Source: Flavobacterium phragmitis (GTDB taxonomy: Bacteria > Bacteroidota > Bacteroidia > Flavobacteriales > Flavobacteriaceae). From it: 64,000 bases of DNA. The stretch spans positions 62,001 through 126,000 of the forward strand of contig NZ_FOMH01000013.1 of assembly GCF_900112575.1 (NCBI RefSeq), given 5' to 3'. Each line of letters starts with the position of its first letter. Position 1 is the stretch's first letter. The notes under the pieces were generated by a model. The model made no database searches. It was given only the letters and a program-made list of their open reading frames with translations, and had not been told where the DNA came from. Shown piece by piece: positions 1 through 64,000 of the stretch. The position numbers and the translations under genes are program-made.

Positions 1-521
1 AGATAATCGCCTCCAAGCTCAATAATCTGCTCTTTCCAGAAATGAGTGGTGGATTTTCCAATAATTTTATTCTTATAATTATTATCAGCAATAATCCAAG
101 AGTTTCCCTGCATTTCATTTTCGAGCTGATTTTCGTCCCAGCCAGTATACCCTAAGAAAAAGCGAATGTTGTTTTTGCTGATAGCACCGCTGTTTATAAG
201 GTCTTTAGTAGACTCAAAATCGCCTCCCCAATAAATTCCGTTCGAAATCTCAACGCTGTTTGGGATTAATTCAGGAATATTGTGAATGAAATAAAGATTA
301 TCCTGTTCTACAGGCCCTCCGTTATATATCTTAAAGTTGGCATCAATTTCCGGGATTAAGTCACTAATAGTATATTTTAATGGCTTATTAATTATAAAAC
401 CTATTGATCCTTCTTTGTTATGGTCTGCTAATAAAATTACCGATCTGTTAAAAGATAAATCTCCAATTATTGAAGGCTCGGCAATAAGCAGGTGTCCTTT
501 TTTTAATTTTTCTGAAATCAT
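1..521 (-). CDS. YqgE/AlgH family protein (UPF0301), cut by the left edge
   Basis: Reading leftward from an ATG at 519-521, the frame stays open to the window edge (173 codons). The N-terminus begins MISEKLKKGHLLIAEPS and continues with SFNRSVILLADHN, GFIINKPL, GGPV and later FFLGYTGWDENQLE, which are the conserved blocks of the YqgE/AlgH family. This is a small cytosolic protein family without an agreed biochemical role. Another in-frame ATG lies ten codons upstream (549-551), but the family usually starts close to the KGxLLIA block, so the shorter start is preferred. The last part of the protein is missing. The HU terminator lies just upstream. Family assignment is firm; function is unknown. 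Confidence 0.88.
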   Translation of the reverse strand, partial: MISEKLKKGHLLIAEPSIIGDLSFNRSVILLADHNKEGSIGFIINKPLKYTISDLIPEIDANFKIYNGGPVEQDNLYFIHNIPELIPNSVEISNGIYWGGDFESTKDLINSGAISKNNIRFFLGYTGWDENQLENEMQGNSWIIADNNYKNKIIGKSTTHFWKEQIIELGGDY

Positions 522-590
522 ACGGTTACAATTTTTATTAAATTTAATCATAAAAAAATTAAAATCACAAAAAAAATCGTTAAACCGCAT

Positions 591-617
591 AAAAAAACCT
601 TCCATAAGGAAGGTTTT
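591..617 (-). terminator. Terminator of the HU gene
   Basis: A perfect 10-base stem (594-603 with 608-617, loop ATAA) is followed on the minus strand by a run of seven T. It lies 33 bases past the HU stop codon. Confidence 0.85.
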
Positions 618-649
618 AATTATATTGTAAGTTTAGAGAACTTTCTTAC

Positions 650-922
650 TTAGTTCACTGCACCTTCTAATTCAGCTCCAGCTTTGAATTTTACAACATT
701 TTTAGCTGCGATTTTGATTGTTTTTCCTGTTTGAGGGTTTCTACCATCTCTAGCAGCTCTAGAAGAAACTGACCAAGATCCGAAACCTACTAATGAAACT
801 CTTCCTCCTTTTTTCAAAGTTGTCCCTACGTTACCTAAAAAAGACTCTAAAGCTAATTTCGCCGCAGCTTTTGTAATTCCTGCATCAGCAGCGATAGCAT
901 CGATTAATTCTGATTTGTTCAT
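650..922 (-). CDS. HU family DNA-binding protein
   Basis: A 90-residue histone-like nucleoid protein that binds and bends DNA as a dimer. It starts MNKSELIDAIAADAGITKAAA and carries the HU arm signature around residues 46-68 (GFGSWSVSSRAARDGRNPQT), then GKTIKIAAKNVVKFKAG at the end. Length and motifs fit the family exactly. It is a single-gene unit, with a strong flavobacterial promoter upstream (967-996) and a terminator downstream. No oddities were seen. Confidence 0.97.
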   Translation of the reverse strand: MNKSELIDAIAADAGITKAAAKLALESFLGNVGTTLKKGGRVSLVGFGSWSVSSRAARDGRNPQTGKTIKIAAKNVVKFKAGAELEGAVN

Positions 923-966
923 AATAATTAGTTATTAATTGTTGGTTAAAAAAAATTGTTAATACA

Positions 967-996
967 CAAATTTAGTAGGAAATCCGTTGCGTGCAA
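967..996 (-). promoter_or_regulatory. Promoter of the HU gene
   Basis: On the minus strand there is TTG (994-996), a 19-base spacer and TAAATTTG (967-974). This matches the Bacteroidetes housekeeping promoter form TTG-N17-23-TAnnTTTG. The predicted transcript start leaves a leader of about 40 bases. Confidence 0.8.
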
Positions 997-1030
997 GTCT
1001 TTTCTTTAATTTTAGCAAAAATTGTTGATA

Positions 1031-1080
1031 ACTTGCTTTTTTTGTTCATAAAGAATGTTGTTCATCGATGAAAAGCAAGT
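1031..1080. repeat. Perfect inverted repeat downstream of fmt
   Basis: ACTTGCTTTT at 1031-1040 is matched by AAAAGCAAGT at 1071-1080 with 30 bases between. It lies right after the fmt stop and before the HU promoter. It may end fmt transcription, but there is no T-run beyond the stem, so the role is uncertain. Confidence 0.5.
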
Positions 1081-1102
1081 ACAAACCCCTGTTTTACTGA
1101 GC

Positions 1103-2050
1103 TTAATAGACTTTTGCAGCGTCAGAAAAGCTAACTCCATTTAATAATTCTGAAGCAAGCATTCTCTTTTTTCCTGGCAATTGTAGACTTAATAACTGAA
1201 CAAAGCCCTCTTTTATTGCAATCTTGATTTCTTTTTTATTGCTTACAATTTTTCCAATTTCAAATGAATGAGCTTCTGAAATAAGTTTTGACTCGTAAAT
1301 TTTAATGCTTAATTCCTCGTCTTTATCCTTTAGAAAACACCAAGAAGCTGGATACGGACTTAAGCCTCGAATCAAATTATGGATTTCGGCTCCAGATTTT
1401 GTCCAGTCGATTTTACAGTTTTCCTTGTTTAGTTTATAAGCTGTTTTGATGTCGTCATTGTCTTGCTGAATAGTTGTAGTTACATTTCCGTTTTCAATAA
1501 CTTTTAAAGTATCAATAACGGTTGTGCTTCCTAAATTCATCAAACGATCGTGTAATTGTCCGGCTGTTTCTTCTGGTTCGATTGCGATTTCCGAATTTAA
1601 AATCATCGCACCAGTATCAATTTTATCATCAATAAAGAAAGTGGTAACTCCGGTTTTGGTTTCTCCATTAATAATGGCCCAGTTGATTGGCGCCGCACCG
1701 CGATAATTGGGCAATAAAGATGCGTGAAGGTTAAAAGTTCCTAAACTTGGCATTTCCCAAACTACTTTTGGCAGCATTCTAAAAGCCACTACAATTTGTA
1801 AATTGGCATTTAAAGCTTTTAATTCGGCTAAAAAATTCTCGTCTTTTAAATTGGTTGGTTGTAATAAGGTAAGATTGTTGGCAATTGCATATTCCTTTAC
1901 AGCCGAATATTTTATTTTTTGCCCGCGTCCTGCTGGTTTATCTGCAGCAGTAATCACGCCGACTACGTCATAGTTGTTTTTTATAATGGTGTCCAAAATG
2001 CCAACAGCAAATTCTGGCGTTCCCATAAAAATAATTCTCAATTTCTCCAT
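1103..2050 (-). CDS. fmt: Methionyl-tRNA formyltransferase
   Basis: Transfers a formyl group from 10-formyl-tetrahydrofolate to methionyl-tRNA(fMet) for translation initiation. The 315-residue length is normal. The N-terminal formyltransferase fold has MGTPEFAV at 9-16 and the catalytic block with Asn107, His109 and SLLPNYRG at 111-118. Asp145 lies in the DDKIDTGAMI stretch, equivalent to the Asn/His/Asp triad of the family. The C-terminal OB-like domain begins near residue 205 (ENCKIDWTKSGAEIHNLIRG). The start codon shares one base with the recQ stop (TAATG), so the two genes are translationally coupled. Confidence 0.97.
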   Translation of the reverse strand: MEKLRIIFMGTPEFAVGILDTIIKNNYDVVGVITAADKPAGRGQKIKYSAVKEYAIANNLTLLQPTNLKDENFLAELKALNANLQIVVAFRMLPKVVWEMPSLGTFNLHASLLPNYRGAAPINWAIINGETKTGVTTFFIDDKIDTGAMILNSEIAIEPEETAGQLHDRLMNLGSTTVIDTLKVIENGNVTTTIQQDNDDIKTAYKLNKENCKIDWTKSGAEIHNLIRGLSPYPASWCFLKDKDEELSIKIYESKLISEAHSFEIGKIVSNKKEIKIAIKEGFVQLLSLQLPGKKRMLASELLNGVSFSDAAKVY

Positions 2051-3945
2051 TATGATTTTAAAGTGTATTTATTATTCGCTTGTATGATAATATGATTGTT
2101 TTCGAGCAACTCTTGAAGAACCGAAATAATATCTTTTGTATCCATTTTGATTTGGTTTTCAATTTCTCTCGAAGTCAGCGAAGCTGTTTTAAGCAAAGAT
2201 AAAATCTTGTCTGCAATAGAATCGGCTTCAGTTATTTTTCCTTTTTGGGTAATACAGTAAGAGCAGATGCCACAATTCTCGTTGGATTTTTCTCCAAAGT
2301 AATTCAACACCAATCTGTTTTTGCAGGTTTTAGTGTCTTTTATGTAGTGTAAAACAGATGAAAGCTGTTCTTTTTTAACCTGATTTTGTTTTTCTAAATA
2401 TTTTGCAACTCTATTAATAGTAAGATCATCTTCGCGGATTTCATTAAACAGTATGGTCGCATCGTTATTTTTAGACTTGTATTCTATGATTTCTTTCTCT
2501 TTCAGTTTTTCTAAAAGAGCGATAACTTGTTCTTCGGAACGATTCGATTTTTTTGCAATCAATCCGAGATTTAAGTTCGATTTTACCTCATAAACGCCAG
2601 GATAAGTTCTCAAAATTGCCAGTATGATTTCTTCATCATTGGGATTCAGACTCATGTAGCGAATCACTTCTTTAGATTCAAGCAAAAACTGAATGCTGAT
2701 TTTTTCTGAGAATTCTTGAGACATCGTAATAATTCCCTGCTGACTTAAAAACTGCAGAGCGTTGTAAGTTTTCAAAGTAGGAAACTCATATTTGTTGCAA
2801 AAGCTATTTAGTTTAAAAGAAAAAGATTCATCTAAACCTTCGCCATAGGCAATCTGAAAATAATTACAGAGTTTAATGTACATCGTTTTCAAGAACTTCT
2901 TATCAGGAAGAATATTGATAAACTGCTGCTCGGTCTGAATCATATCCGAATTATTGTAAAGCAAAACCGAAAAAGCTTTTGCGCCATTTCGTCCCGCTCT
3001 TCCAGATTCCTGATAATAATTCTCTAAATTCTCAGGAAGTTGCGTATGAATAACGGTTTTAACATTGTCTTTGTCAATTCCCATTCCAAAAGCATTCGTG
3101 GCAACAATCACCTGAGCTTGCTGCGACATCCACAATTGCATGTTTTTGTCCTTTTCTTTTGCCGAAAGTCCGCCGTGATAATAAGTTGAAGTAAATCCTA
3201 AAGATTGCAATTGCGAAGACATATTCAGACAAGCCTTACGATTTCGGACATATATAATAGAAGGCTGTGGATTCTTTTTTAGAATTTGTTCCGTTCTGTA
3301 AAGTTTATCTTCCACTTCAAAAACCATATAAGCAATATTTTTTCGCTCAAATGATTGTTGAAAATGTCTTGGATTTTTTAATTCTAATTGCGTTCTGATA
3401 TCTTCAATAACTCTTGGAGTTGCTGTTGCAGTTAAAGCCAGAAAAGGAATTTTAGGAAAGAATTTTTTTAGTTCAGAAATTTTAAGATAAGCTGGTCTAA
3501 AATCATGGCCCCATTGCGAAACACAATGCGCTTCGTCAATAGCAATTAAATTAATGGGAAGATTTTTAATGCGCTCGAGAATCCAGTCCGATTGTAATCT
3601 TTCCGGTGACATGTATAGAAATTTATAATTTCCATATTGACAATTATCCAGTAAATCTATGATTTCTTCAGTGTGAATACCGCCCGTAAGAGCAATAGCT
3701 TTGATTTCTCTTTTCTGAAGATTCATTACTTGGTCTTTCATCAAAGCAATCAAAGGCGAAATAACCAGACAAATTCCTTCTTGCATCATAGCGGGAACCT
3801 GAAAACAAATTGATTTTCCACCTCCTGTTGGAAGCACCGCAAAAGTATCCTGTCCTTCCAGAACCGAATCGATGATTTCTTTTTGCAACGGTCTAAAACT
3901 GTCGTGTTTCCAGTATTTTAGAAGAATATCCTGCGCTCCGAGCAT
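2050..3945 (-). CDS. recQ: ATP-dependent DNA helicase RecQ
   Basis: A 3'-5' DNA helicase used in recombinational repair. Walker A is GGGKS at 41-45 and the DEAH box is at 137-140, followed by TATATPRV and, in the second RecA-like domain, GMGIDKDNVKTVIH and QESGRAGRNG. A zinc-binding Cys cluster (CKNRLVLNYFG...NCGICSYC) lies near residues 540-565. After it comes a short winged-helix-like tail (LLKTASLTSREIENQIKMD) rather than a recognisable HRDC domain. At 631 residues it is a little longer than E. coli RecQ. It is first in a two-gene unit with fmt, overlapping by one base. Confidence 0.96.
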   Translation of the reverse strand: MLGAQDILLKYWKHDSFRPLQKEIIDSVLEGQDTFAVLPTGGGKSICFQVPAMMQEGICLVISPLIALMKDQVMNLQKREIKAIALTGGIHTEEIIDLLDNCQYGNYKFLYMSPERLQSDWILERIKNLPINLIAIDEAHCVSQWGHDFRPAYLKISELKKFFPKIPFLALTATATPRVIEDIRTQLELKNPRHFQQSFERKNIAYMVFEVEDKLYRTEQILKKNPQPSIIYVRNRKACLNMSSQLQSLGFTSTYYHGGLSAKEKDKNMQLWMSQQAQVIVATNAFGMGIDKDNVKTVIHTQLPENLENYYQESGRAGRNGAKAFSVLLYNNSDMIQTEQQFINILPDKKFLKTMYIKLCNYFQIAYGEGLDESFSFKLNSFCNKYEFPTLKTYNALQFLSQQGIITMSQEFSEKISIQFLLESKEVIRYMSLNPNDEEIILAILRTYPGVYEVKSNLNLGLIAKKSNRSEEQVIALLEKLKEKEIIEYKSKNNDATILFNEIREDDLTINRVAKYLEKQNQVKKEQLSSVLHYIKDTKTCKNRLVLNYFGEKSNENCGICSYCITQKGKITEADSIADKILSLLKTASLTSREIENQIKMDTKDIISVLQELLENNHIIIQANNKYTLKS

Positions 3946-4009
3946 TGCATTAGTTTTAAAGTTAAAAATTTAGAAAACAGTTCTAGTTTTGCAACTTTAA
4001 AACCTTTCG

Positions 4010-4543
4010 CTAAATTTTGTCTAAGATATAAAGAATTCTGTTTTCAACCGTATCTTTTGGAACCCCAATTAGTTCGTAACCGTATTTTTTATAGGTCTCA
4101 ATAAGATGTTCCTGAATTTTAACAGCCTGCTCAAAATTTTCATAGCGTTCTGTATCGCTTTGGTAAATTTCTTCCCAAGGTGGCAGAATGAAAGTTTTAG
4201 TGTATTTATAGTCTTCACAAGCCTTTGTAAAATATTCCGGATATTCGTCGCCAATATAATCCATATAAGCAACTACATCAGGAATTCCTCTGTCTATAAA
4301 AACGATATTATCAGGTTCGTTAAGAGCATTTTTATATTGTTGGATACGACCTTCCAAAAGCATTTCGCTAAACAAAAGAGGCTTTTCCAAGAACAGTTGT
4401 TCAATGCCTTCTTGTTGTGCTTTCATGGTAACCTGTCTGGAGATTTCAGGATAGCAGCAAAAGCCACGAGCTACCAATTCGTTAATAAGTGTTGATTTTC
4501 CAGTACCGGGACCGCCAAGTAAAACTATGATTTGTTTTTGCAC
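4010..4543 (-). CDS. AAA family ATPase, NadR/AAA_28-like P-loop protein
   Basis: A 177-residue P-loop protein with Walker A GGPGTGKST at residues 10-18 and then CCYPEISRQVTMKAQQEG. Later it has DNIVFIDRGIPDVVAYMDYIG and ends in a nucleoside-kinase-like tail (YGYELIGVPKDTVENRILYIL). This layout fits the AAA_28 family, whose members resemble NadR kinase and nucleotide kinases; the substrate here is not known. The open frame extends seven codons further to a TTG at 4564, but that TTG is the end of a TAAATTTG promoter box. GTG at 4541-4543 is therefore the likelier start. It stands alone upstream of recQ on the same strand. Confidence 0.8.
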   Translation of the reverse strand: MQKQIIVLLGGPGTGKSTLINELVARGFCCYPEISRQVTMKAQQEGIEQLFLEKPLLFSEMLLEGRIQQYKNALNEPDNIVFIDRGIPDVVAYMDYIGDEYPEYFTKACEDYKYTKTFILPPWEEIYQSDTERYENFEQAVKIQEHLIETYKKYGYELIGVPKDTVENRILYILDKI

Positions 4544-4561
4544 AATTCTAAAAATAAAGCG

Positions 4562-4569
4562 CAAATTTA
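4562..4569 (-). promoter_or_regulatory. -7 promoter box of the AAA ATPase gene
   Basis: TAAATTTG on the minus strand matches TAnnTTTG. No clear TTG is seen 17-23 bases upstream, so this is a partial promoter match. It overlaps the longest possible reading frame and argues for the downstream GTG start. Confidence 0.5.
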
Positions 4570-4637
4570 CCTAAACTTATTCATAATTAAAAAGAATATT
4601 TACTAGAAGCGAAAGATTTGGCATTTTTAGCAGATAT

Positions 4638-4710
4638 GGATTCCTGCTTTCGGCTATATCTTTTATGGCGAACCCCGCCACAAAAGGATATCGCCTCAAT
4701 CAGGGCTAGG
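4638..4710. repeat. Intergenic repeat with central hairpin
   Basis: On the minus strand this reads as a CCTAGCCCTGATTG... segment, then a hairpin (ATATC at the outer ends, 4656-4670 with 4676-4691), then GCCGAAAGCAGGAATCC. From memory this resembles an element scattered between genes in many Flavobacterium genomes. The stem has a few mismatches. No protein is encoded. Confidence 0.6.
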
Positions 4711-4756
4711 AGAGAGACATGGTTTTGTTTTTGGAATTATTTATACGATGATTCCT

Positions 4757-5050
4757 CCTGCAAGGTTTTCAAAACCTTGTAGGTGTATTTCGATTTTCAA
4801 TTTTATATGTTTCGTTCCGATGGAACTCTTTTTATATGTCCATTCAAAACAACGGATTGAAATCCGTTGCTACAAAATAAATCGTTCCTTCGGAACTTTA
4901 GCAAAAGAGCCCTTAGGTTCGATAAATATTGTAGGGACGAATTTTAATTCGTCCATCAAATAAAAGTTTAGGGTCTTAAGAGCCGTAGGTTCGGCACATA
5001 TTTAATGCTGTGTAAATTTTATACCTACAAGGTTTTGGAAACCTTGCAGG
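4757..5050. repeat. Hairpin cluster bounded by an inverted 27-base repeat pair
   Basis: Two copies of a 27-base palindromic element (4757-4783 and, inverted, 5024-5050) agree at 26 of 27 positions. Between them lie further small perfect hairpins at 4814-4826, 4850-4869, 4883-4895 and 4935-4954. The 500-base gap between the ATPase and esterase genes therefore holds only repeats, including the element at 4638-4710. I see no gene in it. The same 27-base element recurs at 60740 and 60800. Confidence 0.8.
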
Positions 5051-5073
5051 AAATCAAATGATAGTTGTAAGAT

Positions 5074-5985
5074 TTACTCACAAAACGAATACTTCCCAGA
5101 GTTTTTCCCTTTTTTAGAAGGTTCAATCAAATGCGACTCAAATTTCTTTCCTTTCAAAACATCATTTACAAAATCTAAAACATATTGTTGACCTTCATGA
5201 AAAAGATAACCAGAGAATTCATGTCCGCCACCACAAAAAGTAATCAGTTCGATATCTTTATGTAAATCTCTCATTTGGTTATAAACGGCATAAGAACCAA
5301 AAAGAATCAACCAGCCCGAGGCATTTGTCGGACAAGAACGATGTGAACCTGCAGCATATGGAACCGTGTCATCATTGCTTCCATGTGCTAATAACATCGG
5401 AATTGCTTTTTCTTTTGTTATCAAATTAATATCCTGAATGGCTCCAGAACCTCCAATAAAACCTTTGTATTTGAAATTTTCGGGCAAATTAGTTTTGTAT
5501 AAATTCATCAGTTTGTAATCCCAAAACGAAGCATGAAAACCAATTTCGGCACCGGCACTAATTCCCGAAATAAAGATTTTTGAAGTATCCAGATTGTATT
5601 TGTCTGCATTCTCAATTAAAAAAGCAGTGGCCTGCCACATATCGCTTACGCCAATTTGGATTGCTTTTATTTTTTCAGTCAAAGTTCCTTTACATCCAAA
5701 ATCTTTTCCTTTCATGTATAAACTGTACGAAATACTCGCGACAGCATAGCCGTTTTGCGCCATGAATTTTCCAAAATCTTTTTCGTTTGTACGTTCTCCG
5801 CCAGAAAATCCTCCGCCAAAAGCAAACATAATCAAAGGGATTTTCTCGCCAGCTTTTTTCTTTGGCAGATATAAATCTAAATCCAGCTTTAAAGTGTCAT
5901 TTTGGAAATAAGTTAATGTTTTGATTTCTTGTGCTTGGATATTGCTGGATATAAGAACGATAAAAAGTAAAAGTATTTTTTTCAT
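5074..5985 (-). CDS. Secreted alpha/beta hydrolase (carboxylesterase-like)
   Basis: A 303-residue exported esterase-type enzyme. An N-terminal signal peptide (MKKILLLFIVLISSNIQAQ) is followed by a hydrolase fold. The oxyanion region is FGGGFSGGERT, the nucleophile Ser sits in GISAG, the Asp in HGSNDDTVPY and the His in GGGHEFSG, so a complete Ser-Asp-His triad is visible. The layout resembles acyl-sugar or feruloyl esterases and PHB-depolymerase-like proteins; the substrate cannot be told. An in-frame start 13 codons upstream would spoil the signal peptide, so ATG at 5983-5985 is chosen. It is a single gene flanked by repeats. Confidence 0.8.
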   Translation of the reverse strand: MKKILLLFIVLISSNIQAQEIKTLTYFQNDTLKLDLDLYLPKKKAGEKIPLIMFAFGGGFSGGERTNEKDFGKFMAQNGYAVASISYSLYMKGKDFGCKGTLTEKIKAIQIGVSDMWQATAFLIENADKYNLDTSKIFISGISAGAEIGFHASFWDYKLMNLYKTNLPENFKYKGFIGGSGAIQDINLITKEKAIPMLLAHGSNDDTVPYAAGSHRSCPTNASGWLILFGSYAVYNQMRDLHKDIELITFCGGGHEFSGYLFHEGQQYVLDFVNDVLKGKKFESHLIEPSKKGKNSGKYSFCE

Positions 5986-6001
5986 TGTAATGTATTTTAA
6001 T

Positions 6002-6073
6002 CTCGCAAAGTCGCAGAGACCCAAAGAAATTAATTAAACTTAAAAACTTTGCTTCTTAGCGACTTTGCGAGCA
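6002..6073. repeat. Inverted repeat upstream of the esterase gene
   Basis: CTCGCAAAGTCGCAGAG near 6002 is matched in inverted form by CTTAGCGACTTTGCGAG ending near 6071. A degenerate third copy (CACCTTTGCGTCTTTG) lies near 6150-6165. This fills most of the gap 5986-6243 between the divergent esterase and DUF493 genes. Confidence 0.65.
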
Positions 6074-6243
6074 AATTTTATAGTAATGCTTTCTCAAATA
6101 TAAGCGTAAATTTTACAAAGAAATAATCTTCGATTGCATTTTTCTCTGCACCTTTGCGTCTTTGTAACTTTGTCCCTTTAAAACAAAGTTTTAACCCCAA
6201 AAAAAATCTAAAATCTAAAATCAAAAGTCTGAAATCAAAAACG

Positions 6244-6251
6244 TATATTTG
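6244..6251 (+). promoter_or_regulatory. -7 promoter box upstream of DUF493 gene
   Basis: TATATTTG matches TAnnTTTG and lies 19 bases before the ATG. No TTG is present at the usual distance upstream, so the match is partial. Confidence 0.45.
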
Positions 6252-6270
6252 CGTTTATTTTTAATTACGA

Positions 6271-6567
6271 ATGGAGAACGATAAAGAAAAAAATACCGCC
6301 GAATTTTACGAAAGATTAAAAGTAGAGCTTGATAACGCAAACACTTGGCCAGCAGAATATTTATACAAATTTATTGTGCCTTCTGTAGCAGACAATGTGG
6401 AGCGTGTCGAAAAAGCTTTTGATCGAATGGGAGCGGTTATTAAAACAACAAAATCTAAAACAGGCAAATTTACCAGTGTTTCTGTAGACGTTACGATGCA
6501 CAGCTCAGACGATGTGATTAGTAAATACAAAGAAGTTTCTACAATTGAAGGTATAGTTTCATTATAA
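6271..6567 (+). CDS. DUF493 family protein (YbeD-like)
   Basis: A 98-residue ACT-like ferredoxin-fold protein of the DUF493/YbeD family. It contains EYLYKFIVPSVADNVERVEK and ends with VDVTMHSSDDVISKYKEVSTIEGIVSL, the typical C-terminal strand pattern. The biochemical role is unknown. It is first in a run with a DUF4290 gene (4 bases apart) and murA, an order I recall from other flavobacteria. Confidence 0.85.
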   Translation: MENDKEKNTAEFYERLKVELDNANTWPAEYLYKFIVPSVADNVERVEKAFDRMGAVIKTTKSKTGKFTSVSVDVTMHSSDDVISKYKEVSTIEGIVSL

Positions 6568-6571
6568 ACTT

Positions 6572-7294
6572 ATGATCGAAAAATATAAAAGAGAAGCCGC
6601 AAGCGACGTTGTGTATAATTTGGAATACAATTCTGAAAGACAGCGTTTAATTATTCCAGAGTATGGTCGTCATTTACAAAAATTAATCGATCAGGCTACT
6701 GCAATCGAAGATGATGAAACGCGCAATAAAGCGGCGAAATATATCATTCAGGTTATGGGAAGTTTGAATCCGCATTTGCGTGATGTGCCAGATTTTCAGC
6801 ATAAACTTTGGGATCAGCTTTTTATAATGTCTGATTTTAAACTGAATGTTGAATCGCCATATCCGATTCCGTCAAGAGACGTTTTGCAGTTAAAGCCAGA
6901 GATTTTACAATATCCGCAGAACTTTCCAAAATATAGATTTTATGGAAATAATATCAAATATATGATTGATGTTGCCAATAAATGGGAAGAAGGAGAGATG
7001 AAAAATGCATTGGTAATGGTCATTGCCAACCACATGAAAAAGTCTTTCTTAAGCTGGAATAAGGACACGGTAAAAGACGATGTGATTTTCGAACATTTAT
7101 ATGAACTGTCTGGTGGAAAAATAAACTTACTGCACAGTACAGAAGAGTTGTTAAATACGACAGATTTAATGCGTACAAACAAACGCATGTCGAATAAGAC
7201 AGCTTCTGGAGCACAGCCAAAGGCTCAGAATAACAAGAATAACAATAAAGGAGGACAAAAAAAGAATTTTCAAAAAAACAATAATCAAAAATAA
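6572..7294 (+). CDS. DUF4290 family protein
   Basis: A 240-residue cytosolic protein of the Bacteroidetes DUF4290 family. It opens with YNLEYNSERQRLIIPEYGRH and contains KYIIQVMGSLNPHLRDVPDFQHKLWDQLFIMS. The last 40 residues are Asn/Lys/Gln-rich, disordered and strongly basic (KNNNKGGQKKNFQKNNNQK), which suggests nucleic acid contact, though this is inference. It follows the DUF493 gene by 4 bases and precedes murA, so it is probably co-transcribed. Confidence 0.85.
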   Translation: MIEKYKREAASDVVYNLEYNSERQRLIIPEYGRHLQKLIDQATAIEDDETRNKAAKYIIQVMGSLNPHLRDVPDFQHKLWDQLFIMSDFKLNVESPYPIPSRDVLQLKPEILQYPQNFPKYRFYGNNIKYMIDVANKWEEGEMKNALVMVIANHMKKSFLSWNKDTVKDDVIFEHLYELSGGKINLLHSTEELLNTTDLMRTNKRMSNKTASGAQPKAQNNKNNNKGGQKKNFQKNNNQK

Positions 7295-7303
7295 AAAAGC
7301 TAC

Positions 7304-7385
7304 TTAGACGCTAAGTTTCTAAGATGCTAAGTTTTTTACTTAGAGTCTTAGGATCTCAGAATCTTAGAAACTTTGAAAGAACCTT
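7304..7385. repeat. Inverted repeat between DUF4290 gene and murA
   Basis: AGACGCTAAGTTTCTAAGAT on the left pairs imperfectly with ATCTCAGAATCTTAGAAACT on the right. It belongs to the CTTAG-type repeat family also seen at 9970-9995, 26283-26320 and 26422-26470. Confidence 0.6.
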
Positions 7386-7396
7386 AACAAAGATCT

Positions 7397-8710
7397 ATGG
7401 GAATTTTTAAAATCGAGGGAGGAACGCCTTTAAAAGGAGAAATCACTCCACAGGGAGCAAAAAATGAGGCGTTACAAATTTTATGTGCCGTGCTGCTGAC
7501 AGGAGAGAAAGTAAAAATTAATAACATTCCTGATATTATAGACATCAATAAATTAATCACTTTGTTGGGGAATTTAGGGGTGAAAATCCAGCGTAACGAA
7601 CCAGGTTCGATTACTTTTCAAGCAGATGAGGTTAATGTTGGATATTTAGAAACGGAAGCTTTCAAAAAAGAAGGTGGAGCGCTTCGTGGTTCTATTATGA
7701 TTGTTGGACCTCTTTTAGCTCGTTTTGGAAAAGGATATATTCCGAAACCAGGAGGTGATAAAATTGGCCGTCGTAGATTAGATACGCACTTTGAAGGTTT
7801 TATTAACCTTGGAGCAAAATTTAGATACAACAGAGAAGATCACTTTTACGGAGTAGAATCTCCAGAAGAAGGACTTCAAGGAACAGACATGCTTTTAGAC
7901 GAAGCATCTGTAACTGGAACAGCAAACATTGTAATGGCTGCTGTTTTAGCAAAAGGAAAAACGACAGTTTACAATGCAGCTTGCGAGCCTTACTTACAGC
8001 AGTTATGCAAAATGTTAAACTCTATGGGAGCTAAAATCACTGGAGTTGGTTCTAACTTATTGACTATCGAAGGAGTTGAAAGCCTTGGGGGATGCGAGCA
8101 CAGAATCCTTCCAGATATGATTGAAATTGGTTCTTGGATTGGTCTTGCGGCTATGACAAAAAGCGAAATTACAATCAAAAATGTAAGCTGGGAAAATTTA
8201 GGTTTGATTCCAAATACTTTTAGAAAATTAGGTATTACAATCGAAAAACGTAATGACGATATTTACATTCCGGCTCATAAAGACGGATACGAAGTAAAAA
8301 CAGACATCGACGGTTCTATCTTAACTATTGCCGATGCACCTTGGCCGGGATTTACGCCTGACTTGTTAAGTATCGTTTTAGTTGTAGCTACTCAAGCAAA
8401 AGGAGACGTTTTAATTCACCAAAAAATGTTCGAAAGCCGTTTGTTCTTCGTGGATAAACTAATCGATATGGGAGCAAAAATCATGTTATGTGATCCGCAC
8501 AGAGCTGTGGTTATGGGACATAATTTCGAATCTCAGTTAAAAGCAACTACAATGTCTTCTCCTGATATTCGTGCGGGAATCTCATTGTTGATTGCGGCGC
8601 TTTCTGCAAAAGGAACAAGTACTATCCAGAATATCGAGCAAATCGACCGTGGATACGAACGTATCGATGAGCGTTTAAGAGCAATCGGCGCAAAAATCGT
8701 TAGAGCTTAA
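7397..8710 (+). CDS. murA: UDP-N-acetylglucosamine 1-carboxyvinyltransferase
   Basis: Catalyses the first committed step of peptidoglycan synthesis, adding enolpyruvate from PEP to UDP-GlcNAc in the cytosol. The 437-residue length and motifs fit: GAKNEALQI at 20-28, the active loop PGGDKIGRRRLDTHF near 118-132, GIEVTPQ-equivalent segments, and the C-terminal RAGISLLIAALSAKG. The residue in the position of the catalytic Cys115 of E. coli MurA is Asp121 (codon 7757-7759). The Asp form is known in several bacteria and is insensitive to alkylation by fosfomycin. It lies third in the DUF493-DUF4290-murA run. Confidence 0.97.
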   Translation: MGIFKIEGGTPLKGEITPQGAKNEALQILCAVLLTGEKVKINNIPDIIDINKLITLLGNLGVKIQRNEPGSITFQADEVNVGYLETEAFKKEGGALRGSIMIVGPLLARFGKGYIPKPGGDKIGRRRLDTHFEGFINLGAKFRYNREDHFYGVESPEEGLQGTDMLLDEASVTGTANIVMAAVLAKGKTTVYNAACEPYLQQLCKMLNSMGAKITGVGSNLLTIEGVESLGGCEHRILPDMIEIGSWIGLAAMTKSEITIKNVSWENLGLIPNTFRKLGITIEKRNDDIYIPAHKDGYEVKTDIDGSILTIADAPWPGFTPDLLSIVLVVATQAKGDVLIHQKMFESRLFFVDKLIDMGAKIMLCDPHRAVVMGHNFESQLKATTMSSPDIRAGISLLIAALSAKGTSTIQNIEQIDRGYERIDERLRAIGAKIVRA

Positions 8711-8721
8711 ATAAAAGTTAG

Positions 8722-8872
8722 CCACGACCCGAGCGATAGCGAACTGGCGAAGCAATTCACAAATTGCACTAATTTTTAATTTTTGAAATTCAATTACACG
8801 AATTTAATTTTTAAAAATTAGTGAAATAAGACACAATGTTAGTCTTCTTGTAATTTGTGTAATTCGTGGCAA
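8722..8872. repeat. Long imperfect inverted repeat between murA and the CDF gene
   Basis: GCCACGA near 8730 and CACTAATTTTTAA near 8767 reappear in inverted form as TTAAAAATTAGTG near 8810 and TCGTGGC near 8865. The whole gap of 180 bases is taken up by this structure. Confidence 0.6.
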
Positions 8873-8890
8873 AAAAATAAATGTCTTTAA

Positions 8891-9769
8891 ATGACAAACG
8901 AACAAAAAGCTATAAAAGCTACTATTTTTAGTATAATAGGAAACACCTGTCTGGCCTTGATAAAAGGACTGGCAGGTTTTTTTGGCAATTCTTATGCCTT
9001 GATTGCAGATGCAATCGAATCGACAACGGATATATTTGCATCTTTTTTGGTACTGTTTGGAATCAAATATTCGAATAAGCCAGCTGATGAAAATCATCCT
9101 TACGGTCATGGTCGCGCAGAACCTTTAATTACATTTTTGGTTGTTGGGTTTTTAATTACATCTGCAACAATTATTGGGTACGAAAGTATTGCCAATATCG
9201 GGACTTCTCATGAATTGCCTAAATCTTGGACATTGTATGTTTTGGGAGCTATTATAATATGGAAAGAATATTCTTTTCGTTTGGTAATGAAACGAAGTAA
9301 ACAAACCAATAGTTCTTCTTTGGCCGCAGACGCATGGCATCATAGAAGCGACGCGATAACTTCTGTAGCGGCTTTTATCGGAATTTCGATAGCTCTGATA
9401 ATGGGAAAAGGCTACGAATCGGCAGATGATTGGGCTGCTCTTTTTGCTGCATTTTTTATTTTATATAATAGTTATAAAATTTTCAGACCCGCCCTTGGCG
9501 AAATTATGGATGAAAATTTAAATGAGGATTTGGTAGAAGAGATTCGTGTTGTAGCCCTTACTGTTCCTGGGATTTTGGGAACTGAAAAATGTTTTATCCG
9601 CAAAGCTGGAATGAAGTATCATGTCGATCTCCATGCTATTGTTTCGGCAAAGATATCTGTTAAAGAAGGACATGATTTGGCACATAAACTGAAAGATACA
9701 TTGAGGGAAAATAATCCTGAATTAGGACATGTATTAATTCATGTTGAACCAGATGATTATAATTGTTAA
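8891..9769 (+). CDS. Cation diffusion facilitator family transporter
   Basis: A 292-residue inner-membrane metal exporter that swaps divalent cations (typically Zn, Fe or Mn) for protons. Membrane helices run from about 12 to 200. Metal-site motifs are visible: ALIADAIESTTDIF in TM2 and LAADAWHHRSDAITS in TM5 (HxxxD). The cytosolic C-terminal domain carries VPGILGTEKCFIRKAG and HVDLHAIV, then ends in HVLIHVEP. The HENHPYGHGRAE-like loop (DENHPYGHGRAEPL) is also typical. Metal specificity cannot be read from the sequence. It is a single gene. Confidence 0.93.
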   Translation: MTNEQKAIKATIFSIIGNTCLALIKGLAGFFGNSYALIADAIESTTDIFASFLVLFGIKYSNKPADENHPYGHGRAEPLITFLVVGFLITSATIIGYESIANIGTSHELPKSWTLYVLGAIIIWKEYSFRLVMKRSKQTNSSSLAADAWHHRSDAITSVAAFIGISIALIMGKGYESADDWAALFAAFFILYNSYKIFRPALGEIMDENLNEDLVEEIRVVALTVPGILGTEKCFIRKAGMKYHVDLHAIVSAKISVKEGHDLAHKLKDTLRENNPELGHVLIHVEPDDYNC

Positions 9770-9815
9770 AGTTGCTGAGGTTTTGATATTCTAAGTTCTA
9801 TGATAATATTAATTT

Positions 9816-9845
9816 TTGTCAGGCTGAAGTCGAAGCCCGCACAAA
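9816..9845. repeat. Half copy of a GTCAGGCTGA-type repeat
   Basis: TTGTCAGGCTGAAGTCGAAGCCCG matches the left arm of the hairpin at 12604-12669 with a short deletion; no right arm is present. The rest of 9770-9992 holds a CTTAG-type repeat near 9970-9995 and no gene. Confidence 0.5.
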
Positions 9846-9992
9846 GATTTTCATAATTCAAAAAGAAAACTGTTTAAATTACACTCTGTTCAAGTAGATT
9901 GCAATTTAAGCGGTTTTTTGAATTTGATATAAAAGTTCTGTAATATAAAAGGAAGAAAATTTAGAATAACAGAACTTTAGCAACTTAGCATC

Positions 9993-12482
9993 TTAGTCTA
10001 ACGCATTCAAAATCTTCAGCCCAAACACAACACCATTTTGCTGAACTCCTCCTTGATAGGAATGCACATAATCTACGCGGAATAATTTGAATTTACCAAA
10101 ACCTAAATTGTCTAAACCAATTGTATATTCGGTATAAGGTTTTCGGTCTGGAATGGCCAGCGAATGAAACCCGATATTCATTGTTGATTTTAAAAGATTC
10201 AATAACGGAATTTTATTCATAATATAGCCGTTATCGTTGTGTTCCAAATGCATTTCCAAATAACTATCGTTTGTGCTGTTGGCATAATAAGGCATTAAAT
10301 TGAAAACATTTAAGTAACGACCCGTCGTTCCAATGTGAGTTTGATTTCCATTGAAATGTCTGTAATCTATAAAAGAAATATTCTCAGCATTAAAGAATTT
10401 TCCAGCTCTTAAATTCATGCCTAAAGTACCTTTGTTGTTTAAGTTTAAATCATATTGTACTGCAGCGCCGATTCTCTCAAATTCATATTTTTTTTCGCTT
10501 GCTGCAAAAGCTTTTTCGAAACCTAAAGTTACAGTTGGATATCGATCATCTTTAAAATTATATCTTCCATCAGGTCTTGAGATGTATTTGTTTCCGAAAT
10601 TAATTCGCGCATTTATACCAGTTTTAAATAAGTGATGTTGCTCAAATGGTGCTGAAGTAAAATCATTTGGATCAAGCGGATTATTTGAAGTATACAAGTC
10701 ATCTCTTTTAAAGAAAGAATAATCAGTAGTATTAAAAAGAGGTTTTCTTTGTTCATAAGCCACTTTTGCAAAGAGATTCACTCCGTTTAAAACATCTTGA
10801 GAATAATTAACTTGAGCATATTCCAAGTTGTACAATTTCATATAGTTATCTTTAAAAAATAAAGAACTTATAGAATTGACCAGTTTTGTAATGGGTTCAG
10901 CACTATTAAATTGAGCGACTTTTGTTCCGCCCGAAGCTCCAATTGTAGCATAATTGATGTTATTGAATTTATGCGAAAAATATCCAGTTGCTCTAAAACG
11001 CTCGTCTGAAAAACCATAATTAAAGGTGGTTCCAATAGAAGTTGATTTTCCTTTTTCTTCATTTTCTTTCTTGAATGAAAAGCCAGAATCTAAATTAAAT
11101 CCCTGAACAGTATTGAAGCTTAAGGAAGCAATATTCAATAAACCTTGATAATTAAAAGAATATTGTTTGAATGTGTTTTTATAATCATAACCCATCAAAA
11201 TATCCCAAACTTTAAATTTATTGTTTTTGGCATCTATGGAGTCAGTATATTTTTTTGATTTTCGGATGACTAAAAGACTGTCCTTCTTAGTATAATCATT
11301 GCTTTCTTCGATTGTTAGCGGAATCGGACGAATTTCATTCCAAAAGGCATTGTCTTTTTTATTGGCGTTGGCTTCAAAAGAAACAATTTCATTTCCAAAT
11401 GTTTTCTTTTCAAAAGAAGCAGGAAACTCATAATTAGAATAAACGTAATTAAAGTTTCCAGAGAATTTTATTCCAAAAAGTCCAGCAGTAAAAGAAAGAG
11501 TCTGTGCATTTTTAGACCAGATTTTGTTTTTTGCGTTATAACTGAAGCTTTGAGTCAGAGACATGGTTTCGGTAAACTCGTTTTTCATCCTGTAGCCTTT
11601 TATATCCAAATCAATAGCATAAATAGCAAAACTATCATCTACTATATAAATGTAGCCTTCAAAAACGGGTTCTTTGTCTCGTTTGGGAAAGATTTTTATT
11701 TTATAAATCTGCTTATTATTATCGTCATAAAAACTTCCTTCTAATTTGTATTTGTAATAATTGAAAGCATTATCTGCAATAGGAGAAATCATTTTGACAT
11801 CAAAATCTAAAGCATTATCATAAAAATCATAAGTAGACAAAGCGGCGGTGTTGTAGCTGTAACCACGGTTGTTTCCCGAGATTTTAGAAGCAATGATTTT
11901 CTCTTTTAATTTGGCAGGTTTTTCAAAAGCAATTTTCGAAACGGTTTCAGATAAATATAAAATTCCCGTTCCGGTCGAATCCAGATTGGAAGCCATATCA
12001 GCACCGAGATCTACTTTTTGACCCAGGATTTTTTTAGGAAGATCTTTTACTTTAAACATTCCTTTAGAATAAAAATCGGCAGTATAACGAGCTGTTTTTT
12101 CTGAGTTTTCTTTTTTGTTTACAATGGCATTTTTTATAATAGCATTAGCTGGATTGTTTTTAGGATCAATCACAACCTCATTTAAGGCAAAGCTCTCTTC
12201 AAGCAGTTTTACATCCAAAGTAACAGTTTTGGAATCGGGAGAAACGGTAATTTTTTGAGTTTTAAAGCCTAAATACTGAAATACAATTCGGTTTTTACCA
12301 ATTTCTTTTACCTGCAATTGATATTGTCCCTGCTCGTTTGAAGTCGTTCCTCTATAAGTTCCTTCTTCAAAAATAGAGACAAACGGCAATGGATTTCCTT
12401 TTTCATCGGTTACTGTTCCTTTGATTTGGGCGAAATTAGAAATAGAAAAAATTAAAAAGGCAAGTAGCGTAAAGTTTCTCAT
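9993..12482 (-). CDS. DUF5686 outer membrane protein with carboxypeptidase-like regulatory domain
   Basis: An 829-residue secreted protein. A signal peptide ending at FAQ (residue 18) is followed by an Ig-like carboxypeptidase regulatory domain (about 20-100; IKGTVTDEKGNPLPFVSIFEEGTYRGTTSNEQG begins it). The rest is the DUF5686 region, which alternates polar and aromatic residues and ends in a long beta-rich stretch (GVVFGLKILNALD), consistent with an outer membrane barrel. It is not a TonB receptor, since there is no plug domain or TonB box. Function is unknown. It is transcribed alone; a TATTTTTG promoter-like box lies at 12500-12507 on the minus strand. Confidence 0.85.
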   Translation of the reverse strand: MRNFTLLAFLIFSISNFAQIKGTVTDEKGNPLPFVSIFEEGTYRGTTSNEQGQYQLQVKEIGKNRIVFQYLGFKTQKITVSPDSKTVTLDVKLLEESFALNEVVIDPKNNPANAIIKNAIVNKKENSEKTARYTADFYSKGMFKVKDLPKKILGQKVDLGADMASNLDSTGTGILYLSETVSKIAFEKPAKLKEKIIASKISGNNRGYSYNTAALSTYDFYDNALDFDVKMISPIADNAFNYYKYKLEGSFYDDNNKQIYKIKIFPKRDKEPVFEGYIYIVDDSFAIYAIDLDIKGYRMKNEFTETMSLTQSFSYNAKNKIWSKNAQTLSFTAGLFGIKFSGNFNYVYSNYEFPASFEKKTFGNEIVSFEANANKKDNAFWNEIRPIPLTIEESNDYTKKDSLLVIRKSKKYTDSIDAKNNKFKVWDILMGYDYKNTFKQYSFNYQGLLNIASLSFNTVQGFNLDSGFSFKKENEEKGKSTSIGTTFNYGFSDERFRATGYFSHKFNNINYATIGASGGTKVAQFNSAEPITKLVNSISSLFFKDNYMKLYNLEYAQVNYSQDVLNGVNLFAKVAYEQRKPLFNTTDYSFFKRDDLYTSNNPLDPNDFTSAPFEQHHLFKTGINARINFGNKYISRPDGRYNFKDDRYPTVTLGFEKAFAASEKKYEFERIGAAVQYDLNLNNKGTLGMNLRAGKFFNAENISFIDYRHFNGNQTHIGTTGRYLNVFNLMPYYANSTNDSYLEMHLEHNDNGYIMNKIPLLNLLKSTMNIGFHSLAIPDRKPYTEYTIGLDNLGFGKFKLFRVDYVHSYQGGVQQNGVVFGLKILNALD

Positions 12483-12603
12483 GTAATTAGTTTCTCTTAC
12501 AAAAATAGAATAACTTAAAAACGAGCCTATTAATAATTTGTTAAATTAAGACAAGTGAATTGATGAACTCAAGACTTGTATTTTTAGTTAAGTAAATTGC
12601 GTT

Positions 12604-12669
12604 TGTCAGGCTGAGCGAAGTCGAAGCCCTTTAAAGGGAATAAGTTCTCCAACTTCGCTCAGGTTGACA
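12604..12669. repeat. Hairpin repeat of the GTCA-stem family
   Basis: TGTCAGGCTGAGCGAAGT at 12604-12621 pairs with ACTTCGCTCAGGTTGACA at 12652-12669 (two mismatches). It lies between the promoter side of the DUF5686 gene and the aroQ stop. Confidence 0.7.
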
Positions 12670-12673
12670 GTAT

Positions 12674-13087
12674 TTATAGAAAAGATTGAATTGCTAATTC
12701 GTAGCTTTTTAATCCGAAGCCTAAAATAACCCCTTTTGCATTTCCAGATAAATACGATTGATGTCTGAAACTTTCTCTTGCATAAGTATTAGAAATATGC
12801 ACTTCAATCACTGCAGTTGTAACCGCTTTCATCGCATCTCCCAAACCAATAGAAGTATGAGTATAAGCACCGGCGTTCAAAATAATACCATCGAATGAAA
12901 AACCAACTTCCTGAATTTTTCCAATCAATTCGCCTTCAATATTACTTTGGTAATAAGAAAGTTCGATGTTTGGAAATTTCTCTTTCAACGTTTCAAAATA
13001 TTCTTCAAAAGTTTGGCTTCCGTAAACTTCCGGTTCACGTTTTCCTAAAAGATTCAAATTGGGACCGTTGATAATGCAGATTTTCAT
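12674..13087 (-). CDS. aroQ: Type II 3-dehydroquinate dehydratase
   Basis: Catalyses the third step of the shikimate pathway, removing water from 3-dehydroquinate. At 137 residues it has the usual type II size. It starts MKICIINGPNLNLLGKREPEVYG, with the catalytic Tyr in that flexible loop. GIILNAGAYTHTSIGLGDA follows in the middle, then EVHISNTYARESFRHQSYLS with the His and Arg of the active site. The end, GVILGFGLKSYELAI, is also typical. Probably monocistronic. Confidence 0.96.
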   Translation of the reverse strand: MKICIINGPNLNLLGKREPEVYGSQTFEEYFETLKEKFPNIELSYYQSNIEGELIGKIQEVGFSFDGIILNAGAYTHTSIGLGDAMKAVTTAVIEVHISNTYARESFRHQSYLSGNAKGVILGFGLKSYELAIQSFL

Positions 13088-13185
13088 GTTTAATTATTTA
13101 TGTTGAGGTATTGTAATTGTAATTGACTTTTGACATTGCTATTGAAATTGATTTTTGTCATTGCCATTGAATTGTGTAAAAATAA

Positions 13186-13215
13186 AAAAACCGCTCTAAT
13201 TAATAGAACGGTTTT
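13186..13215 (-). terminator. Terminator of the beta-barrel gene at 13238-13798
   Basis: A stem pairing AAACCG and CGGTTT arms around an AT-rich loop, with a T-run on the minus strand, lies 22 bases past the stop. Confidence 0.8.
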
Positions 13216-13237
13216 TATAAAAGTATGTGATATTCTT

Positions 13238-13798
13238 TTAGAACATGTATCCAGCTGAAAGTTGGAATACAGAGTTTTTAAAGTCAGCTTCTTTTGAAAT
13301 TTCTGTCAGACCAATTCCGTAACGAGCCTGAACAAAAAGACCTCCAACTACTTTTAATCCTAAACCTGCGTTAAGAGAAAAGTCAAATGTTTTTGGATCT
13401 GCAACGTCAAACTCTTTTTTATTGCTTACAAGAAAAGAAGCTTGTGGACCAAGTTCTAAGCTAAGCGATTTGGTCATGTAGATTTTCGCCATTACTGGAA
13501 TAGCGATGTAACCCATTTCGTTTTTAAATTCATCAATAGCATTTTTATATGTAGCTCCTTGTGTAGTATACAAAAGCTCTGGCTGAATGGAGAATTTTTC
13601 TAATAATTTAAGTTCTGCTACAAGACCTCCGTGGAAATTTGTAATACCTTCTTTGTCAACTGAAATTCCATTAAAGTCAGAACCTCCAGTTTGGTTAGCA
13701 AAGTTAACCCCAGCTTTTACCCCGATTTGTACAAATTGGGCGTTCATCGTTGCTGATGTTGCAAGGAACAATACAGCGGCTACAATTATTTTTTTCAT
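13238..13798 (-). CDS. Small outer membrane beta-barrel protein (OMP_b-brl_2 type)
   Basis: A 186-residue exported protein. The signal peptide MKKIIVAAVLFLATSATMNAQ is followed by FVQIGVKAGVNFANQTGG and an alternating beta-barrel pattern (FSIQPELLYTTQGATY, GPQASFLVSNK) that ends in VFQLSAGYMF with a C-terminal aromatic residue. This is the porin family sometimes annotated PorT-like; it is not the type IX secretion PorT itself. It is clearly related to the gene at 14866 on the other side of the divergent region (shared GVKxGxN start and IQPELL block). The specific role is unknown. Confidence 0.85.
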   Translation of the reverse strand: MKKIIVAAVLFLATSATMNAQFVQIGVKAGVNFANQTGGSDFNGISVDKEGITNFHGGLVAELKLLEKFSIQPELLYTTQGATYKNAIDEFKNEMGYIAIPVMAKIYMTKSLSLELGPQASFLVSNKKEFDVADPKTFDFSLNAGLGLKVVGGLFVQARYGIGLTEISKEADFKNSVFQLSAGYMF

Positions 13799-14050
13799 AA
13801 AAATGTTTTTTAAATTTTTGGTATTTAAATGTTATTCTAAAGTTCAAAACTACATATTTAGCATTTTATTGCCTTATAATTTAGATTAAATAATTACTAA
13901 AATTCCCACTATATTTTGTTTTTTGAGGAGTTAAACGATGATTTTTACAGTTATATTGTTGATTTTCAGTTTTGTTTTGAGGTGTTTTTTTCTGTCTTAT
14001 TTTGTTGTTTTTTTAACTTCTGATGGACTATTTTTTTGTAGGTCTAATCT

Positions 14051-14058
14051 TAGTTTTG
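14051..14058 (+). promoter_or_regulatory. -7 promoter box upstream of beta-barrel gene at 14084
   Basis: TAGTTTTG matches TAnnTTTG and lies 25 bases before the ATG. No well-spaced TTG was found. The remainder of the divergent gap 13799-14083 is AT-rich and I see nothing else in it. Confidence 0.4.
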
Positions 14059-14083
14059 GCCTAAGTAATTAAAAAATTAAAAC

Positions 14084-14647
14084 ATGAAAAAATTATTTTT
14101 AGCTGCTATTGCAGTTATGGCTTTTGGATTTGCTAATGCACAAACAGGAGGGTTTTCTAAAGGAGATACATTTATCTCTGGAGCCTTATCTGTAGGGTCA
14201 ACAAAACAAGGAGATGCTAAAACTAGTAACTTTACAGTTGTTCCTAGTGTAGGTTATTTTGTATCTGAAAACATTGCTATTGGAGGTAAATTAGGATTTG
14301 GCTCTAGTAAGAATGAATTGGACTTGAAAAAAAATGAATTTACAGTTGGCGCATTTGGAAGATATTATTTTACTCCTGCTTCTCAGTTTTCAGTTTTTGC
14401 TCAAGCTGGTTTAGATTATACTAATACAAAAACTAAACCTGGTGATTACAAAGAAAACGAAATTGGAGCTAATGTTGGTTTAGGTTTAAGCTATTTCTTA
14501 TCTAACCATTTTGCGATTGAAGCTAATTGGCTTGGTTTAGGGTACAGTGTAAACAATAATGGAGGACATGGTGCTGAAAAAGCTAATAGCTTTGGTTTTG
14601 GTACTGATTTACGTGATGTAAGTTTCGGAGTAATTTACAAATTCTAA
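14084..14647 (+). CDS. Small outer membrane beta-barrel protein (OMP_b-brl type)
   Basis: A 187-residue exported protein with signal peptide MKKLFLAAIAVMAFGFANAQ. Glycine- and aromatic-rich strands follow (FISGALSVGSTKQG, FTVGAFGRYYFTPASQFSVF, IGANVGLGLSYFLSNHFAIE). The end, DVSFGVIYKF, has the terminal Phe expected for insertion by the BAM machinery. The signal peptide is almost the same as that of the next gene, but the mature barrel differs. It is monocistronic: a strong terminator follows. Confidence 0.85.
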   Translation: MKKLFLAAIAVMAFGFANAQTGGFSKGDTFISGALSVGSTKQGDAKTSNFTVVPSVGYFVSENIAIGGKLGFGSSKNELDLKKNEFTVGAFGRYYFTPASQFSVFAQAGLDYTNTKTKPGDYKENEIGANVGLGLSYFLSNHFAIEANWLGLGYSVNNNGGHGAEKANSFGFGTDLRDVSFGVIYKF

Positions 14648-14682
14648 TACAACGATAAAAAAACATTTGATTTAGTTTTTTT

Positions 14683-14715
14683 AAAGGCCTTCCTCATTTG
14701 AGGAGGGCTTTTTTA
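14683..14715 (+). terminator. Terminator after the beta-barrel gene at 14084
   Basis: An 11-12 base stem (GGCCTTCCTC with GAGGAGGGC, loop ATTT) is followed by a run of T. Confidence 0.88.
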
Positions 14716-14865
14716 TATTTTGTATCTAAAGTTTTGGAAGTAATTATTTCTCATTTAACAATTTGTATTCTTATTACTATTTTATTTGTTAAAATCCAAA
14801 TTAGTTTTTATGAAGAATATTTTTATATTTGATATGAAAATTAATTTAACCCAAAACAAATAAGA

Positions 14866-15441
14866 ATGAAAAAAATAATTTTATCTGCCATTGCAGTAAT
14901 GGCATTTGCATTTACCAATGCTCAGGAAACTAGATTTGGAGTAAAAGGAGGTTTAAATCTTTCAACCTTAACGGGAGAATATGAAGATGATACTAAATCA
15001 TTAGTGGGTTTTCATGTTGGAGGTTTTGCTGAAATAAAAGTTATTGAAAGATTGGCAATTCAGCCAGAGCTTTTGTTTTCTGCTCAGGGAGCTCGATTTG
15101 AAGATGTATTTGGAAAATATGATGCAAAATTAAATTATATAAATATACCAGTTTTGGCTAAATTCTACATTACTAAACAGTTTACTGTGGAAGCGGGACC
15201 TCAATTAGGTTTCTTAGTCTCTGCTAAAATTGAAGGCGAAGACGCTAAAGATATCTACAAATCTGCTGATTTCGGATTTAACTTTGGAGCTGGTTATAAT
15301 TTTACTGATAATTTCTCTGCAGGAGTTCGTTATACTTTAGGTCTATCAGGAGTTTATGATAATGATAATGAGGATTTGGAAGATTATTTAGATAGTTCAA
15401 AGAACAGTAACTTTGCTGTTTATGCTGCTTATAAATTCTAA
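14866..15441 (+). CDS. Small outer membrane beta-barrel protein (OMP_b-brl_2 type)
   Basis: A 191-residue exported protein: signal peptide MKKIILSAIAVMAFAFTNAQ, then TRFGVKGGLNLSTLTGEY and barrel strands (LAIQPELLFSAQGARF, FTVEAGPQLGFLVSAK, FSAGVRYTLGLSGVYD). It ends NSNFAVYAAYKF with a C-terminal Phe. It is a paralogue of the protein at 13238-13798. A TATATTTG box lies at 14824-14831, about 35 bases before the ATG, with no TTG at the standard distance. A strong terminator follows. Confidence 0.85.
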   Translation: MKKIILSAIAVMAFAFTNAQETRFGVKGGLNLSTLTGEYEDDTKSLVGFHVGGFAEIKVIERLAIQPELLFSAQGARFEDVFGKYDAKLNYINIPVLAKFYITKQFTVEAGPQLGFLVSAKIEGEDAKDIYKSADFGFNFGAGYNFTDNFSAGVRYTLGLSGVYDNDNEDLEDYLDSSKNSNFAVYAAYKF

Positions 15442-15462
15442 ACTTTCTAAACACGTATAACT

Positions 15463-15501
15463 AAAAGAGGCTGTCTCACTTTTGAGACAGCCTCTTTTTT
15501 T
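15463..15501 (+). terminator. Terminator after the beta-barrel gene at 14866
   Basis: A perfect 15-base stem (AAAGAGGCTGTCTCA and its complement, loop CTTT) ends in a T-run. Its end lies only 51 bases before the xerD start. Confidence 0.92.
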
Positions 15502-15552
15502 ATCTCATTGTATGAGACATTTTTATCCCAAAAAATCACTTACTTTGTAAGT

Positions 15553-16449
15553 ATGAATTGGAGCAGATATATTAAAGATTATCAATCGTATTTGAGGATA
15601 GAAAGAGGTTTGTCTAAAAACACGATTGAAAACTACAGCTTTGATATCGAACGTCTGTGTCTTTTCTTAGAAACCAATCAAATAGATGTTTCCCCAATTA
15701 AAATTTCCGATGAAATATTGCAGCAGTTTATTTACAGTGTTGCAAAAGAGGTAAATCCAAGATCTCAGGCACGTATTATTTCGGGACTGAAAAGTTTCTT
15801 TAATTATTTGGTTTTTGAAGATTACAGAAATGATAACCCTTTAGAATTAATCGAAGCACCTAAAACGGGGCGTAAACTTCCAGATACTTTATCGCTTGAA
15901 GAAATTGACAATTTAATTGATGCGATTGATTTAAGTACCAATGAAGGTGAGCGAAATAGAGCGATTCTGGAAACATTATATGGCTGTGGGCTTCGTGTTT
16001 CGGAGTTGACAACTCTTAAAATTTCTGATTTGTATTTTGATGAAGGTTTTATTAAAATTACAGGTAAAGGAAACAAAGAGCGATTTGTGCCAATCGGCTC
16101 ATTAACCCAAAAGTATATTGATATTTATAGAAATGCCGTTCGATCACACCAAACGATTAAAAAAGGTGCTGAAGATACCTTATTTCTAAATAGGAGAGGA
16201 AATCAACTAACAAGAGCCATGATTTTTACTATTATTAAAGATCTGGCTCAAAAAATAGGTTTGAAAAAAAGTATAAGTCCCCATACACTACGACATTCTT
16301 TTGCGACACATTTACTCGAAAATGGCGCAGATTTAAGGTCAATCCAACTAATGCTCGGTCACGAATCAATTACAACAACAGAAATTTATGTGCATTTAGA
16401 TCGCAGTTTCTTAAAAGAAGTGATGCATAGTTTTCATCCAAGAAAATAA
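15553..16449 (+). CDS. xerD: Tyrosine recombinase XerD
   Basis: A 298-residue site-specific recombinase that resolves chromosome dimers at dif. The N-terminal SAM-like domain begins WSRYIKDYQSYLRIERGLS. The catalytic domain carries the RHRRHY set: Arg in YGCGLRVSEL, Lys in ITGKGNKER, His-xx-Arg in SPHTLRHSFATHLLENGADLRSIQ (opening), His in LGHESITTT and Tyr in TEIYVHLD. A longer frame opens at a TTG at 15508, just after a terminator stem; the ATG at 15553 gives the normal XerD length. Being next to aroQ and far from any element, it looks like the housekeeping copy. Confidence 0.93.
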   Translation: MNWSRYIKDYQSYLRIERGLSKNTIENYSFDIERLCLFLETNQIDVSPIKISDEILQQFIYSVAKEVNPRSQARIISGLKSFFNYLVFEDYRNDNPLELIEAPKTGRKLPDTLSLEEIDNLIDAIDLSTNEGERNRAILETLYGCGLRVSELTTLKISDLYFDEGFIKITGKGNKERFVPIGSLTQKYIDIYRNAVRSHQTIKKGAEDTLFLNRRGNQLTRAMIFTIIKDLAQKIGLKKSISPHTLRHSFATHLLENGADLRSIQLMLGHESITTTEIYVHLDRSFLKEVMHSFHPRK

Positions 16450-16600
16450 TTTTTTGAAAGTAGCGTTTGTTTTGTTGTAAAAATTTATATATTGTGTTAA
16501 AATGTTGTTGTAATAAAAACAATAATGAAAGAAGTTGTGATTTTTCTCTCTTTTTTAAAGAAAAAAATCTGAATATTTTATTTACATAAAGAAGTAGTAT

Positions 16601-18121
16601 ATGGTTTTTGATTTATATGGAAATGACGATTGCTTGGAGGTAAATAATTTTTATAAAAAATTGTTGGCCGAAATGCCTGACTTACTTTTTCAATTTATTA
16701 TTGATACTGACAATAATTATTCATTCCCGCTCGTAAGCAAGTCGGCTGATGAAATATTTGAACTCTCTGCCACTGATTTTACTGATGATATAAGGCTTGT
16801 AATTTACAATAGGATTGTACCGCAGGATCGTGAGTATTTTTTTCAATCTTTGGTTAAAGCCAGAAAAGAAATTACCCCTTGGGAAATAGAGTTCAGAGCT
16901 ATGCTTCCTAAAAAAGGAATCCGCTGGTTTAAAATTGTGGCGAAAACAGAATTGGCTATGGATGGCAATGTTGTTTTTTATGGACATGTTTCGGATATAA
17001 CAGATTTAAAAGACAAAGAAGAAAAGCTTAGGATATCCGAAGAACGTTTTCAATTTGCTCTTGATGCTTCTACTGCTGGAATTTGGGATTGGGATATGGT
17101 AACCAATAGAGTCTTTTATTCTTCGCTTTCGCTTAAAATTTTAGAACTGGAATCTACTGATATTTTTGACGATCCGGAACGCTGGGATAAAATTGTTCAT
17201 CCAGACGATTTGCCAAAATATTACTCGGACATTCAGGAACATTTTGATAATAAAATTCCGTACTATGAAAATTATCATCGTGTAATGACTTCTAGCGGTA
17301 ATTACAAATGGATTTTGGATCGCGGTAAAGTGATTAAGCGTGATGAAAATGGAAAACCTTTACGTGTAATCGGTACGCATACCGATGTTTCTGCTCAGAA
17401 AGAAAAAGAGCTTGATCTTATCAAAACAATGAAATTGTATAGCGATCAAAATAGTCGTTTGCTCAATTTTTCGCATATCGTTTCACATAATTTAAATACT
17501 CAGGCCGGTAATATAAAGTCGATTTTAGATTTTATTGATGCCGATGTGAGCAGGCAAACTGTAGAAGAAATGCTGGAGCATTTGAGAACGGTTTCGAATG
17601 ATTTAAATGAAACCATTTCTAATCTAACACAGATTGTAAAAACACAGAGCAATATCAATATTGCGGTTGTGCCGTTAAAGTTGTGTGAGTATATCGAAAA
17701 AACGATTTCAACCATCAAAGGATATGATAAACAACGAAACGTAACCATAATAAATAATGTTCCGAAGTATTTGACCATTAATTTTAATCCAGCGTATATG
17801 GAGAGTGTTTTATTGAATTTTACAACCAATGCCATCAAATATGCGCATCCAGATAGAGATCCAGTGATAGTGTTTGATTTTGCATTGGAACCGGAAGGTT
17901 TTAAATCTCTCAAAATTACCGATAACGGATTAGGAATTGATTTGAAAGTGTACGGAGATTTATTATTTGGAATGTATAAAACATTTCATAAACACGAAGA
18001 AGCTCGTGGGATTGGATTATATATTACCAGAAATCAAATAGAGGCGATGAAAGGGACAGTTTTGGTAGAAAGTGAAGTGGGAGTGGGGACAAGCTTTAAA
18101 ATCGTTTTTAATGATATGTGA
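16601..18121 (+). CDS. PAS domain sensor histidine kinase
   Basis: A 506-residue kinase with no transmembrane segment, so a cytosolic sensor. Two PAS domains with PAC motifs cover about 15-140 and 145-270 (WDWDMVTNRVFYS, RVIGTHTDVSAQKEKE). The phosphoacceptor helix has the H-box FSHIVSHNLNTQAGN near residue 292. The HATPase domain follows, with N-box ESVLLNFTTNAIKYA, G1 DNGLGID and G2 ARGIGLYITRNQ. The H-box has His-Asn instead of His-Glu/Asp, common in this Bacteroidetes type. No response regulator gene is adjacent, so the partner is unknown. Confidence 0.9.
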   Translation: MVFDLYGNDDCLEVNNFYKKLLAEMPDLLFQFIIDTDNNYSFPLVSKSADEIFELSATDFTDDIRLVIYNRIVPQDREYFFQSLVKARKEITPWEIEFRAMLPKKGIRWFKIVAKTELAMDGNVVFYGHVSDITDLKDKEEKLRISEERFQFALDASTAGIWDWDMVTNRVFYSSLSLKILELESTDIFDDPERWDKIVHPDDLPKYYSDIQEHFDNKIPYYENYHRVMTSSGNYKWILDRGKVIKRDENGKPLRVIGTHTDVSAQKEKELDLIKTMKLYSDQNSRLLNFSHIVSHNLNTQAGNIKSILDFIDADVSRQTVEEMLEHLRTVSNDLNETISNLTQIVKTQSNINIAVVPLKLCEYIEKTISTIKGYDKQRNVTIINNVPKYLTINFNPAYMESVLLNFTTNAIKYAHPDRDPVIVFDFALEPEGFKSLKITDNGLGIDLKVYGDLLFGMYKTFHKHEEARGIGLYITRNQIEAMKGTVLVESEVGVGTSFKIVFNDM

Positions 18122-18137
18122 AGTCTAAATTAGAGAT

Positions 18138-18174
18138 AAAAAAAAAGGCTGTCAAATGACAGCCTTTCTTTTTA
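18138..18174. terminator. Bidirectional terminator between the kinase gene and rny
   Basis: A perfect 10-base stem (AAAGGCTGTC and complement, loop AAAT) has A-runs and T-runs on both sides and serves two convergent genes. Confidence 0.85.
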
Positions 18175-18190
18175 TGTAATATATCCTCGA

Positions 18191-19750
18191 TTATTTAGCA
18201 ATATTAACAGCTCTTGTTTCTCTGATAACTGTTACTTTAACCTGTCCAGGATAAGTCATTTCTGTTTGGATTTTTTGTGAAATTTCGAAAGATAAGTTTG
18301 CAGCATTATCATCAGAAACTTTTTCGCTTTCTACAATTACACGAAGTTCTCTACCTGCTTGGATGGCGTAAGCATTTTTAACGCCACTGAATCCGTAAGC
18401 TACATCTTCAAGGTCTTTCAAACGCTGGATGTAAGAGTCAAGAACCTGACGTCTTGCACCTGGTCTAGCTCCAGAAATAGCATCACAAACTTGGATAATT
18501 GGAGAAAGTAATGATTTCATTTCAATCTCGTCGTGGTGAGCTCCAATAGCGTTGCATACTTCTTCTTTTTCACCATATTTCTCAGCCCACTGCATACCTA
18601 ATAATGCGTGTGGTAAATCACTTTCTGTATCAGGCACTTTTCCAATATCGTGTAATAAACCAGCTCTTTTTGCCAATTTCACATTTAATCCTAATTCTGC
18701 AGCCATGATACCGCAAAGTTTAGAAACCTCTCTTGAGTGCTGCAATAAGTTTTGTCCGTAAGAAGAACGGTATTTCATTCTACCTACAACTTTAATTAAT
18801 TCCGGGTGTAAACCGTGAATTCCTAAGTCGATTACAGTACGTTTACCAACTTCGATAATTTCGTCATCGATTTGTTTTGCTGTTTTAGCAACAACTTCTT
18901 CGATTCTTGCTGGGTGAATACGTCCGTCAGTTACTAATTTGTGTAAAGACAAACGAGCAATCTCTCTACGAACAGGATCAAAACAAGAAAGAATGATTGC
19001 TTCTGGCGTGTCGTCAACAATAATTTCAACTCCAGTTGCTGCTTCAAGTGCTCTAATGTTACGTCCTTCACGTCCGATAATTCTACCTTTTACATCGTCA
19101 GATTCAATGTTGAAAACAGAAACGCAGTTTTCTACCGCTTCTTCCGTTCCAACTCTTTGGATCGTATTAATGATAATTTTTTTAGCTTCTTGCTGTGCAG
19201 TCAATTTTGCCTCTTCAATAGTTTCTTGAATATGAGACATAGCTTTAGTTTTAGCTTCAGCTTTTAAACCTTCCACCAATTGCTCTTTTGCTTCTTCGGC
19301 AGAAAGACCAGAGATTACTTCTAATTGCTGTAACTGGCTTTTGTGAAGTTTGTCAACTTCAGCTTGTTTTTTGTCTAAAACTTCAATTTTATTGTTGTAT
19401 TCAGCAGTTTTAGCCTCAAAATCGTCATTGACTTTTTTAGCTTTAGAAAGTTCATTTGAAACTTGAGATTCTTTATCGCGAACGCGTTTTTCTACTTCAG
19501 CCACTTTTTTATCGCGTGCTAAAATAACTTGTTCGTGTTCCGATTTCAATTCGATAAAACGCTCTTTTGCTTGAAGGATTTTATCTTTTTTAATATTTTC
19601 AGCTTCTAAATTAGCGTCTTTTAGGATTGAAGCAGCTTCTTTTTTAGCGTTTTTGATGAGGTTTGAAATATTACTTTTCTCGATAATTTTAGCTATTGCA
19701 AAACCTGCCGCAATACCTACAATACCAATAATGATCGTTATGATGTCCAT
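18191..19750 (-). CDS. rny: Ribonuclease Y
   Basis: An endoribonuclease that starts mRNA decay at the membrane. The 519-residue protein has one N-terminal transmembrane helix ([20 protein letters not shown]), a long coiled coil (about 30-190), a KH domain ([20 protein letters not shown]) and an HD domain with [10 protein letters not shown]. It ends in the family's usual ETRAVNIAK. It follows zapA on the same strand, with a structured RNA candidate between them. Confidence 0.96.
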
Positions 19751-19770
19751 GTTTATTAGGGTTTATATAT

Positions 19771-19934
19771 AAAAAAAGCCTACATTAATTGCTTGTATAA
19801 ACTCGTAAAGACAAGTTTTGAGCTAACTCACTGTTCAAGTTTCCCAGCCAAAAGGAGGGCATACTATAGTAGCGACGATTTGCTCATTCTAAATTGTTAG
19901 TGTTGAGTTTACCAAATGTGAACTAATGTAGGCA
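19771..19934 (-). ncRNA. ssrS: Probable 6S-type regulatory RNA
   Basis: The gap between zapA and rny holds a structured minus-strand RNA of about 165 bases. A closing stem pairs GCCTACATTA (5' arm, 19924-19933) with TAATGTAGGC (3' arm, 19778-19787), followed at once by seven T. Inside, AAACTC near the 5' side pairs with GAGTTT near the 3' side, with extra TTG/CAA pairing beyond an internal loop; a further CTAAC/GTTAG pairing leaves an open central region. A long rod with a central bubble and a position beside zapA are 6S RNA traits (in E. coli ssrS also follows zapA), and a flavobacterial 6S class has been described. 6S RNA binds RNA polymerase. The assignment rests on structure and synteny. 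Confidence 0.68.
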
Positions 19935-19959
19935 GTATCTTAGTTTCTGTAAAGAACGT

Positions 19960-20253
19960 TTAATTTTCGAGATATTGATCTAAAAGCGTGTTTAATCTTT
20001 TAATTCTTTCGATAGTTTCTTCTCCATCGATTGCGTTATCAATTTGTTTTTGTTCTACCTGCGATGCAAATTGTAGTGCACACATGGCAAGAACGTCTTG
20101 TTTATCACGAACCGCATAATTTTCTTCGAACTGCTTTATCATCGCATCAATTTTTTTTGAAGCACTTCTAAGTCCTTCTTCCTGAGCGGGTTCAACCGTC
20201 AAAGGGTAAACTCGGTCTGCAATTGATATTTTAATTTTAAGCTTTCCGTCCAT
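19960..20253 (-). CDS. zapA: Cell division protein ZapA
   Basis: A 97-residue FtsZ-associated protein that bundles FtsZ filaments at mid-cell. It starts MDGKLKIKISIADRVYPLTVEPAQEEGLRSA (opening residues of the ZapA fold: two strands and a helix), then a C-terminal coiled coil (VLAMCALQFASQVEQKQ). It lies 4 bases after a coiled-coil gene, so the two form a unit, and the RNA candidate follows. Confidence 0.9.
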   Translation of the reverse strand: MDGKLKIKISIADRVYPLTVEPAQEEGLRSASKKIDAMIKQFEENYAVRDKQDVLAMCALQFASQVEQKQIDNAIDGEETIERIKRLNTLLDQYLEN

Positions 20254-20257
20254 ATTA

Positions 20258-20548
20258 CTAATCTGATAATTGTGCTATACAGTAATCAATTTCGCGAATT
20301 AATGAATTTATTTTAAGCTTTGTCTCTCTCTTGTTATTGTCGCTGCCAAGCAATGAATTGGCTATCTTAAGTGTCTCATTTTGCTTTTTCAAAGCTTCAA
20401 TTTCTTCAGATTGTTTCTGGATAATTTGCACAGCTTTGGCTAGTTCTAATCGTAATGCTTGATTATTTTTCTCTAAACCTTTTGATTTTTCAAAAAGCTT
20501 TTCAACTTTATATTCAAGAGTATCAATTATTTCTGCAATTACACTCAT
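20258..20548 (-). CDS. Small coiled-coil protein upstream of zapA
   Basis: A 96-residue protein that is almost all coiled coil (about 5-85: LEKNNQALRLELAKAVQIIQ, EALKKQNETLKIAN). No signal peptide or membrane helix. Position and shape suggest a division or septal-ring factor comparable to ZapB, but I cannot assign it to that family from the sequence. Four bases separate it from zapA, so translation is probably coupled. Confidence 0.7.
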   Translation of the reverse strand: MSVIAEIIDTLEYKVEKLFEKSKGLEKNNQALRLELAKAVQIIQKQSEEIEALKKQNETLKIANSLLGSDNNKRETKLKINSLIREIDYCIAQLSD

Positions 20549-20720
20549 TATACATCCTATTCATTACTTAATCCTACAAAGTTAATATTCCTTTTTATTA
20601 ATGCAATTTTTTATCGATTTTTTTGCATTAAAATAGATAAATCAATGTTTTTCAGTTAATTGTATTTTTTGTAGTTTTTTACTTGCTTTTTTTACTTGAT
20701 TTTTGCTTATATTAGCAAAA

Positions 20721-22412
20721 ATGTTGCTTATGAGATTTTCTGTACTTACCCTTTTGATTTGTAATTTTCTATTTGCTCAAACGCAATATCCTAAAGATTA
20801 TTTCCGCCCTCCGCTTGATATCCCGATGCAGCTTTCCGGTAATTTTGGAGAGTTACGACCAAACCATTTTCATGCTGGTTTTGATTTAAAAACCAATCAG
20901 AGGGAAGGCTTGAGTGTTCATGCAATTGCTGATGGTTATGTGTCGAGAATTAAGATTTCAACTTTTGGAAATGGTAAATGTATTTACATTACACATGCTA
21001 ACGGATATACTTCTGTTTATGGACATTTGCAGACTCCAGTTGGAGCCATTTTAGATTATGTAAAGGCAACTCATTACAAAGAGAAAGCGTATGAAATTGA
21101 GATGTTCCCAAAACCAAATGAACTTCCGGTAACAAAAGGTCAGATCATAGGTTTGTCTGGTAACACAGGTTCGTCAGAAGGGCCACATCTTCACTTCGAA
21201 ATTCGTGATACTAAAACAGAATTTGTAATCAATCCAATTTTCTTTGGCTTTGACCAAAATATAAAAGATACCAAAAAGCCAACTTTGTCGAGTTTGTATG
21301 TTTATCCTTTGGATAACGCGACGGTGAATCAGTCTAAGCAGCCTTTGTTATTAGCAATGACACTTCAAAAAGATGGGAATTATTTAGCTTCAAAAGTAAA
21401 AGCAAACGGAAAAATTGGTTTCGGTATCAATGCCATAGATACAGATGACGTTTCTTTTAATAAAAATGGTGTTTTTAATGTGACTAGTTTTTTAAACGGA
21501 AATCAAAATTACAATTATCAGTTTAATACGTATTCTTTTGATGAAATGCGTTACATCAATGCTTTTATTGATTATTCGAGATACAAAAAAACAAGTCAGC
21601 GTGTACAGAAGCTTTTTATGAAAACGCCTTTTGCTTTAAGTATCATTAAAACAGATTCGCTTCGAGGTATTATAAAAGCAGAGCCGAATCTGGCCTCGAC
21701 TTACAGAATAGAAGTTTCTGATTATTTTGGAAATTTAAGAACGGTTACTGTGCCAATTGAGTTTGATAGCGCAACGCCAATTGTAAATCCTGAACCGGTT
21801 ACTTCTCCCTATTTTGTTCGATATAATAAAGATTCTAATTTCGAAAAAGATAATATGTCGGTATTTTTTCCAGCGGGAACTTTTTATGAAGATTTTAAGA
21901 TGAACTTTGATGTTCGAAATAAAAAACTCTACATTCATGATGATACCGTTCCAGTTCATTCCAATTTCACCATAACGATAAAAGACGATTCTTATCCGGA
22001 AAATTTAAGAGATAAATTGTATATCGGAAGAGGAACAAGTCATAACGGAACAATTAGAAAAGGTGATGTTTTTACAGCCAATGCTAAGATTTTAGGGACA
22101 TACGGATTGGTTTTGGATACCATTGCGCCTACTGTGAAAATTGCAAAGCCGATTCAGGACAAATGGATTAGTGATCAAAAGAAAATTGATTTTACTATTA
22201 GCGATTCTTTGTCAGGAATAAAATCATATAACGGTTATATCAACGGAAATTGGGTTTTGTTTGAATATGAAAACAAAGCCAGAAGGATTACGCATGTTTT
22301 TGATGATGCTTTATTGAATGAAGGTGCCAATGATTTAAAAGTTGAAGTTGTCGATAATGTAGGAAATACTACTATCTTTGAGACTCATTTTTTTAGAAGT
22401 CAAAAAAAATAA
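20721..22412 (+). CDS. M23 family peptidoglycan metallopeptidase
   Basis: A 563-residue exported endopeptidase that cuts peptide cross-links in the cell wall. The signal peptide runs through LICNFLFAQ. The LytM domain is at about 30-180 and has an intact zinc site: HFHAGFD near residue 44-50 and GPHLHFEIRD near 150. The remaining 380 residues are beta-rich with no known catalytic motif. A TTG-started extension at 20703 is unlikely; ATG at 20721 or 20730 fits the signal peptide. The TonB receptor gene follows after 11 bases. Confidence 0.88.
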   Translation: MLLMRFSVLTLLICNFLFAQTQYPKDYFRPPLDIPMQLSGNFGELRPNHFHAGFDLKTNQREGLSVHAIADGYVSRIKISTFGNGKCIYITHANGYTSVYGHLQTPVGAILDYVKATHYKEKAYEIEMFPKPNELPVTKGQIIGLSGNTGSSEGPHLHFEIRDTKTEFVINPIFFGFDQNIKDTKKPTLSSLYVYPLDNATVNQSKQPLLLAMTLQKDGNYLASKVKANGKIGFGINAIDTDDVSFNKNGVFNVTSFLNGNQNYNYQFNTYSFDEMRYINAFIDYSRYKKTSQRVQKLFMKTPFALSIIKTDSLRGIIKAEPNLASTYRIEVSDYFGNLRTVTVPIEFDSATPIVNPEPVTSPYFVRYNKDSNFEKDNMSVFFPAGTFYEDFKMNFDVRNKKLYIHDDTVPVHSNFTITIKDDSYPENLRDKLYIGRGTSHNGTIRKGDVFTANAKILGTYGLVLDTIAPTVKIAKPIQDKWISDQKKIDFTISDSLSGIKSYNGYINGNWVLFEYENKARRITHVFDDALLNEGANDLKVEVVDNVGNTTIFETHFFRSQKK

Positions 22413-22423
22413 AATCCTAATCT

Positions 22424-24889
22424 TTGAGTCATAACAGGTTTATATTCGCTTTTCTTTTCGTACTCGTCGGCTGTATTTCACTAGCACAGACTGCCAGTGT
22501 TAAAGGAGTAATTTTAGATTCAGAAAAACATCCAGTATCAAGTGTCAATGTTTCTTCGCAGGGAAATTCAGTACAATCTGATTCAAATGGTTTTTTTGAA
22601 ATTACAGTTCCTTCCAATAGAAAGGTCTCTTTGATATTTACCCACGTTTCTTTAAAAATGATCAGTTTAACGGTTAGTTTAAAGACAAATGAAGTTTTCG
22701 TTTTTAATCCGATTATGAACAATTCGCAGGAGCAAATGGGAGAGGTTTTTGTTTCTTCTGGAAATAGAAAACGAGTTCAGGGAATTGCAACGATTGATGC
22801 CGAAACTATAAAAAAGATTCCGGGCGCGAATGCGGGGATAGAGAATGTATTGAAAACCCTTCCAGGTGTCAATTCCAATAATGAATTAAGTACACAGTAC
22901 ATGGTTCGTGGAGGAAATTATGACGAAAATCTGGTTTATGTAAACGAGGTTGAAGTATACCGTCCGTTTTTAATTCGTTCAGGACAACAGGAAGGTTTAA
23001 GCTTTACTAATACGGATTTAGTGCAGAATGTCGATTTTTCTGCTGGTGGATTTCAGGCAAAATTTGGCGATAAATTGTCTTCGGTTTTAGATATTACGTA
23101 CAGAAAACCAACTCAGTTTGGTGCTTCTTTTGAAGCCAGTTTTTTGGGTGGAAGCGCTTCTGTAGATTTGGTTTCTAAAAATAAAAAATGGTCAGCTGTA
23201 ACGGGAGTTCGTTACCGAAATAATAGTCTGTTGGTGAATAGCCAGGATACGCAAACCAATTATACGCCAACTTTTGCAGATATTCAGACCAATATTAATT
23301 ATGACATTTCTGAAAAATGGCAGATGAGTTTTCTCGGAAATATTTCGGAAAATAAATATTTGTATCAGCCTTTAACTCGCGAAACTAAATTCGGCACAAT
23401 TGATCAGCCTATGGCGCTTGCGGTTTATTATCAGGGGCAGGAAAAAGATCAATATGATACGTATTTCGGGGCTTTAAAAACTACTTATAAAGCTTCGCCT
23501 TCGCTTACGCTAAAATTAATTGGATCTTTATTTCATACAACCGAAAAAGAACATTTTGATATTTTAGCACAATATCGTTTGGGAAATGTTGATCCTGAAA
23601 ATCCAACTGATCCATCCACAATTGATTTCACTCGCGGAATTGGTTCACAACTGAATCATGCCCGAAATGATTTGGATGCATTAATTGCTAATATCGAATT
23701 AAAAGGGACAAAAGAGTGGAAAGAAAGTCAGTTGGAATTTGGCTTAAAATATACGAGAGAATCCATTCGTGATAGAGTAGTAGAGTGGGAAATGATTGAT
23801 TCTGCCGGATTTTCTATAAATCCGCCAATTGCAATTTTGCCAGAAAATAATCAGCCGTACACTCCTTACACGGGACCTTTGTTGCCATATCAGGATATTC
23901 GTGCCACGAATTTCAATACCATCAATAGATTTTCAGGTTATGCACAATGGAACAAACAATCTGAAATAGGTTCAAGCAGAGTTTGGTATCATCTTGGAGC
24001 TCGTTTTCAAAGTTGGAATGTTTCAGGAGCTTCAGAAGAAGGGAAAAATCAGACTGTTTTAAGTCCACGTGCACAGTTTGCCATGAAACCAGATTGGGAT
24101 CGTGATATGGTTTTTAGGATTTCTGGAGGATTATATCACCAACCGCCGTTTTACAGAGAACTTCGTGATTTGGATGGAGTGGTAAATCCGAATGTAAAAG
24201 CGCAGGAAGCGGTTCATGTCGTTTTGAGTAACGATTATAATTTTAGAATGTGGAACCGTCCTTTTAAATGGGTGACTGAGCTGTATTATAAATCACTTTC
24301 TGATGTCAATGTATATTCGATTGATAATGTCCGAATTCGTTATGTAGCCAATAATAATGCGAAAGCCTATGCTCAAGGTTTAGATTTTAGACTGAATGGA
24401 GAATTTGTTCCCGGAACAGAATCCTGGGTGAGTTTTGGTTATATGAAAACGGAAGAAAATTACGAAAACAAAGGATATATTGCCCGTCCGACAGATCAGC
24501 GATTGAAATTTGCAATGTTGTTTCAGGATTATATGCCGAATATTCCAAGTGTAAAAGTATATCTGAATTTAGTTTACAATACAGGTCTTCCGGGTGGAGC
24601 ACCAGCTTATTCAGATCCGTATTTGTATCAAAGCAGATTAAATGATTACAGAAGAGCTGATATTGGTTTTGCTAAAGTTTTTGTGGACAGCAGTACGCAG
24701 AATACGAAAAAAGGCTGGCTAAAAAACTTCAAAGAATTGGCTGTAGGATTAGAAATTTTTAATCTTTTTAATAATCAAAATGCGATTACCAATACTTGGG
24801 TTCGTGATGTGTATTCAAAAAATCAATATGCAATTCCAAATTATATGACTTCGAGAGTTTTTAACGTTAAGATTAATGCGAGGTTATGA
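22424..24889 (+). CDS. TonB-dependent receptor with carboxypeptidase-like domain
   Basis: An 821-residue outer membrane receptor. The signal peptide (FIFAFLFVLVGCISLAQ) leads into a carboxypeptidase regulatory-like domain (about 22-100), a plug domain (IPGANAGIENVLKTLPGV, YMVRGGNYDENLVYVNEVEV) and a 22-strand barrel ending in SRVFNVKINARL. The frame has no ATG or GTG before the signal peptide, so a TTG at 22424 is the apparent start. No SusD partner gene is present, so a SusC role is unlikely; the ligand is unknown. The next gene overlaps the stop by 4 bases (ATGA). Confidence 0.88.
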   Translation: MSHNRFIFAFLFVLVGCISLAQTASVKGVILDSEKHPVSSVNVSSQGNSVQSDSNGFFEITVPSNRKVSLIFTHVSLKMISLTVSLKTNEVFVFNPIMNNSQEQMGEVFVSSGNRKRVQGIATIDAETIKKIPGANAGIENVLKTLPGVNSNNELSTQYMVRGGNYDENLVYVNEVEVYRPFLIRSGQQEGLSFTNTDLVQNVDFSAGGFQAKFGDKLSSVLDITYRKPTQFGASFEASFLGGSASVDLVSKNKKWSAVTGVRYRNNSLLVNSQDTQTNYTPTFADIQTNINYDISEKWQMSFLGNISENKYLYQPLTRETKFGTIDQPMALAVYYQGQEKDQYDTYFGALKTTYKASPSLTLKLIGSLFHTTEKEHFDILAQYRLGNVDPENPTDPSTIDFTRGIGSQLNHARNDLDALIANIELKGTKEWKESQLEFGLKYTRESIRDRVVEWEMIDSAGFSINPPIAILPENNQPYTPYTGPLLPYQDIRATNFNTINRFSGYAQWNKQSEIGSSRVWYHLGARFQSWNVSGASEEGKNQTVLSPRAQFAMKPDWDRDMVFRISGGLYHQPPFYRELRDLDGVVNPNVKAQEAVHVVLSNDYNFRMWNRPFKWVTELYYKSLSDVNVYSIDNVRIRYVANNNAKAYAQGLDFRLNGEFVPGTESWVSFGYMKTEENYENKGYIARPTDQRLKFAMLFQDYMPNIPSVKVYLNLVYNTGLPGGAPAYSDPYLYQSRLNDYRRADIGFAKVFVDSSTQNTKKGWLKNFKELAVGLEIFNLFNNQNAITNTWVRDVYSKNQYAIPNYMTSRVFNVKINARL

Positions 24890-25530
24890 TAGAAAAACGT
24901 AAAAAAAGGAAAAAGATTTTTTACGTTCCAGGAATGATTTCTTTGGTTTTGATTCCGCTGTTTTGTTTTTATCATTTTTTTAAAGTTGATGCTTTTATGG
25001 TTTATGGATCCTTAGATTTAATGGTTTCTAATAAAGAAGAATTTGAAAAATATAAAATTGCAGATTTAAGAAAGTATAAAAGATTTGATTTTAATGATGT
25101 AAAATTAAAAGAACTCGACAAAGTAAAAGAATTAAGATTTTTTGTTCGAGATATAGTGAAAAAGTATGACACTATAAATGGTGCTAAAATTCATTTTGGA
25201 TCAAAAACAGATTATGATACTTTTGTTAATGTTATTAATTTGGTAGCAGAAGAAAAAGTGCCGACTTGGGCTTTATTTGAGAATGATATTTATGTGCTAG
25301 CAAGCCCAAAACCAAAACCAAATAAAAATAATTATCATGTAATAACTTGTGGTTATTATGAAGCCAATAAAGATTTCTGGCTAAAAGAAGAGAAAGAAAG
25401 GGAACAAGCTTATCAGCTTTCTTTGTACAAAAAGAATTGGCTTATTTTTCTAGGTTATCTAGGAATTGTTCTACTCAACATCTTTGCGCTAGTAAAATTC
25501 AATAAAAACAGAAATTACAATCAAAAATAG
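24886..25530 (+). CDS. Hypothetical membrane protein with two terminal helices
   Basis: A 214-residue protein I do not recognise. It has a hydrophobic helix at about 14-30 (YVPGMISLVLIPLFCFYHFF) and another near 185-203 (WLIFLGYLGIVLLNIFALV). The roughly 150-residue segment between them is charged and would face the periplasm. The layout resembles a small membrane-anchored accessory protein. It overlaps the TonB receptor gene by 4 bases, so it probably works with or is made alongside the receptor. Confidence 0.7.
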   Translation: MIEKRKKRKKIFYVPGMISLVLIPLFCFYHFFKVDAFMVYGSLDLMVSNKEEFEKYKIADLRKYKRFDFNDVKLKELDKVKELRFFVRDIVKKYDTINGAKIHFGSKTDYDTFVNVINLVAEEKVPTWALFENDIYVLASPKPKPNKNNYHVITCGYYEANKDFWLKEEKEREQAYQLSLYKKNWLIFLGYLGIVLLNIFALVKFNKNRNYNQK

Positions 25531-25561
25531 TATATTTGATAATCGTATATAATCGTTGTAG

Positions 25562-26281
25562 ATGAAAAAGTATTTTAAATATATCGCCCTAATCCTTGTG
25601 GGAACCGTAATTAGTTGTCGAGAGGAAGTAAAAAAGCCAAAAGTAAGTTATGATGTTTCAAACAAAGTAAGTATTGCAAAAACAGATACGACTCAAATTG
25701 AAATTGCAGATCTTCCAATTCAGATGGAAGGAACTAATTACTTGATTCATCCTGTTGGAGATTTAAGAGTTTTTGAAAGAGGTTCAAAAGCGCGTTACGG
25801 ATCTTCAAGTGTAAATGATGTGAGTTTTACGATTTCTAATTTAGGCGAATATGAAATTACAGGTTATTTGCAAAATTTGAAATTCCAACAAGTAGATTCA
25901 GATTCAATTCGTCCTTTGTCCGATAAACCGGTTTTGATTTTAACTGCAACTTATTTAAAAACAGTTGCAGACAGAACTCATAATAATGTAATGGTTTACA
26001 CGCTTACAGATTCTGATACCAACAAAGACGGGAAAATTGATACAAGTGATATTAAAACTTTATACTTAAGTGATATCAGCGGAGAAAATTTCACCAAAGT
26101 TTCAGCAGATCTGGAAGAATTAGTAGACTGGAATTTAATTGAATCTAAAAACCGTCTGTATTTTAGAACAATCGAAGATACCAACCAAAATGGTCAGTTT
26201 GATAAAAATGACGTTTTACATTATAATTACATAGATTTAGCTTCAAAAAAATGGGAAGTGAAAAGTTATAAACCTATTTAA
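25562..26281 (+). CDS. Lipoprotein with two EF-hand-like calcium loops
   Basis: A 239-residue protein with a lipoprotein signal (VGTVISC, lipid-bearing Cys19). The residues after Cys (REEVKK) do not match the acidic surface-export signal well, so the site may be periplasmic. Two segments have EF-hand-loop spacing, DTNKDGKIDTSD near 158-169 and DTNQNGQFDKND near 214-225, which suggests calcium binding. I do not recognise the family. It is the last gene of the M23-receptor group, 31 bases after the membrane protein, and ends at a strong terminator. Confidence 0.72.
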   Translation: MKKYFKYIALILVGTVISCREEVKKPKVSYDVSNKVSIAKTDTTQIEIADLPIQMEGTNYLIHPVGDLRVFERGSKARYGSSSVNDVSFTISNLGEYEITGYLQNLKFQQVDSDSIRPLSDKPVLILTATYLKTVADRTHNNVMVYTLTDSDTNKDGKIDTSDIKTLYLSDISGENFTKVSADLEELVDWNLIESKNRLYFRTIEDTNQNGQFDKNDVLHYNYIDLASKKWEVKSYKPI

Positions 26282-26282
26282 G

Positions 26283-26470
26283 TTGCTAAGGTTCTGAGAT
26301 ACTAAGATACTAAGATTTTCCAATCTTTGAGATAAATAAAGCCTGTTGAAAATATAATTTTTAACAGGCTTTATTTATGTTTTGAAAAAAAGAATCCTTC
26401 TAATCCTTTTAATCTGTGGCTAAGAAAACTTAGAATCTTAGTATCTCAGTATCTCAGAACCTTAGCGTCT
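26283..26470. repeat. Inverted repeat arms around a terminator
   Basis: Arms of about 40 bases, 26283-26320 and 26422-26470, share GCTAAGGTTCTGAGATACT (inverted) with few mismatches. They lie on either side of the terminator at 26332-26378, between two convergent genes. The CTTAG-type sequence family also occurs at 7304 and 9970. Confidence 0.75.
26332..26378. terminator. Bidirectional terminator
   Basis: A long stem (ATAAATAAAGCCTGTT with its complement) lies between the convergent lipoprotein and DUF2971 genes. Confidence 0.85.
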
Positions 26471-27172
26471 CTAGATCAATATGTCACTTTCCAAATCTGA
26501 TTTTTCGATTTCAAAATCAAATCCAAGGCGTTCTACCAATTCAATTACCAGTTTTTTATACCAGTTCTCTGATTTTGGATGAATATAAATCTTTTCGATT
26601 AATTGATTAATATCGACATTGATTTTTAGACCATCGTTGAGTTTTATGGTACTTTTTGAAGTGTCGGTTAAAATGCGGACTTCTCTTTCGTATTGAAAGC
26701 TTTTTCTTTTAAATAAAAAGGGAAAGAATAAATCTTCAAAAGGAATATATTCTTTTTTATAATCGATGTAATTGACTTCGCCAATATACTGATCAAAATT
26801 GTTTTCAGGTTTAACTGCTTTCTGCAATCGACCGATGGTAGACTGAATTGCCAATCCTTCACTGTTTTGAGTAAAAATCTGCCACATGGCAAATGATTCG
26901 TATTCGTTAATATGCCAACTGCTAACCGCTACTTGTTCTCTGTGTGTTTTGTAATAATTAAGAAACTCAGGATTATCGATCGCTAATTTCTTGATCTCTT
27001 CGTAAGTAGGTTCGCTAAAAGTACCTTCATATTGATCTTCAAATTTGTCAGATCGTGACATGAATAACTTTTTAGAAAGCAGTAAATCGAGGAATTTTGA
27101 TAAATCAAGATATTTCCAAACTATAGTGTCGGAATCTTTAGGAAGAGTAAGATTAGGGTTGTTAAGATACAT
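26471..27172 (-). CDS. DUF2971 domain protein
   Basis: A 233-residue cytosolic protein with the DUF2971 pattern: WKYLDLSKFLDLLLSKKLFMSR, DKFEDQYEGTFSEP, WHINEYESFAMWQIF and FKRKSFQYEREVRIL. The family is found near defence genes in some bacteria, but nothing of that kind is adjacent here. Function is unknown. Single gene; an inverted repeat (27227-27275) separates it from the exporter gene upstream. Confidence 0.82.
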   Translation of the reverse strand: MYLNNPNLTLPKDSDTIVWKYLDLSKFLDLLLSKKLFMSRSDKFEDQYEGTFSEPTYEEIKKLAIDNPEFLNYYKTHREQVAVSSWHINEYESFAMWQIFTQNSEGLAIQSTIGRLQKAVKPENNFDQYIGEVNYIDYKKEYIPFEDLFFPFLFKRKSFQYEREVRILTDTSKSTIKLNDGLKINVDINQLIEKIYIHPKSENWYKKLVIELVERLGFDFEIEKSDLESDILI

Positions 27173-27300
27173 TTTATTGTGGTTAAATGATTTATTCTTT
27201 AACTAACCTAAAGTTATAAAAATAAACACAGATTAAAGAAATTAAACTCAGTTTTAATATTTCCTTAATCTGTGTAAGATATTTTGATGTTGATTTAAAT

Positions 27301-29130
27301 CTACGACTCGAAAGACTGCATCGTTACCAGTTTATTGTAAGTGCCATTGTGGGCAATTAATTCTTCGTGAGTTCCCTTCTCAACAATTTTTCCTTTTTGC
27401 ATTACTATAATTACGTCCGCTTTTTGAATTGTTGAAAGACGGTGTGCAATTACAATCGAAGTTCTGTTCTGCATCATGTTTTCGAGCGCAACCTGAACAA
27501 ATTTTTCACTTTCAGTATCCAAAGCTGATGTAGCTTCGTCCAGAATCATAATCGGTGGATTTTTCAATACTGCACGGGCAATAGACAAACGTTGTCTTTG
27601 TCCGCCGGAAAGTTTGTTTCCGCTGTCTCCGATATTGGTATAAATTCCTTTTGGCAGATCTTTTACAAATTCATAAGCATTAGCAATTTTTAATGCTTCG
27701 ATAATTTCATCGTCTGTAGCGTCTAATTTTCCTAAAGAAATATTGGCTTTAATCGTATCATTGAATAAAATACTGTCTTGAGTAACCAATCCCATTAAAC
27801 CGCGAAGCGATTGCAGATTAATATCTTTGATGTTGATTCCGTCAATAGAAATTGAACCGTCTGTAACATCATAAAAGCGAGTCAATAAATTAGCAATTGT
27901 ACTTTTCCCACTTCCAGACTGGCCAACAAGTGCAACAGTTTGGCCTTTTTTGATTTGAAGAGAAAAATCTTTTAAAACCGTTTCTTCTTCGTATTTAAAG
28001 TTTATATTCTGAACGTTGATATTGTCATCAAAAGTTGTTTTTTCAACAGCATTTTCCTTTGATACGATAGTGTTTTCTTGTTCCAGAACTTCAAGAACAC
28101 GTTCTGCTGCTGCATTTCCTCTTTTCACACCATAAGAAGCTTTAGAAATTGCTTTTGCCGGAGTTAAGATGTTGTACGCTAAACTCATGTAGCCAATGAA
28201 AGAAGCTGCGTCTAGCGTTTTGTCAATTAATACCATTTGTCCTCCAAACCACAATAAGATTGTAATAACCAAAATTCCCATGAATTCACTGGCAGGAGAA
28301 GCAAGATTTTGTCGGTTTCCAATGCTGTTGGATAATTTAAAGAAACGGTCTGTAGAATTTTGAAATACAGAATTAAAGTAATTTTCTGCATTGTATCCTT
28401 TTACAACTTTCAGTCCTCCAATAGTTTCTTCGATTGTAGATAAAAAAGTACCTTGCTCTTGTTGTGCTTTAGTAGATTGTTTTTTTAGTTGTTTCCCAAT
28501 TAAAGAAATTAAATAACCTGAAATCGGAATAAAAACAAAAACGAATACAGTTAGTTTAACACTAATGTAAAGCATGGCAAAAATCGTAAAGATTATGGTT
28601 AAAGGTTCTTTTACGATAAGTTCCAAAATTGCTAGAAATGAAGTCTGTACTTCATTTACGTCTCCCGATATTCTTGAAATAACGTCACCCTTTCTCTTTT
28701 CAGAATAAAAGGCTAAAGGTAGTTCCAATGTCTTTTTGTACATCGCATTTCGCATATCTCTCAATATTCCGTTTCGTAGGAAATTGATAAAAAACATTGC
28801 AAGATAATCGCATAAATTTTTTAATAAGAAGATGCTAATAATACCCGCAACCATTATGCCCAAAGTATGCCCTGCTCCATAAGTATCGGTTGTGGTTGTG
28901 ATGAAATAACTCAAAGAATCTTCTCCGTATTTCTTGATTTCACTAATTCCCGTATATACTGGTTTAATGGTGTTTCTCTTAGTTTGGTCAAATAAGACCT
29001 GTACCATTGGAATTAATGATACAAAAGAAAGTGTACTGAAAAGTGCATATAGAACATTAAAGAAAATGTTTAGGAATGCGTATTTTTTATATGGATATAT
29101 AAAAGGAACTATTTTTTTGAAATTACTCAT
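27301..29130 (-). CDS. ABC exporter, MsbA-like (fused permease and ATPase)
   Basis: A 609-residue half-transporter that exports lipid or drug substrates as a homodimer. The membrane domain covers about 1-330 with six helices. The ATPase domain has Walker A GQSGSGKST, signature LSGGQRQRLSIARA, Walker B IMILDEATSALD and H-loop IVIAHRLST. All catalytic elements are intact. The family includes lipid A flippases, so a role in outer membrane lipid transport is plausible but not shown. It is a single gene. Confidence 0.92.
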   Translation of the reverse strand: MSNFKKIVPFIYPYKKYAFLNIFFNVLYALFSTLSFVSLIPMVQVLFDQTKRNTIKPVYTGISEIKKYGEDSLSYFITTTTDTYGAGHTLGIMVAGIISIFLLKNLCDYLAMFFINFLRNGILRDMRNAMYKKTLELPLAFYSEKRKGDVISRISGDVNEVQTSFLAILELIVKEPLTIIFTIFAMLYISVKLTVFVFVFIPISGYLISLIGKQLKKQSTKAQQEQGTFLSTIEETIGGLKVVKGYNAENYFNSVFQNSTDRFFKLSNSIGNRQNLASPASEFMGILVITILLWFGGQMVLIDKTLDAASFIGYMSLAYNILTPAKAISKASYGVKRGNAAAERVLEVLEQENTIVSKENAVEKTTFDDNINVQNINFKYEEETVLKDFSLQIKKGQTVALVGQSGSGKSTIANLLTRFYDVTDGSISIDGINIKDINLQSLRGLMGLVTQDSILFNDTIKANISLGKLDATDDEIIEALKIANAYEFVKDLPKGIYTNIGDSGNKLSGGQRQRLSIARAVLKNPPIMILDEATSALDTESEKFVQVALENMMQNRTSIVIAHRLSTIQKADVIIVMQKGKIVEKGTHEELIAHNGTYNKLVTMQSFES

Positions 29131-29277
29131 TTAAATTTGAATATTTTTTTTCTGTTATGCTGGGTTTCTTTCGAATTGCAGCATTTTTTTTGGTTATAAT
29201 TAGATTGTTTTTTTTTGAGTTTTTACCTCGCAAAATTAATCCAATTGGTTTGGTTTCAATTTTTTTTGGCTTTTTTT

Positions 29278-29325
29278 TATCAAAAAAACTCTGATTTGCA
29301 TTTGTTTTAAATGTAAATCAGAGTT
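29278..29325 (-). terminator. Terminator of the phosphohexose mutase gene
   Basis: A 17-base stem (29288-29304 with 29309-29325, one mismatch) is followed on the minus strand by a T-rich tract. Confidence 0.75.
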
Positions 29326-29345
29326 CTAAAAATTGAATTTAATCT

Positions 29346-29370
29346 ATTGTGCACACACTGTGTGCACAAT
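29346..29370. repeat. Perfect 12-base palindrome with one central base
   Basis: ATTGTGCACACA, C, TGTGTGCACAAT; outside it ATCTAT and ATAGAT add a further bulged pairing. It lies 36 bases past the mutase stop, before the terminator. It looks like a protein-binding site or a hairpin; no known operator is recognised. Confidence 0.7.
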
Positions 29371-29406
29371 TATGATAGATATATAAAGAGTTTGTCACTC
29401 ATTTTA

Positions 29407-31134
29407 TTATTTCAATTGCATATCAGCAATGATGTTCTGTATTTTTTGATCTAAGAAACTTTCTGCTTCATCAAAATCCGCAACCGATTCTAATTCTGCG
29501 TTTACACTGATGTAGAATTTGATTTTCGGTTCAGTTCCACTTGGTCTTGCACAAATTTTAGAACCGTCTTCAGTGTAATAAATCAATACATTTGATTTTG
29601 GAATATCCATAGAAGATTCTTCATTTGTCAATAAATTCAAAGCAGTAGATGATTGATAATCTTCAACCATAATCACACGCTGACCATTGATTTCTTTTAA
29701 AGGATTTTGGCGTAAATTAATCATCATCTGATTAATTTCTTCTAAACCTTCCATTCCTTTTTTAGTTAATGAAACTAAATATTCTTTGTAGAAACCATTT
29801 TCAACATAAAGCTGTAAAAGTTCTTTATAAACAGAACTTCCTGCAGCTTTTGCCTGAGCAGCAACTTCACATATTAATAGTGTAGCAGCAACTGCATCTT
29901 TATCTCTAACAGCATCGCCAACCATAAAACCAAAGCTTTCTTCACCGCCTCCAATAAATTCAAGTTCTGGGAAATCTTTGATCATTTTAGCGATCCATTT
30001 GAATCCTGTTAATCCAACTTTGCATTCAACACCGTAGCTTGTTGCCAATTCCATCATCATTGGAGTCGACACGATAGTAGATCCAACAAATTGTTTTCCG
30101 TTGATTTTACCCGCTTTTTTCCATTGTTTCAAAAGGAAAGAAGTCATTAGAACCATGGTTTGGTTTCCGTTTAATAAAATCATTTTGCCATCATTGTTTC
30201 TAACGGCAACACCTAAACGGTCACAGTCAGGATCTGTTCCCACAACGATATCAGAATTTGTTTTATCGGCCAATGCCAAAGCCATTGTTAAAGCTTCAGG
30301 TTCTTCTGGGTTTGGAGATTTTACTGTTGGGAAATCTCCATCTGGAACAGCCTGCTCAGGAACAATGTGAACGTTTTTGTAACCAGCCTGAGATAAAACA
30401 TCTGGAATAGATTTTATAGAAGTTCCGTGCAGAGAAGTAAAAACAATATGAAGATTGTCTTTTGCTTCAGCCGGAGTATTGAAACTTGCGTTTTCAATTG
30501 ATGATTTTACGAATGCTTTGTCAATTTCGGTATCGATATATTGAATTAAGCTTTCGTTTGCATTGAATTTGATTTTATCGTAATCTAAACTTTCGATTAC
30601 TTGAATGATTTCACCGTCTTGTGGAGGGACAATTTGTCCGCCATCCTGCCAATACACTTTATATCCATTATATTCAGGTGGATTGTGTGAAGCGGTAAGA
30701 ACAATTCCGCATTGGCATTTTAAATATTTAAGAGCGAAAGACAATTCCGGAGTTGGTCTTAAATCAGAAAATAAATAAACCTGAATTCCGTTTGCAGAAA
30801 AAACATCTGCTACAACTTTTGCAAGCGTATTACTGTTATGACGGCAATCGTAAGCAATAACTACTTTTAAAGGTTCGTTTGGAAAAACTTTATGTAGATA
30901 ATCAGATAATCCCTGAGTGTTTTTTCCCAATGTATATTTATTGATTCTGTTGTTTCCAACACCCATAACACCTCTCATACCTCCAGTACCAAATTCTAAG
31001 TTTTTATAAAAACTCTCTTCAAGGTCTTTTGGAGAAGTTGTCATTAATTCTTTTACTGCTGCCTGCGTTTCTTGATCAAACGTTGGTGTCAGCCATTCAT
31101 TTACAGCGTTTAAAATGTTAGGTGCTATGTTCAT
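29407..31134 (-). CDS. Phosphohexose mutase (phosphoglucomutase/phosphomannomutase)
   Basis: A 575-residue enzyme that moves phosphate between C1 and C6 of hexose phosphates. The active phosphoserine is in [13 protein letters not shown], the magnesium loop is DPDCDRLG, the sugar loop is GGEESFGF and the phosphate loop is [12 protein letters not shown]. All are in the expected order. Size fits the PGM2-like branch that can act on glucose-, mannose- or deoxyribose-phosphates; the preference cannot be read. Single gene, ending in the palindrome and terminator. Confidence 0.93.
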
Positions 31135-31219
31135 GTAAGTTTTTGTTTATGTTTTAATAAAGGTAGTTTTTCCATAAAACTTAATTTGACTCAAAAAGAT
31201 TATTTTTTCCTGATTGGTG

Positions 31220-32176
31220 TCAAAAATTCACTTCGCGTGCTACTTTATATCTTTCTTCATTGTTTTTGGTTCTTAAAATGATTTCGCCTAAAAAACCTGC
31301 GAGGAAAAGCTGTGTTCCTAAAATCATTGTGGTCAATGCAATATAAAACCAAGGATTGTTAGTGACCAAAGAATACTTCATTCCATTATACATATGGTAT
31401 AGTTTTGAAACACCGATGTATCCTGCAGATAAAAATCCGATGATAAACATGATAGAACCAATGGCTCCAAATAAGTGCATTGGTCTTTTTCCAAAGCGAG
31501 ATAAAAACCAAATCGTAATTAAATCCAGAAAACCGTTTATAAAACGTTCCATTCCGAATTTGGTTTCACCATATTTTCGAGCCTGGTGAATAACCACTTT
31601 TTCACCAATTTTTCCAAATCCGGCATTTTTAGCCAAAACAGGAATATAGCGGTGCATTTCGCCCGAAACTTCAATGTTTTTAACTACGACATTTTTATAG
31701 GCCTTTAACCCGCAGTTAAAATCGTTTAACTCAACACCAGAAGTTTTTCTAGCGGCCCAGTTAAATAATTTTGAAGGAAGATTTTTGGCTACAACAGAAT
31801 CGTAACGTTTCTTTTTCCATCCGGAAACTAAATCGTATTTCTGAGCCGTAATCATTTCGTACAATTCCGGAATCTCATCAGGGCTGTCCTGTAAGTCGGC
31901 ATCCATTGTAATGATAACATCACCTTTTGCTTTTGCAAAACCAGCATGTAAAGCCTGAGATTTCCCAAAGTTTTTCATAAAACGAATGCCTTTTACATTC
32001 GGATTTTCATTAGAAAAACCTTCAATAATCTGCCAAGAATTATCTGTACTACCATCATCTACAAAAATGATTTCATAAGAGTAATTGTTAGATTGCATCA
32101 CTTTAATGATCCATGAGTAGAGCTCTTGAAGTGATTCCTCCTCGTTTAGAAGCGGTATAAGTATAGATAAATTCAT
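31220..32176 (-). CDS. Family 2 glycosyltransferase, DPM/ArnC-like
   Basis: A 318-residue membrane glycosyltransferase that likely loads a sugar from a nucleotide onto a polyprenyl phosphate. The GT2 domain has FVDDGSTDNSW, DADLQDSPDEIP and GLKAYKN. Two C-terminal transmembrane helices follow (LFGAIGSIMFIIGFLSAGYI and FYIALTTMILGTQLFLAGFL). The layout matches dolichol-phosphate mannose synthase-like and GtrB/ArnC enzymes. It lies 8 bases after the DUF4199 gene and is presumably co-transcribed. Confidence 0.9.
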   Translation of the reverse strand: MNLSILIPLLNEEESLQELYSWIIKVMQSNNYSYEIIFVDDGSTDNSWQIIEGFSNENPNVKGIRFMKNFGKSQALHAGFAKAKGDVIITMDADLQDSPDEIPELYEMITAQKYDLVSGWKKKRYDSVVAKNLPSKLFNWAARKTSGVELNDFNCGLKAYKNVVVKNIEVSGEMHRYIPVLAKNAGFGKIGEKVVIHQARKYGETKFGMERFINGFLDLITIWFLSRFGKRPMHLFGAIGSIMFIIGFLSAGYIGVSKLYHMYNGMKYSLVTNNPWFYIALTTMILGTQLFLAGFLGEIILRTKNNEERYKVAREVNF

Positions 32177-32184
32177 TTATATTT

Positions 32185-32715
32185 TTATTCTTGTGTAGAT
32201 TTGCTTTTGAAAAATGCAGCTAAAATTAATCCTAAAATAGAATAGCCGATAACGCTGAAAACAAGTCCTTTTAATTGTTCTGTAACTGAGAAAGGATTGT
32301 TTTCTCTCATTTTAGTTAAAGCTTCGTTTATAGCAGAAGCAGGAGTTCCAAACTTCTGTAAAGTTTCAGCCATATATTTAACTAATAACTCACTTAGCGT
32401 GTTTTTTGCCTCTGGGTCAATTACGTTAAATAATAAAATACTAAATAATGAAGAAATCGCTACAGCAATAATTGTAGCTATAAAAAAAGTGGTAAACGCA
32501 TCTTTAAAAGAGAAAAAGCCATTGACTTCTTTTTTTGTTTTAGTAAGTAACAGGATTCCAACCACTACATAAATAACAAAAGTAAGACCGCCAATCCAGC
32601 CCGAAACAAATAATTTAAGATCTATAGCGTAGAGAGTCGCCGTAATTAATGCCAGAATAACTCCTAAAGCGATTCCATAAGTAATTCCATTCTTTTTGAT
32701 AACTTCATTAATCAT
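32185..32715 (-). CDS. DUF4199 membrane protein
   Basis: A 176-residue protein with four hydrophobic segments (about 13-33, 40-58, 75-100, 148-168) and the DUF4199 pattern (KNGITYGIALGVILA, SFKDAFTTFFIATIIAVAIS). Function is unknown. The open frame reaches a TTG at 32745, but that TTG is inside the promoter box TATATTTG, so the ATG at 32713-32715 is taken. It is first in an operon with the glycosyltransferase. Confidence 0.85.
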   Translation of the reverse strand: MINEVIKKNGITYGIALGVILALITATLYAIDLKLFVSGWIGGLTFVIYVVVGILLLTKTKKEVNGFFSFKDAFTTFFIATIIAVAISSLFSILLFNVIDPEAKNTLSELLVKYMAETLQKFGTPASAINEALTKMRENNPFSVTEQLKGLVFSVIGYSILGLILAAFFKSKSTQE

Positions 32716-32742
32716 ATTTCTATAGGTTTTAAAATTAATCCA

Positions 32743-32750
32743 CAAATATA
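32743..32750 (-). promoter_or_regulatory. -7 promoter box of the DUF4199-glycosyltransferase operon
   Basis: TATATTTG on the minus strand, 27 bases before the chosen ATG. The upstream TTG is not clear. Confidence 0.5.
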
Positions 32751-32819
32751 GTAATTCCCACTATAATCGGAGATAAAAAAAGCTTTTCGAAATAAACTAA
32801 AAAAAAGTGAGCTAAGTAT

Positions 32820-32848
32820 TTGTTTATTAAAAAAGAATTGTAAATTTG
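32820..32848 (+). promoter_or_regulatory. Promoter of the L31 gene
   Basis: TTG (32820-32822), an 18-base spacer and TAAATTTG (32841-32848) give a full consensus match. It predicts a leader of about 110 bases before the ATG. Confidence 0.82.
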
Positions 32849-32963
32849 CACACTCAAAAATAATTAAATTTTTAAACAAAAAAGAGTAGTGTTGTTTATA
32901 CCTTTTCAGTTAAAAGAAAAGCTTCAAAATAAAAATGCTCTAAAACAATAAATAAAAGAAAAG

Positions 32964-33218
32964 ATGAAAAAAGGAATTCACCCAGAAAATTACAGATTAG
33001 TTGCATTTAAAGACATGTCTAATGATGATGTTTTTATCACTAAATCTACTGCAGATACAAAAGAAACAATTGAAGTTGACGGAGTTGAGTATCCAGTTGT
33101 AAAAATGGAGATTTCTAGAACATCTCACCCTTTTTATACTGGTAAATCTAAACTTATCGATACTGCAGGACGTATTGATAAATTCAAAACTAAATATGCT
33201 AAACACGCTAAAAAATAA
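32964..33218 (+). CDS. rpmE2: 50S ribosomal protein L31, type B
   Basis: An 84-residue large-subunit protein, starting [19 protein letters not shown] and containing [26 protein letters not shown]. It lacks the CxxC zinc pairs of type A L31, so it is the zinc-free form. Single-gene unit with its own promoter, a long AT-rich leader and a strong terminator. Confidence 0.96.
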
Positions 33219-33237
33219 TAGCTGTTTTAAATTATAC

Positions 33238-33270
33238 AAAAGCCTTCCAATTCTGGGAGGCTTTTTTTAT
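33238..33270 (+). terminator. Terminator of the L31 gene
   Basis: A stem pairing AAAGCCT with AGGCTTT (plus inner CC/GG) is followed by a T-run, 20 bases after the stop. Confidence 0.85.
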
Positions 33271-33378
33271 GCGTTAAATATTACTTTTCGTTAAAGTGGT
33301 TTTTTATTAAACCAGTAAAATATTTGTAACTTTGGCCTTAGGTAACCAAATCAAATTTTAACAAACACTCAATTATTT

Positions 33379-34551
33379 ATGAACTACATTCTTTTCGACG
33401 GACCCGTTCGGAATGCTTTATTACCCTTTACTTTTACGCGGCCGGTGGCTGATATTTTGGTTGGAATTATGACTATTCGTCAAAAATGGGAAAGACGTTT
33501 AGGTTCTACAATTACCACTATAACCGAAGATTATTTATCAGAGAAATTTCCGATGGTTGAAATGGAAGAAAATGTAATGATCAACGCTGCGTATTTGCCA
33601 AATGATACTCTTGCGGAGATGGTTTCCAATTTGACTACAAATCAAGCTATATTTAAAGGAGAAGATGTAATAGCATTTTTTGCAGGTGAAAATCAGGAAG
33701 TCGATTTTGATACTTATGAAATTATTCAATACAACGACGATTGTCTTACTATCGAGCATACTTGGGATATTTTCTCTAAAAACGATGCTGCAATCCGTCA
33801 GGATTTTGATTTTTTAACCGAAGACCGAAAATCACAGCCAATTCCTAAAAGCGTAAACGTAATTGCTCCTGAAAATATATTTATTGAAGAAGGTGCAAAA
33901 TTAGAGTTCGTGACTTTAAATGCTTCGAACGGACCTATATATATAGGTAAGAATACGGAGATCATGGAAGGAACTGCTATTCGTGGTCCTTTTGCTTTAT
34001 GTGAAAATGCCATGGTAAAAATGTCGGCTAAGGTTTATGGTGCGACAACTGTTGGACCAGGATCTAGAATAGGCGGGGAGGTTAAAAACTCAGTTCTTTT
34101 TGCAAATTCGAATAAAGGACACGAAGGATTTTTAGGTGATTCTGTTTTAGGCGAATGGTGTAATATTGGTGCTGATTCCAACAATTCGAACCTAAAAAAT
34201 AATTACGAAGAAGTAAAATTATGGAGCTACGAAACAGAAGGTTTTGCAAAAACAGGACTTCAGTTCTGCGGTTTAATGATGGGAGATCACAGTAAATGTG
34301 GTATCAATACGATGTTTAATACCGGAACTGTTGTTGGTGTAAGCGCTAATATTTTCGGTTCTGGATTTCCAAGAAATTTTGTTCCAAGTTTCTCTTGGGG
34401 AGGCGCTGCTGGATTTACAACTTACGTAACCAAAAAAGCTTTTGAAACGGCAAGATTGGTTATGAGCAGAAGAAATATAGAATTTGACGCAACCGAAGCG
34501 GCGATTATGGAGCACATTTTCGAAGAAACTAAAAAATGGAGAAAGGACTAA
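33379..34551 (+). CDS. GlmU-like sugar nucleotidyltransferase/acetyltransferase
   Basis: A 390-residue enzyme of the alternative bacterial GlmU type, probably making UDP-GlcNAc from glucosamine-1-phosphate. It begins MNYILFDGPVRNALLPFTFT, the family's typical start, followed by RPVADILVGIMTI. The second half is a left-handed beta-helix of hexapeptide repeats (IFIEEGAKLE, GPIYIGKNTEIMEGTAI, CNIGADSNNSNLKNNY). The standard GlmU signature GxGTRM is absent, as usual in this branch. TAACTTTG at 33327-33334 is a promoter-like box. It is monocistronic. Confidence 0.85.
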   Translation: MNYILFDGPVRNALLPFTFTRPVADILVGIMTIRQKWERRLGSTITTITEDYLSEKFPMVEMEENVMINAAYLPNDTLAEMVSNLTTNQAIFKGEDVIAFFAGENQEVDFDTYEIIQYNDDCLTIEHTWDIFSKNDAAIRQDFDFLTEDRKSQPIPKSVNVIAPENIFIEEGAKLEFVTLNASNGPIYIGKNTEIMEGTAIRGPFALCENAMVKMSAKVYGATTVGPGSRIGGEVKNSVLFANSNKGHEGFLGDSVLGEWCNIGADSNNSNLKNNYEEVKLWSYETEGFAKTGLQFCGLMMGDHSKCGINTMFNTGTVVGVSANIFGSGFPRNFVPSFSWGGAAGFTTYVTKKAFETARLVMSRRNIEFDATEAAIMEHIFEETKKWRKD

Positions 34552-34592
34552 TTAGATAATTAGGCAATTTGAAAATTAGATAATTTTTACAA

Positions 34593-34621
34593 CCCGACAG
34601 GTTTTTAAAACCTGTCGGGTT
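34593..34621 (+). terminator. Terminator-like hairpin after the GlmU-like gene
   Basis: ACCCGACAGG pairs with CCTGTCGGGT around an A/T loop and is followed by TTTGTTTTTTT. It lies 42 bases past the GlmU-like stop. Confidence 0.75.
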
Positions 34622-34703
34622 TGTTTTTTTGCCACAGATTAATGGATTAAAAAGATTTTAGATAAAGAAGATTGTGTGAGTGGAAAATAATCTGTGGCTG
34701 AAA

Positions 34704-35147
34704 TTATTTGTCAATTTTAATAAAATCCTCTTTCAGATTAAATTTCAATTCTAATCCATTAGTCAGTTTTGTTTCATAACCAGAAGTTCCAATTTCTATT
34801 TTGGTTACTTTTTCCTTTGGGAAATTTGTTTTGATATAAGAAGCAATCTTTTTCGGAATAACAGATTTTGGAATTTTATCATTTTTACCATCCACTTCTT
34901 TCCAGTTTCCTTTTTTGTCAAATTCAATTTCAAGCTGTTTGTCATATTGAACTTTGTATTCTGTAGAAAAGATTTCTTTTTCTTCTAAAATATAACTCGG
35001 TTTTTTTGAGCCAAAATGAGTTTTTAAGAAAGCTTGTGCGTTTGCAGGTAAAGCTTCTTTTTTAATTATCGTTTTTTGCGCATTCGCAGAAATCCCAAAT
35101 AGAAATCCCATAATTAAGTAAACGGTCAGTTTTAATTTCGTTTTCAT
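34704..35147 (-). CDS. Periplasmic PepSY-like protein
   Basis: A 147-residue exported protein. The signal peptide ends at ISANAQ (residue 23). Two repeats of a PepSY-like pattern follow, each about 60 residues (ALPANAQAFLKTHFGSKKPS, then VIPKKIASYIKTNFPKEKVT). This matches the Bacteroidetes PepSY-like (DUF2874-type) family, which lacks a known enzyme activity and is thought to bind proteins or peptides. It stands alone, antisense to its neighbours and inside the inverted repeat pair. Confidence 0.8.
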   Translation of the reverse strand: MKTKLKLTVYLIMGFLFGISANAQKTIIKKEALPANAQAFLKTHFGSKKPSYILEEKEIFSTEYKVQYDKQLEIEFDKKGNWKEVDGKNDKIPKSVIPKKIASYIKTNFPKEKVTKIEIGTSGYETKLTNGLELKFNLKEDFIKIDK

Positions 35148-35253
35148 ATTTTGCTGATTTATAAAATTTTATACAAGATAAGGTTAATATTTAAAATAGT
35201 ATTAAATAGAAATTATCTAATTACCACATTTTCAAAATTATCTAATTATCAAA

Positions 35254-35283
35254 TTGCCTAATTATCTAATTAATCTATCTTTG
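35254..35283 (+). promoter_or_regulatory. Promoter of the ABC-F gene
   Basis: TTG (35254-35256), a 19-base spacer and TATCTTTG (35276-35283) fit the consensus. The TTG lies inside the right arm of the inverted repeat, so the repeat supplies half of the promoter. Confidence 0.78.
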
Positions 35284-35347
35284 CAGCACGAAAAAACAGG
35301 GTAGTTCAATAAAAAGCTAACCGATTAAATAAAATTCACAAAAACAA

Positions 35348-36982
35348 ATGATTACAGTTAACGATATTTCGGTTCAGTTTGGTGGAACTACACTTTTTAG
35401 CGATGTTTCTTTTGCTATTAATGAAAATGATAAAATTGCCCTTATGGGTAAAAATGGTGCAGGAAAATCTACACTTTTGAAAATAATTGCAGGAGTAAAC
35501 AAGCCTTCAACTGGAAGTATCTCTGCTCCAAAAGAAGCTGTAGTAGCATACCTGCCTCAACATTTGTTGACTGAAGATGGTGCAACGGTTATGGAAGAAG
35601 CATCAAAAGCTTTCAGCGAAATTTTTAAAATGAAAGCTGAAATCGACGAAATTAATGAGCAATTAACCGTTCGTACTGATTATGAAAGTGATGAATACAT
35701 GAAATTAATCGAAAGAGTTTCAGACTTAAGCGAGAAATTTTATGCAATCGAAGAAGTGAATTATGAAGCTGAAGTTGAGAAGATTTTAGTTGGTTTAGGT
35801 TTTGAACGTGAAGATTTTACACGTCAGACTTCTGAGTTTTCTGGAGGATGGAGAATGCGTATAGAATTGGCTAAAATCCTTTTAAGAAAACCAGATTTAA
35901 TTTTGCTGGATGAGCCTACGAACCACATGGACATCGAAAGTATTCAGTGGTTAGAAGATTTCTTATTGAATCAGGCAAAAGCAGTTGTGGTAATCTCGCA
36001 CGATAGAGCGTTTGTAGATAATATTACGAATCGTACTATCGAGGTTACAATGGGAAGAATTTACGATTACAAAGCAAAATACACGCACTACTTAGAATTA
36101 AGAAAAGACCGTCGTATCCATCAGCAGAAAGCGTATGATGAACAGCAGAAAATGATTGCTGAAAATCGTGCTTTTATTGAGCGTTTTAAAGGAACTTTCT
36201 CTAAAACTGATGCGGTTCAGTCGCGTGTAAAAATGTTGGAAAAACTGGAAATCGTTCAGGTTGATGAGGTGGATACTTCTGCATTGCGTTTAAAATTTCC
36301 ACCAGCAGCGCGTTCTGGACAATATCCGGTTATTGTGAAAGAAATGTCTAAATCATATGGAGATCATGTAGTATTTAAAGATGCTAATATCGTAATCGAG
36401 CGCGGACAAAAAGTAGCATTTGTTGGGAAAAATGGTGAAGGTAAATCGACAATGATTAAAGCAATCATGAAAGAAATTGGTGTTGATTCCGGAAGCGTAG
36501 AAATTGGACATAATGCACAAATTGGATATTTTGCTCAAAATCAAGCGGCTTTGTTGGATGAAAACGCAACCATTTTTGAAACGATTGATAGTATTGCAGT
36601 TGGAGATATTAGAACTCAGATTAAAAATATTTTAGGGGCTTTTATGTTCCAGGGAGATGATATCACTAAGAAAGTAAAAGTACTTTCGGGTGGAGAAAAA
36701 ACACGTTTGGCAATGATTAAATTGTTGTTGGAACCAGTTAACTTGTTAATTCTGGATGAGCCTTCGAACCACTTGGATATGAAAACTAAAGATATTATCA
36801 AAGATGCTTTACGTGATTTTGATGGTACGTTGATCTTAGTTTCTCACGATCGTGATTTCCTTGATGGGTTGGCAACTAAAGTTTTTGAATTCGGAAACAA
36901 ACGAGTAAAAGAGCATTTCGAAGATGTTGCAGGTTTCCTTGCACATAAGAAAATGGATTCTATGAGAGAGATAGAAAAGTAA
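35348..36982 (+). CDS. ABC-F family ATPase
   Basis: A 544-residue soluble protein with two ABC ATPase domains and no membrane part. The family acts on ribosomes, as translation factors or antibiotic protection. Domain 1 has Walker A GKNGAGKST, signature EFSGGWRMRIELA and Walker B LILLDEPTNHMD. The linker (about 235-300) is the usual charged P-site tRNA interaction motif region. Domain 2 has GKNGEGKST, LSGGEKTRLAMIKL and LLILDEPSNHLD. It most resembles the YbiT/EttA-type housekeeping members rather than resistance proteins. Single gene. Confidence 0.93.
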   Translation: MITVNDISVQFGGTTLFSDVSFAINENDKIALMGKNGAGKSTLLKIIAGVNKPSTGSISAPKEAVVAYLPQHLLTEDGATVMEEASKAFSEIFKMKAEIDEINEQLTVRTDYESDEYMKLIERVSDLSEKFYAIEEVNYEAEVEKILVGLGFEREDFTRQTSEFSGGWRMRIELAKILLRKPDLILLDEPTNHMDIESIQWLEDFLLNQAKAVVVISHDRAFVDNITNRTIEVTMGRIYDYKAKYTHYLELRKDRRIHQQKAYDEQQKMIAENRAFIERFKGTFSKTDAVQSRVKMLEKLEIVQVDEVDTSALRLKFPPAARSGQYPVIVKEMSKSYGDHVVFKDANIVIERGQKVAFVGKNGEGKSTMIKAIMKEIGVDSGSVEIGHNAQIGYFAQNQAALLDENATIFETIDSIAVGDIRTQIKNILGAFMFQGDDITKKVKVLSGGEKTRLAMIKLLLEPVNLLILDEPSNHLDMKTKDIIKDALRDFDGTLILVSHDRDFLDGLATKVFEFGNKRVKEHFEDVAGFLAHKKMDSMREIEK

Positions 36983-37003
36983 TTTTTTCGACCTAAATAA
37001 TTG

Positions 37004-37037
37004 AAAAGGCACAAGTTAATTCTTGTGCCTTTTTTTG
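37004..37037 (+). terminator. Terminator of the ABC-F gene
   Basis: A stem pairing AAAAGGCACAAG with CTTGTGCCTTTT, then a T-run, 22 bases past the stop. Confidence 0.9.
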
Positions 37038-37214
37038 TTTGGATTTTTTGATAACAGAATTTTAATGCAATTTTTTTTACAGCTCACACTTTTTTTTGTT
37101 ATTTTAGTAATCCCATTTCGTGTTGACGGTAGGTAATTAGCTTTTAAGAATAAAAGGCAGAATGCTGATTTTGAATTCATTATATAAAAATAACATTTTA
37201 TCTATTTGAAGTCT

Positions 37215-38366
37215 ATGAGTAAAATTCTACTAATTCCGATTATTTTTTTCTTTCTTCTTACTCCAATATTTCTATATGCTCAAGGCGATGTTAATGCAGG
37301 AGAAAAAAAAGAAGAAAGCGAAGTAAAATACCCGCAATATCAGCTCAAAGGTCTTTTACAGGCAAGATATCTGGAAAGTTTTGGCGATAATGTCGATGTT
37401 TTAGGAGTTCATCATTCTGCAGGAGATGTTACGCAGCAATCTTTTGATATTAAAAGAATGCGTGTTGGTTTAAATACCAAATTGAGCGAAGCTACAGAAG
37501 TTGTAATCTTAGTCAACTTAGCCGATTTCAAATCGGATACCAAAGGTAAAGTTCTCGAAAATGCCTATGGGAAATATACTTTTAGTAAATACATTGCTTT
37601 AACTGGAGGGCAATTTCGTCCAGCATTCGGTATAGAAGAGCTTGTTCCGGTTGATATCATTAAATCTTTCGATTTTTCAAATCAATATTACGAATTTGGA
37701 AAAAACGGATGGACCAGTTTCCAAATTGGTGCTTCTGCAACTGGAGCTTTTGATATTGGTAAAATCCCTGTCAATTATGCGGTTTCTGTTTTAAATGGAA
37801 ACGGAAAAAATGTTGAAATGGATAAGGATAATGGAAAGCAATATTCTACAAGATGGGTTTTTGAATTATCCAAAGAGCATAAAATAAATCTTGGTTTAAA
37901 CGGTGGTTTCGGAAAAGTATTTAAAGAAGATGTTTTTGCCGTGGGAGCAGATATTACCAGTGATTTTAAACTGACTGATCGAATGAGTTTCGATCTTCAA
38001 ATTGAATACAAACAGGGAACAAATCATAATCTTTATTTTTCTCTTCCAGCAGAAAATAGAGTGGGAGATGTTTCCAATTATCAAATGCGAGGTATTTATT
38101 TTCTGCCTAATTTAAGGTATGTGGTCAATTATAAAAAATTAACTGCATTCGAATTATCATGCCGTTACGAAACTTTTGACCCAAGTTATAAAGTAAATTC
38201 CAATGTAAGACAGACTTATACGCCCATGATCAGTTTGGAATTTGGGAAAGCTTACACAGGTCGAATCGAGATGGGATTTGAAATTGACCGATTTGACAGA
38301 AATGTACCCGATACGTCAACCTATAACGACGAATTATTTTTAATCCAATTACAGCTCCGACTTTAA
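37215..38366 (+). CDS. Phosphate-selective porin O/P-like outer membrane porin
   Basis: A 383-residue barrel protein of the OprP/OprO family, which forms anion-selective channels. The signal peptide (MSKILLIPIIFFFLLTPIF, then LYAQ) is followed by LKGLLQARYLESFGDN and FDIKRMRVGLNTKLSEATEV. Later strands include YGKYTFSKYIALTGGQFRPAFGIE-type alternation, and the end is LFLIQLQLRL. A TTG-started extension of three codons (37206) is less likely than the ATG. It lies 21 bases before a DASS symporter gene, which suggests an outer and inner membrane pair for organic or inorganic anions. Confidence 0.85.
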   Translation: MSKILLIPIIFFFLLTPIFLYAQGDVNAGEKKEESEVKYPQYQLKGLLQARYLESFGDNVDVLGVHHSAGDVTQQSFDIKRMRVGLNTKLSEATEVVILVNLADFKSDTKGKVLENAYGKYTFSKYIALTGGQFRPAFGIEELVPVDIIKSFDFSNQYYEFGKNGWTSFQIGASATGAFDIGKIPVNYAVSVLNGNGKNVEMDKDNGKQYSTRWVFELSKEHKINLGLNGGFGKVFKEDVFAVGADITSDFKLTDRMSFDLQIEYKQGTNHNLYFSLPAENRVGDVSNYQMRGIYFLPNLRYVVNYKKLTAFELSCRYETFDPSYKVNSNVRQTYTPMISLEFGKAYTGRIEMGFEIDRFDRNVPDTSTYNDELFLIQLQLRL

Positions 38367-38387
38367 TTTAATATAAAATCCTTTATT

Positions 38388-39818
38388 ATGAAAGAAGTAC
38401 AGATTCCTCAAACCTTGATTACGCTTGCTGTTGGAATTGCAATTTGGCTTATTCCTGCTCCAAATGGTGTTGTTATTGAAGCTTGGCACCTGTTTGCTAT
38501 TTTTGTGGCAACCATTTTAGGAATTATTCTAAAAGCGGCTCCGATGGGGACGATGTGTATGATTGCAATTGCATTAACGGCTTTTACCCAAGTTTTGGCG
38601 CCGGGAGATCCAGGCAAATCCATTACATTGGCATTAAAAGGTTTTGGGGATAAAGTAATCTGGCTTATCGGAATTTCGTTCTTTATTGCGAGAGGTTTTA
38701 TAAAAACAGGTTTAGGAAACAGAATTGCTTTTTTATTTATTAGAATATTTGGAAAAAGTTCTTTAGGATTAGCTTATGGTTTAGGTCTGGCTGATTTGGT
38801 TTTGGCACCAGCTGTTCCAAGTAATACGGCAAGAGGAGGAGGGATTATTTATCCGATTATGAAATCTATGTCTATGAGTTTTGGTTCTATGCCGGATCAG
38901 CCTGAAACACATAGAAAATTAGGTTCATATCTTACTTTGAATAGTTATAATATGAATTTGATTGCATCTTCAATGTTTTTGACAGGAACAGCAAGTAATC
39001 CGATGTGTCAAAAGTTTGCTTTGAATTTAGGGATAAAAATTACGTGGATGTCGTGGGCTGTTGCGGCGATTGTTCCGGGATTGTGCGCTTTTTTTGTAAT
39101 TCCGTTTGTATTATATAAAATTTACCCGCCAGAACTAAAAAAGACAGGTGATGCACCGCAGATTGCCAGAGAAAAATTAAAAGAAATGGGAGCCATAACC
39201 AGAAACGAATGGATGATGCTTTTAACATTCTTTATTCTTTTATTTCTTTGGATGACTGGCGATCTATTCTCAATAGACGCGACAACAACCGCTTTTATCG
39301 GATTGGTGATTCTGCTTTTAACTTCCGTTTTAACTTGGGATGATGTCAAAGCCGAAAAAGGTGCCTGGGATACAATAGTTTGGTTTTCTGTTTTAGTAAT
39401 GATGGCAAGTTCGCTTAATGAATTGGGCTTTATTGCTTGGTTTAGTGATTTGGTAAAAGCACAAATTGGCGGATTAAGCTGGCAGATGGCTTTTCCGATC
39501 ATTGTTTTGGTTTATTTCTTTAGCCATTATCTTTTTGCCAGTGCAACGGCGCACGTGGCGGCAATGTATGCGGCGTTGCTTGGGGTTGGAGTTTCGCTTG
39601 GAATTCCGGGTTTGTTGCTGGCTTTTATGCTTGGTTTTATAGGTTCATTGTACGGAACTTTAACGCATTATGGTCACGGTCCGGCACCCGTATTCTTTGG
39701 GAGCGGCTACGTAGATTTAAAGAGCTGGTGGATTAAAGGATTAGTAACTGGTTTGGTAATGCTCTTTATTTATATGGTAATTGGAGGGTTGTGGCTCCGT
39801 TTAATTGGTGATTTTTAA
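38388..39818 (+). CDS. DASS family sodium-coupled anion symporter
   Basis: A 476-residue inner-membrane transporter with 11-12 helices. DASS/CitT members carry dicarboxylates, tricarboxylates or sulfate. Both anion-binding signatures are visible: PSNTARGGGIIYPI in the first half and SATAHVAAMYAALLG in the second, followed by GHGPAPVFFGSGYV. The exact anion cannot be told. It follows the OprP-like porin by 21 bases and its end overlaps the convergent acetyltransferase gene by 4 bases. Confidence 0.9.
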   Translation: MKEVQIPQTLITLAVGIAIWLIPAPNGVVIEAWHLFAIFVATILGIILKAAPMGTMCMIAIALTAFTQVLAPGDPGKSITLALKGFGDKVIWLIGISFFIARGFIKTGLGNRIAFLFIRIFGKSSLGLAYGLGLADLVLAPAVPSNTARGGGIIYPIMKSMSMSFGSMPDQPETHRKLGSYLTLNSYNMNLIASSMFLTGTASNPMCQKFALNLGIKITWMSWAVAAIVPGLCAFFVIPFVLYKIYPPELKKTGDAPQIAREKLKEMGAITRNEWMMLLTFFILLFLWMTGDLFSIDATTTAFIGLVILLLTSVLTWDDVKAEKGAWDTIVWFSVLVMMASSLNELGFIAWFSDLVKAQIGGLSWQMAFPIIVLVYFFSHYLFASATAHVAAMYAALLGVGVSLGIPGLLLAFMLGFIGSLYGTLTHYGHGPAPVFFGSGYVDLKSWWIKGLVTGLVMLFIYMVIGGLWLRLIGDF

Positions 39819-40117
39819 ATCCTGATTCCTGGAGGAAGTAATTCCTTGTATCTTGGGTTTTTTTTGAAGAATGAAACAATCTTTGGGTGAATTGGAACTA
39901 CTCTGTAGTTTTTCTCAGAACTTAACTCTAGAACATTTTTAAGCAAAGCATTAATTGCTTCTTCGTTTTCATAAGAGTCAGGTGTGTTGATTTTGGTTAA
40001 GAAGATTTTTTTTTCTTGAAACGAATATTCAACTGCCAGCATTCCTTCGGGTACGACAGTTTCAAATTGGCGTGCAAAAGTGTTGTCTTTGATTTCCATA
40101 GTTACAAAAGTTTCCAT
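39815..40117 (-). CDS. Small GNAT-like N-acetyltransferase (Acetyltransf_CG type)
   Basis: A 100-residue minimal acetyltransferase of the YjdJ/GTNAT type. It has LAVEYSFQEKKIFLTKINTP, then NEEAINALLKNVLELSSEKN (the acetyl-CoA binding helix region) and VPIHPKIVSFFKKNPRYKEL at the end, matching the family's closing HPEY-like motif. The substrate is unknown. Convergent with the symporter, sharing 4 bases. The 292-base gap upstream (40118-40409) is AT-rich and I see nothing definite in it. Confidence 0.75.
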   Translation of the reverse strand: METFVTMEIKDNTFARQFETVVPEGMLAVEYSFQEKKIFLTKINTPDSYENEEAINALLKNVLELSSEKNYRVVPIHPKIVSFFKKNPRYKELLPPGIRI

Positions 40118-40409
40118 AGTAATTTCATTTTAGGTTATGTGTAAATAGTGAATTTGGGATCCAAAATAGTCTTGAAAGAAAATTCTTTATAAGATTTTAA
40201 AGTCAAAAATATTTCAAATACAAAGGTAATCATTTGATTTTCAATATCGAATTATTTTTTAAAGATGTAAACCATAAGATGGTGTTTCAAACTTTACTTT
40301 TTTTAGATTTCAGGAGTGAATTAGGCTTAAAATTTGATTGTCATGCTATTAAAAAAAGTAACTTTATTCTTTAGAATAAATATCTTAATGGTAATTTCAT
40401 TTTAATGTT

Positions 40410-41069
40410 ATGAGTAAAATTCCAGTTTATTTTATGCCAGGTCTGGCGGCAAGTTCATCTATTTTTGAAAGAATTAAATTGGATGAAAATATTTTTGAAA
40501 TGTGTCTTCTCGAATGGGAACTTCCAAATCCTAAAGAATCCTTGTCGGATTATGCACTTCGAATCAGTAAGAATATCAAGCATGAAAATCCTGTTTTAAT
40601 CGGAGTTTCTTTTGGAGGAATTTTGGTTCAGGAGATCGCCAAACATATAAAAGTCCGAAAGGTAATTATTATATCAAGTGTTAGAAGCAATCTTGAATTT
40701 CCTAGAAGAATGAAAATAGGAAAGAAAACAAAGGCATACAAATTAATTCCGATGCAGTTGATTTTAAATATAGAGAAACTGGCAAAATTTTCATTTGGCG
40801 AAAAAGTCAATAAGAGAATTAAGTTGTATGAGAAATTTCTAGCTGTTCGTGATTTGGGTTATCTGCAATGGGCGGTAGAAACTGTAATATTATGGGATCG
40901 GGATAAAATTGATGAAAATGTCATTCATATTCATGGAGATCAGGATGAGGTTTTCCCAATTAAGTATATTGATAAATGCATTTTAGTAAAAGGAGGAACT
41001 CATATTATGATTTTGAATAAATATAAATGGTTGAATGAAAATCTGCCTTCTATTATATTGGAAGATTAA
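40410..41069 (+). CDS. Alpha/beta hydrolase
   Basis: A 219-residue cytosolic hydrolase. The early block VYFMPGLAASSSIFERI forms the oxyanion region, the nucleophile elbow is GVSFGG (Ser in GxSxG), and a late Asp and His are in HGDQDEVFPI and KGGTHIMILNK. The full triad is present. No signal peptide. The substrate is unknown. It is a single gene followed by a long hairpin repeat. Confidence 0.8.
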   Translation: MSKIPVYFMPGLAASSSIFERIKLDENIFEMCLLEWELPNPKESLSDYALRISKNIKHENPVLIGVSFGGILVQEIAKHIKVRKVIIISSVRSNLEFPRRMKIGKKTKAYKLIPMQLILNIEKLAKFSFGEKVNKRIKLYEKFLAVRDLGYLQWAVETVILWDRDKIDENVIHIHGDQDEVFPIKYIDKCILVKGGTHIMILNKYKWLNENLPSIILED

Positions 41070-41114
41070 ATTCCAATTTTAAAATTCCAAATCCCAATTT
41101 TTTGAGCGTGTAGT

Positions 41115-41216
41115 TTGTCATCCTGAGGAACGAAGGATCACACTGGTAACTCGATAAAGATTGGCGAAATACTGTGCGGAATTTCTAGTGTGATCCTTCG
41201 TTCCTCAGGATGACAA
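41115..41216. repeat. Long hairpin repeat with 30-base perfect stem
   Basis: Arms 41115-41144 and 41187-41216 are perfectly complementary over 30 bases. They enclose a 42-base loop that resembles the loop of the hairpin at 54121-54228 despite unrelated stem sequences. It lies between two convergent genes. No protein is encoded. See the separate finding. Confidence 0.9.
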
Positions 41217-41277
41217 GACTATTCGAAAATCTGCAGACAGAAAAAATCTAAAATTTAAGCTCTGCAATCTAAAATAA

Positions 41278-41310
41278 AAAATCCCAAACTCACATTGGAA
41301 TTTGGGATTT
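41278..41310 (-). terminator. Terminator of the TPR protein gene
   Basis: AAATCCCAAA pairs with TTTGGGATTT around a 12-base loop, 29 bases past the stop on the minus strand. Confidence 0.75.
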
Positions 41311-41338
41311 ATAATATTTTGAAATTAATTCTAAGAAT

Positions 41339-41854
41339 TTAGATTTTCTTCATTTGTTCTTTCATCATGGATATTTGCTCTTTTAGCATTCCTTGTTTGT
41401 CTAACTTTTTAGCTTCGTTTAATAAGTTAGTCGCTTCAAGCTTTCTTCTGCGTGACATGGCAACTCCGGCAAGGTTTAATTTAGCAACTGCTAAATCCAT
41501 ATCCATTGATAGTCCAAGTTCGATAGCTTTTTTGAAATGTTTCTCTGCCTGGTTGATATTAGTCTGAGATAACATGATACCTTGTAAATAATTCAAGTAT
41601 CCTTGTTGTTTTCTTACTAATGCCCCTTCTGGATTTTTGATATATGATAACCATTTATTAGCGCCTTCAAAGTCTTGTTTTCTTAATTTAAGGAAAGCTA
41701 AAAGGATAAATTCGTTTTTAAAGTAAAGAAAAATTGGAATCGCAGTCAATAAAATAAGGAATATACCATTCCCAATATTACTCTCTGTAAATTGCCAAAT
41801 GCCTGCCACTACAAGAAGTCCGGCCAAAATAAGTTTAATATTTTTGTGAAACAT
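41339..41854 (-). CDS. Membrane-anchored TPR protein
   Basis: A 171-residue protein with two N-terminal transmembrane helices (about 7-20 and 27-47: LILAGLLVVAGIWQF, GIFLILLTAIPIFLYF). A cytosolic region of tetratricopeptide repeats follows (about 60-160: GYLNYLQGIMLSQTNINQAE, AVAKLNLAGVAMSRRRKLEA). TPR regions bind proteins; the partner is unknown. It is transcribed divergently from rpmH. Confidence 0.78.
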   Translation of the reverse strand: MFHKNIKLILAGLLVVAGIWQFTESNIGNGIFLILLTAIPIFLYFKNEFILLAFLKLRKQDFEGANKWLSYIKNPEGALVRKQQGYLNYLQGIMLSQTNINQAEKHFKKAIELGLSMDMDLAVAKLNLAGVAMSRRRKLEATNLLNEAKKLDKQGMLKEQISMMKEQMKKI

Positions 41855-41918
41855 AATTAATGTAAATTTGTGATTGCAAAGATAGTAAAAGGAATTAAAA
41901 ATATTTTTATAAAAGTAC

Positions 41919-41948
41919 TTGCCAGAAAAAAAAGTCTTTGTATATTTG
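41919..41948 (+). promoter_or_regulatory. Promoter of rpmH
   Basis: TTG (41919-41921), a 19-base spacer and TATATTTG (41941-41948) give a full match. The leader is about 70 bases. Confidence 0.85.
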
Positions 41949-42022
41949 CACTCGGTTTTTGAATAACGATATCAAAAACAAATTAATAAGTTAATAGATA
42001 CCATTTTTAAAGATACAAAGCA

Positions 42023-42184
42023 ATGAGCAAAAGAACATTTCAACCATCGAAAAGAAAAAGAAGAAATAAGCACGGATTTATGGACAGAATGGCTTCTGCG
42101 AATGGAAGAAAAGTTCTAGCGCGTAGAAGAGCAAAAGGAAGACATAAATTAACTGTTTCTAGCGAGCCTAGACACAAAAAATAA
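42023..42184 (+). CDS. rpmH: 50S ribosomal protein L34
   Basis: A 53-residue, very basic ribosomal protein: [18 protein letters not shown] at the start, then [20 protein letters not shown] and [13 protein letters not shown] at the end. The first 45 residues match the universal L34 pattern. It is short enough to be missed by ORF searches with a 60-residue limit. Own promoter and terminator. No dnaA or rnpA is next to it, unlike in many bacteria. Confidence 0.97.
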
Positions 42185-42203
42185 TGTTTGTATAAACATA
42201 CAT

Positions 42204-42236
42204 AAGGCGATTACTTTTTTAGTATCGCCTTTTTTT
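42204..42236 (+). terminator. Terminator of rpmH
   Basis: AAGGCGAT pairs with ATCGCCTT (with further ACT/AGT pairing) and a T-run follows, 20 bases past the stop. Confidence 0.88.
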
Positions 42237-42332
42237 ATACCTTGTCGGTAAAAATTTTCGCAACATTCTAGTTTAGAATAGACTACGAATGTTTTTCTAA
42301 AGTACTTTATATAACTACACAATACAAAAAAA

Positions 42333-45188
42333 ATGCCTAAAGACACATCAATTAAATCCGTTTTAATAATAGGTTCGGGACCTATTGTTATTGGTCAAGC
42401 TTGCGAATTCGATTATGCAGGATCTCAATCTGCACGTTCGATTCGTGAAGAAGGAATTGAGGTTATCCTGATAAACTCAAATCCAGCGACAATTATGACC
42501 GACCCATCTATGGCCGATCATATTTATTTGAAACCTTTAACTACAAAATCGATTATTGAAATTCTTAAGGAACATCCACAAATTGATGCTGTTTTGCCAA
42601 CAATGGGAGGGCAAACTGCTTTGAACTTGTGTTTGGAAGCTGAAGAAAAAGGAATCTGGCAGGATTTCGGAGTAAGATTAATCGGTGTTGATGTAAACGC
42701 AATTAATATTACTGAGGACAGAGAGCAGTTTAAACAGCTTTTAGAAAAAATTAAGGTACCAACAGCACCTGCAAAAACGGCTACTTCTTACTTAGAAGGA
42801 AAAGAAATTGCTCAGGAGTTTGGTTTCCCACTTGTTATTCGTCCTTCGTTTACACTTGGAGGGACTGGAGCAGCTGTGGTTTACAAAAAAGAAGACTTTG
42901 ATGAGCTTTTAACTCGCGGACTTGAAGCTTCTCCAATTCACGAAGTTTTGATCGACAAAGCTTTAATGGGATGGAAAGAATACGAGTTGGAGCTTTTAAG
43001 AGATAAAAATGATAACGTTGTAATTATCTGTTCGATCGAAAACATGGATCCAATGGGAATCCATACAGGAGATTCTATCACTGTTGCACCAGCGATGACA
43101 TTATCGGATACCACTTTCCAAAAATTACGTGACTACGCGATCTTGATGATGAGAAGTATCGGAAATTTTGCTGGAGGATGTAACGTACAATTCGCAGTTT
43201 CACCAGACGAAAAAGAAGATATCGTGGCAATCGAAATCAACCCTCGTGTGTCTCGTTCTTCTGCTTTGGCATCAAAAGCAACTGGATATCCAATTGCAAA
43301 AATTGCTTCTAAACTAGCTTTAGGATACAACTTAGATGAATTACAAAACCAAATTACAAAATCTACTTCGGCTCTTTTTGAACCAACTTTAGATTATGTA
43401 ATCGTAAAAATACCACGTTGGAACTTCGATAAATTTGAAGGTTCAGATAGAACTTTAGGTCTTCAGATGAAATCTGTAGGTGAGGTTATGGGAATCGGAC
43501 GTTCTTTCCAAGAAGCGCTTCACAAAGCAACTCAATCTTTAGAGATCAAGAGAAATGGTTTAGGTGCTGACGGAAAAGGATACAAAAATTACGAACAAAT
43601 TATTGAGAAACTAACTTATGCAAGCTGGGATCGTGTTTTCGTAATTTACGATGCAATCGCAATGGGAATTCCATTGAGTACTATTCACGAAATTACAAGA
43701 ATCGATATGTGGTTCTTGAAACAATACGAAGAGCTTTATACTTTAGAGAAAGAAATTTCAAACTATAAAGTTTCTGATCTTCCAAAAGAATTATTGCTGG
43801 AGGCGAAACAAAAAGGTTTTGCAGACAGACAAATCGCCCACATGATGAGCTGTCTGGAAAGTGAAGTGCACACTTTGCGTATGAAGATGAACATCAACCG
43901 CGTTTTCAAACTGGTTGATACTTGTGCGGCTGAGTTTAAAGCAAAAACACCTTATTACTACTCAACATTTGAAGCTGAAATTGAAAAAGCAAACGGAGAA
44001 CGTTTTGTGGACAATGAAAGTATCGTAACAGACAGAAAAAAAGTAATCGTTTTAGGTTCCGGACCAAACAGAATTGGACAAGGTATCGAGTTTGATTACT
44101 CTTGTGTACACGGAGTTTTAGCAGCAAAAGAATGTGGTTATGAAACGATTATGATTAACTGTAATCCTGAAACGGTTTCTACAGACTTTGATACTGCTGA
44201 TAAATTATACTTCGAGCCAGTATTCTGGGAGCACATTTATGACATTATCCAACACGAAAAACCAGAAGGTGTAATCGTTCAGTTAGGAGGTCAGACAGCT
44301 CTTAAATTAGCGGATAAATTATCTAAATACGGTGTAAAAATCATCGGAACTAGTTTTGATGCACTTGATTTAGCTGAAGACAGAGGACGTTTCTCAGACT
44401 TATTGACTGAATTACATATTCCTTTCCCAAGATTCGGAATCGCTGAAACGGCTGATGAAGCTTCAAAATTAGCAGATACTTTAGATTTCCCACTTTTAAT
44501 TCGTCCTTCTTATGTATTAGGAGGTCAGGGAATGAAAATTGTAATCAACAAAAAAGAGCTTGAAGAGCACGTTATTGATTTGTTGAAAGCAATTCCAGGA
44601 AACAAATTATTACTAGATCACTACTTAGCGGGAGCAATCGAAGCTGAAGCTGATGCAATCTGTGATGCAGATGGAAATGTTTATATCATCGGAATTATGG
44701 AACACATCGAACCTTGTGGAGTTCACTCTGGAGATAGTAATGCGACATTGCCTCCTTTCAACTTAGGGGAGTTTGTAATGCAGCAAATTAAAGATCATAC
44801 GCATAAAATTGCTAGAGCTTTAAAAACGGTTGGATTAATCAACATTCAGTTTGCGATTAAAGATGATACGGTTTACATCATCGAGGCAAACCCAAGAGCT
44901 TCAAGAACGGTTCCGTTTATTGCAAAAGCTTACGGAGAACCTTATGTAAACTACGCTACAAAGGTAATGTTGGGTCATAATAAAGTAACTGACTTTGATT
45001 TCAACCCGCAATTAAACGGATATGCAATTAAACAACCTGTTTTCTCTTTCAGCAAGTTCCCGAACGTAAACAAAGCATTAGGGCCAGAAATGAAATCTAC
45101 AGGAGAAAGCATCTTGTTTATTGATGACTTAAAAGACGATCAATTCTACGAATTGTACTCTAGAAGAAAAATGTATTTGAGTAAATAA
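42333..45188 (+). CDS. carB: Carbamoyl-phosphate synthase large subunit, lacking the C-terminal allosteric domain
   Basis: Makes carbamoyl phosphate from bicarbonate, ammonia (from CarA) and two ATP, for pyrimidine and arginine synthesis. Two ATP-grasp halves are complete: GSGPIVIGQACEFDYAG and SFTLGGTGAA in the first, GSGPNRIGQGIEFDYSC and SYVLGGQGM in the second. The protein ends at residue 951, just after ALGPEMKSTGE, where the E. coli enzyme continues about 120 residues into the MGS-like domain that binds UMP and ornithine. The ending is clean (GESILFIDDLKDDQFYELYS, then the stop), and a terminator follows. carA is not next to it. Confidence 0.96.
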   Translation: MPKDTSIKSVLIIGSGPIVIGQACEFDYAGSQSARSIREEGIEVILINSNPATIMTDPSMADHIYLKPLTTKSIIEILKEHPQIDAVLPTMGGQTALNLCLEAEEKGIWQDFGVRLIGVDVNAINITEDREQFKQLLEKIKVPTAPAKTATSYLEGKEIAQEFGFPLVIRPSFTLGGTGAAVVYKKEDFDELLTRGLEASPIHEVLIDKALMGWKEYELELLRDKNDNVVIICSIENMDPMGIHTGDSITVAPAMTLSDTTFQKLRDYAILMMRSIGNFAGGCNVQFAVSPDEKEDIVAIEINPRVSRSSALASKATGYPIAKIASKLALGYNLDELQNQITKSTSALFEPTLDYVIVKIPRWNFDKFEGSDRTLGLQMKSVGEVMGIGRSFQEALHKATQSLEIKRNGLGADGKGYKNYEQIIEKLTYASWDRVFVIYDAIAMGIPLSTIHEITRIDMWFLKQYEELYTLEKEISNYKVSDLPKELLLEAKQKGFADRQIAHMMSCLESEVHTLRMKMNINRVFKLVDTCAAEFKAKTPYYYSTFEAEIEKANGERFVDNESIVTDRKKVIVLGSGPNRIGQGIEFDYSCVHGVLAAKECGYETIMINCNPETVSTDFDTADKLYFEPVFWEHIYDIIQHEKPEGVIVQLGGQTALKLADKLSKYGVKIIGTSFDALDLAEDRGRFSDLLTELHIPFPRFGIAETADEASKLADTLDFPLLIRPSYVLGGQGMKIVINKKELEEHVIDLLKAIPGNKLLLDHYLAGAIEAEADAICDADGNVYIIGIMEHIEPCGVHSGDSNATLPPFNLGEFVMQQIKDHTHKIARALKTVGLINIQFAIKDDTVYIIEANPRASRTVPFIAKAYGEPYVNYATKVMLGHNKVTDFDFNPQLNGYAIKQPVFSFSKFPNVNKALGPEMKSTGESILFIDDLKDDQFYELYSRRKMYLSK

Positions 45189-45208
45189 ACTCAAATTCTA
45201 GTATAAAA

Positions 45209-45240
45209 AAAAGCTCCAATGAAAATTGGAGCTTTTCTTT
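45209..45240. terminator. Bidirectional terminator between carB and the YiaA/B gene
   Basis: A perfect 12-base stem (AAAAGCTCCAAT with its complement, loop GAAA) and A/T runs on both sides. Confidence 0.9.
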
Positions 45241-45255
45241 TTATAAGTTTTAAAT

Positions 45256-45654
45256 TTATTCGTTTTGATTAAAGTTCATATTGTCTCTAGTGTTTTTCTG
45301 AACAGAAATGGCACCAAACAAGGCTAATAAGAATGCAAAAGCATAAAATCCTTTTTCACTTGGAAGAATCGTGGCATTCCAAAGTCCAACCACTAAAAGT
45401 ACAATTGAAAGCAATGTTCCGAACCAGCAGATTCCATAATAAATATCAGTTACAGGAAGTTTTTCAAGTCTGTCTCTGACGCTTTTTTGTAATGAAACTA
45501 CGGCGAAAAGACCAAACATTAAAACGGTAAAATAATATCCTTTTTCATTTAAAAGCATTTCTGCTCTGGCAAGTCCTACAATAAATCCGATTGTTCCTGC
45601 TCCAAGAGCAACCCAAGATGCCGCAATAAAGGCATTTGATGTTTTTTGTATCAT
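45256..45654 (-). CDS. YiaA/YiaB family inner membrane protein
   Basis: A 132-residue protein with four helices arranged as two copies of the YiaA/B two-helix unit: AFIAASWVALGAGTIGFIVG with GYYFTVLMFGLFAVVSLQKS, then YYGICWFGTLLSIVLLVVGL with GFYAFAFLLALFGAISVQKN. Both repeats end in the typical VQK(S/N)xRD motif. Function is unknown. Single gene. Confidence 0.85.
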   Translation of the reverse strand: MIQKTSNAFIAASWVALGAGTIGFIVGLARAEMLLNEKGYYFTVLMFGLFAVVSLQKSVRDRLEKLPVTDIYYGICWFGTLLSIVLLVVGLWNATILPSEKGFYAFAFLLALFGAISVQKNTRDNMNFNQNE

Positions 45655-45789
45655 ATTAATTCTGGTTTAATTAGGTTTTGAGATTTGATTTTTTGGCGAA
45701 TAGAGAATCTCATTTCGTAAATGTAATTATTTTAGATTAACAGCAAAATAAAAACAAGTTAAAATTAGTAGGTATAATCTTCTTTAAAA

Positions 45790-45822
45790 TAAAAAAGAAA
45801 AGCCTCAATTATGAGGCTTTCT
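45790..45822 (-). terminator. Terminator of the sigma/DUF4252 operon
   Basis: AAAAGCCTCA with TGAGGCTTT (loop ATTA), followed by a T-rich tract on the minus strand, 24 bases past the last stop. Confidence 0.85.
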
Positions 45823-45845
45823 TGAATGTAAAAAGTAAGATGTTT

Positions 45846-46385
45846 TTATTTTTTAAGCAATTGCTCTAGAGGTTTTAGCTGTTCCATGTCAATTTTTGAT
45901 TTTTGCAAAACCGACATCAGAGTCATAATGTTATTAGGATTCATATTTTCGCCTAAAACTCTCACTACAGCAAAACCGTTTTCTTTTCTATTGGCAAAAA
46001 TGACAAATTCTTTAATATTGTCATCACTTCCAACATAGCTTACAGAAGCACCGTCTTTACCAGATCCAAATTTCATTAATTCCTGATATTTCGGATCTTT
46101 TAATATGGCTTTTACTTTGTTTCTCTCTGCTTCAAATTGAACCTGATTATTTGAGTCAGCTTTAAAAGCTAAAACATTCATTTTATCAAACGAATTTAAG
46201 GCTTCGTTTTGTTCGGCTGATAATTTTGTTTTATCAACATTTAGTATGTTTGGTGAAACATCTAAGGCAATAAAGTCCTTTTTCTCCGAATTCTCGACAA
46301 AATATTTTTGAAGTGAAGGTTCAGAATTACAACTTACTAATAGTAGTAAGAAGAGCAGGGTCGAAGTAAAAACAGTCACTTTCAT
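45846..46385 (-). CDS. DUF4252 lipoprotein
   Basis: A 179-residue protein with a lipoprotein signal (LFLLLLVSC, lipid-bearing Cys19). It has the DUF4252 pattern: FDKMNVLAFKADSNNQVQFE, VKAILKDPKYQELMKFGSGK and ENGFAVVRVLGENMNPNNI. The family has no known activity and is typical of Bacteroidetes sigma/anti-sigma operons. One base separates it from the second DUF4252 gene, so it is translationally linked. Confidence 0.85.
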   Translation of the reverse strand: MKVTVFTSTLLFLLLLVSCNSEPSLQKYFVENSEKKDFIALDVSPNILNVDKTKLSAEQNEALNSFDKMNVLAFKADSNNQVQFEAERNKVKAILKDPKYQELMKFGSGKDGASVSYVGSDDNIKEFVIFANRKENGFAVVRVLGENMNPNNIMTLMSVLQKSKIDMEQLKPLEQLLKK

Positions 46386-46386
46386 T

Positions 46387-46914
46387 TTATTTTTTGCCTT
46401 TAGAAGCTTTTTTAAGATCAGTACCTCCAGGAAGCTGCATTTTATCTGTCAATACTGAGATTTCGTTTAAGTCAAAATTACCTGTAAGAGATAATAGTAC
46501 AGTTTCGTCATTTTTTGCACCATCAACAAACATCAATAATTCTTTAATTTGAGTATCGGTTGCACCAGATTTTACCATTATTTTGACATTTTTACCACTG
46601 TCATTTACTCTCATTAATTCTTCAAGACCTGCAGTTTTGATATATTTATCTGCTGAAGCTTTCATATCGGCTTCGATCTTTGGGTTTTTAGTGGTAAACA
46701 CTTTTAGGTAATCCAGTTTTTTGATAAGTGAAATGTATTGTTGTGTTTCTTTATCAGAAGCATCCACTTTTACTTTACTCATTAAATCGAACATTTTTTT
46801 GTTTACAATTACAGAGGTAACATCGTCTTGACCGTCAAATTTGTCAAAAGCACCTTGGGCGTAGAAAGTAGTTGTTGCGAATGCTAAAACTAATGTTATG
46901 ATGAAATTTTTCAT
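46387..46914 (-). CDS. DUF4252 secreted protein
   Basis: A 175-residue exported protein; the signal peptide ends near TTFYAQG (residue 20). It shares the DUF4252 layout with the next gene (LDYLKVFTTKNPKIEADMKA, LMRVNDSGKNVKIMVKSG, LLSLTGNFDLNEISVLTDK), but lacks a lipoprotein Cys. The two are tandem paralogues, one soluble and one lipid-anchored. It lies 15 bases after the anti-sigma gene. Confidence 0.85.
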   Translation of the reverse strand: MKNFIITLVLAFATTTFYAQGAFDKFDGQDDVTSVIVNKKMFDLMSKVKVDASDKETQQYISLIKKLDYLKVFTTKNPKIEADMKASADKYIKTAGLEELMRVNDSGKNVKIMVKSGATDTQIKELLMFVDGAKNDETVLLSLTGNFDLNEISVLTDKMQLPGGTDLKKASKGKK

Positions 46915-46929
46915 TTTGTTTGATTTTAA

Positions 46930-47391
46930 TTACTGTTTAAAAATTCTGTTTTTTGATTCTTCATATTCTTTAATGTATTGTACACTTTCAATACCTACAT
47001 TAACATTGTTTGATAATAAAGCCAAAGCTTTTTGAGTCGCTTTTAAAGCTTCTTGGGGATCATCGTAAGTTCCTAATTCTGTCTGTGAAGCTACTGCAGT
47101 AGTATCGTTTTTTTCGCTGACAAAAAAGTAAGTTCCAATTCCCAGCAAAACAACAGCTGAAGCTGCAATCGATAACCACGCTACGTTACGTTTTTTAGAT
47201 TGTAGTGGAATCTCATACGTCGATTTCTGTTCTTTTGCTAAAGAGAAATAACCAAACATAGGTTTGTATTGCTCCAAATGCTGCGCAACATTTGATGAAG
47301 AAAAGTATTCTTTTAATTGATTTTCTTCAGCAATAGAAGTTTCTCCCTGAAAGTATTTTTCTAATATATCTTCTATTTTATTTAGTTCCAT
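46930..47391 (-). CDS. Probable anti-sigma factor
   Basis: A 153-residue protein with one transmembrane helix (about 76-92, WLSIAASAVVLLGIGTYFFV). The cytosolic N-terminus (MELNKIEDILEKYFQGETSI, then AEENQLKEYF) has the charged leucine-rich helix seen in Bacteroidetes anti-sigma proteins. A periplasmic tail follows. It overlaps the sigma gene by 14 bases, which is the main reason for the call. A zinc-binding HxxxCxxC motif is not present. Confidence 0.72.
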   Translation of the reverse strand: MELNKIEDILEKYFQGETSIAEENQLKEYFSSSNVAQHLEQYKPMFGYFSLAKEQKSTYEIPLQSKKRNVAWLSIAASAVVLLGIGTYFFVSEKNDTTAVASQTELGTYDDPQEALKATQKALALLSNNVNVGIESVQYIKEYEESKNRIFKQ

Positions 47392-47887
47392 AAAGGTGTG
47401 TATTAATCATTGATTCTCTAATTTTTTTTCTTGCTCTCGAAAGGGCAACCCGTATCGCGGTTTCGTTCATATTGACGATTTTGGCTATTTCTTCAAATTC
47501 ATATTGTTCAACATCCCGAAGCTGAATTAACAGCTGTAATTGTTCCGGCATTTGATTTATAATTTTTTCGACCCATTCTAAGCTGTCTTCATCTTCAATT
47601 TTTTTATCTAATCTCGGTTCGCGATCTGTGAAATTATTATGCACAATTTGCAAATTACTAGCTCTTTTAGATTTTAACTGATCCAGACAATAATTTTTAG
47701 TCATGGTCATAGCCAAAGCCTCAACACTATTGTAACTTTCCAGATTCTCTTTTTTGTTCCATAATTTAACCATTACCTCTTGAGTCGCATCTTCGGCTTC
47801 TTCAGTGCTGGTAAGCAGCCTTTTTGCCAGACGAAAAACTTTGTCTTTAAAAGGATTTACTAATTCTATAAATACTGTCTGGTTCAT
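47378..47887 (-). CDS. ECF-type RNA polymerase sigma factor
   Basis: A 169-residue alternative sigma factor. Region 2 is at about 5-75 (VFRLAKRLLTSTEEAEDATQ, EVMVKLWNKKENLESYNSVE). Region 4 is at about 105-158 with the helix-turn-helix RDVEQYEFEEIAKIVNMNET and AIRVALSRARKKI. It heads an operon with a probable membrane anti-sigma factor and two DUF4252 genes, which are likely among its targets or signal components. No promoter was firmly identified upstream; such genes are often self-activated. Confidence 0.92.
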   Translation of the reverse strand: MNQTVFIELVNPFKDKVFRLAKRLLTSTEEAEDATQEVMVKLWNKKENLESYNSVEALAMTMTKNYCLDQLKSKRASNLQIVHNNFTDREPRLDKKIEDEDSLEWVEKIINQMPEQLQLLIQLRDVEQYEFEEIAKIVNMNETAIRVALSRARKKIRESMINTHLYGTK

Positions 47888-48053
47888 TAAACTGATGGTT
47901 AATCGTTAGCTTATATAGTCAAGACGAGGCACAATTCTATTTGTTACAGCAAAAACTAAATATTTTTTTACGTAAAAAAAATACTGCTTTTTTATAAAGC
48001 TAAAACTAAAGATACTACTTTTACGTTTATTCTATTATAGAAACCAATACGAT

Positions 48054-49499
48054 ATGAAAACACCTTTAAAAAGTATCCTTTTTCTTTTTTTGCTAGCTTT
48101 TTCTTTACACTCCTGTGAAGATAATGATGATGTTGCAGCTCCGGCAGATGTCCAGATTAATAGTTTTATCTGGAGAGGTCTGAATGAAGTTTATTTATGG
48201 CAGGCAGATGTTCCTAATCTGGCTGATGGCCGTAATCTAAAATCTGATTTTAATTCTTTTTTGAGAGGATATTCTAAACCAGAAAATTTGTTTGAGGATC
48301 TATTGTATAAACCAGTAAGTAAATATCCTAGTGGAACCGCTGTTGATCGTTTCAGCTGGATTGTGGATGATTATACAGTTTTAGAACAGGAACTAAGTGG
48401 TATCACAAAAAACAATGGCGTTGATTTTAGACTAAGCCTCGTTGAGTCTGGATCAAATGAAGTGTTTGGTTATGTTCGTTATATTATTCCAAATTCTGAT
48501 GCTTCTACAAAAGCGATTAAACGCGGTGATATATTTACAAGTGTAAACGGAACTAAATTAACCACTTCTAATTATCAGGCATTGTTATTAAATCAGGATA
48601 GTTATACTTTGAATTTGGCAGATTATAATGGAACTACTTTTGTTTTAAACGGAAAATCGGTGGCTTTAACTAAAACTATTTTAGAAGAAAATCCAATTTT
48701 TATCAATAAAGTAATAACTTCTGGAAGCCATAAAATTGGTTATTTGATGTACAATGGCTTTTATGATGAATATGATGATAAGTTAAATCAAGCTTTTGGG
48801 GAATTAAAAGCACAAGGAGCAACAGATTTAGTTCTAGATCTTCGTTATAACGGAGGAGGAGCAGTAAGTTCTGCAGCTAAACTTGCCAGTATGATTACGG
48901 GACAGTTTGATACACAGATTTTTTCAAAAATGACGTTTAATGCCAAACAAATGCAAGGTTTGTCTGATGCAGATTTAGAAGGTCTGAATGTAAGATTTGT
49001 CAAAAACTTAAACAGTTTAAATCTGACTACGGTTTATATTCTTACAACAGCAAGTACAGCATCTGCAAGTGAATTAATCATTAACGGATTAACGCCTTAT
49101 ATTAAAGTAGTTCAGATTGGAGAAACTACTACAGGTAAAAACGTAGGTTCGTTTACGGTTTATGATTCTGAAACTTTGACGAAGAGAAATGTTAATCCAA
49201 ATCATAAGTATGCGATGCAGCCTCTGGTTTTAAAAATTACAAATTCGGTTAATTTTGGAGATTATACGCAAGGTTTAAAACCAACGTATGAACAACTTGA
49301 AAGGATATCAACTTTTGGGGTTTTAGGAGATGCATCTGAGCCGTTGTTGAACTTGGCGATTTCGAAAATTACTGGTGCAACAGCTAAAACAATTCAAGAT
49401 AATAGTTCAGAACCAAATCATCCTTATCTGACAGATTCTAAAATTATTAATGGTTTGAAACACGGTATGTACATTAAAAATGCACCAAAAGGTTTTTAA
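48054..49499 (+). CDS. S41 family peptidase, surface-type lipoprotein
   Basis: A 481-residue C-terminal-processing-type protease. The lipoprotein signal ends at HSC (Cys21), followed by EDNDDVAAP, an acidic stretch like the lipoprotein export signal of flavobacteria, so it probably sits on the cell surface. A PDZ-like domain is at about 120-210 (IIPNSDASTKAIKRGDIFTS, VNGTKL). The S41 domain has YNGGGAVSSAAKLASMITGQ, the catalytic Ser in STASASELIINGL and the Lys in TTTGKNVGS. Single gene with its own terminator, divergent from the sigma operon. Confidence 0.88.
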   Translation: MKTPLKSILFLFLLAFSLHSCEDNDDVAAPADVQINSFIWRGLNEVYLWQADVPNLADGRNLKSDFNSFLRGYSKPENLFEDLLYKPVSKYPSGTAVDRFSWIVDDYTVLEQELSGITKNNGVDFRLSLVESGSNEVFGYVRYIIPNSDASTKAIKRGDIFTSVNGTKLTTSNYQALLLNQDSYTLNLADYNGTTFVLNGKSVALTKTILEENPIFINKVITSGSHKIGYLMYNGFYDEYDDKLNQAFGELKAQGATDLVLDLRYNGGGAVSSAAKLASMITGQFDTQIFSKMTFNAKQMQGLSDADLEGLNVRFVKNLNSLNLTTVYILTTASTASASELIINGLTPYIKVVQIGETTTGKNVGSFTVYDSETLTKRNVNPNHKYAMQPLVLKITNSVNFGDYTQGLKPTYEQLERISTFGVLGDASEPLLNLAISKITGATAKTIQDNSSEPNHPYLTDSKIINGLKHGMYIKNAPKGF

Positions 49500-49517
49500 A
49501 TTAAATTCTAAATAACT

Positions 49518-49547
49518 AAAAAGGCTTTCAGAAATGAAAGCCTTTTT
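49518..49547. terminator. Bidirectional terminator between the S41 gene and the BtuG-like gene
   Basis: A perfect 13-base stem (AAAAAGGCTTTCA and complement, loop GAAA). Confidence 0.9.
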
Positions 49548-49588
49548 AGTCCCAAAACAAATAGAATCTAATTTTCTAAAAGGAAATA

Positions 49589-50623
49589 TTAATCGTTGAA
49601 GTAGAAACCGTTTGATCCAGCTCCAGTAACTAATTCTTTTTGTAAAACTCCAGACAAGTTGTAGATAAAAGCTTTACTGTCTGCACCAAATTTAGCATCT
49701 GCAATATAAATACGGTTATCCTTTACAGTAAAACCATATACATAACTTGCATCTGAAGCGAATAAAGCAGCAGTGGCAGCTGTTGTTGCAGTTGTGCTAA
49801 TTGAATAAACTGAATTTGAAGCGGTATAATACACTTTGTCGTCTTCAATATCCATGAAACCAGCATCTCCTATACTAGAAGGAAGTGCAATACGAGAAAT
49901 AGATTTATCAGATATTTTAACTTTTACAATTTCGCCGGCACCTCCATAAGGTTTTCTTAAAATAAAGATTACTCCGTCTTCTTCTTCAATAGAATCTCCA
50001 TCATACCCAATTGTTACAGGAGTTTCAAGAGCTTTTGAAGCAATATTGTAAATTAAAAGTTTATCATTGTATGCATCTGTAATATAAAGTTTTCCATTTT
50101 CCTCAATAACTCTGTTTGCAGTTGAGTTTAAAGCTACTTTAGATTCTACAGTGTTGTTAGATAGGTTGATTACTGCAATGTAATCATCTGTATCTCCAGT
50201 TGCTGGATTTTCATATGAATATTCGCCAGCATTTATTACATACGCTTTTCCATCTTTTACAACACCATATCTAGGAGCAACAAGGCCAGAATCGATTTTT
50301 GCAATTAACTTAAATGTGTAGCGATTTACAACATTAATTACATTAGATCCACCAGCAATGATGTAAGCTCTGTCTCCGCTAAAAAAGATATTTTGTAAGT
50401 ATCCTCCAACTGCATCAGTACCGTTTTCTTTTTCGTAAACATTTTTAGTGAAAGAAGTTAAGTCATTGCTTGAGAAAGAAATAGTTCCTAAGCTTTTGCT
50501 TCCTTCATTCAAAATAAAAAAACCATTGTCATAAGCACCTTTTGGAGTATCGTCGTCATCGCTGGAACAAGAAGCAAACAACGAAATGCTTAAAGCTATT
50601 AAAAGTAATTTACTGAATTTCAT
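49589..50623 (-). CDS. BtuG-like beta-propeller lipoprotein (DUF5074/YncE-like)
   Basis: A 344-residue lipoprotein (signal LSISLFASC, Cys19). The acidic SSDDDDTPKG after the Cys matches a surface-export signal. The mature part is built of repeated propeller blades with the pattern DGKAYVINAGEYSYENPATG, ENGKLYITDAYNDKLLIYNI, EDDKVYYTASNSVYSIST and KDNRIYIADAKFGADSKAFI. In Bacteroides, BtuG proteins of this kind bind B12 at the surface and hand it to BtuB. Here it lies 3 bases after the BtuB-like gene, under a cobalamin riboswitch, so the same role is inferred. Confidence 0.82.
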   Translation of the reverse strand: MKFSKLLLIALSISLFASCSSDDDDTPKGAYDNGFFILNEGSKSLGTISFSSNDLTSFTKNVYEKENGTDAVGGYLQNIFFSGDRAYIIAGGSNVINVVNRYTFKLIAKIDSGLVAPRYGVVKDGKAYVINAGEYSYENPATGDTDDYIAVINLSNNTVESKVALNSTANRVIEENGKLYITDAYNDKLLIYNIASKALETPVTIGYDGDSIEEEDGVIFILRKPYGGAGEIVKVKISDKSISRIALPSSIGDAGFMDIEDDKVYYTASNSVYSISTTATTAATAALFASDASYVYGFTVKDNRIYIADAKFGADSKAFIYNLSGVLQKELVTGAGSNGFYFND

Positions 50624-50626
50624 ATA

Positions 50627-52480
50627 TTAAAATTTTAAGGTTATATACATATTAAAATTGCGCCCAGGCATTGGTCTGTTTTCTAAGCTTTCATAATTTT
50701 TATTAAAGACATTTAAAACCTGAAAACCTAGTTTGGAAGAATCTAAAAATTTAAAATCATAATCGATTCCAATGTTTGAAATTGTGTAGTCGTTTACAAT
50801 ATCATCAGCATTATTATCTGCAGTTGTATACACAAAACCATTGTATAGAACCTGATAATAAGCGTTTATTTTATTTCGTGAATAAGAAACAGCTCCCGTA
50901 GCTTTATGAAATGGAACAAAGAAAATCTGTTTTTTAGTCTTATCGTCCTCAGAGATAGTATAAGCATATGTGGCAGTTAGGGCAAAATTATTCTTGCCGT
51001 AACTTTTTTTCCAGTTGAGTAAAGTTTCTGTTCCGTAACTATTTACTTTATCCTGATTTTGAGGAGACCAAAGACCGCCTGGTCCTGGAACCCACTGTAA
51101 CATGTCTTTTATTTTGATATAATAAAAATGCTGCGTCCAAGTAATATTTTTGAATGTGAATACATTTCCAATTTCTGCCTGATAAGAACTTTCTGGTTTT
51201 AAGTCAGGATTTCCACCTGTTTCCCAGTACAAATCATTATAAGTAGGAATTCTGAAGTTCCTAGAAATATTTAATTTTAAGTTGTATAAATCACTGAATT
51301 TATATGAAGATCCAAAATTGAACAAAAGTGGCGATTTGTAATTGTCTGTAAATTCTTTTCTAATTCCAAGTTCATTTTTCCAATTTGAACCAAGGTCTTG
51401 TTTAACTAATAAAGAGGCAGAACTTATTTCGCGTACATGGCTTCCAAAGCCACTTCCATAACCATTTGTTCTGCTGTAATCTACAATTCCGTTAATTTGA
51501 GTAGATTTAAATAAAGTATAATCTAAATCTAATTTTGTAATCAGGTTCTCGGTTTTTCCGTAGGTATAATTTTTAGAGTTAATGTTTGAGAAATACTGAT
51601 AGTTCTCAAAAATATAAGCCGTTTTAAAATTGGTTTTTAGTTTCCCGAAATTACCATCATATTCTAATAAATTTCGATTAAAACCATTAATGTATTTGCT
51701 TTTTGTATCTGTCTCTGTAATTAGAGAAGTATTTCTATCGGTATTGGAGGTTTGGCTATAAAGCTTTACAATATGGTTGTCGTTTATTTTATATCCCACA
51801 TTCGCATTTAAAGTAATAATGTCGTACTTTCCATTTTGATTCCAGCGCTGTTCGCCTCTCCAAGTGTATCGATCTAAATATTTATAATCGTTTGTGGAGC
51901 TGTTTTTAGAAAAACCAATTTGTGTACTCCATTTTTTATTTGAAATAGAAGTTTTGTAATTAATTCCAATAGTATTAAAACTCCCGTAATCCAGCTTTAA
52001 ATTATTTTCAAAACTATTAATAAATAACAGATCGTTATTTAGGTGAACGGTTCCGCCAATTGCCCCGCTTCCATAAATAACACTTCCTCCACCTGCTTTT
52101 ATACTAACAGAATTATAATCAGAGCCTGAAATAGTATTGAAGTCAGTGCTTCCGTTCATTTGTGAATTAATATTAATTCCGTTCCAGATTACAGCAGTTT
52201 GTGAAGAAGTTGTTCCTCTAAATGATACAGTAGAAAGCATGCCACGACCGTATTCTTTAAAATATAAAGTAGAATTAAAGTTTAATAAATCAGTTAGTAA
52301 AGCTTCATTTTTATTAATAATAGAATCAGTAAGCTTTAAAACAGATTGTGTAGAAGAATATTTTTTTAAGTTTTTGTCCGAAACGTAGACTTCTTTGAGA
52401 CTGGTAATAGAATCTTTTTGCGCCGAAATAAGCTGGCACAACAATAGAAAACAAAAAGCAACCTTTAATTTTATAGTCAT
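50627..52480 (-). CDS. btuB: BtuB-like TonB-dependent receptor for cobalamins
   Basis: A 617-residue outer membrane receptor with no extra N-terminal domain. The signal peptide ends at LISAQ. The TonB box and plug follow (ITSLKEVYVSDKNLKKYS, ALLTDLLNFNSTLYFKEYG, GMLSTVSFRGTTSSQTAVIW, INSQMNGSTDFNTISGSDYN). The barrel ends NYESLENRPMPGRNFNMYITLKF, the typical terminal strand with Phe. Length is equal to that of E. coli BtuB. Ligand call rests on the riboswitch directly upstream and the BtuG-like, cob and btuFCD neighbours. Confidence 0.9.
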   Translation of the reverse strand: MTIKLKVAFCFLLLCQLISAQKDSITSLKEVYVSDKNLKKYSSTQSVLKLTDSIINKNEALLTDLLNFNSTLYFKEYGRGMLSTVSFRGTTSSQTAVIWNGININSQMNGSTDFNTISGSDYNSVSIKAGGGSVIYGSGAIGGTVHLNNDLLFINSFENNLKLDYGSFNTIGINYKTSISNKKWSTQIGFSKNSSTNDYKYLDRYTWRGEQRWNQNGKYDIITLNANVGYKINDNHIVKLYSQTSNTDRNTSLITETDTKSKYINGFNRNLLEYDGNFGKLKTNFKTAYIFENYQYFSNINSKNYTYGKTENLITKLDLDYTLFKSTQINGIVDYSRTNGYGSGFGSHVREISSASLLVKQDLGSNWKNELGIRKEFTDNYKSPLLFNFGSSYKFSDLYNLKLNISRNFRIPTYNDLYWETGGNPDLKPESSYQAEIGNVFTFKNITWTQHFYYIKIKDMLQWVPGPGGLWSPQNQDKVNSYGTETLLNWKKSYGKNNFALTATYAYTISEDDKTKKQIFFVPFHKATGAVSYSRNKINAYYQVLYNGFVYTTADNNADDIVNDYTISNIGIDYDFKFLDSSKLGFQVLNVFNKNYESLENRPMPGRNFNMYITLKF

Positions 52481-52522
52481 AATTTCTTCACTCTTTTTCC
52501 CGAGAGTTCGATAATTTGGTTA

Positions 52523-52696
52523 TAAAGGCAGGTCTCCTGGCTTGCGTCTTGTTGTTTTCCTTCCCATCACGCAGGGCGTGACAGTGGTTTTGCAGTTTAC
52601 AACAAGCGTTCGTTTAAGAACTTAGCTTACAGTTGCGGGTACAGCTCAAGATTTTACTTGATTCCCTTTTAATGTGTTTATCAAAACACAACCTTA
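52523..52696 (-). promoter_or_regulatory. Cobalamin riboswitch
   Basis: The minus strand carries the class features in order: GCTGTACCCGCAACTGTAAG near the 5' half, CCACTGTC followed by GTGATGGGAAGG, and the 3' box AAGCCAGGAGACCTGC. The B12 box ends 43 bases before the btuB ATG. It most likely turns off btuB and the BtuG-like gene when B12 is plentiful, either by hiding the start region or by ending transcription. No intrinsic terminator is obvious between it and btuB, which favours control of translation. Confidence 0.93.
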
Positions 52697-52780
52697 ATTT
52701 GCTGCAAAGATAAAGTTAAAAATACAGATTATTCAAATTTGTTTCACTATTTAGCCCTAAAAGTGAAACAAATGAGGGAT

Positions 52781-53314
52781 TTATAATTCAATTCTTATAA
52801 CTTGTCCAAAATCTACTTTATTCTGAAATGCTTCCTTTAAAGGTAATGAAGTTTGATGACATAATATGCTTCTGATGATTCCGGCATGAGCCACAAGGAT
52901 AATTGGATGTTCCGTTTTTGAGATTTTATCAGATAAAAAATCACCAACTCTTTTGTGTAATTCCGTGAAAGATTCGCCATTTGTAGCTTTAATATTGACA
53001 AAATCTTCCATCCACGGATTGAGTTCTTCTGGCGGAATTTCATTCCAGTTTTTTAGCTCCCAGTCGCCAAAATTCATTTCCATCAAACGTTTGTCTTCCT
53101 GATAAGAAATTACCTTTATATTTTCTTGAATATGTTTAGCTAAAATCACGCAGCGTTTTAATGGACTAGAAAAAATCAAGGCTTCTGAAGGCAATTCGGA
53201 AACAATTTTGCTGAAAATTTCATCAAAAGGTTCCAAAATATTAACATCCGATTGTCCGTAGCAGATTCCCTTTTCGCAAATCGTTTCAGTATGACGGACT
53301 AGATAAATTTCCAT
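52781..53314 (-). CDS. cobC: Histidine phosphatase, alpha-ribazole phosphatase (CobC-like)
   Basis: A 177-residue phosphoglycerate-mutase-fold phosphatase that would remove phosphate from alpha-ribazole phosphate or cobalamin 5'-phosphate. The RHG motif is here LVRHTET at residues 5-11, with FSSPLKRCVILAKHI and a second His in VAHAGIIRSIL. The CobC assignment comes mainly from its place: it overlaps cobS by 16 bases in the salvage operon. Confidence 0.87.
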   Translation of the reverse strand: MEIYLVRHTETICEKGICYGQSDVNILEPFDEIFSKIVSELPSEALIFSSPLKRCVILAKHIQENIKVISYQEDKRLMEMNFGDWELKNWNEIPPEELNPWMEDFVNIKATNGESFTELHKRVGDFLSDKISKTEHPIILVAHAGIIRSILCHQTSLPLKEAFQNKVDFGQVIRIEL

Positions 53315-54096
53315 AAAAATAAAATACTTAGGTAAAATATAACTTCACAAACCTGTTGTGTGGCACCAAGACAATCTCCAGTATAACCATCAATCCATTT
53401 TTGGAAATATCTTGCTAAAAAATATCTTGTTATGAAAACTGGAATAACTGCAAATAGAACTTTAGGATCAAAATAAGAAAATACAAGTAAAGGAACCAAT
53501 CCAAAAAAGAAAGATCCAAAAATTTCTTTCCATGTGAATTGTTTCGCAATAGGTTTGCTTTTGCTCGAAGCATCTTCGCGAGAATATTCATGAGTAAAAA
53601 TGATACTGATTGCTGCTAAACGACTTAAAGAGTGCACAGAAATAAACAAGAGCCAAATTTTGAATATTGCCATCGAATCATAAACTTGAAACAACAAAAT
53701 AGATTCTGAAAGCAGTTTGAATTTTAATAGAAAAAGTAAAACCAATCCAATTGCACCATACGCGCCAATTGCACTGTCTTTCATAATCATTAGGATTTTT
53801 TCCTTAGTCCAGCCTCCGCCAAAACCGTCGCACACATCTGCAAAACCATCTTCATGAAAAGCTCCTGTTGTAAGAACTGAAATGACAATTGAAAAAATAA
53901 CGGCCGTTTCTGTAGAAAGAAACAGAGCAAATACAGAATAAATGATAAAAGAAATGCTTCCCACAATCCATCCAATAAAAGGAAAATATCTTGTGGCTTT
54001 ATTTAAATAATCAGGATGGTGTGTAATGTTTTTTGGACATGGGATTCGGGTGTAAAACATTAAACAGGTGAAGAAGATGTGTAGTTCTTTTTTCAT
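53299..54096 (-). CDS. cobS: Adenosylcobinamide-GDP ribazoletransferase
   Basis: The membrane enzyme that joins GDP-cobinamide and alpha-ribazole (or its phosphate) to give adenosylcobalamin. The 265-residue protein has FFTCLMFYTRIPCPK at the start, the metal-binding FHEDGFADVCDGFGGGWTKE, then MKDSAIGAYGAIGLVLL and GYTGDCLGATQQVCEV near the end. Several membrane helices are visible. The frame stays open 45 codons further upstream, but that stretch is the hairpin repeat at 54121-54228; the ATG at 54094-54096 starts the known conserved N-terminus. Confidence 0.93.
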   Translation of the reverse strand: MKKELHIFFTCLMFYTRIPCPKNITHHPDYLNKATRYFPFIGWIVGSISFIIYSVFALFLSTETAVIFSIVISVLTTGAFHEDGFADVCDGFGGGWTKEKILMIMKDSAIGAYGAIGLVLLFLLKFKLLSESILLFQVYDSMAIFKIWLLFISVHSLSRLAAISIIFTHEYSREDASSKSKPIAKQFTWKEIFGSFFFGLVPLLVFSYFDPKVLFAVIPVFITRYFLARYFQKWIDGYTGDCLGATQQVCEVIFYLSILFLWKFI

Positions 54097-54120
54097 TAAT
54101 AAATTAAATTTTAGTTTGTT

Positions 54121-54228
54121 TTTGTCATTTCGACTGAAAGGAGAAATCACACACGGGATTCGACAAAGATTGGAGATAAACTTTGTGGAGTTTCTAGTGC
54201 GATTTCTCCTTTCAGTCGAAATGACAAA
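54121..54228. repeat. Long hairpin repeat with 32-base stem
   Basis: Arms 54121-54152 and 54197-54228 pair at 31 of 32 positions around a 44-base loop that resembles the loop of the hairpin at 41115-41216. It lies between bluB-cobT and cobS inside the operon. It could limit read-through to cobS. See the finding. Confidence 0.9.
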
Positions 54229-54236
54229 CATGGAGT

Positions 54237-55916
54237 TTATTTCCTACTTATTCCCGCGCTCTCAAAACTAGCCATTTCATTCAAAAAAGCTTCAGCCGAC
54301 TTTAAAATCGGAAAAGTAACGGCACAACCAGTTCCTTCGCCTAAGCGTAAATCAAGATTTAGAATAGGTTTAGCTTCAAGGTATTCAAGCAGTTTTATAT
54401 GTGCTTTTTCAGCAGAGCAGTGACAGAAAACAGCATTGTTTTTAATATTCGGATTAATTTTAGAAGCAATTAAAAAAACAACCGTACAAATGAAACCATC
54501 AACCAAAATCAGCATTTTATTTTTGAAAGCAGAAAGCATTCCACCTGCCATCTGAAGAATTTCAAAACCGCCAAAATAAGAAAGCTGTGATAGTAAATCG
54601 GCTTGACCGGAATAATTATCAATAGCTTTTTTGAGGATATTTTGCTTTTGAATTAATTTTTCGTCTGAAACTCCAGTTCCTTTTCCCACGCATTCTTCAA
54701 GAGGGAAATCAGTTAAAAGACTCATTAAAACAGAAGCCGTTGAAGTATTGCCAATTCCCATTTCACCAAAACCAATACAATTTGAACCTGATTTTGAAAT
54801 AGTTTCGACTATAGATTTTCCTTTTTCAAAACACAATTGCACTTCAGTTTCGCTCATAGCTGGAACATGCAGAAACGATTGAGTTCCTTTAGCAATTTTA
54901 CAATCTATTAATTTTGTATTTGTTGGGAAATCATAATTTACTCCAGCATCAACAATTGATAATTTGATATCATTTTGTTTGCAAAAAACATTTATTGCCG
55001 CTCCGCCGTCCAGAAAATTGTTGACCATTTGGCGTGTCACATCCTGCGGATAATCGCTTACGCCATGATTGGCAATTCCGTGATCAGCGGCAAAAACAAC
55101 AATATTTGGATTTGCGATTTTTGGATTTAAAGTTTCAAAAACATTCGCCATTTGAAAAGCTAGTGTTTCTAAAGTTCCCAACGAACCAACAGGTTTTGTT
55201 TTAGAATCTATTTTTTCTTGTAAAACCTTGTGGAAATCAATTTTGTTGTCGTTTTCAGTTTTTACGTTTGGCTCAAAATCAGGAATGTTTATTTTATGAA
55301 TTTCCGAAATCTCTTTGCAGATTGGGGCTTCCGATTTTTGTTTCCAATGCAATTGCTGTAACATTGGCTGGTTGTTATAATTCGTTGCTGGTTTTCCGAT
55401 ACAGAAATAACCAAGCGGCTCAATGTTTTCTGGTAAATCGAGGATTTTTTTAAATTGATAATAATTTAGAATCGAAACCCAGCCCATGCCGTAACCTTGT
55501 TCTGTCAGCGAAAGCCAGATGTTCTGCGCTGCACAAACGGAACTGAATTTTACGGCTTCGTTACTGCCAATAGTCCCAATGGTAAATTGATTCAAAACCG
55601 AACGATCGTAAGCAATTATGAGTCCAATAGGTGCTTCTTCAATAGCTTCCAGTTTTAGTGAATTATACAATTCTTTTTGCTCTTCGTTATCGGTAAGTTC
55701 AGCTGCTTTTTTGTTGTAATCTAAAAACAGCTTTTTAATCGAGGTTTTAACTTCATTAGATTTGATGAGAAAATATCTAGTCGCATCAGTAAGTCCAACA
55801 GATGGCGCCCAATGTCCCGCCTGTAAAGCTTTCTGAATTACTTCATCAGGAACTTCGTCGGTGGTGAAATGTCGGGTGTCACGGCGTGATTTTAGTATGT
55901 CGTCTAGATTACTCAT
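54237..55916 (-). CDS. Fused BluB-CobT: DMB synthase and DMB phosphoribosyltransferase
   Basis: A 559-residue fusion. Residues 1-210 are a nitroreductase-fold BluB domain (KSRRDTRHFTTDEVPDEVIQ, GHWAPSVGLTDATRYFLI, GYGMGWVSILNYYQF), which cuts FMNH2 with oxygen to make 5,6-dimethylbenzimidazole (DMB). Residues 225-559 are CobT (TKPVGSLGTLETLAFQ, FAADHGIANHGVSDYPQDVT, FGEMGIGNTSTASVLMS), ending with the catalytic Glu in LRLGEGTGCAVTFPIL. CobT joins DMB and nicotinate mononucleotide to make alpha-ribazole phosphate. The fusion couples making the lower ligand to activating it. It lies between cobU and cobS. Confidence 0.93.
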   Translation of the reverse strand: MSNLDDILKSRRDTRHFTTDEVPDEVIQKALQAGHWAPSVGLTDATRYFLIKSNEVKTSIKKLFLDYNKKAAELTDNEEQKELYNSLKLEAIEEAPIGLIIAYDRSVLNQFTIGTIGSNEAVKFSSVCAAQNIWLSLTEQGYGMGWVSILNYYQFKKILDLPENIEPLGYFCIGKPATNYNNQPMLQQLHWKQKSEAPICKEISEIHKINIPDFEPNVKTENDNKIDFHKVLQEKIDSKTKPVGSLGTLETLAFQMANVFETLNPKIANPNIVVFAADHGIANHGVSDYPQDVTRQMVNNFLDGGAAINVFCKQNDIKLSIVDAGVNYDFPTNTKLIDCKIAKGTQSFLHVPAMSETEVQLCFEKGKSIVETISKSGSNCIGFGEMGIGNTSTASVLMSLLTDFPLEECVGKGTGVSDEKLIQKQNILKKAIDNYSGQADLLSQLSYFGGFEILQMAGGMLSAFKNKMLILVDGFICTVVFLIASKINPNIKNNAVFCHCSAEKAHIKLLEYLEAKPILNLDLRLGEGTGCAVTFPILKSAEAFLNEMASFESAGISRK

Positions 55917-55933
55917 TATAAAAATCCAATTTT

Positions 55934-56032
55934 TTTAAGTTCCAAATTCCAAATCTGCAGATGGAAAGATTCTAGTAAAGATAAAGTATAGTGTTGGAAT
56001 TTGGAATTTTAATTTTGGAATTTCCTTTTGAG
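55934..56032. repeat. Inverted repeat between cobU and bluB-cobT
   Basis: TTCCAAATTCCAA near 55940 is matched by TTGGAATTTGGAA near 55995, with more TTGGAATTT copies to 56025. The gap of 125 bases holds nothing else. Confidence 0.6.
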
Positions 56033-56041
56033 GATTGGAAT

Positions 56042-56551
56042 TTAACCTTTAATCTTGACCGGAATTCCGGAAACCATCAAAACAACTTCATCTGCATTTG
56101 ATGCTAAAAATTGATTCATCCAGCCTTGCAGTTCTACAAATTTTCTTCCGATGTGAGTTTCGGCGTGAACTCCCATTCCGATTTCGTTTGTTACAATAAT
56201 GATATTGGTGTTTTTTTGATTGGCAATGGCAAGAAATTCTTTTTTTGCCTCTTCTAAACTTAGCTGAACATCATTTTTAGTGTCCACAAAAAAATTAGTA
56301 AGCCAAAGTGTAACGCAGTCAATTAAAGCTGTTTTTCCGGAGAAATCAATTTTGCTTAAAAACTTTTCTTCCTCAATATTAATCCAGCGTTCGTCTCTTT
56401 CCTGTTGATGTCTGTCAATTCGGTTTTGAAAATCAGAATCCCATTTTCTGGCTGTCGCGACATATATTGGATTATCTGAAAGTGTTAAAGCCAAGTTTTG
56501 TGCATAACTGCTTTTTCCAGAGCGTTCACCGCCGGTTATTAGGTAAATCAT
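56042..56551 (-). CDS. cobU: Adenosylcobinamide kinase / adenosylcobinamide-phosphate guanylyltransferase
   Basis: A 169-residue two-activity enzyme: phosphorylates adenosylcobinamide and then attaches GMP to give adenosylcobinamide-GDP. The P-loop is GGERSGKSSYAQ at 7-18. Further features are VATARKWDSDFQNRIDRHQQ with the guanylated His, DCVTLWLTNFF and IIVTNEIGMGVHAETHIGRK. The family length is normal. It heads the salvage genes cobU, bluB-cobT, cobS, cobC. The repeat upstream (56568-56655) separates it from the Cys-rich gene. Confidence 0.95.
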   Translation of the reverse strand: MIYLITGGERSGKSSYAQNLALTLSDNPIYVATARKWDSDFQNRIDRHQQERDERWINIEEEKFLSKIDFSGKTALIDCVTLWLTNFFVDTKNDVQLSLEEAKKEFLAIANQKNTNIIIVTNEIGMGVHAETHIGRKFVELQGWMNQFLASNADEVVLMVSGIPVKIKG

Positions 56552-56567
56552 TTTTTTTTGAAAGGTT

Positions 56568-56658
56568 ATAAGTTGTGAGTTAAGAGTTATGTGAGTTTAT
56601 AATACAAAGTAACAAAGAGTTTTTCAACTTTTAACTCATAACTTTTAACTCATAACTT
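56568..56658. repeat. GTTATGAGTTAA-type inverted repeat
   Basis: TTATAAGTTGTGAGTTAAGA on the left pairs with TTTTAACTCATAACTTTTAA on the right (imperfect). The same sequence family lies at 61305-61342. Confidence 0.65.
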
Positions 56659-56659
56659 T

Positions 56660-57022
56660 TTAATAAGGGCAATGTCGGCAGTTATTTCCACAGCAGGTTC
56701 CTCTTTTTAAATGGTACCAGGTTTTAAAAACCATATTTCCATTTTCGATATAATAATCAATGCCTTCAATTAAAGTGTTTGTTTTGGGTAAAGAAGTCGC
56801 TTTGTTTTTAGGAGCGTTTGACGGATTTATGGTTTCTACATAGGCATCAATTTTGTCTTCGCAGGCTTCTTTAAAACAGGTCGGACAAAGGCAATCCCCT
56901 CCTTCAGAAAGAGAAAAAATGGGCGGGTAGTCGTTGCACCAGCATTTTTTTTCTACAGATATATCTCCACAGCTGAACTGAGATTCACAGCTAGAGCAAA
57001 TTTTCATTTTTGTGGTATTCAT
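56660..57022 (-). CDS. Cysteine-rich CWC and DUF5522 fusion protein
   Basis: A 120-residue protein with two known small domains. Residues 1-60 form a cysteine-rich CWC domain (ICSSCESQFSCG, KKCWCNDYPPIFSL, CLCPTCFKEACEDK), likely a zinc site. Residues 80-120 form DUF5522 (EGIDYYIENGNMVFKTWYHL, then KRGTCCGNNCRHCPY). Other bacteria carry these as separate genes. Function is unknown. The open frame runs 28 codons further upstream, but the ATG at 57020-57022 matches the conserved start. It lies divergent to btuF with 94 bases between. Confidence 0.82.
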   Translation of the reverse strand: MNTTKMKICSSCESQFSCGDISVEKKCWCNDYPPIFSLSEGGDCLCPTCFKEACEDKIDAYVETINPSNAPKNKATSLPKTNTLIEGIDYYIENGNMVFKTWYHLKRGTCCGNNCRHCPY

Positions 57023-57087
57023 GTTGTAAAGATACAATTGTTTAAATTTGTAAGAATAAAGGTAAACAAAAAAAATAGAAAATACTT

Positions 57088-57095
57088 TACCTTTG
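57088..57095 (+). promoter_or_regulatory. -7 promoter box of the btuFC genes
   Basis: TACCTTTG matches TAnnTTTG, 21 bases before the btuF ATG. There is no TTG at the standard distance, and no B12 riboswitch could fit in the gap. Confidence 0.45.
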
Positions 57096-57116
57096 TCACC
57101 ATCCAAAACATAAAAT

Positions 57117-58259
57117 ATGAGACATTTAGTACCGAAAATGATTTTTATAGCTTCTTTTTTTATCCTGACAGGATGTAAGAAGAATGAAAATCTAGAAACT
57201 GTAAAAACTGAAACTGCAAAAAACAGTATTGAATACGCGAGCGGACTTTCGATCGTGAAATATGATGATTATTCAGTTGTAACTGTCTCAAATCCATGGC
57301 CAAATGCCAATAAAGATTTCAAATACATTCTAAAAGAAAAAGACGGAAAAGTACCGGATAGTCTTCAAGGTTATACTACAATTCAGGTTCCGTTAGCCTC
57401 TGTTGTGGTTACTTCGACAACTAATATTCCGTTTTTAGAAATGTTGGAAGTAGAAAATAAATTGGTTGGTTTTCCTCACACCGATTATATTTCTTCAGAA
57501 AAAACGAGAGCCTTAATTGATAAAGGTTCTGTGAAAAACGTTGGACAAAATGAAAAACTAAATATCGAACAATTAATAGAATTATCTCCGGATTTGATTG
57601 TCACTTTTGGAGTGGATAACAACAATCCAATGTTGGATAATCTGAAAAAAAGCGGATTAAATGTTTTAATCCAAGGCGACTGGATGGAACAATCTCCTCT
57701 TGGAAAAGCAGAATGGATTAAACTTTACGGTGCTTTATTTGGTAAAGAAGAACAGGCAAAAGAACTTTTTGATAAAATTGTCCAAAGCTATAATCAGGCA
57801 AAAAAAATGGTGGTTGATAAACCTGCAACTTCAAAAGTTTTATATGGCTCGATGTACGAAGATGTTTGGTATGTGGCCAAAGGAAACAGCTGGGTTGCGG
57901 AGTTTATGAAAGATGCAAAAGCCAATTATTTATGGTCAGATTTAAAAGGAAGTGGAAGTGAAGGTTTGTCTTTTGAAAAGGTTTTAGACAAAGCCAAAGA
58001 TGCAAATGTCTGGATTGCTTCAGGTTCCTTCAAAAGTTTAGAAGAATTACAGAAGGCAAATCCGCATTATGGAGAGTTTGATGCTTTTAAAAATAAAACG
58101 GTTTATAATTTTGAAGGTAAATTGGGAGCAACTGGTGGTACAGTTTATTACGAATTGGCTCCAAGCCGTCCTGATTTAGTTTTAAAGGATTATATTAAAA
58201 TTTTTCACCCTGATTTATTATCGGGTTACGAGTTTACTTTCGCATCAAAACTGAACTAA
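57117..58259 (+). CDS. B12-type ABC transporter substrate-binding lipoprotein (BtuF-like)
   Basis: A 380-residue lipoprotein (signal ending ILTGC, Cys20, then KKNENLE, which lacks the acidic surface-export pattern, so it should remain on the inner side of the periplasm). The type III binding-protein fold is present: VPLASVVVTSTTNIPFLEML, NEKLNIEQLIELSPDLIVTF and VLYGSMYEDVWYVAKGNSWV. The family covers B12, haem and siderophore carriers; B12 is inferred from the neighbours. The permease gene starts 1 base after the stop. Confidence 0.85.
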   Translation: MRHLVPKMIFIASFFILTGCKKNENLETVKTETAKNSIEYASGLSIVKYDDYSVVTVSNPWPNANKDFKYILKEKDGKVPDSLQGYTTIQVPLASVVVTSTTNIPFLEMLEVENKLVGFPHTDYISSEKTRALIDKGSVKNVGQNEKLNIEQLIELSPDLIVTFGVDNNNPMLDNLKKSGLNVLIQGDWMEQSPLGKAEWIKLYGALFGKEEQAKELFDKIVQSYNQAKKMVVDKPATSKVLYGSMYEDVWYVAKGNSWVAEFMKDAKANYLWSDLKGSGSEGLSFEKVLDKAKDANVWIASGSFKSLEELQKANPHYGEFDAFKNKTVYNFEGKLGATGGTVYYELAPSRPDLVLKDYIKIFHPDLLSGYEFTFASKLN

Positions 58260-58260
58260 A

Positions 58261-59289
58261 TTGGCGAATAAAAAACGAAATACCATTTTATTTGTCATTT
58301 TGGCGTTGGGGCTTTTGCTGATGTTTTTCGCAAGCATTAGTTTAGGTTCTGTTATGATTCCTGTAAAAGATGTTTTTACTAGTTTGACTGGAGGGCATGC
58401 GACAAAATCGACCTGGGAATATATTATTATAAATTATCGCCTGCCAAAAGCCATTACGGCAGTTTTGGTTGGAACGGGTCTTTCAATCAGCGGACTTTTG
58501 ATGCAGACTTTATTTAGAAATCCGCTTGCCGGACCTTATGTTTTAGGATTGAGTTCGGGAGCAAGTTTAGGAGTTGCTTTTGTGATTTTAGGAGCAGGAT
58601 TTTTGCCTTCTTTTTTAAGTGTGATAGCCTTGTCTTCTTACGGAATTGTTTTAGCCTCTACAGCCGGAAGTACATTAGTTTTACTTTTGGTTTTAGTAGT
58701 TTCACAAAGATTGCGTGACACGATGGCCATTCTGATTGTGGGATTAATGTTTGGAAGTTTCACCACAGCGATTGTAAGCGTTCTGACTTATTTCAGCACA
58801 GCTGAACAGCTTCAGAAATTCACTTTCTGGTCAATGGGAAGTCTAGGGAATCTTTCATGGCCAACGATTGGCATTTTGACAACTTGTGTCACAATCGGTT
58901 TGCTTTTAAGTGCCAAAAGTATAAAGCCTTTAAATGCTTTGCTTCTTGGAGAAAATTATGCAAAAAGCATGGGTTTAAACTTTAAGCAGGCTAGATTGGT
59001 AATCATATTTGCAACGAGTATATTATCTGGAGCGATTACGGCATTTGCAGGCCCGATAGCTTTTATTGGATTAGCGGTTCCTCATATTGCCAAACTGACT
59101 TTTCAAACCAGTAATCACACAGTATTATTTTGGAGTACTTTATTTTTTGGTTCGATTATAATGTTGTTTTGCGATATTGTTTCGCAAATGCCAGGATTTG
59201 AGGTTACGCTTCCAATAAATGCGATAACGTCTATTATTGGTGCTCCGGTTGTAATTTGGCTTTTAGTAAGGAAAAGGAATTTTCAGTAA
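58261..59289 (+). CDS. FecCD family ABC permease (BtuC-like)
   Basis: A 342-residue inner-membrane permease with about ten helices. Family features are YRLPKAITAVLVGTGLSISG, LFRNPLAGPYVLGLSSGASL and GPIAFIGLAVPHIAKL near the end. It moves the substrate from BtuF inward using the BtuD ATPase. No ATG lies at the start; translation appears to begin at TTG 58261, one base after the btuF stop. The partner ATPase gene is 660 bases further on, with a boxed nuclease-like gene between. Confidence 0.88.
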   Translation: MANKKRNTILFVILALGLLLMFFASISLGSVMIPVKDVFTSLTGGHATKSTWEYIIINYRLPKAITAVLVGTGLSISGLLMQTLFRNPLAGPYVLGLSSGASLGVAFVILGAGFLPSFLSVIALSSYGIVLASTAGSTLVLLLVLVVSQRLRDTMAILIVGLMFGSFTTAIVSVLTYFSTAEQLQKFTFWSMGSLGNLSWPTIGILTTCVTIGLLLSAKSIKPLNALLLGENYAKSMGLNFKQARLVIIFATSILSGAITAFAGPIAFIGLAVPHIAKLTFQTSNHTVLFWSTLFFGSIIMLFCDIVSQMPGFEVTLPINAITSIIGAPVVIWLLVRKRNFQ

Positions 59290-59315
59290 AAGATTACAAA
59301 ATTTTAGTATCTTAG

Positions 59316-59940
59316 TTTTTTAAACACATAGAAACATAGATTTCTATTTTTTTTTTGAAAGTTGATTTGAAAATTTACTAGTAAATTAAAACATAGACTT
59401 TGCGAAAATGGAACATGTTCTTTTAAAAATTAAGATAATGATTACTCAGAAATATTTAGATGAATTGACTTTCAATGTTATAGGAGCATGCATACAAGTA
59501 CATAAAGCTATTGGAAGAGGATTACTCGAAAGTGTTTATCATGAATGTTTAAAAGAAGAATTGAGTTACAGGAAAATAAATTTTGTCACAGAAATGAATG
59601 TGCCCTTGATTTATAGGGATAAAGAATTAAATGCTAATTTAAAATGTGATTTGTTTATCGAAAATTGCTTAGTCGTAGAATTGAAAGCAACATTAGAACT
59701 AAATCCTATTTGTGAAGCACAGTTAATGACTTATATGAAACTCTTAAAAGCGCCAAAAGGTATTTTGATTAATTTTAATTGTTTTAATATTTTCAAAGAA
59801 GGTCAAAAAACATTCGTAAATGAATATTACAAATTACTCCCAAAGATTTAAGCTCAAAAGCTATGTGTTAATTTACTAGTAAATTTTCAAATCAACTCTC
59901 AGAAAAAGGAAAAAAACTATGTTTCTATGTGTTTAAAAAA
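59316..59940. mobile_element. 625-base unit: GxxExxY gene boxed by about 80-base inverted repeats
   Basis: Left arm 59316-59396 and right arm 59861-59940 are inverted copies. The outer 24 bases are identical, a T-rich middle of about 17 bases varies, and the inner 40 bases agree at 38. Each arm holds a perfect 16-base palindrome (59372-59387 and 59870-59885; AATTTACTAGTAAATT). The arms enclose one ORF. The unit splits the btuC and btuD genes, which normally adjoin. No target duplication is evident. I call it a mobile or formerly mobile cassette by inference; mobility is not shown. Confidence 0.6.
59438..59851 (+). CDS. GxxExxY protein (PD-(D/E)XK nuclease-like, PDDEXK_3)
   Basis: A 137-residue protein. 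It carries the name-giving motif in GRGLLESVYHECLKEEL (G, E, Y spaced as GxxExxY), preceded by YLDELTFNVIGACIQVHKAI. The nuclease-like core follows: CDLFIENCLVVELKA, with Asp and Glu-x-Lys in PD-(D/E)XK spacing, and AQLMTYMKLLKAPKGILINF. The family is common in Bacteroidetes, often in several copies per genome, and its role is unknown. The frame opens at ATG 59408, but ATG 59438 fits the family start better. It sits inside the inverted repeats and interrupts the btuC-btuD pair. Confidence 0.88.
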   Translation: MITQKYLDELTFNVIGACIQVHKAIGRGLLESVYHECLKEELSYRKINFVTEMNVPLIYRDKELNANLKCDLFIENCLVVELKATLELNPICEAQLMTYMKLLKAPKGILINFNCFNIFKEGQKTFVNEYYKLLPKI

Positions 59941-59948
59941 TAACCACA

Positions 59949-60728
59949 ATGATTAGAAGTATCTTAAATACATCAAATTTAAATATCGGATATAAATCCA
60001 AGAAAGGTGTGACGACCATTGCCAAAGATCTGAACTTAAATCTGGATTCAGGAAAACTGATTACTTTAATAGGAGCAAACGGAATTGGAAAATCGACTTT
60101 ACTTCGGACTATAACAGGAATTCAAAAACCTTTATCAGGAAATGTTTATTTGAATGAAAAAGAGATTTCACATTATAAACCTTTGGAACTGGCGCAAAAT
60201 TTAAGTTTAGTTTTAACAGAAAAACTGCCTCCAAGTAGTCTTTCGGTTTTCGAATTAGTTGCGTTGGGTCGTCAGCCTTATACTAATTGGGTTGATAAAT
60301 TGTCTAATGAAGATGTTGTAAAAGTTCAGGAAGCAATGCAATTAACCCAAATAGAACACTTAGCTTCAAAAAAACATTTTCAAATTAGTGACGGACAATT
60401 ACAGAAAGTCTTAATTGCAAGAGCTTTGGCACAAGATACGCCACTGATTATTTTAGATGAACCTACAACGCATTTGGATTTATTGCATAAAGTTTCTTTG
60501 TTTAAATTATTGAAGAAATTAACACACGAAACTCAAAAGTGTATTTTGTTCTCAACACACGATATTGATTTGGCAATTCAGTTAAGTGACGAAATGATTA
60601 TTATGACACCGGAAAGTATTGTACAGGATCAGCCATGTAATTTAATTTCGAATGGCAGTTTTAATAATTTGTTCAAAGATGAACATATTATTTTTGATGC
60701 AGAAAAGGGGAAGTTTATTGTCAATTGA
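59949..60728 (+). CDS. B12-type ABC transporter ATPase (BtuD-like)
   Basis: A 259-residue ABC ATPase. Walker A is GANGIGKSTLL, the signature is QISDGQLQKVLIARAL (SDGQ instead of the common SGGQ), Walker B is LIILDEPTTHLDLL and the H-loop is FSTHDIDLAIQLS. It would power the BtuC permease. It starts 8 bases after the right inverted repeat of the GxxExxY unit, so its transcription has to pass through that unit or start in it. Confidence 0.88.
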   Translation: MIRSILNTSNLNIGYKSKKGVTTIAKDLNLNLDSGKLITLIGANGIGKSTLLRTITGIQKPLSGNVYLNEKEISHYKPLELAQNLSLVLTEKLPPSSLSVFELVALGRQPYTNWVDKLSNEDVVKVQEAMQLTQIEHLASKKHFQISDGQLQKVLIARALAQDTPLIILDEPTTHLDLLHKVSLFKLLKKLTHETQKCILFSTHDIDLAIQLSDEMIIMTPESIVQDQPCNLISNGSFNNLFKDEHIIFDAEKGKFIVN

Positions 60729-60739
60729 TTTCGACGCTT

Positions 60740-60826
60740 CCTGCAAGGTTTTCCAAACCTTGTAGGCTTAAATTTTAGATTTGGATTAAAAATAATATAC
60801 CTACAAGGTTTGGAAAACCTTGCAGG
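60740..60826. repeat. Inverted pair of the 27-base palindromic element
   Basis: Copies 60740-60766 and 60800-60826 are identical in inverted orientation (27 of 27). They lie between the convergent btuD and trmL genes and match the elements at 4757 and 5024. Confidence 0.85.
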
Positions 60827-60836
60827 AGCTCAGTAA

Positions 60837-61292
60837 CTATTTCTTCAATCCAATTTGTCTTTTCGCCTCACCAACCACAAAAGCCACAGAATTCGCAATA
60901 TTAAAAGAACGAATCAGCGGTGACATCGGAATTGTCAAATGATTTTTGAATCTCGCCATAAATTCTTTGCTTAGACCAACGCTTTCTTTTCCGAAAACCA
61001 ACCAGTCGCCATCCTGAAATTCATTTTCCAAATATGATTTTTCAGAATGCGAACTCATTAAAAATACACGAGACTGATCCGGAATCTGTGCAATCCATTC
61101 TTCAACGTTTTGATATTCTGTAACATCAAGATGTACCCAATAATCCAATCCGGAACGTTTTAAGTTTTTATCATTAATGACAAATCCGAAAGGATGAATT
61201 AAATGAAGTCGGCTTTCTGTACCCACACACAATCTTCCAATGTTTCCGGTATTATTTGGTATTTCAGGTTCTACGAGAACTACGTTTAGCAT
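60837..61292 (-). CDS. trmL: tRNA (cytidine(34)-2'-O)-methyltransferase TrmL
   Basis: A 151-residue SPOUT enzyme that methylates the ribose of the wobble base in certain leucine tRNAs. It has MLNVVLVEPEIPNNTGNIGR, then CVGTESRLHLIHPFGF, LVFGKESVGLSKEF and RSFNIANSVAFVVGEAKRQ, with the trefoil knot at the end. Length fits. It follows the pseudouridine synthase gene on the same strand, with 71 bases holding a GTTATGAGTTAA-type repeat between. Confidence 0.95.
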   Translation of the reverse strand: MLNVVLVEPEIPNNTGNIGRLCVGTESRLHLIHPFGFVINDKNLKRSGLDYWVHLDVTEYQNVEEWIAQIPDQSRVFLMSSHSEKSYLENEFQDGDWLVFGKESVGLSKEFMARFKNHLTIPMSPLIRSFNIANSVAFVVGEAKRQIGLKK

Positions 61293-61304
61293 TTTCTTTT
61301 TAAA

Positions 61305-61342
61305 GTTATGAGTTAAGGGTTAAAAGTTATGAGTTTACAAAA
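61305..61342. repeat. GTTATGAGTTAA-type repeat
   Basis: AAGTTATGAGTTAAGGGTTA then AAAGTTATGAGTT; same family as 56568-56658. It lies between rluE-type gene and trmL. Confidence 0.55.
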
Positions 61343-61363
61343 AATATCAAATTGACACATTTT

Positions 61364-61936
61364 CTAATTATCTAATTGAAAATCGGAAACTTCAAGTACT
61401 TCTCCCGCTTTTAAGTTTTGCAAATATACATTTCCTATTCGTACACGAACCAAACGTAAGGTTGGAAAACCGACCGCAGCGGTCATTTTTCTAACTTGGC
61501 GAAATTTTCCTTCTCTAACTGTAATCGAAGCCCACGAAGTTGGACCATGACGTTCGTCTCGGATTTTTTTAGCTCTTACCCCAAAATCAGGAATTTCGTT
61601 TACGATGAAAGCTTTGCAGGGTTTGGTTTTGTATTTGCCTCCATCAAGACCAATTTCGACACCTTTTTGCAATTGTTCTATCGCTTCGGGCGTAATTAGT
61701 CCGTCAACCTGAACGTAATATTCTTTGTCGACTTTTTTACTTCGCACAAGTTCACTCATATTTCCATCGGTAGTCAGGAGGAGCAGGCCTTCGGAATCTT
61801 CGTCTAATCTTCCAATTGCCATTGTCCCTTCCGGAAAATCGTGTAACTCGCCCAAAAGCTTTTTCTTTCTTTTTAATTCATAAATAAATTGGCTCAAATA
61901 GCCGTAAGGTTTAAAAAGAATGAAGTGTCGGTGCAT
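61364..61936 (-). CDS. rRNA pseudouridine synthase, RluE-like
   Basis: A 190-residue enzyme of the RsuA/RluB/E/F class without the N-terminal S4 domain, as in RluE, which modifies U2457 of 23S rRNA. It starts MHRHFILFKPYGYLSQF. The catalytic Asp is in GRLDEDSEGLLLLTTDG, and KEYYVQVDGLITPEAIEQLQ and VREGKFRQVRKMTAAVGFPT follow. The exact target base is inferred from family only. Confidence 0.9.
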   Translation of the reverse strand: MHRHFILFKPYGYLSQFIYELKRKKKLLGELHDFPEGTMAIGRLDEDSEGLLLLTTDGNMSELVRSKKVDKEYYVQVDGLITPEAIEQLQKGVEIGLDGGKYKTKPCKAFIVNEIPDFGVRAKKIRDERHGPTSWASITVREGKFRQVRKMTAAVGFPTLRLVRVRIGNVYLQNLKAGEVLEVSDFQLDN

Positions 61937-61985
61937 TTTTAATTTTTTGCAAAGATAGTTCTTTCATAAAATAAAAAACGAACAT

Positions 61986-62201
61986 TTAGTATGGTAAGTC
62001 TGAATGGGATTTCATTTTTTTTAGCCATTGATAAACAAACCAAATCACAGTAATAATAAAAATGACAATTAAAATAGCATAATAATTGTCGAAAAAATCA
62101 TGAAAATAACTTCCGATTAAAATATAGGCAGAAGCCATACAAAGTTTAATAAGAATAAATTCGGCATTAGACCAGCTCGTTTTGATTTTGAAGAAACTCA
62201 T
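61986..62201 (-). CDS. Small hypothetical two-helix membrane protein
   Basis: A 71-residue protein I do not recognise. Two hydrophobic helices (about 14-32, FILIKLCMASAYILIGSYF, and 41-60, YAILIVIFIITVIWFVYQWL) are joined by an acidic loop (HDFFDN), with a basic C-terminal tail (KKMKSHSDLPY). Same strand and 49 bases upstream of the pseudouridine synthase gene. Codon use agrees with its neighbours, and nothing overlaps it, so it is likely real. Confidence 0.6.
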   Translation of the reverse strand: MSFFKIKTSWSNAEFILIKLCMASAYILIGSYFHDFFDNYYAILIVIFIITVIWFVYQWLKKMKSHSDLPY

Positions 62202-62349
62202 AAGTAAGGTTGTTAAGTTGTATCGAATAAAGGTAATAAATAAAAAAAAAGTAGATGGTAATTATGAAAGAAAATAATTACGAAATAATAATTTTTTCAT
62301 AGTTGGAATTCGTAATATTAGTGATGTATAATGTAAACGAAATAAAGCC

Positions 62350-62724
62350 ATGGAAACAAATAATTTAGGAACGAAAAAAATCAACGGTACTCAGAAAAAT
62401 ATTGATGAATCTAAAGGAAAAAATGTTTCTCACGACAAAGAACTGAAAGATTCTAAACTGAACAAAGAAGTAGTAACTGATGCTGATGGAAATAAAAAAA
62501 TAGTAGATCGTGCACGAAACGAGAATGAAGATATCAAGACCAAACTTTCAAATACAACATCAGATAATCCAAATTCAAACCGAGGGGTTACTACAGATGA
62601 AGAAGCAAAAAAAACAGTAGAAAACAAAGACCGCAATTCTGATATAACTCCAAATCGATATCCGAATTCAAACCCTGAAAGTCATAAGGACAGAGGCAAT
62701 ATGAAATTGGATGAAAGCGAGTAA
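62350..62724 (+). CDS. Hydrophilic, disordered small protein
   Basis: A 124-residue protein with almost no hydrophobic residues. It is rich in Lys, Asn, Asp, Glu and Ser (HDKELKDSKLNKEVVTDADG, DNPNSNRGVTTDEEAKKTVE). No signal peptide. Composition suggests an intrinsically disordered, possibly stress-induced protein, but no family is recognised. The reading frame has a proper ATG (62350) and ends with a TAA after the sequence KLDESE. A 12-base hairpin follows at 62774-62800. Confidence 0.6.
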   Translation: METNNLGTKKINGTQKNIDESKGKNVSHDKELKDSKLNKEVVTDADGNKKIVDRARNENEDIKTKLSNTTSDNPNSNRGVTTDEEAKKTVENKDRNSDITPNRYPNSNPESHKDRGNMKLDESE

Positions 62725-62773
62725 TAATAATACGAAATTTTCAGTAAACAAAGGTCATTTTAATATCAAATAA

Positions 62774-62800
62774 CATAACATTAGCGCTAAGCGTTAATGT
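62774..62800. repeat. 12-base-stem hairpin
   Basis: TAACATTAGCGC pairs with GCGTTAATGTTA (one G-U pair) around the loop TAA. No T-run follows, so a terminator role for the upstream gene is uncertain; it may be a binding site. Confidence 0.55.
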
Positions 62801-62822
62801 TATTCTAAACTCTTGTCAAACC

Positions 62823-62853
62823 TTGAATATGCTTGGATATCTTCGTAAATTTA
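62823..62853 (+). promoter_or_regulatory. Possible promoter of the SDR gene
   Basis: TTG (62823-62825), a 20-base spacer and TAAATTTA (62846-62853), which differs from TAnnTTTG at the last base. It lies 27 bases before the chosen ATG. Confidence 0.45.
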
Positions 62854-62880
62854 AGGTATGAATTTAAAAACATATATAAA

Positions 62881-63633
62881 ATGGCACTTTTAGAAAATAA
62901 AGTAGCTTTTGTATCAGGTGGCGGTTCTGGAATTGGACGCGCAGTGGCAGAAGCCTACGCTCGAGAAGGAGCAAAAGTAGTAGTATCTGATATAAACGTT
63001 GAACACGGTGAAGAAACCGTAAAAATTATAAAAGAAAAGGGCGGAGAAGCTTTTTTCGTAAAAGGGGATTCGTCTAGTGCAAGTGACAACAAACGTATGG
63101 TTGAGGTTGTAGTTTCAAAATACGGCCGACTTGATATTGCCTGCAACAATGCCGGAATGGGAGGGCCTGCAAAACCAACCGGAGAATATGAGCCTGAAGC
63201 TTGGGATAAAGTAATTGCTTTGAATTTGAGCGGTGTTTTTTATGCTTGTCGATACCAATTGGAACAAATGGAAAAAAACGGGGGAGGAAGCATTGTTAAT
63301 ATTGCCTCTATTCACGGACAAGTGGCAGCACCAAACAGCGTAGCATATACGGCAAGTAAACATGGTGTTGTGGGTTTGACAAAAAACATTGCAGTAGAAT
63401 ATGCACAGAAAAACATTCGTTGTAATGCTGTTGGGCCTGGTTATATTGAAACGGCTCTTTTAAAAGACAATTTGAATAAAGACATGCTGAATGCTGTTGC
63501 AGCAAAAGCAGCAATGAATCGTTTAGGAACAGCCGAAGAAATTGCTGAATTGGTAGTTTTCTTAAATTCTGATAAATCATCATTTACAACAGGAAGTTAT
63601 ATTATTGCCGACGGAGGTTATACAGCGGTATAA
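62881..63633 (+). CDS. SDR family NAD(P)-dependent oxidoreductase
   Basis: A 250-residue short-chain dehydrogenase. The cofactor loop is VSGGGSGIG at about 11-19 (TGxxxGxG type), with NNAGMGG in the middle. The catalytic residues are Ser in NIASIHG and Tyr-xxx-Lys in YTASKHG. The closing stretch FTTGSYIIADGGYTAV is standard. A 16-codon upstream extension begins at a TTG and overlaps the presumed promoter; ATG 62881 fits the family. The substrate is unknown. Single gene. Confidence 0.9.
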   Translation: MALLENKVAFVSGGGSGIGRAVAEAYAREGAKVVVSDINVEHGEETVKIIKEKGGEAFFVKGDSSSASDNKRMVEVVVSKYGRLDIACNNAGMGGPAKPTGEYEPEAWDKVIALNLSGVFYACRYQLEQMEKNGGGSIVNIASIHGQVAAPNSVAYTASKHGVVGLTKNIAVEYAQKNIRCNAVGPGYIETALLKDNLNKDMLNAVAAKAAMNRLGTAEEIAELVVFLNSDKSSFTTGSYIIADGGYTAV

Positions 63634-63662
63634 TATTTTATATAAATACATGACTAATGAAG

Positions 63663-63694
63663 AAGCAGTAAGCGAAAGTTTACTGCTTTTTTTT
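63663..63694 (+). terminator. Terminator of the SDR gene
   Basis: AAGCAGTAA pairs with TTACTGCTT around a 7-8-base loop, followed by a run of T. The rest of the gap to 63884 is AT-rich with nothing definite. Confidence 0.8.
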
Positions 63695-63884
63695 GTGTTG
63701 AAACTTCATGATTTGTAGGAAACATAGTGGTTGTAAAAAAAGGAGTTAAGATTGGATTGTTTTTGAATTATGTTTTGAATATTTTGTTTTTTGTTGTTTT
63801 TATTTTATTATCTTTAAGGTAATCTTGAAGTTTATTGTGTAATATTTATAAAACATCGACCGTTAAGTTTATGGTTTTATAATA

Positions 63885-63913
63885 TTGGCTTAACTTTAAA
63901 GGAGATAAATTTG
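63885..63913 (+). promoter_or_regulatory. Promoter of the last, partial gene
   Basis: TTG (63885-63887), an 18-base spacer and TAAATTTG (63906-63913) match the consensus fully, 27 bases before the ATG. Confidence 0.82.
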
Positions 63914-63940
63914 ATTTCTAAAAACTCTATTATTTAACGT

Positions 63941-64000
63941 ATGAAAAAACTTTACTTATCTTGCCTTTTTTGGGCTTCTATATGTTTTTTTTGCTGTATT
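63941..64000 (+). CDS. Start of a secreted protein or lipoprotein, cut by the right edge
   Basis: Only 20 codons are in the window, starting MKKLYLSCLFWASICFF. Two positive charges followed by a hydrophobic stretch with several Cys residues look like a signal peptide. The full consensus promoter upstream supports a real gene. Nothing can be said about its function. Confidence 0.6.
   Translation, partial: MKKLYLSCLFWASICFFCCI

Follow-up and report, generated by a model that had tools for sequence, protein, structure and literature searches.

Among described systems, the closest to the locus reported here are the REPIN/RAYT elements (TnpA_REP, or "REPtron"), in which a gene is flanked by a dispersed repeat that also occurs as gene-less, hairpin-capable inverted doublets; several such families can share a genome, each with its gene matched to its repeat (available excerpts of PMC3116915 and PMC6006769). 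The excerpt of PMC6006769 also describes a Bacteroidetes subclass of REPs with atypical structures. A second point of reference is the S23 family, whose ORFs occur in 23S rRNA intervening sequences (PMC4990558, in the part available). For GxxExxY proteins, the open-licence PMC literature searched gave neither a function nor a link to repeats; prior notice in preprints, subscription papers or NCBI family notes, which lie outside that literature, is possible.

The window, by which we mean the whole 64,000-nucleotide stretch of DNA analysed, belongs to a Flavobacterium phragmitis genome of 6.04 Mb in 24 contigs (G000). Between btuC and btuD it carries a unit of 625 bases with one ORF as its sole gene. 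The parts of this region, in window coordinates, are as follows.

58261..59289, + strand: FecCD/BtuC-type permease, upstream neighbour
59316..59940, + strand: the complete unit, lying in sense between btuC and btuD; it is the CACATAG repeat family's gene-bearing member
59316..59339, + strand: left outer arm TTTTTTAAACACATAGAAACATAG, with an inverted copy at 59917-59940 (24/24 bases identical)
59372..59387, no strand: left inner palindrome AATTTACTAGTAAATT, perfect over 16 bases, counterpart of the covarying nnnCTAGnnn hairpin in gene-less copies
59388..59396, + strand: left inner unit AAAACATAG, counterpart of the inner ACACATAG in gene-less copies
59408..59851, + strand: ORF for a 147-aa GxxExxY protein with a modelled Cas4/RecB-like PD-(D/E)XK nuclease fold
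59861..59869, - strand: right inner unit, reverse of AACACATAG
59870..59885, no strand: right inner palindrome AATTTACTAGTAAATT, perfect over 16 bases
59917..59940, - strand: right outer arm, inverted copy of 59316-59339
59949..60728, + strand: BtuD/FecE-type ABC ATPase, downstream neighbour

The outer arm consists of CACATAG/AACATAG units in a row, and the inner arms (59350-59389 and 59868-59907) are inverted copies identical at 38 of 40 bases. The first-pass annotation had described these inverted arms, with a 16-base palindrome in each, correctly in every detail. A repeat finder recovered the identical arms, which scored 60.5 (locus L110) against a maximum of 15.0 in 100 dinucleotide shuffles, and the RNA fold of the whole unit had z = -10 against 20 shuffles. 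Between window positions 57000 and 62000, no Rfam match reached the gathering score. Directly after btuD, at 60740-60827, lies a further inverted repeat, CCTGCAAGGTTTTCCAAACCTTGTAGG, and similar hairpins occur elsewhere in the genomes G042 and G049.

Profile searches assigned the ORF to TIGR04256 (GxxExxY; E 1.9e-36, 124.9 bits, cut-off 35) and to PF13366 (PDDEXK_3; E 1.8e-35, 122.3 bits, cut-off 22), the latter being its sole Pfam match. Neither Pfam nor NCBIfam gave it a transposase identity, that of a Y1 HUH transposase included, in agreement with the initial description of a single GxxExxY ORF in a unit without a transposase. Across 22 diverse sequences (alignment A1), residues E41, D81, E91, K93 and Y109 are invariant, with E91 and K93 forming an E91-x-K93 motif, and Q105 is nearly so. 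In a structure model of the window protein (pLDDT 90.4), the closest fold was that of Cas4 SSO0001 (4ic1), a match of moderate strength (Foldseek E 5.8e-4, TM 0.48-0.52, VIA Z 9.4). The remaining matches, at Z of 7.5 or lower, included HsdR, BglII, another Cas4 (4r5q), archaeal Holliday-junction resolvases and AddB; fold matches were for the most part DNA nucleases, and a fold common to them demonstrates no function. A sequence search for a solved structure returned none at E <= 10. With D81, E91 and K93 invariant and the fold as modelled, the protein has the PD-(D/E)XK core, and it models as a Cas4/RecB-like PD-(D/E)XK fold with its catalytic residues kept. Its nearest named relatives are Flavobacterium proteins at 89% identity and less. 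Against seven relatives the gene had dN/dS of 0.04-0.17 (dS 0.5-1.9, partly saturated), and btuC and btuD, compared between G000 and G042, had 0.04 and 0.09. The protein is under strong purifying selection.

The arms of the unit are dispersed throughout its own genome. A search with the whole unit returned one full copy among 121 matches, the rest being end pieces, many counted on both strands. The 18-mer core of the outer arm, AAACACATAGAAACATAG, has 126 copies (62 + 64) at up to 1 mismatch, and its reversed control pattern has 0. At up to 3 mismatches, 85 arm sites resolved into 37 inverted pairs and 13 single arms, usually in a form of about 135 bp; the stretches behind these counts were partly picked for holding pairs, and overlapping pairs within one cluster were counted. 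Most of 25 aligned gene-less doublets show the order outer arm, nnnCTAGnnn palindrome, inner ACACATAG, a loop of variable length, inner CTATGTG, a conserved AAGTGAAACGCCTTT and outer arm. The gene-bearing unit keeps this order, with the ORF in place of the loop and the palindrome in both halves. Orientation was sense for 12 gene-less doublets, antisense for 9 and other for 5 (n = 26). In several longer doublets the loop holds repeats of other families, two longer arm pairs have an interior that reads N, and nine other long spans contain other repeats (judged by eye, ORFs not listed). Repeats of one family inside the loops of another family's elements, at times as tandem runs, were also seen at L148, L309 and similar loci. 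Within 244 kb of the genome, a search with five strings from the units of four other GxxExxY genes gave 3 to 5 matches for two of them and none for the arm strings of L142, L069 and L143.

Conservation takes different forms along the element. Across 26 gene-less copies, the small palindrome is preserved by two-sided changes in 5 of 5 pairs; compensatory change was found in 0 of 16 pairs of the outer stem and 0 of 4 of the inner stem. With the structure taken from this very alignment, covariation scored 0.092, compared with 0.055 for shuffles and no more than 0.047 after sliding. In all 6 folds of 5 elements, single strands folded more stably than their shuffles (z -4.4 to -7.6). The pattern agrees with structural conservation of the inner hairpin and sequence conservation of the outer arms, the latter as putative binding sites. 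The idea that the repeats are maintained as hairpin-type structures is supported for the inner palindrome, which covaries in gene-less copies; correction of imperfect palindromes during replication could be another source of the covariation pattern.

We compared the btuC-btuD junction across relatives. The permease gene lies upstream of the ATPase gene in 24 of the relatives' 30 ATPase loci, and the statement that the two usually adjoin was a fair one. The gap between them is at most 2 bp in six genomes (G029, G046, G010, G007, G044 and G011), 15-180 bp in ten others without the full unit, and 799 bp in one. The gene-bearing unit stands at the junction in G000, G042, G057, G015, G006, G049 and G052. 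A decayed gene piece and the right arm remain in G054, apparent short repeats of other families occupy the site in G053, G008, G004 and G036, and by coordinates a GxxExxY relative also adjoins the ATPase gene in G040, G028, G032 and G046. The first-pass annotation had proposed looking for an empty site here and had named a gene carried by all relatives as evidence against its view; instead, the unit is present, decayed or absent. The gene copies of G006, G015 and G057 have internal stops, though those genomes hold 71-99 arm copies. Since the gene is found at btuC-btuD in many species, the gene-bearing form itself would seem to move rarely.

The gene-less doublets differ between related species. 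When 19 arm elements of G000 were sought in G042, 7 were present in the same orientation, 1 was inverted in place, 1 was rearranged, 5 were absent or replaced by another family, 2 were unclear and 3 could not be located within the stretches of G042 compared. The interior of the inverted element is 91% identical between G000 and G042 as the reverse complement and 57% as it stands. In-place inversion is what cruciform cutting and rejoining could be expected to give, and recombination between the arms could also yield it. No target-site duplication was readable at the sites without the element, where the flanks have diverged. Hairpin REPs of the RAYT type also differ in presence between related species (e.g., L309:7853-8089), and one site in G053 (L344, matching L309:5304) carries a different insert, by eye a small ORF between inverted AAAATGTGAAAT-like repeats.

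The association between gene and repeat extends well beyond this locus. GxxExxY genes occur in 50 of 61 sampled genomes of the genus and in 152 of 296 genomes of the phylum. Within the genus, 74 of the 98 GxxExxY genes tested had an inverted repeat in their flanks, compared with 4 of 71 controls taken from the other genes of the own genome (p <= 0.01, dinucleotide shuffles). The 98 loci are a non-random choice from 211 genus matches: the top match in each of 30 genomes, 25 loci close to the window protein, and extra copies of selected genomes. Of the 24 genes below the arm threshold, several visibly have the same sort of units, and L077 and L120 are without them. Among named relatives, inverted arms flank 66 of 79 (one of the 80, L206, was left out as too short), and across the phylum they flank 23 of 30 loci, these being the best-scoring loci returned from 296 genomes, 152 of which have a match. 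Among distant plasmid loci, 6 of 8 matches were tested. Arms were significant in Bacteroides, Bernardetia and Gemmatirosa, the last belonging to another phylum and having long CCGCAGAGGACGCAGAG arms; at 0.01 they were not significant in Sphingomonas (p 0.095), a Fusobacteria record (0.045) or Treponema (0.21). Outside the phylum, one of four plasmid loci had significant arms. On a Sphingomonas parapaucimobilis plasmid (L386), a GxxExxY gene lies between fabD and fabG, with a CGCGAAG array seen upstream only. The strongest match among the control genes was another 147-aa ORF of the window, at 34704-35147, which lies between 42-nt inverted repeats of GATAATTAG-like units.

Throughout, the arms consist of short units arrayed at a spacing of about 8-12 bp, such as CACATAG, CATATAAG, CATTAAG, CGCAAAG, CACAGAG, CGCAGATT, CACGAATT and more, and the type of unit follows the type of protein. 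Over 75 of the 98 loci (arm p <= 0.02, core of at least 100 aa), arm similarity tracked protein similarity with a Mantel rho of 0.39, against a maximum of 0.15 in 2000 permutations. At the 58 loci with a paralog, the arms of the nearest protein in another genome were closer than those of the mean same-genome paralog in 58 of 58 cases and than those of the best paralog in 55 of 58. In the clade of the window protein, relatives at about 60-90% identity mostly have CACATAGnnACATAG-like arms, and those at 53-60% often have CATATAAG. This match is partly shared descent at the same site. Gene and repeat nearly certainly belong together, and it is likely that the protein recognises the repeat.

At the level of whole genomes, the two-unit CRCADAG sites are denser in the 50 genomes with GxxExxY than in the 11 without (p 6e-5); given genome size, the partial rho for this density was 0.48 with GxxExxY and 0.24 (p 0.06) with the number of RAYT genes. 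The effect for the density of the CACATAG 18-mer was weaker (p 0.013; partial rho 0.26, p 0.045), and all of these values are uncorrected for phylogeny. The seven copy-richest genomes (63-157 copies) all have a homologue of at least 72% identity, yet G040 and G028, with a 72% homologue, have 3 and 1 copies. Arm copies without a close homologue were found in G008 (39), G004 (37), G053 (25) and G054 (15), and G011, with no GxxExxY match, has 15 sites of the CATATAAG type; orphan repeats therefore exist. At least 8 CATATAAG sites were present in all 9 genomes assigned to that clade (p 0.0017 against the other 52), 6 of them assigned by arms and three (G015, G049, G046) on protein identity alone. 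Many other genomes match it too (G008 118, G004 71, G056 71), and CATATAAG has only partial support as a sharp marker of the clade.

GxxExxY genes also share a position relative to their neighbours. Both neighbours were on the same strand as the gene for 86 of the 94 genus loci that could be scored out of 98, against 85 of 167 control genes, whose neighbours were called by a somewhat different ORF rule (p 2.5e-12); the same held for 69 of 74 scored loci among the 80 named relatives and 21 of 28 among the 30 phylum loci. RAYT genes, treated by the GxxExxY ORF rule, were nearer background, with 16 of 26 in sense (26 of 27 scored). An unrelated family shows the GxxExxY layout: at 22 of 30 loci of TIGR02436 four-helix-bundle (S23-like) genes (L391-L420, the best-scoring ones returned), we found inverted unit arrays, made of CTAAG, TTAGAC, GTGATTAGT and others, and 26 of the 29 scored were in sense with both neighbours. 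As this family is unrelated, the layout need not mean nuclease-driven movement. RAYT-like genes themselves are common, with a Y1_Tnp (PF01797) match in 41 of 61 genomes and 12 matches in the own genome. Inverted arms flank 9 of 27 RAYT loci at p <= 0.01, by eye as GC hairpins such as TCCCGTAGGGA, with no unit arrays among them. Thirteen genomes have GxxExxY and no Y1_Tnp match, some of them rich in repeats.

Our preferred reading, which we hold with slightly better than even confidence, is that the unit belongs to a REPIN-like repeat family with a nuclease as its master gene instead of a Y1 transposase, and that this nuclease mobilises the doublets. The unit would be the master copy, with the GxxExxY gene in the loop between the two repeat halves, and the gene-less inverted doublets of about 135 bp would be its non-autonomous members. 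The protein would recognise short CACATAG-type units of its own family, the unit sequence being specific to each GxxExxY clade. Together with host replication and repair, the nuclease may cut, copy, remove or flip doublets in trans, probably acting on doublets in an extruded hairpin or cruciform state. The gene seems to depend on read-through and would persist where it lies in sense inside an operon, as between btuC and btuD. We infer that the nuclease moves or flips the repeats, and that binding, cutting and mobilisation are carried out by the protein, expressed by read-through. The first-pass annotation had proposed an undescribed cassette, perhaps moved by its own protein. Its mobile appearance, the tie between repeats and gene, and the existence of sites without the gene all stand; it is not a single private cassette, and movement by the protein is inferred. 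Arms lacking the gene and unlinked to it had been named as a point against the proposal. The letter of this is true, with 126 arm copies to one full unit, but the copies are not unlinked, as arm type tracks protein type. Gene-less arm copies are the dispersed form of the same element, and the unit is therefore the gene-bearing member of a repeat family.

Of the other explanations, one that we regard as unlikely, though worth serious attention, is that the protein binds and perhaps nicks the repeats for host or self-regulation (genome organisation, operon control or autoregulation) without moving them, their spread being ancient or due to host slippage. Strong purifying selection, residence at btuC-btuD in several species and outer arms conserved as sequence (0/16 compensatory pairs), as binding sites would be, all suit such a role. 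Related species nevertheless do not always share a doublet, and in one case its orientation is reversed; the several families with distinct units multiplied in each genome also look like spread. An action on RNA is less probable still: here the unit would resemble a 23S rRNA intervening sequence, the operon transcript forming a long stem with the ORF in its loop, with RNase III-type processing or a protein acting on RNA. Gene-less doublets in both orientations (12 sense, 9 antisense, 5 other), outer arms without covariation and fold matches that are mostly DNA nucleases weigh against it, despite the sense placement between co-directed genes (86/94 versus 85/167 controls), the stability of the unit's RNA fold (z = -10 relative to 20 shuffles) and the same layout in an S23-type four-helix family, S23 ORFs being found in rRNA intervening sequences (PMC4990558, in the part available).

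We think it very improbable that the GxxExxY gene is cargo of a MITE moved by another transposase, e.g., the Y1 transposases (RAYT) of the genus. These are certainly to hand, in 41 of 61 genomes and 12 times in the own genome, and the two longer arm pairs with an N interior leave room for other cargo. Against this, the hairpin REPs beside RAYT genes (27 loci) differ in sequence, there are genomes lacking a RAYT match that still have arm copies (e.g., G004 37, G053 25, G054 15), other repeats are what the remaining nine long spans contain as judged by eye, the arms match the GxxExxY clade, and the gene is under strong purifying selection. Hardly credible is a homing endonuclease targeting the btuC-btuD junction, for although a nuclease-like ORF, sites without the ORF and the same site in several species would agree with one, GxxExxY relatives adjoin many different genes, each with its own arms. 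Homing endonucleases are not known to have flanking dispersed repeats.

Beyond this family, a broader form of the preferred, nuclease-driven reading is possible but tentative, and we give it somewhat less than even weight. GxxExxY would be the nuclease-driven counterpart of REPIN-RAYT, common across Bacteroidota and extending to at least one further phylum, with each protein recognising its own arrays and doublets copied or flipped as hairpins. Because TIGR02436 genes are arranged in the same way, elements in which a small gene lies within inverted unit arrays and runs in sense with the genes on either side might then form a general, unnamed class. Linking GxxExxY to repeats that fill intergenic space would give both a testable role. 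It would also mean, if true, that enzymes with no relation to Y1 transposases can drive populations of REP-like repeats, and it would account for the very small "GxxExxY" and "four helix bundle" genes so often found within a single operon.

Compared with known systems, the GxxExxY protein has its modelled fold and catalytic residues in common with Cas4/RecB-type and Hjc nucleases. It differs from them in being 147 aa long, in having no adjoining helicase or integrase gene, in its tie to repeats and also in its cysteines: the diverse alignment A1 has no column of them that is fully or almost fully conserved, though two such columns exist among close relatives (alignment A2). Like a 23S rRNA intervening sequence, the locus has a small ORF in an element inserted within a transcribed unit (PMC4990558, in the part available), but the protein family is another one, gene-less DNA copies are dispersed, and the neighbours, btuC and btuD, code for proteins. 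The short inverted-repeat elements of about 135 bp without a gene recall MITEs, with the difference that the loci examined include no parent transposon with a transposase. The likeness to REPtrons lies in a gene flanked by a dispersed repeat and in gene-less inverted doublets with hairpin potential around the family. A typical REP is a hairpin with a 5' GTAG-type foot, which is absent from the arm of this unit; here the repeat is built from short direct units spaced at 8-12 bp, a PD-(D/E)XK nuclease takes the place of the Y1 HUH transposase, and the gene lies in sense between co-directed genes, as only 16 of 26 RAYT genes do.
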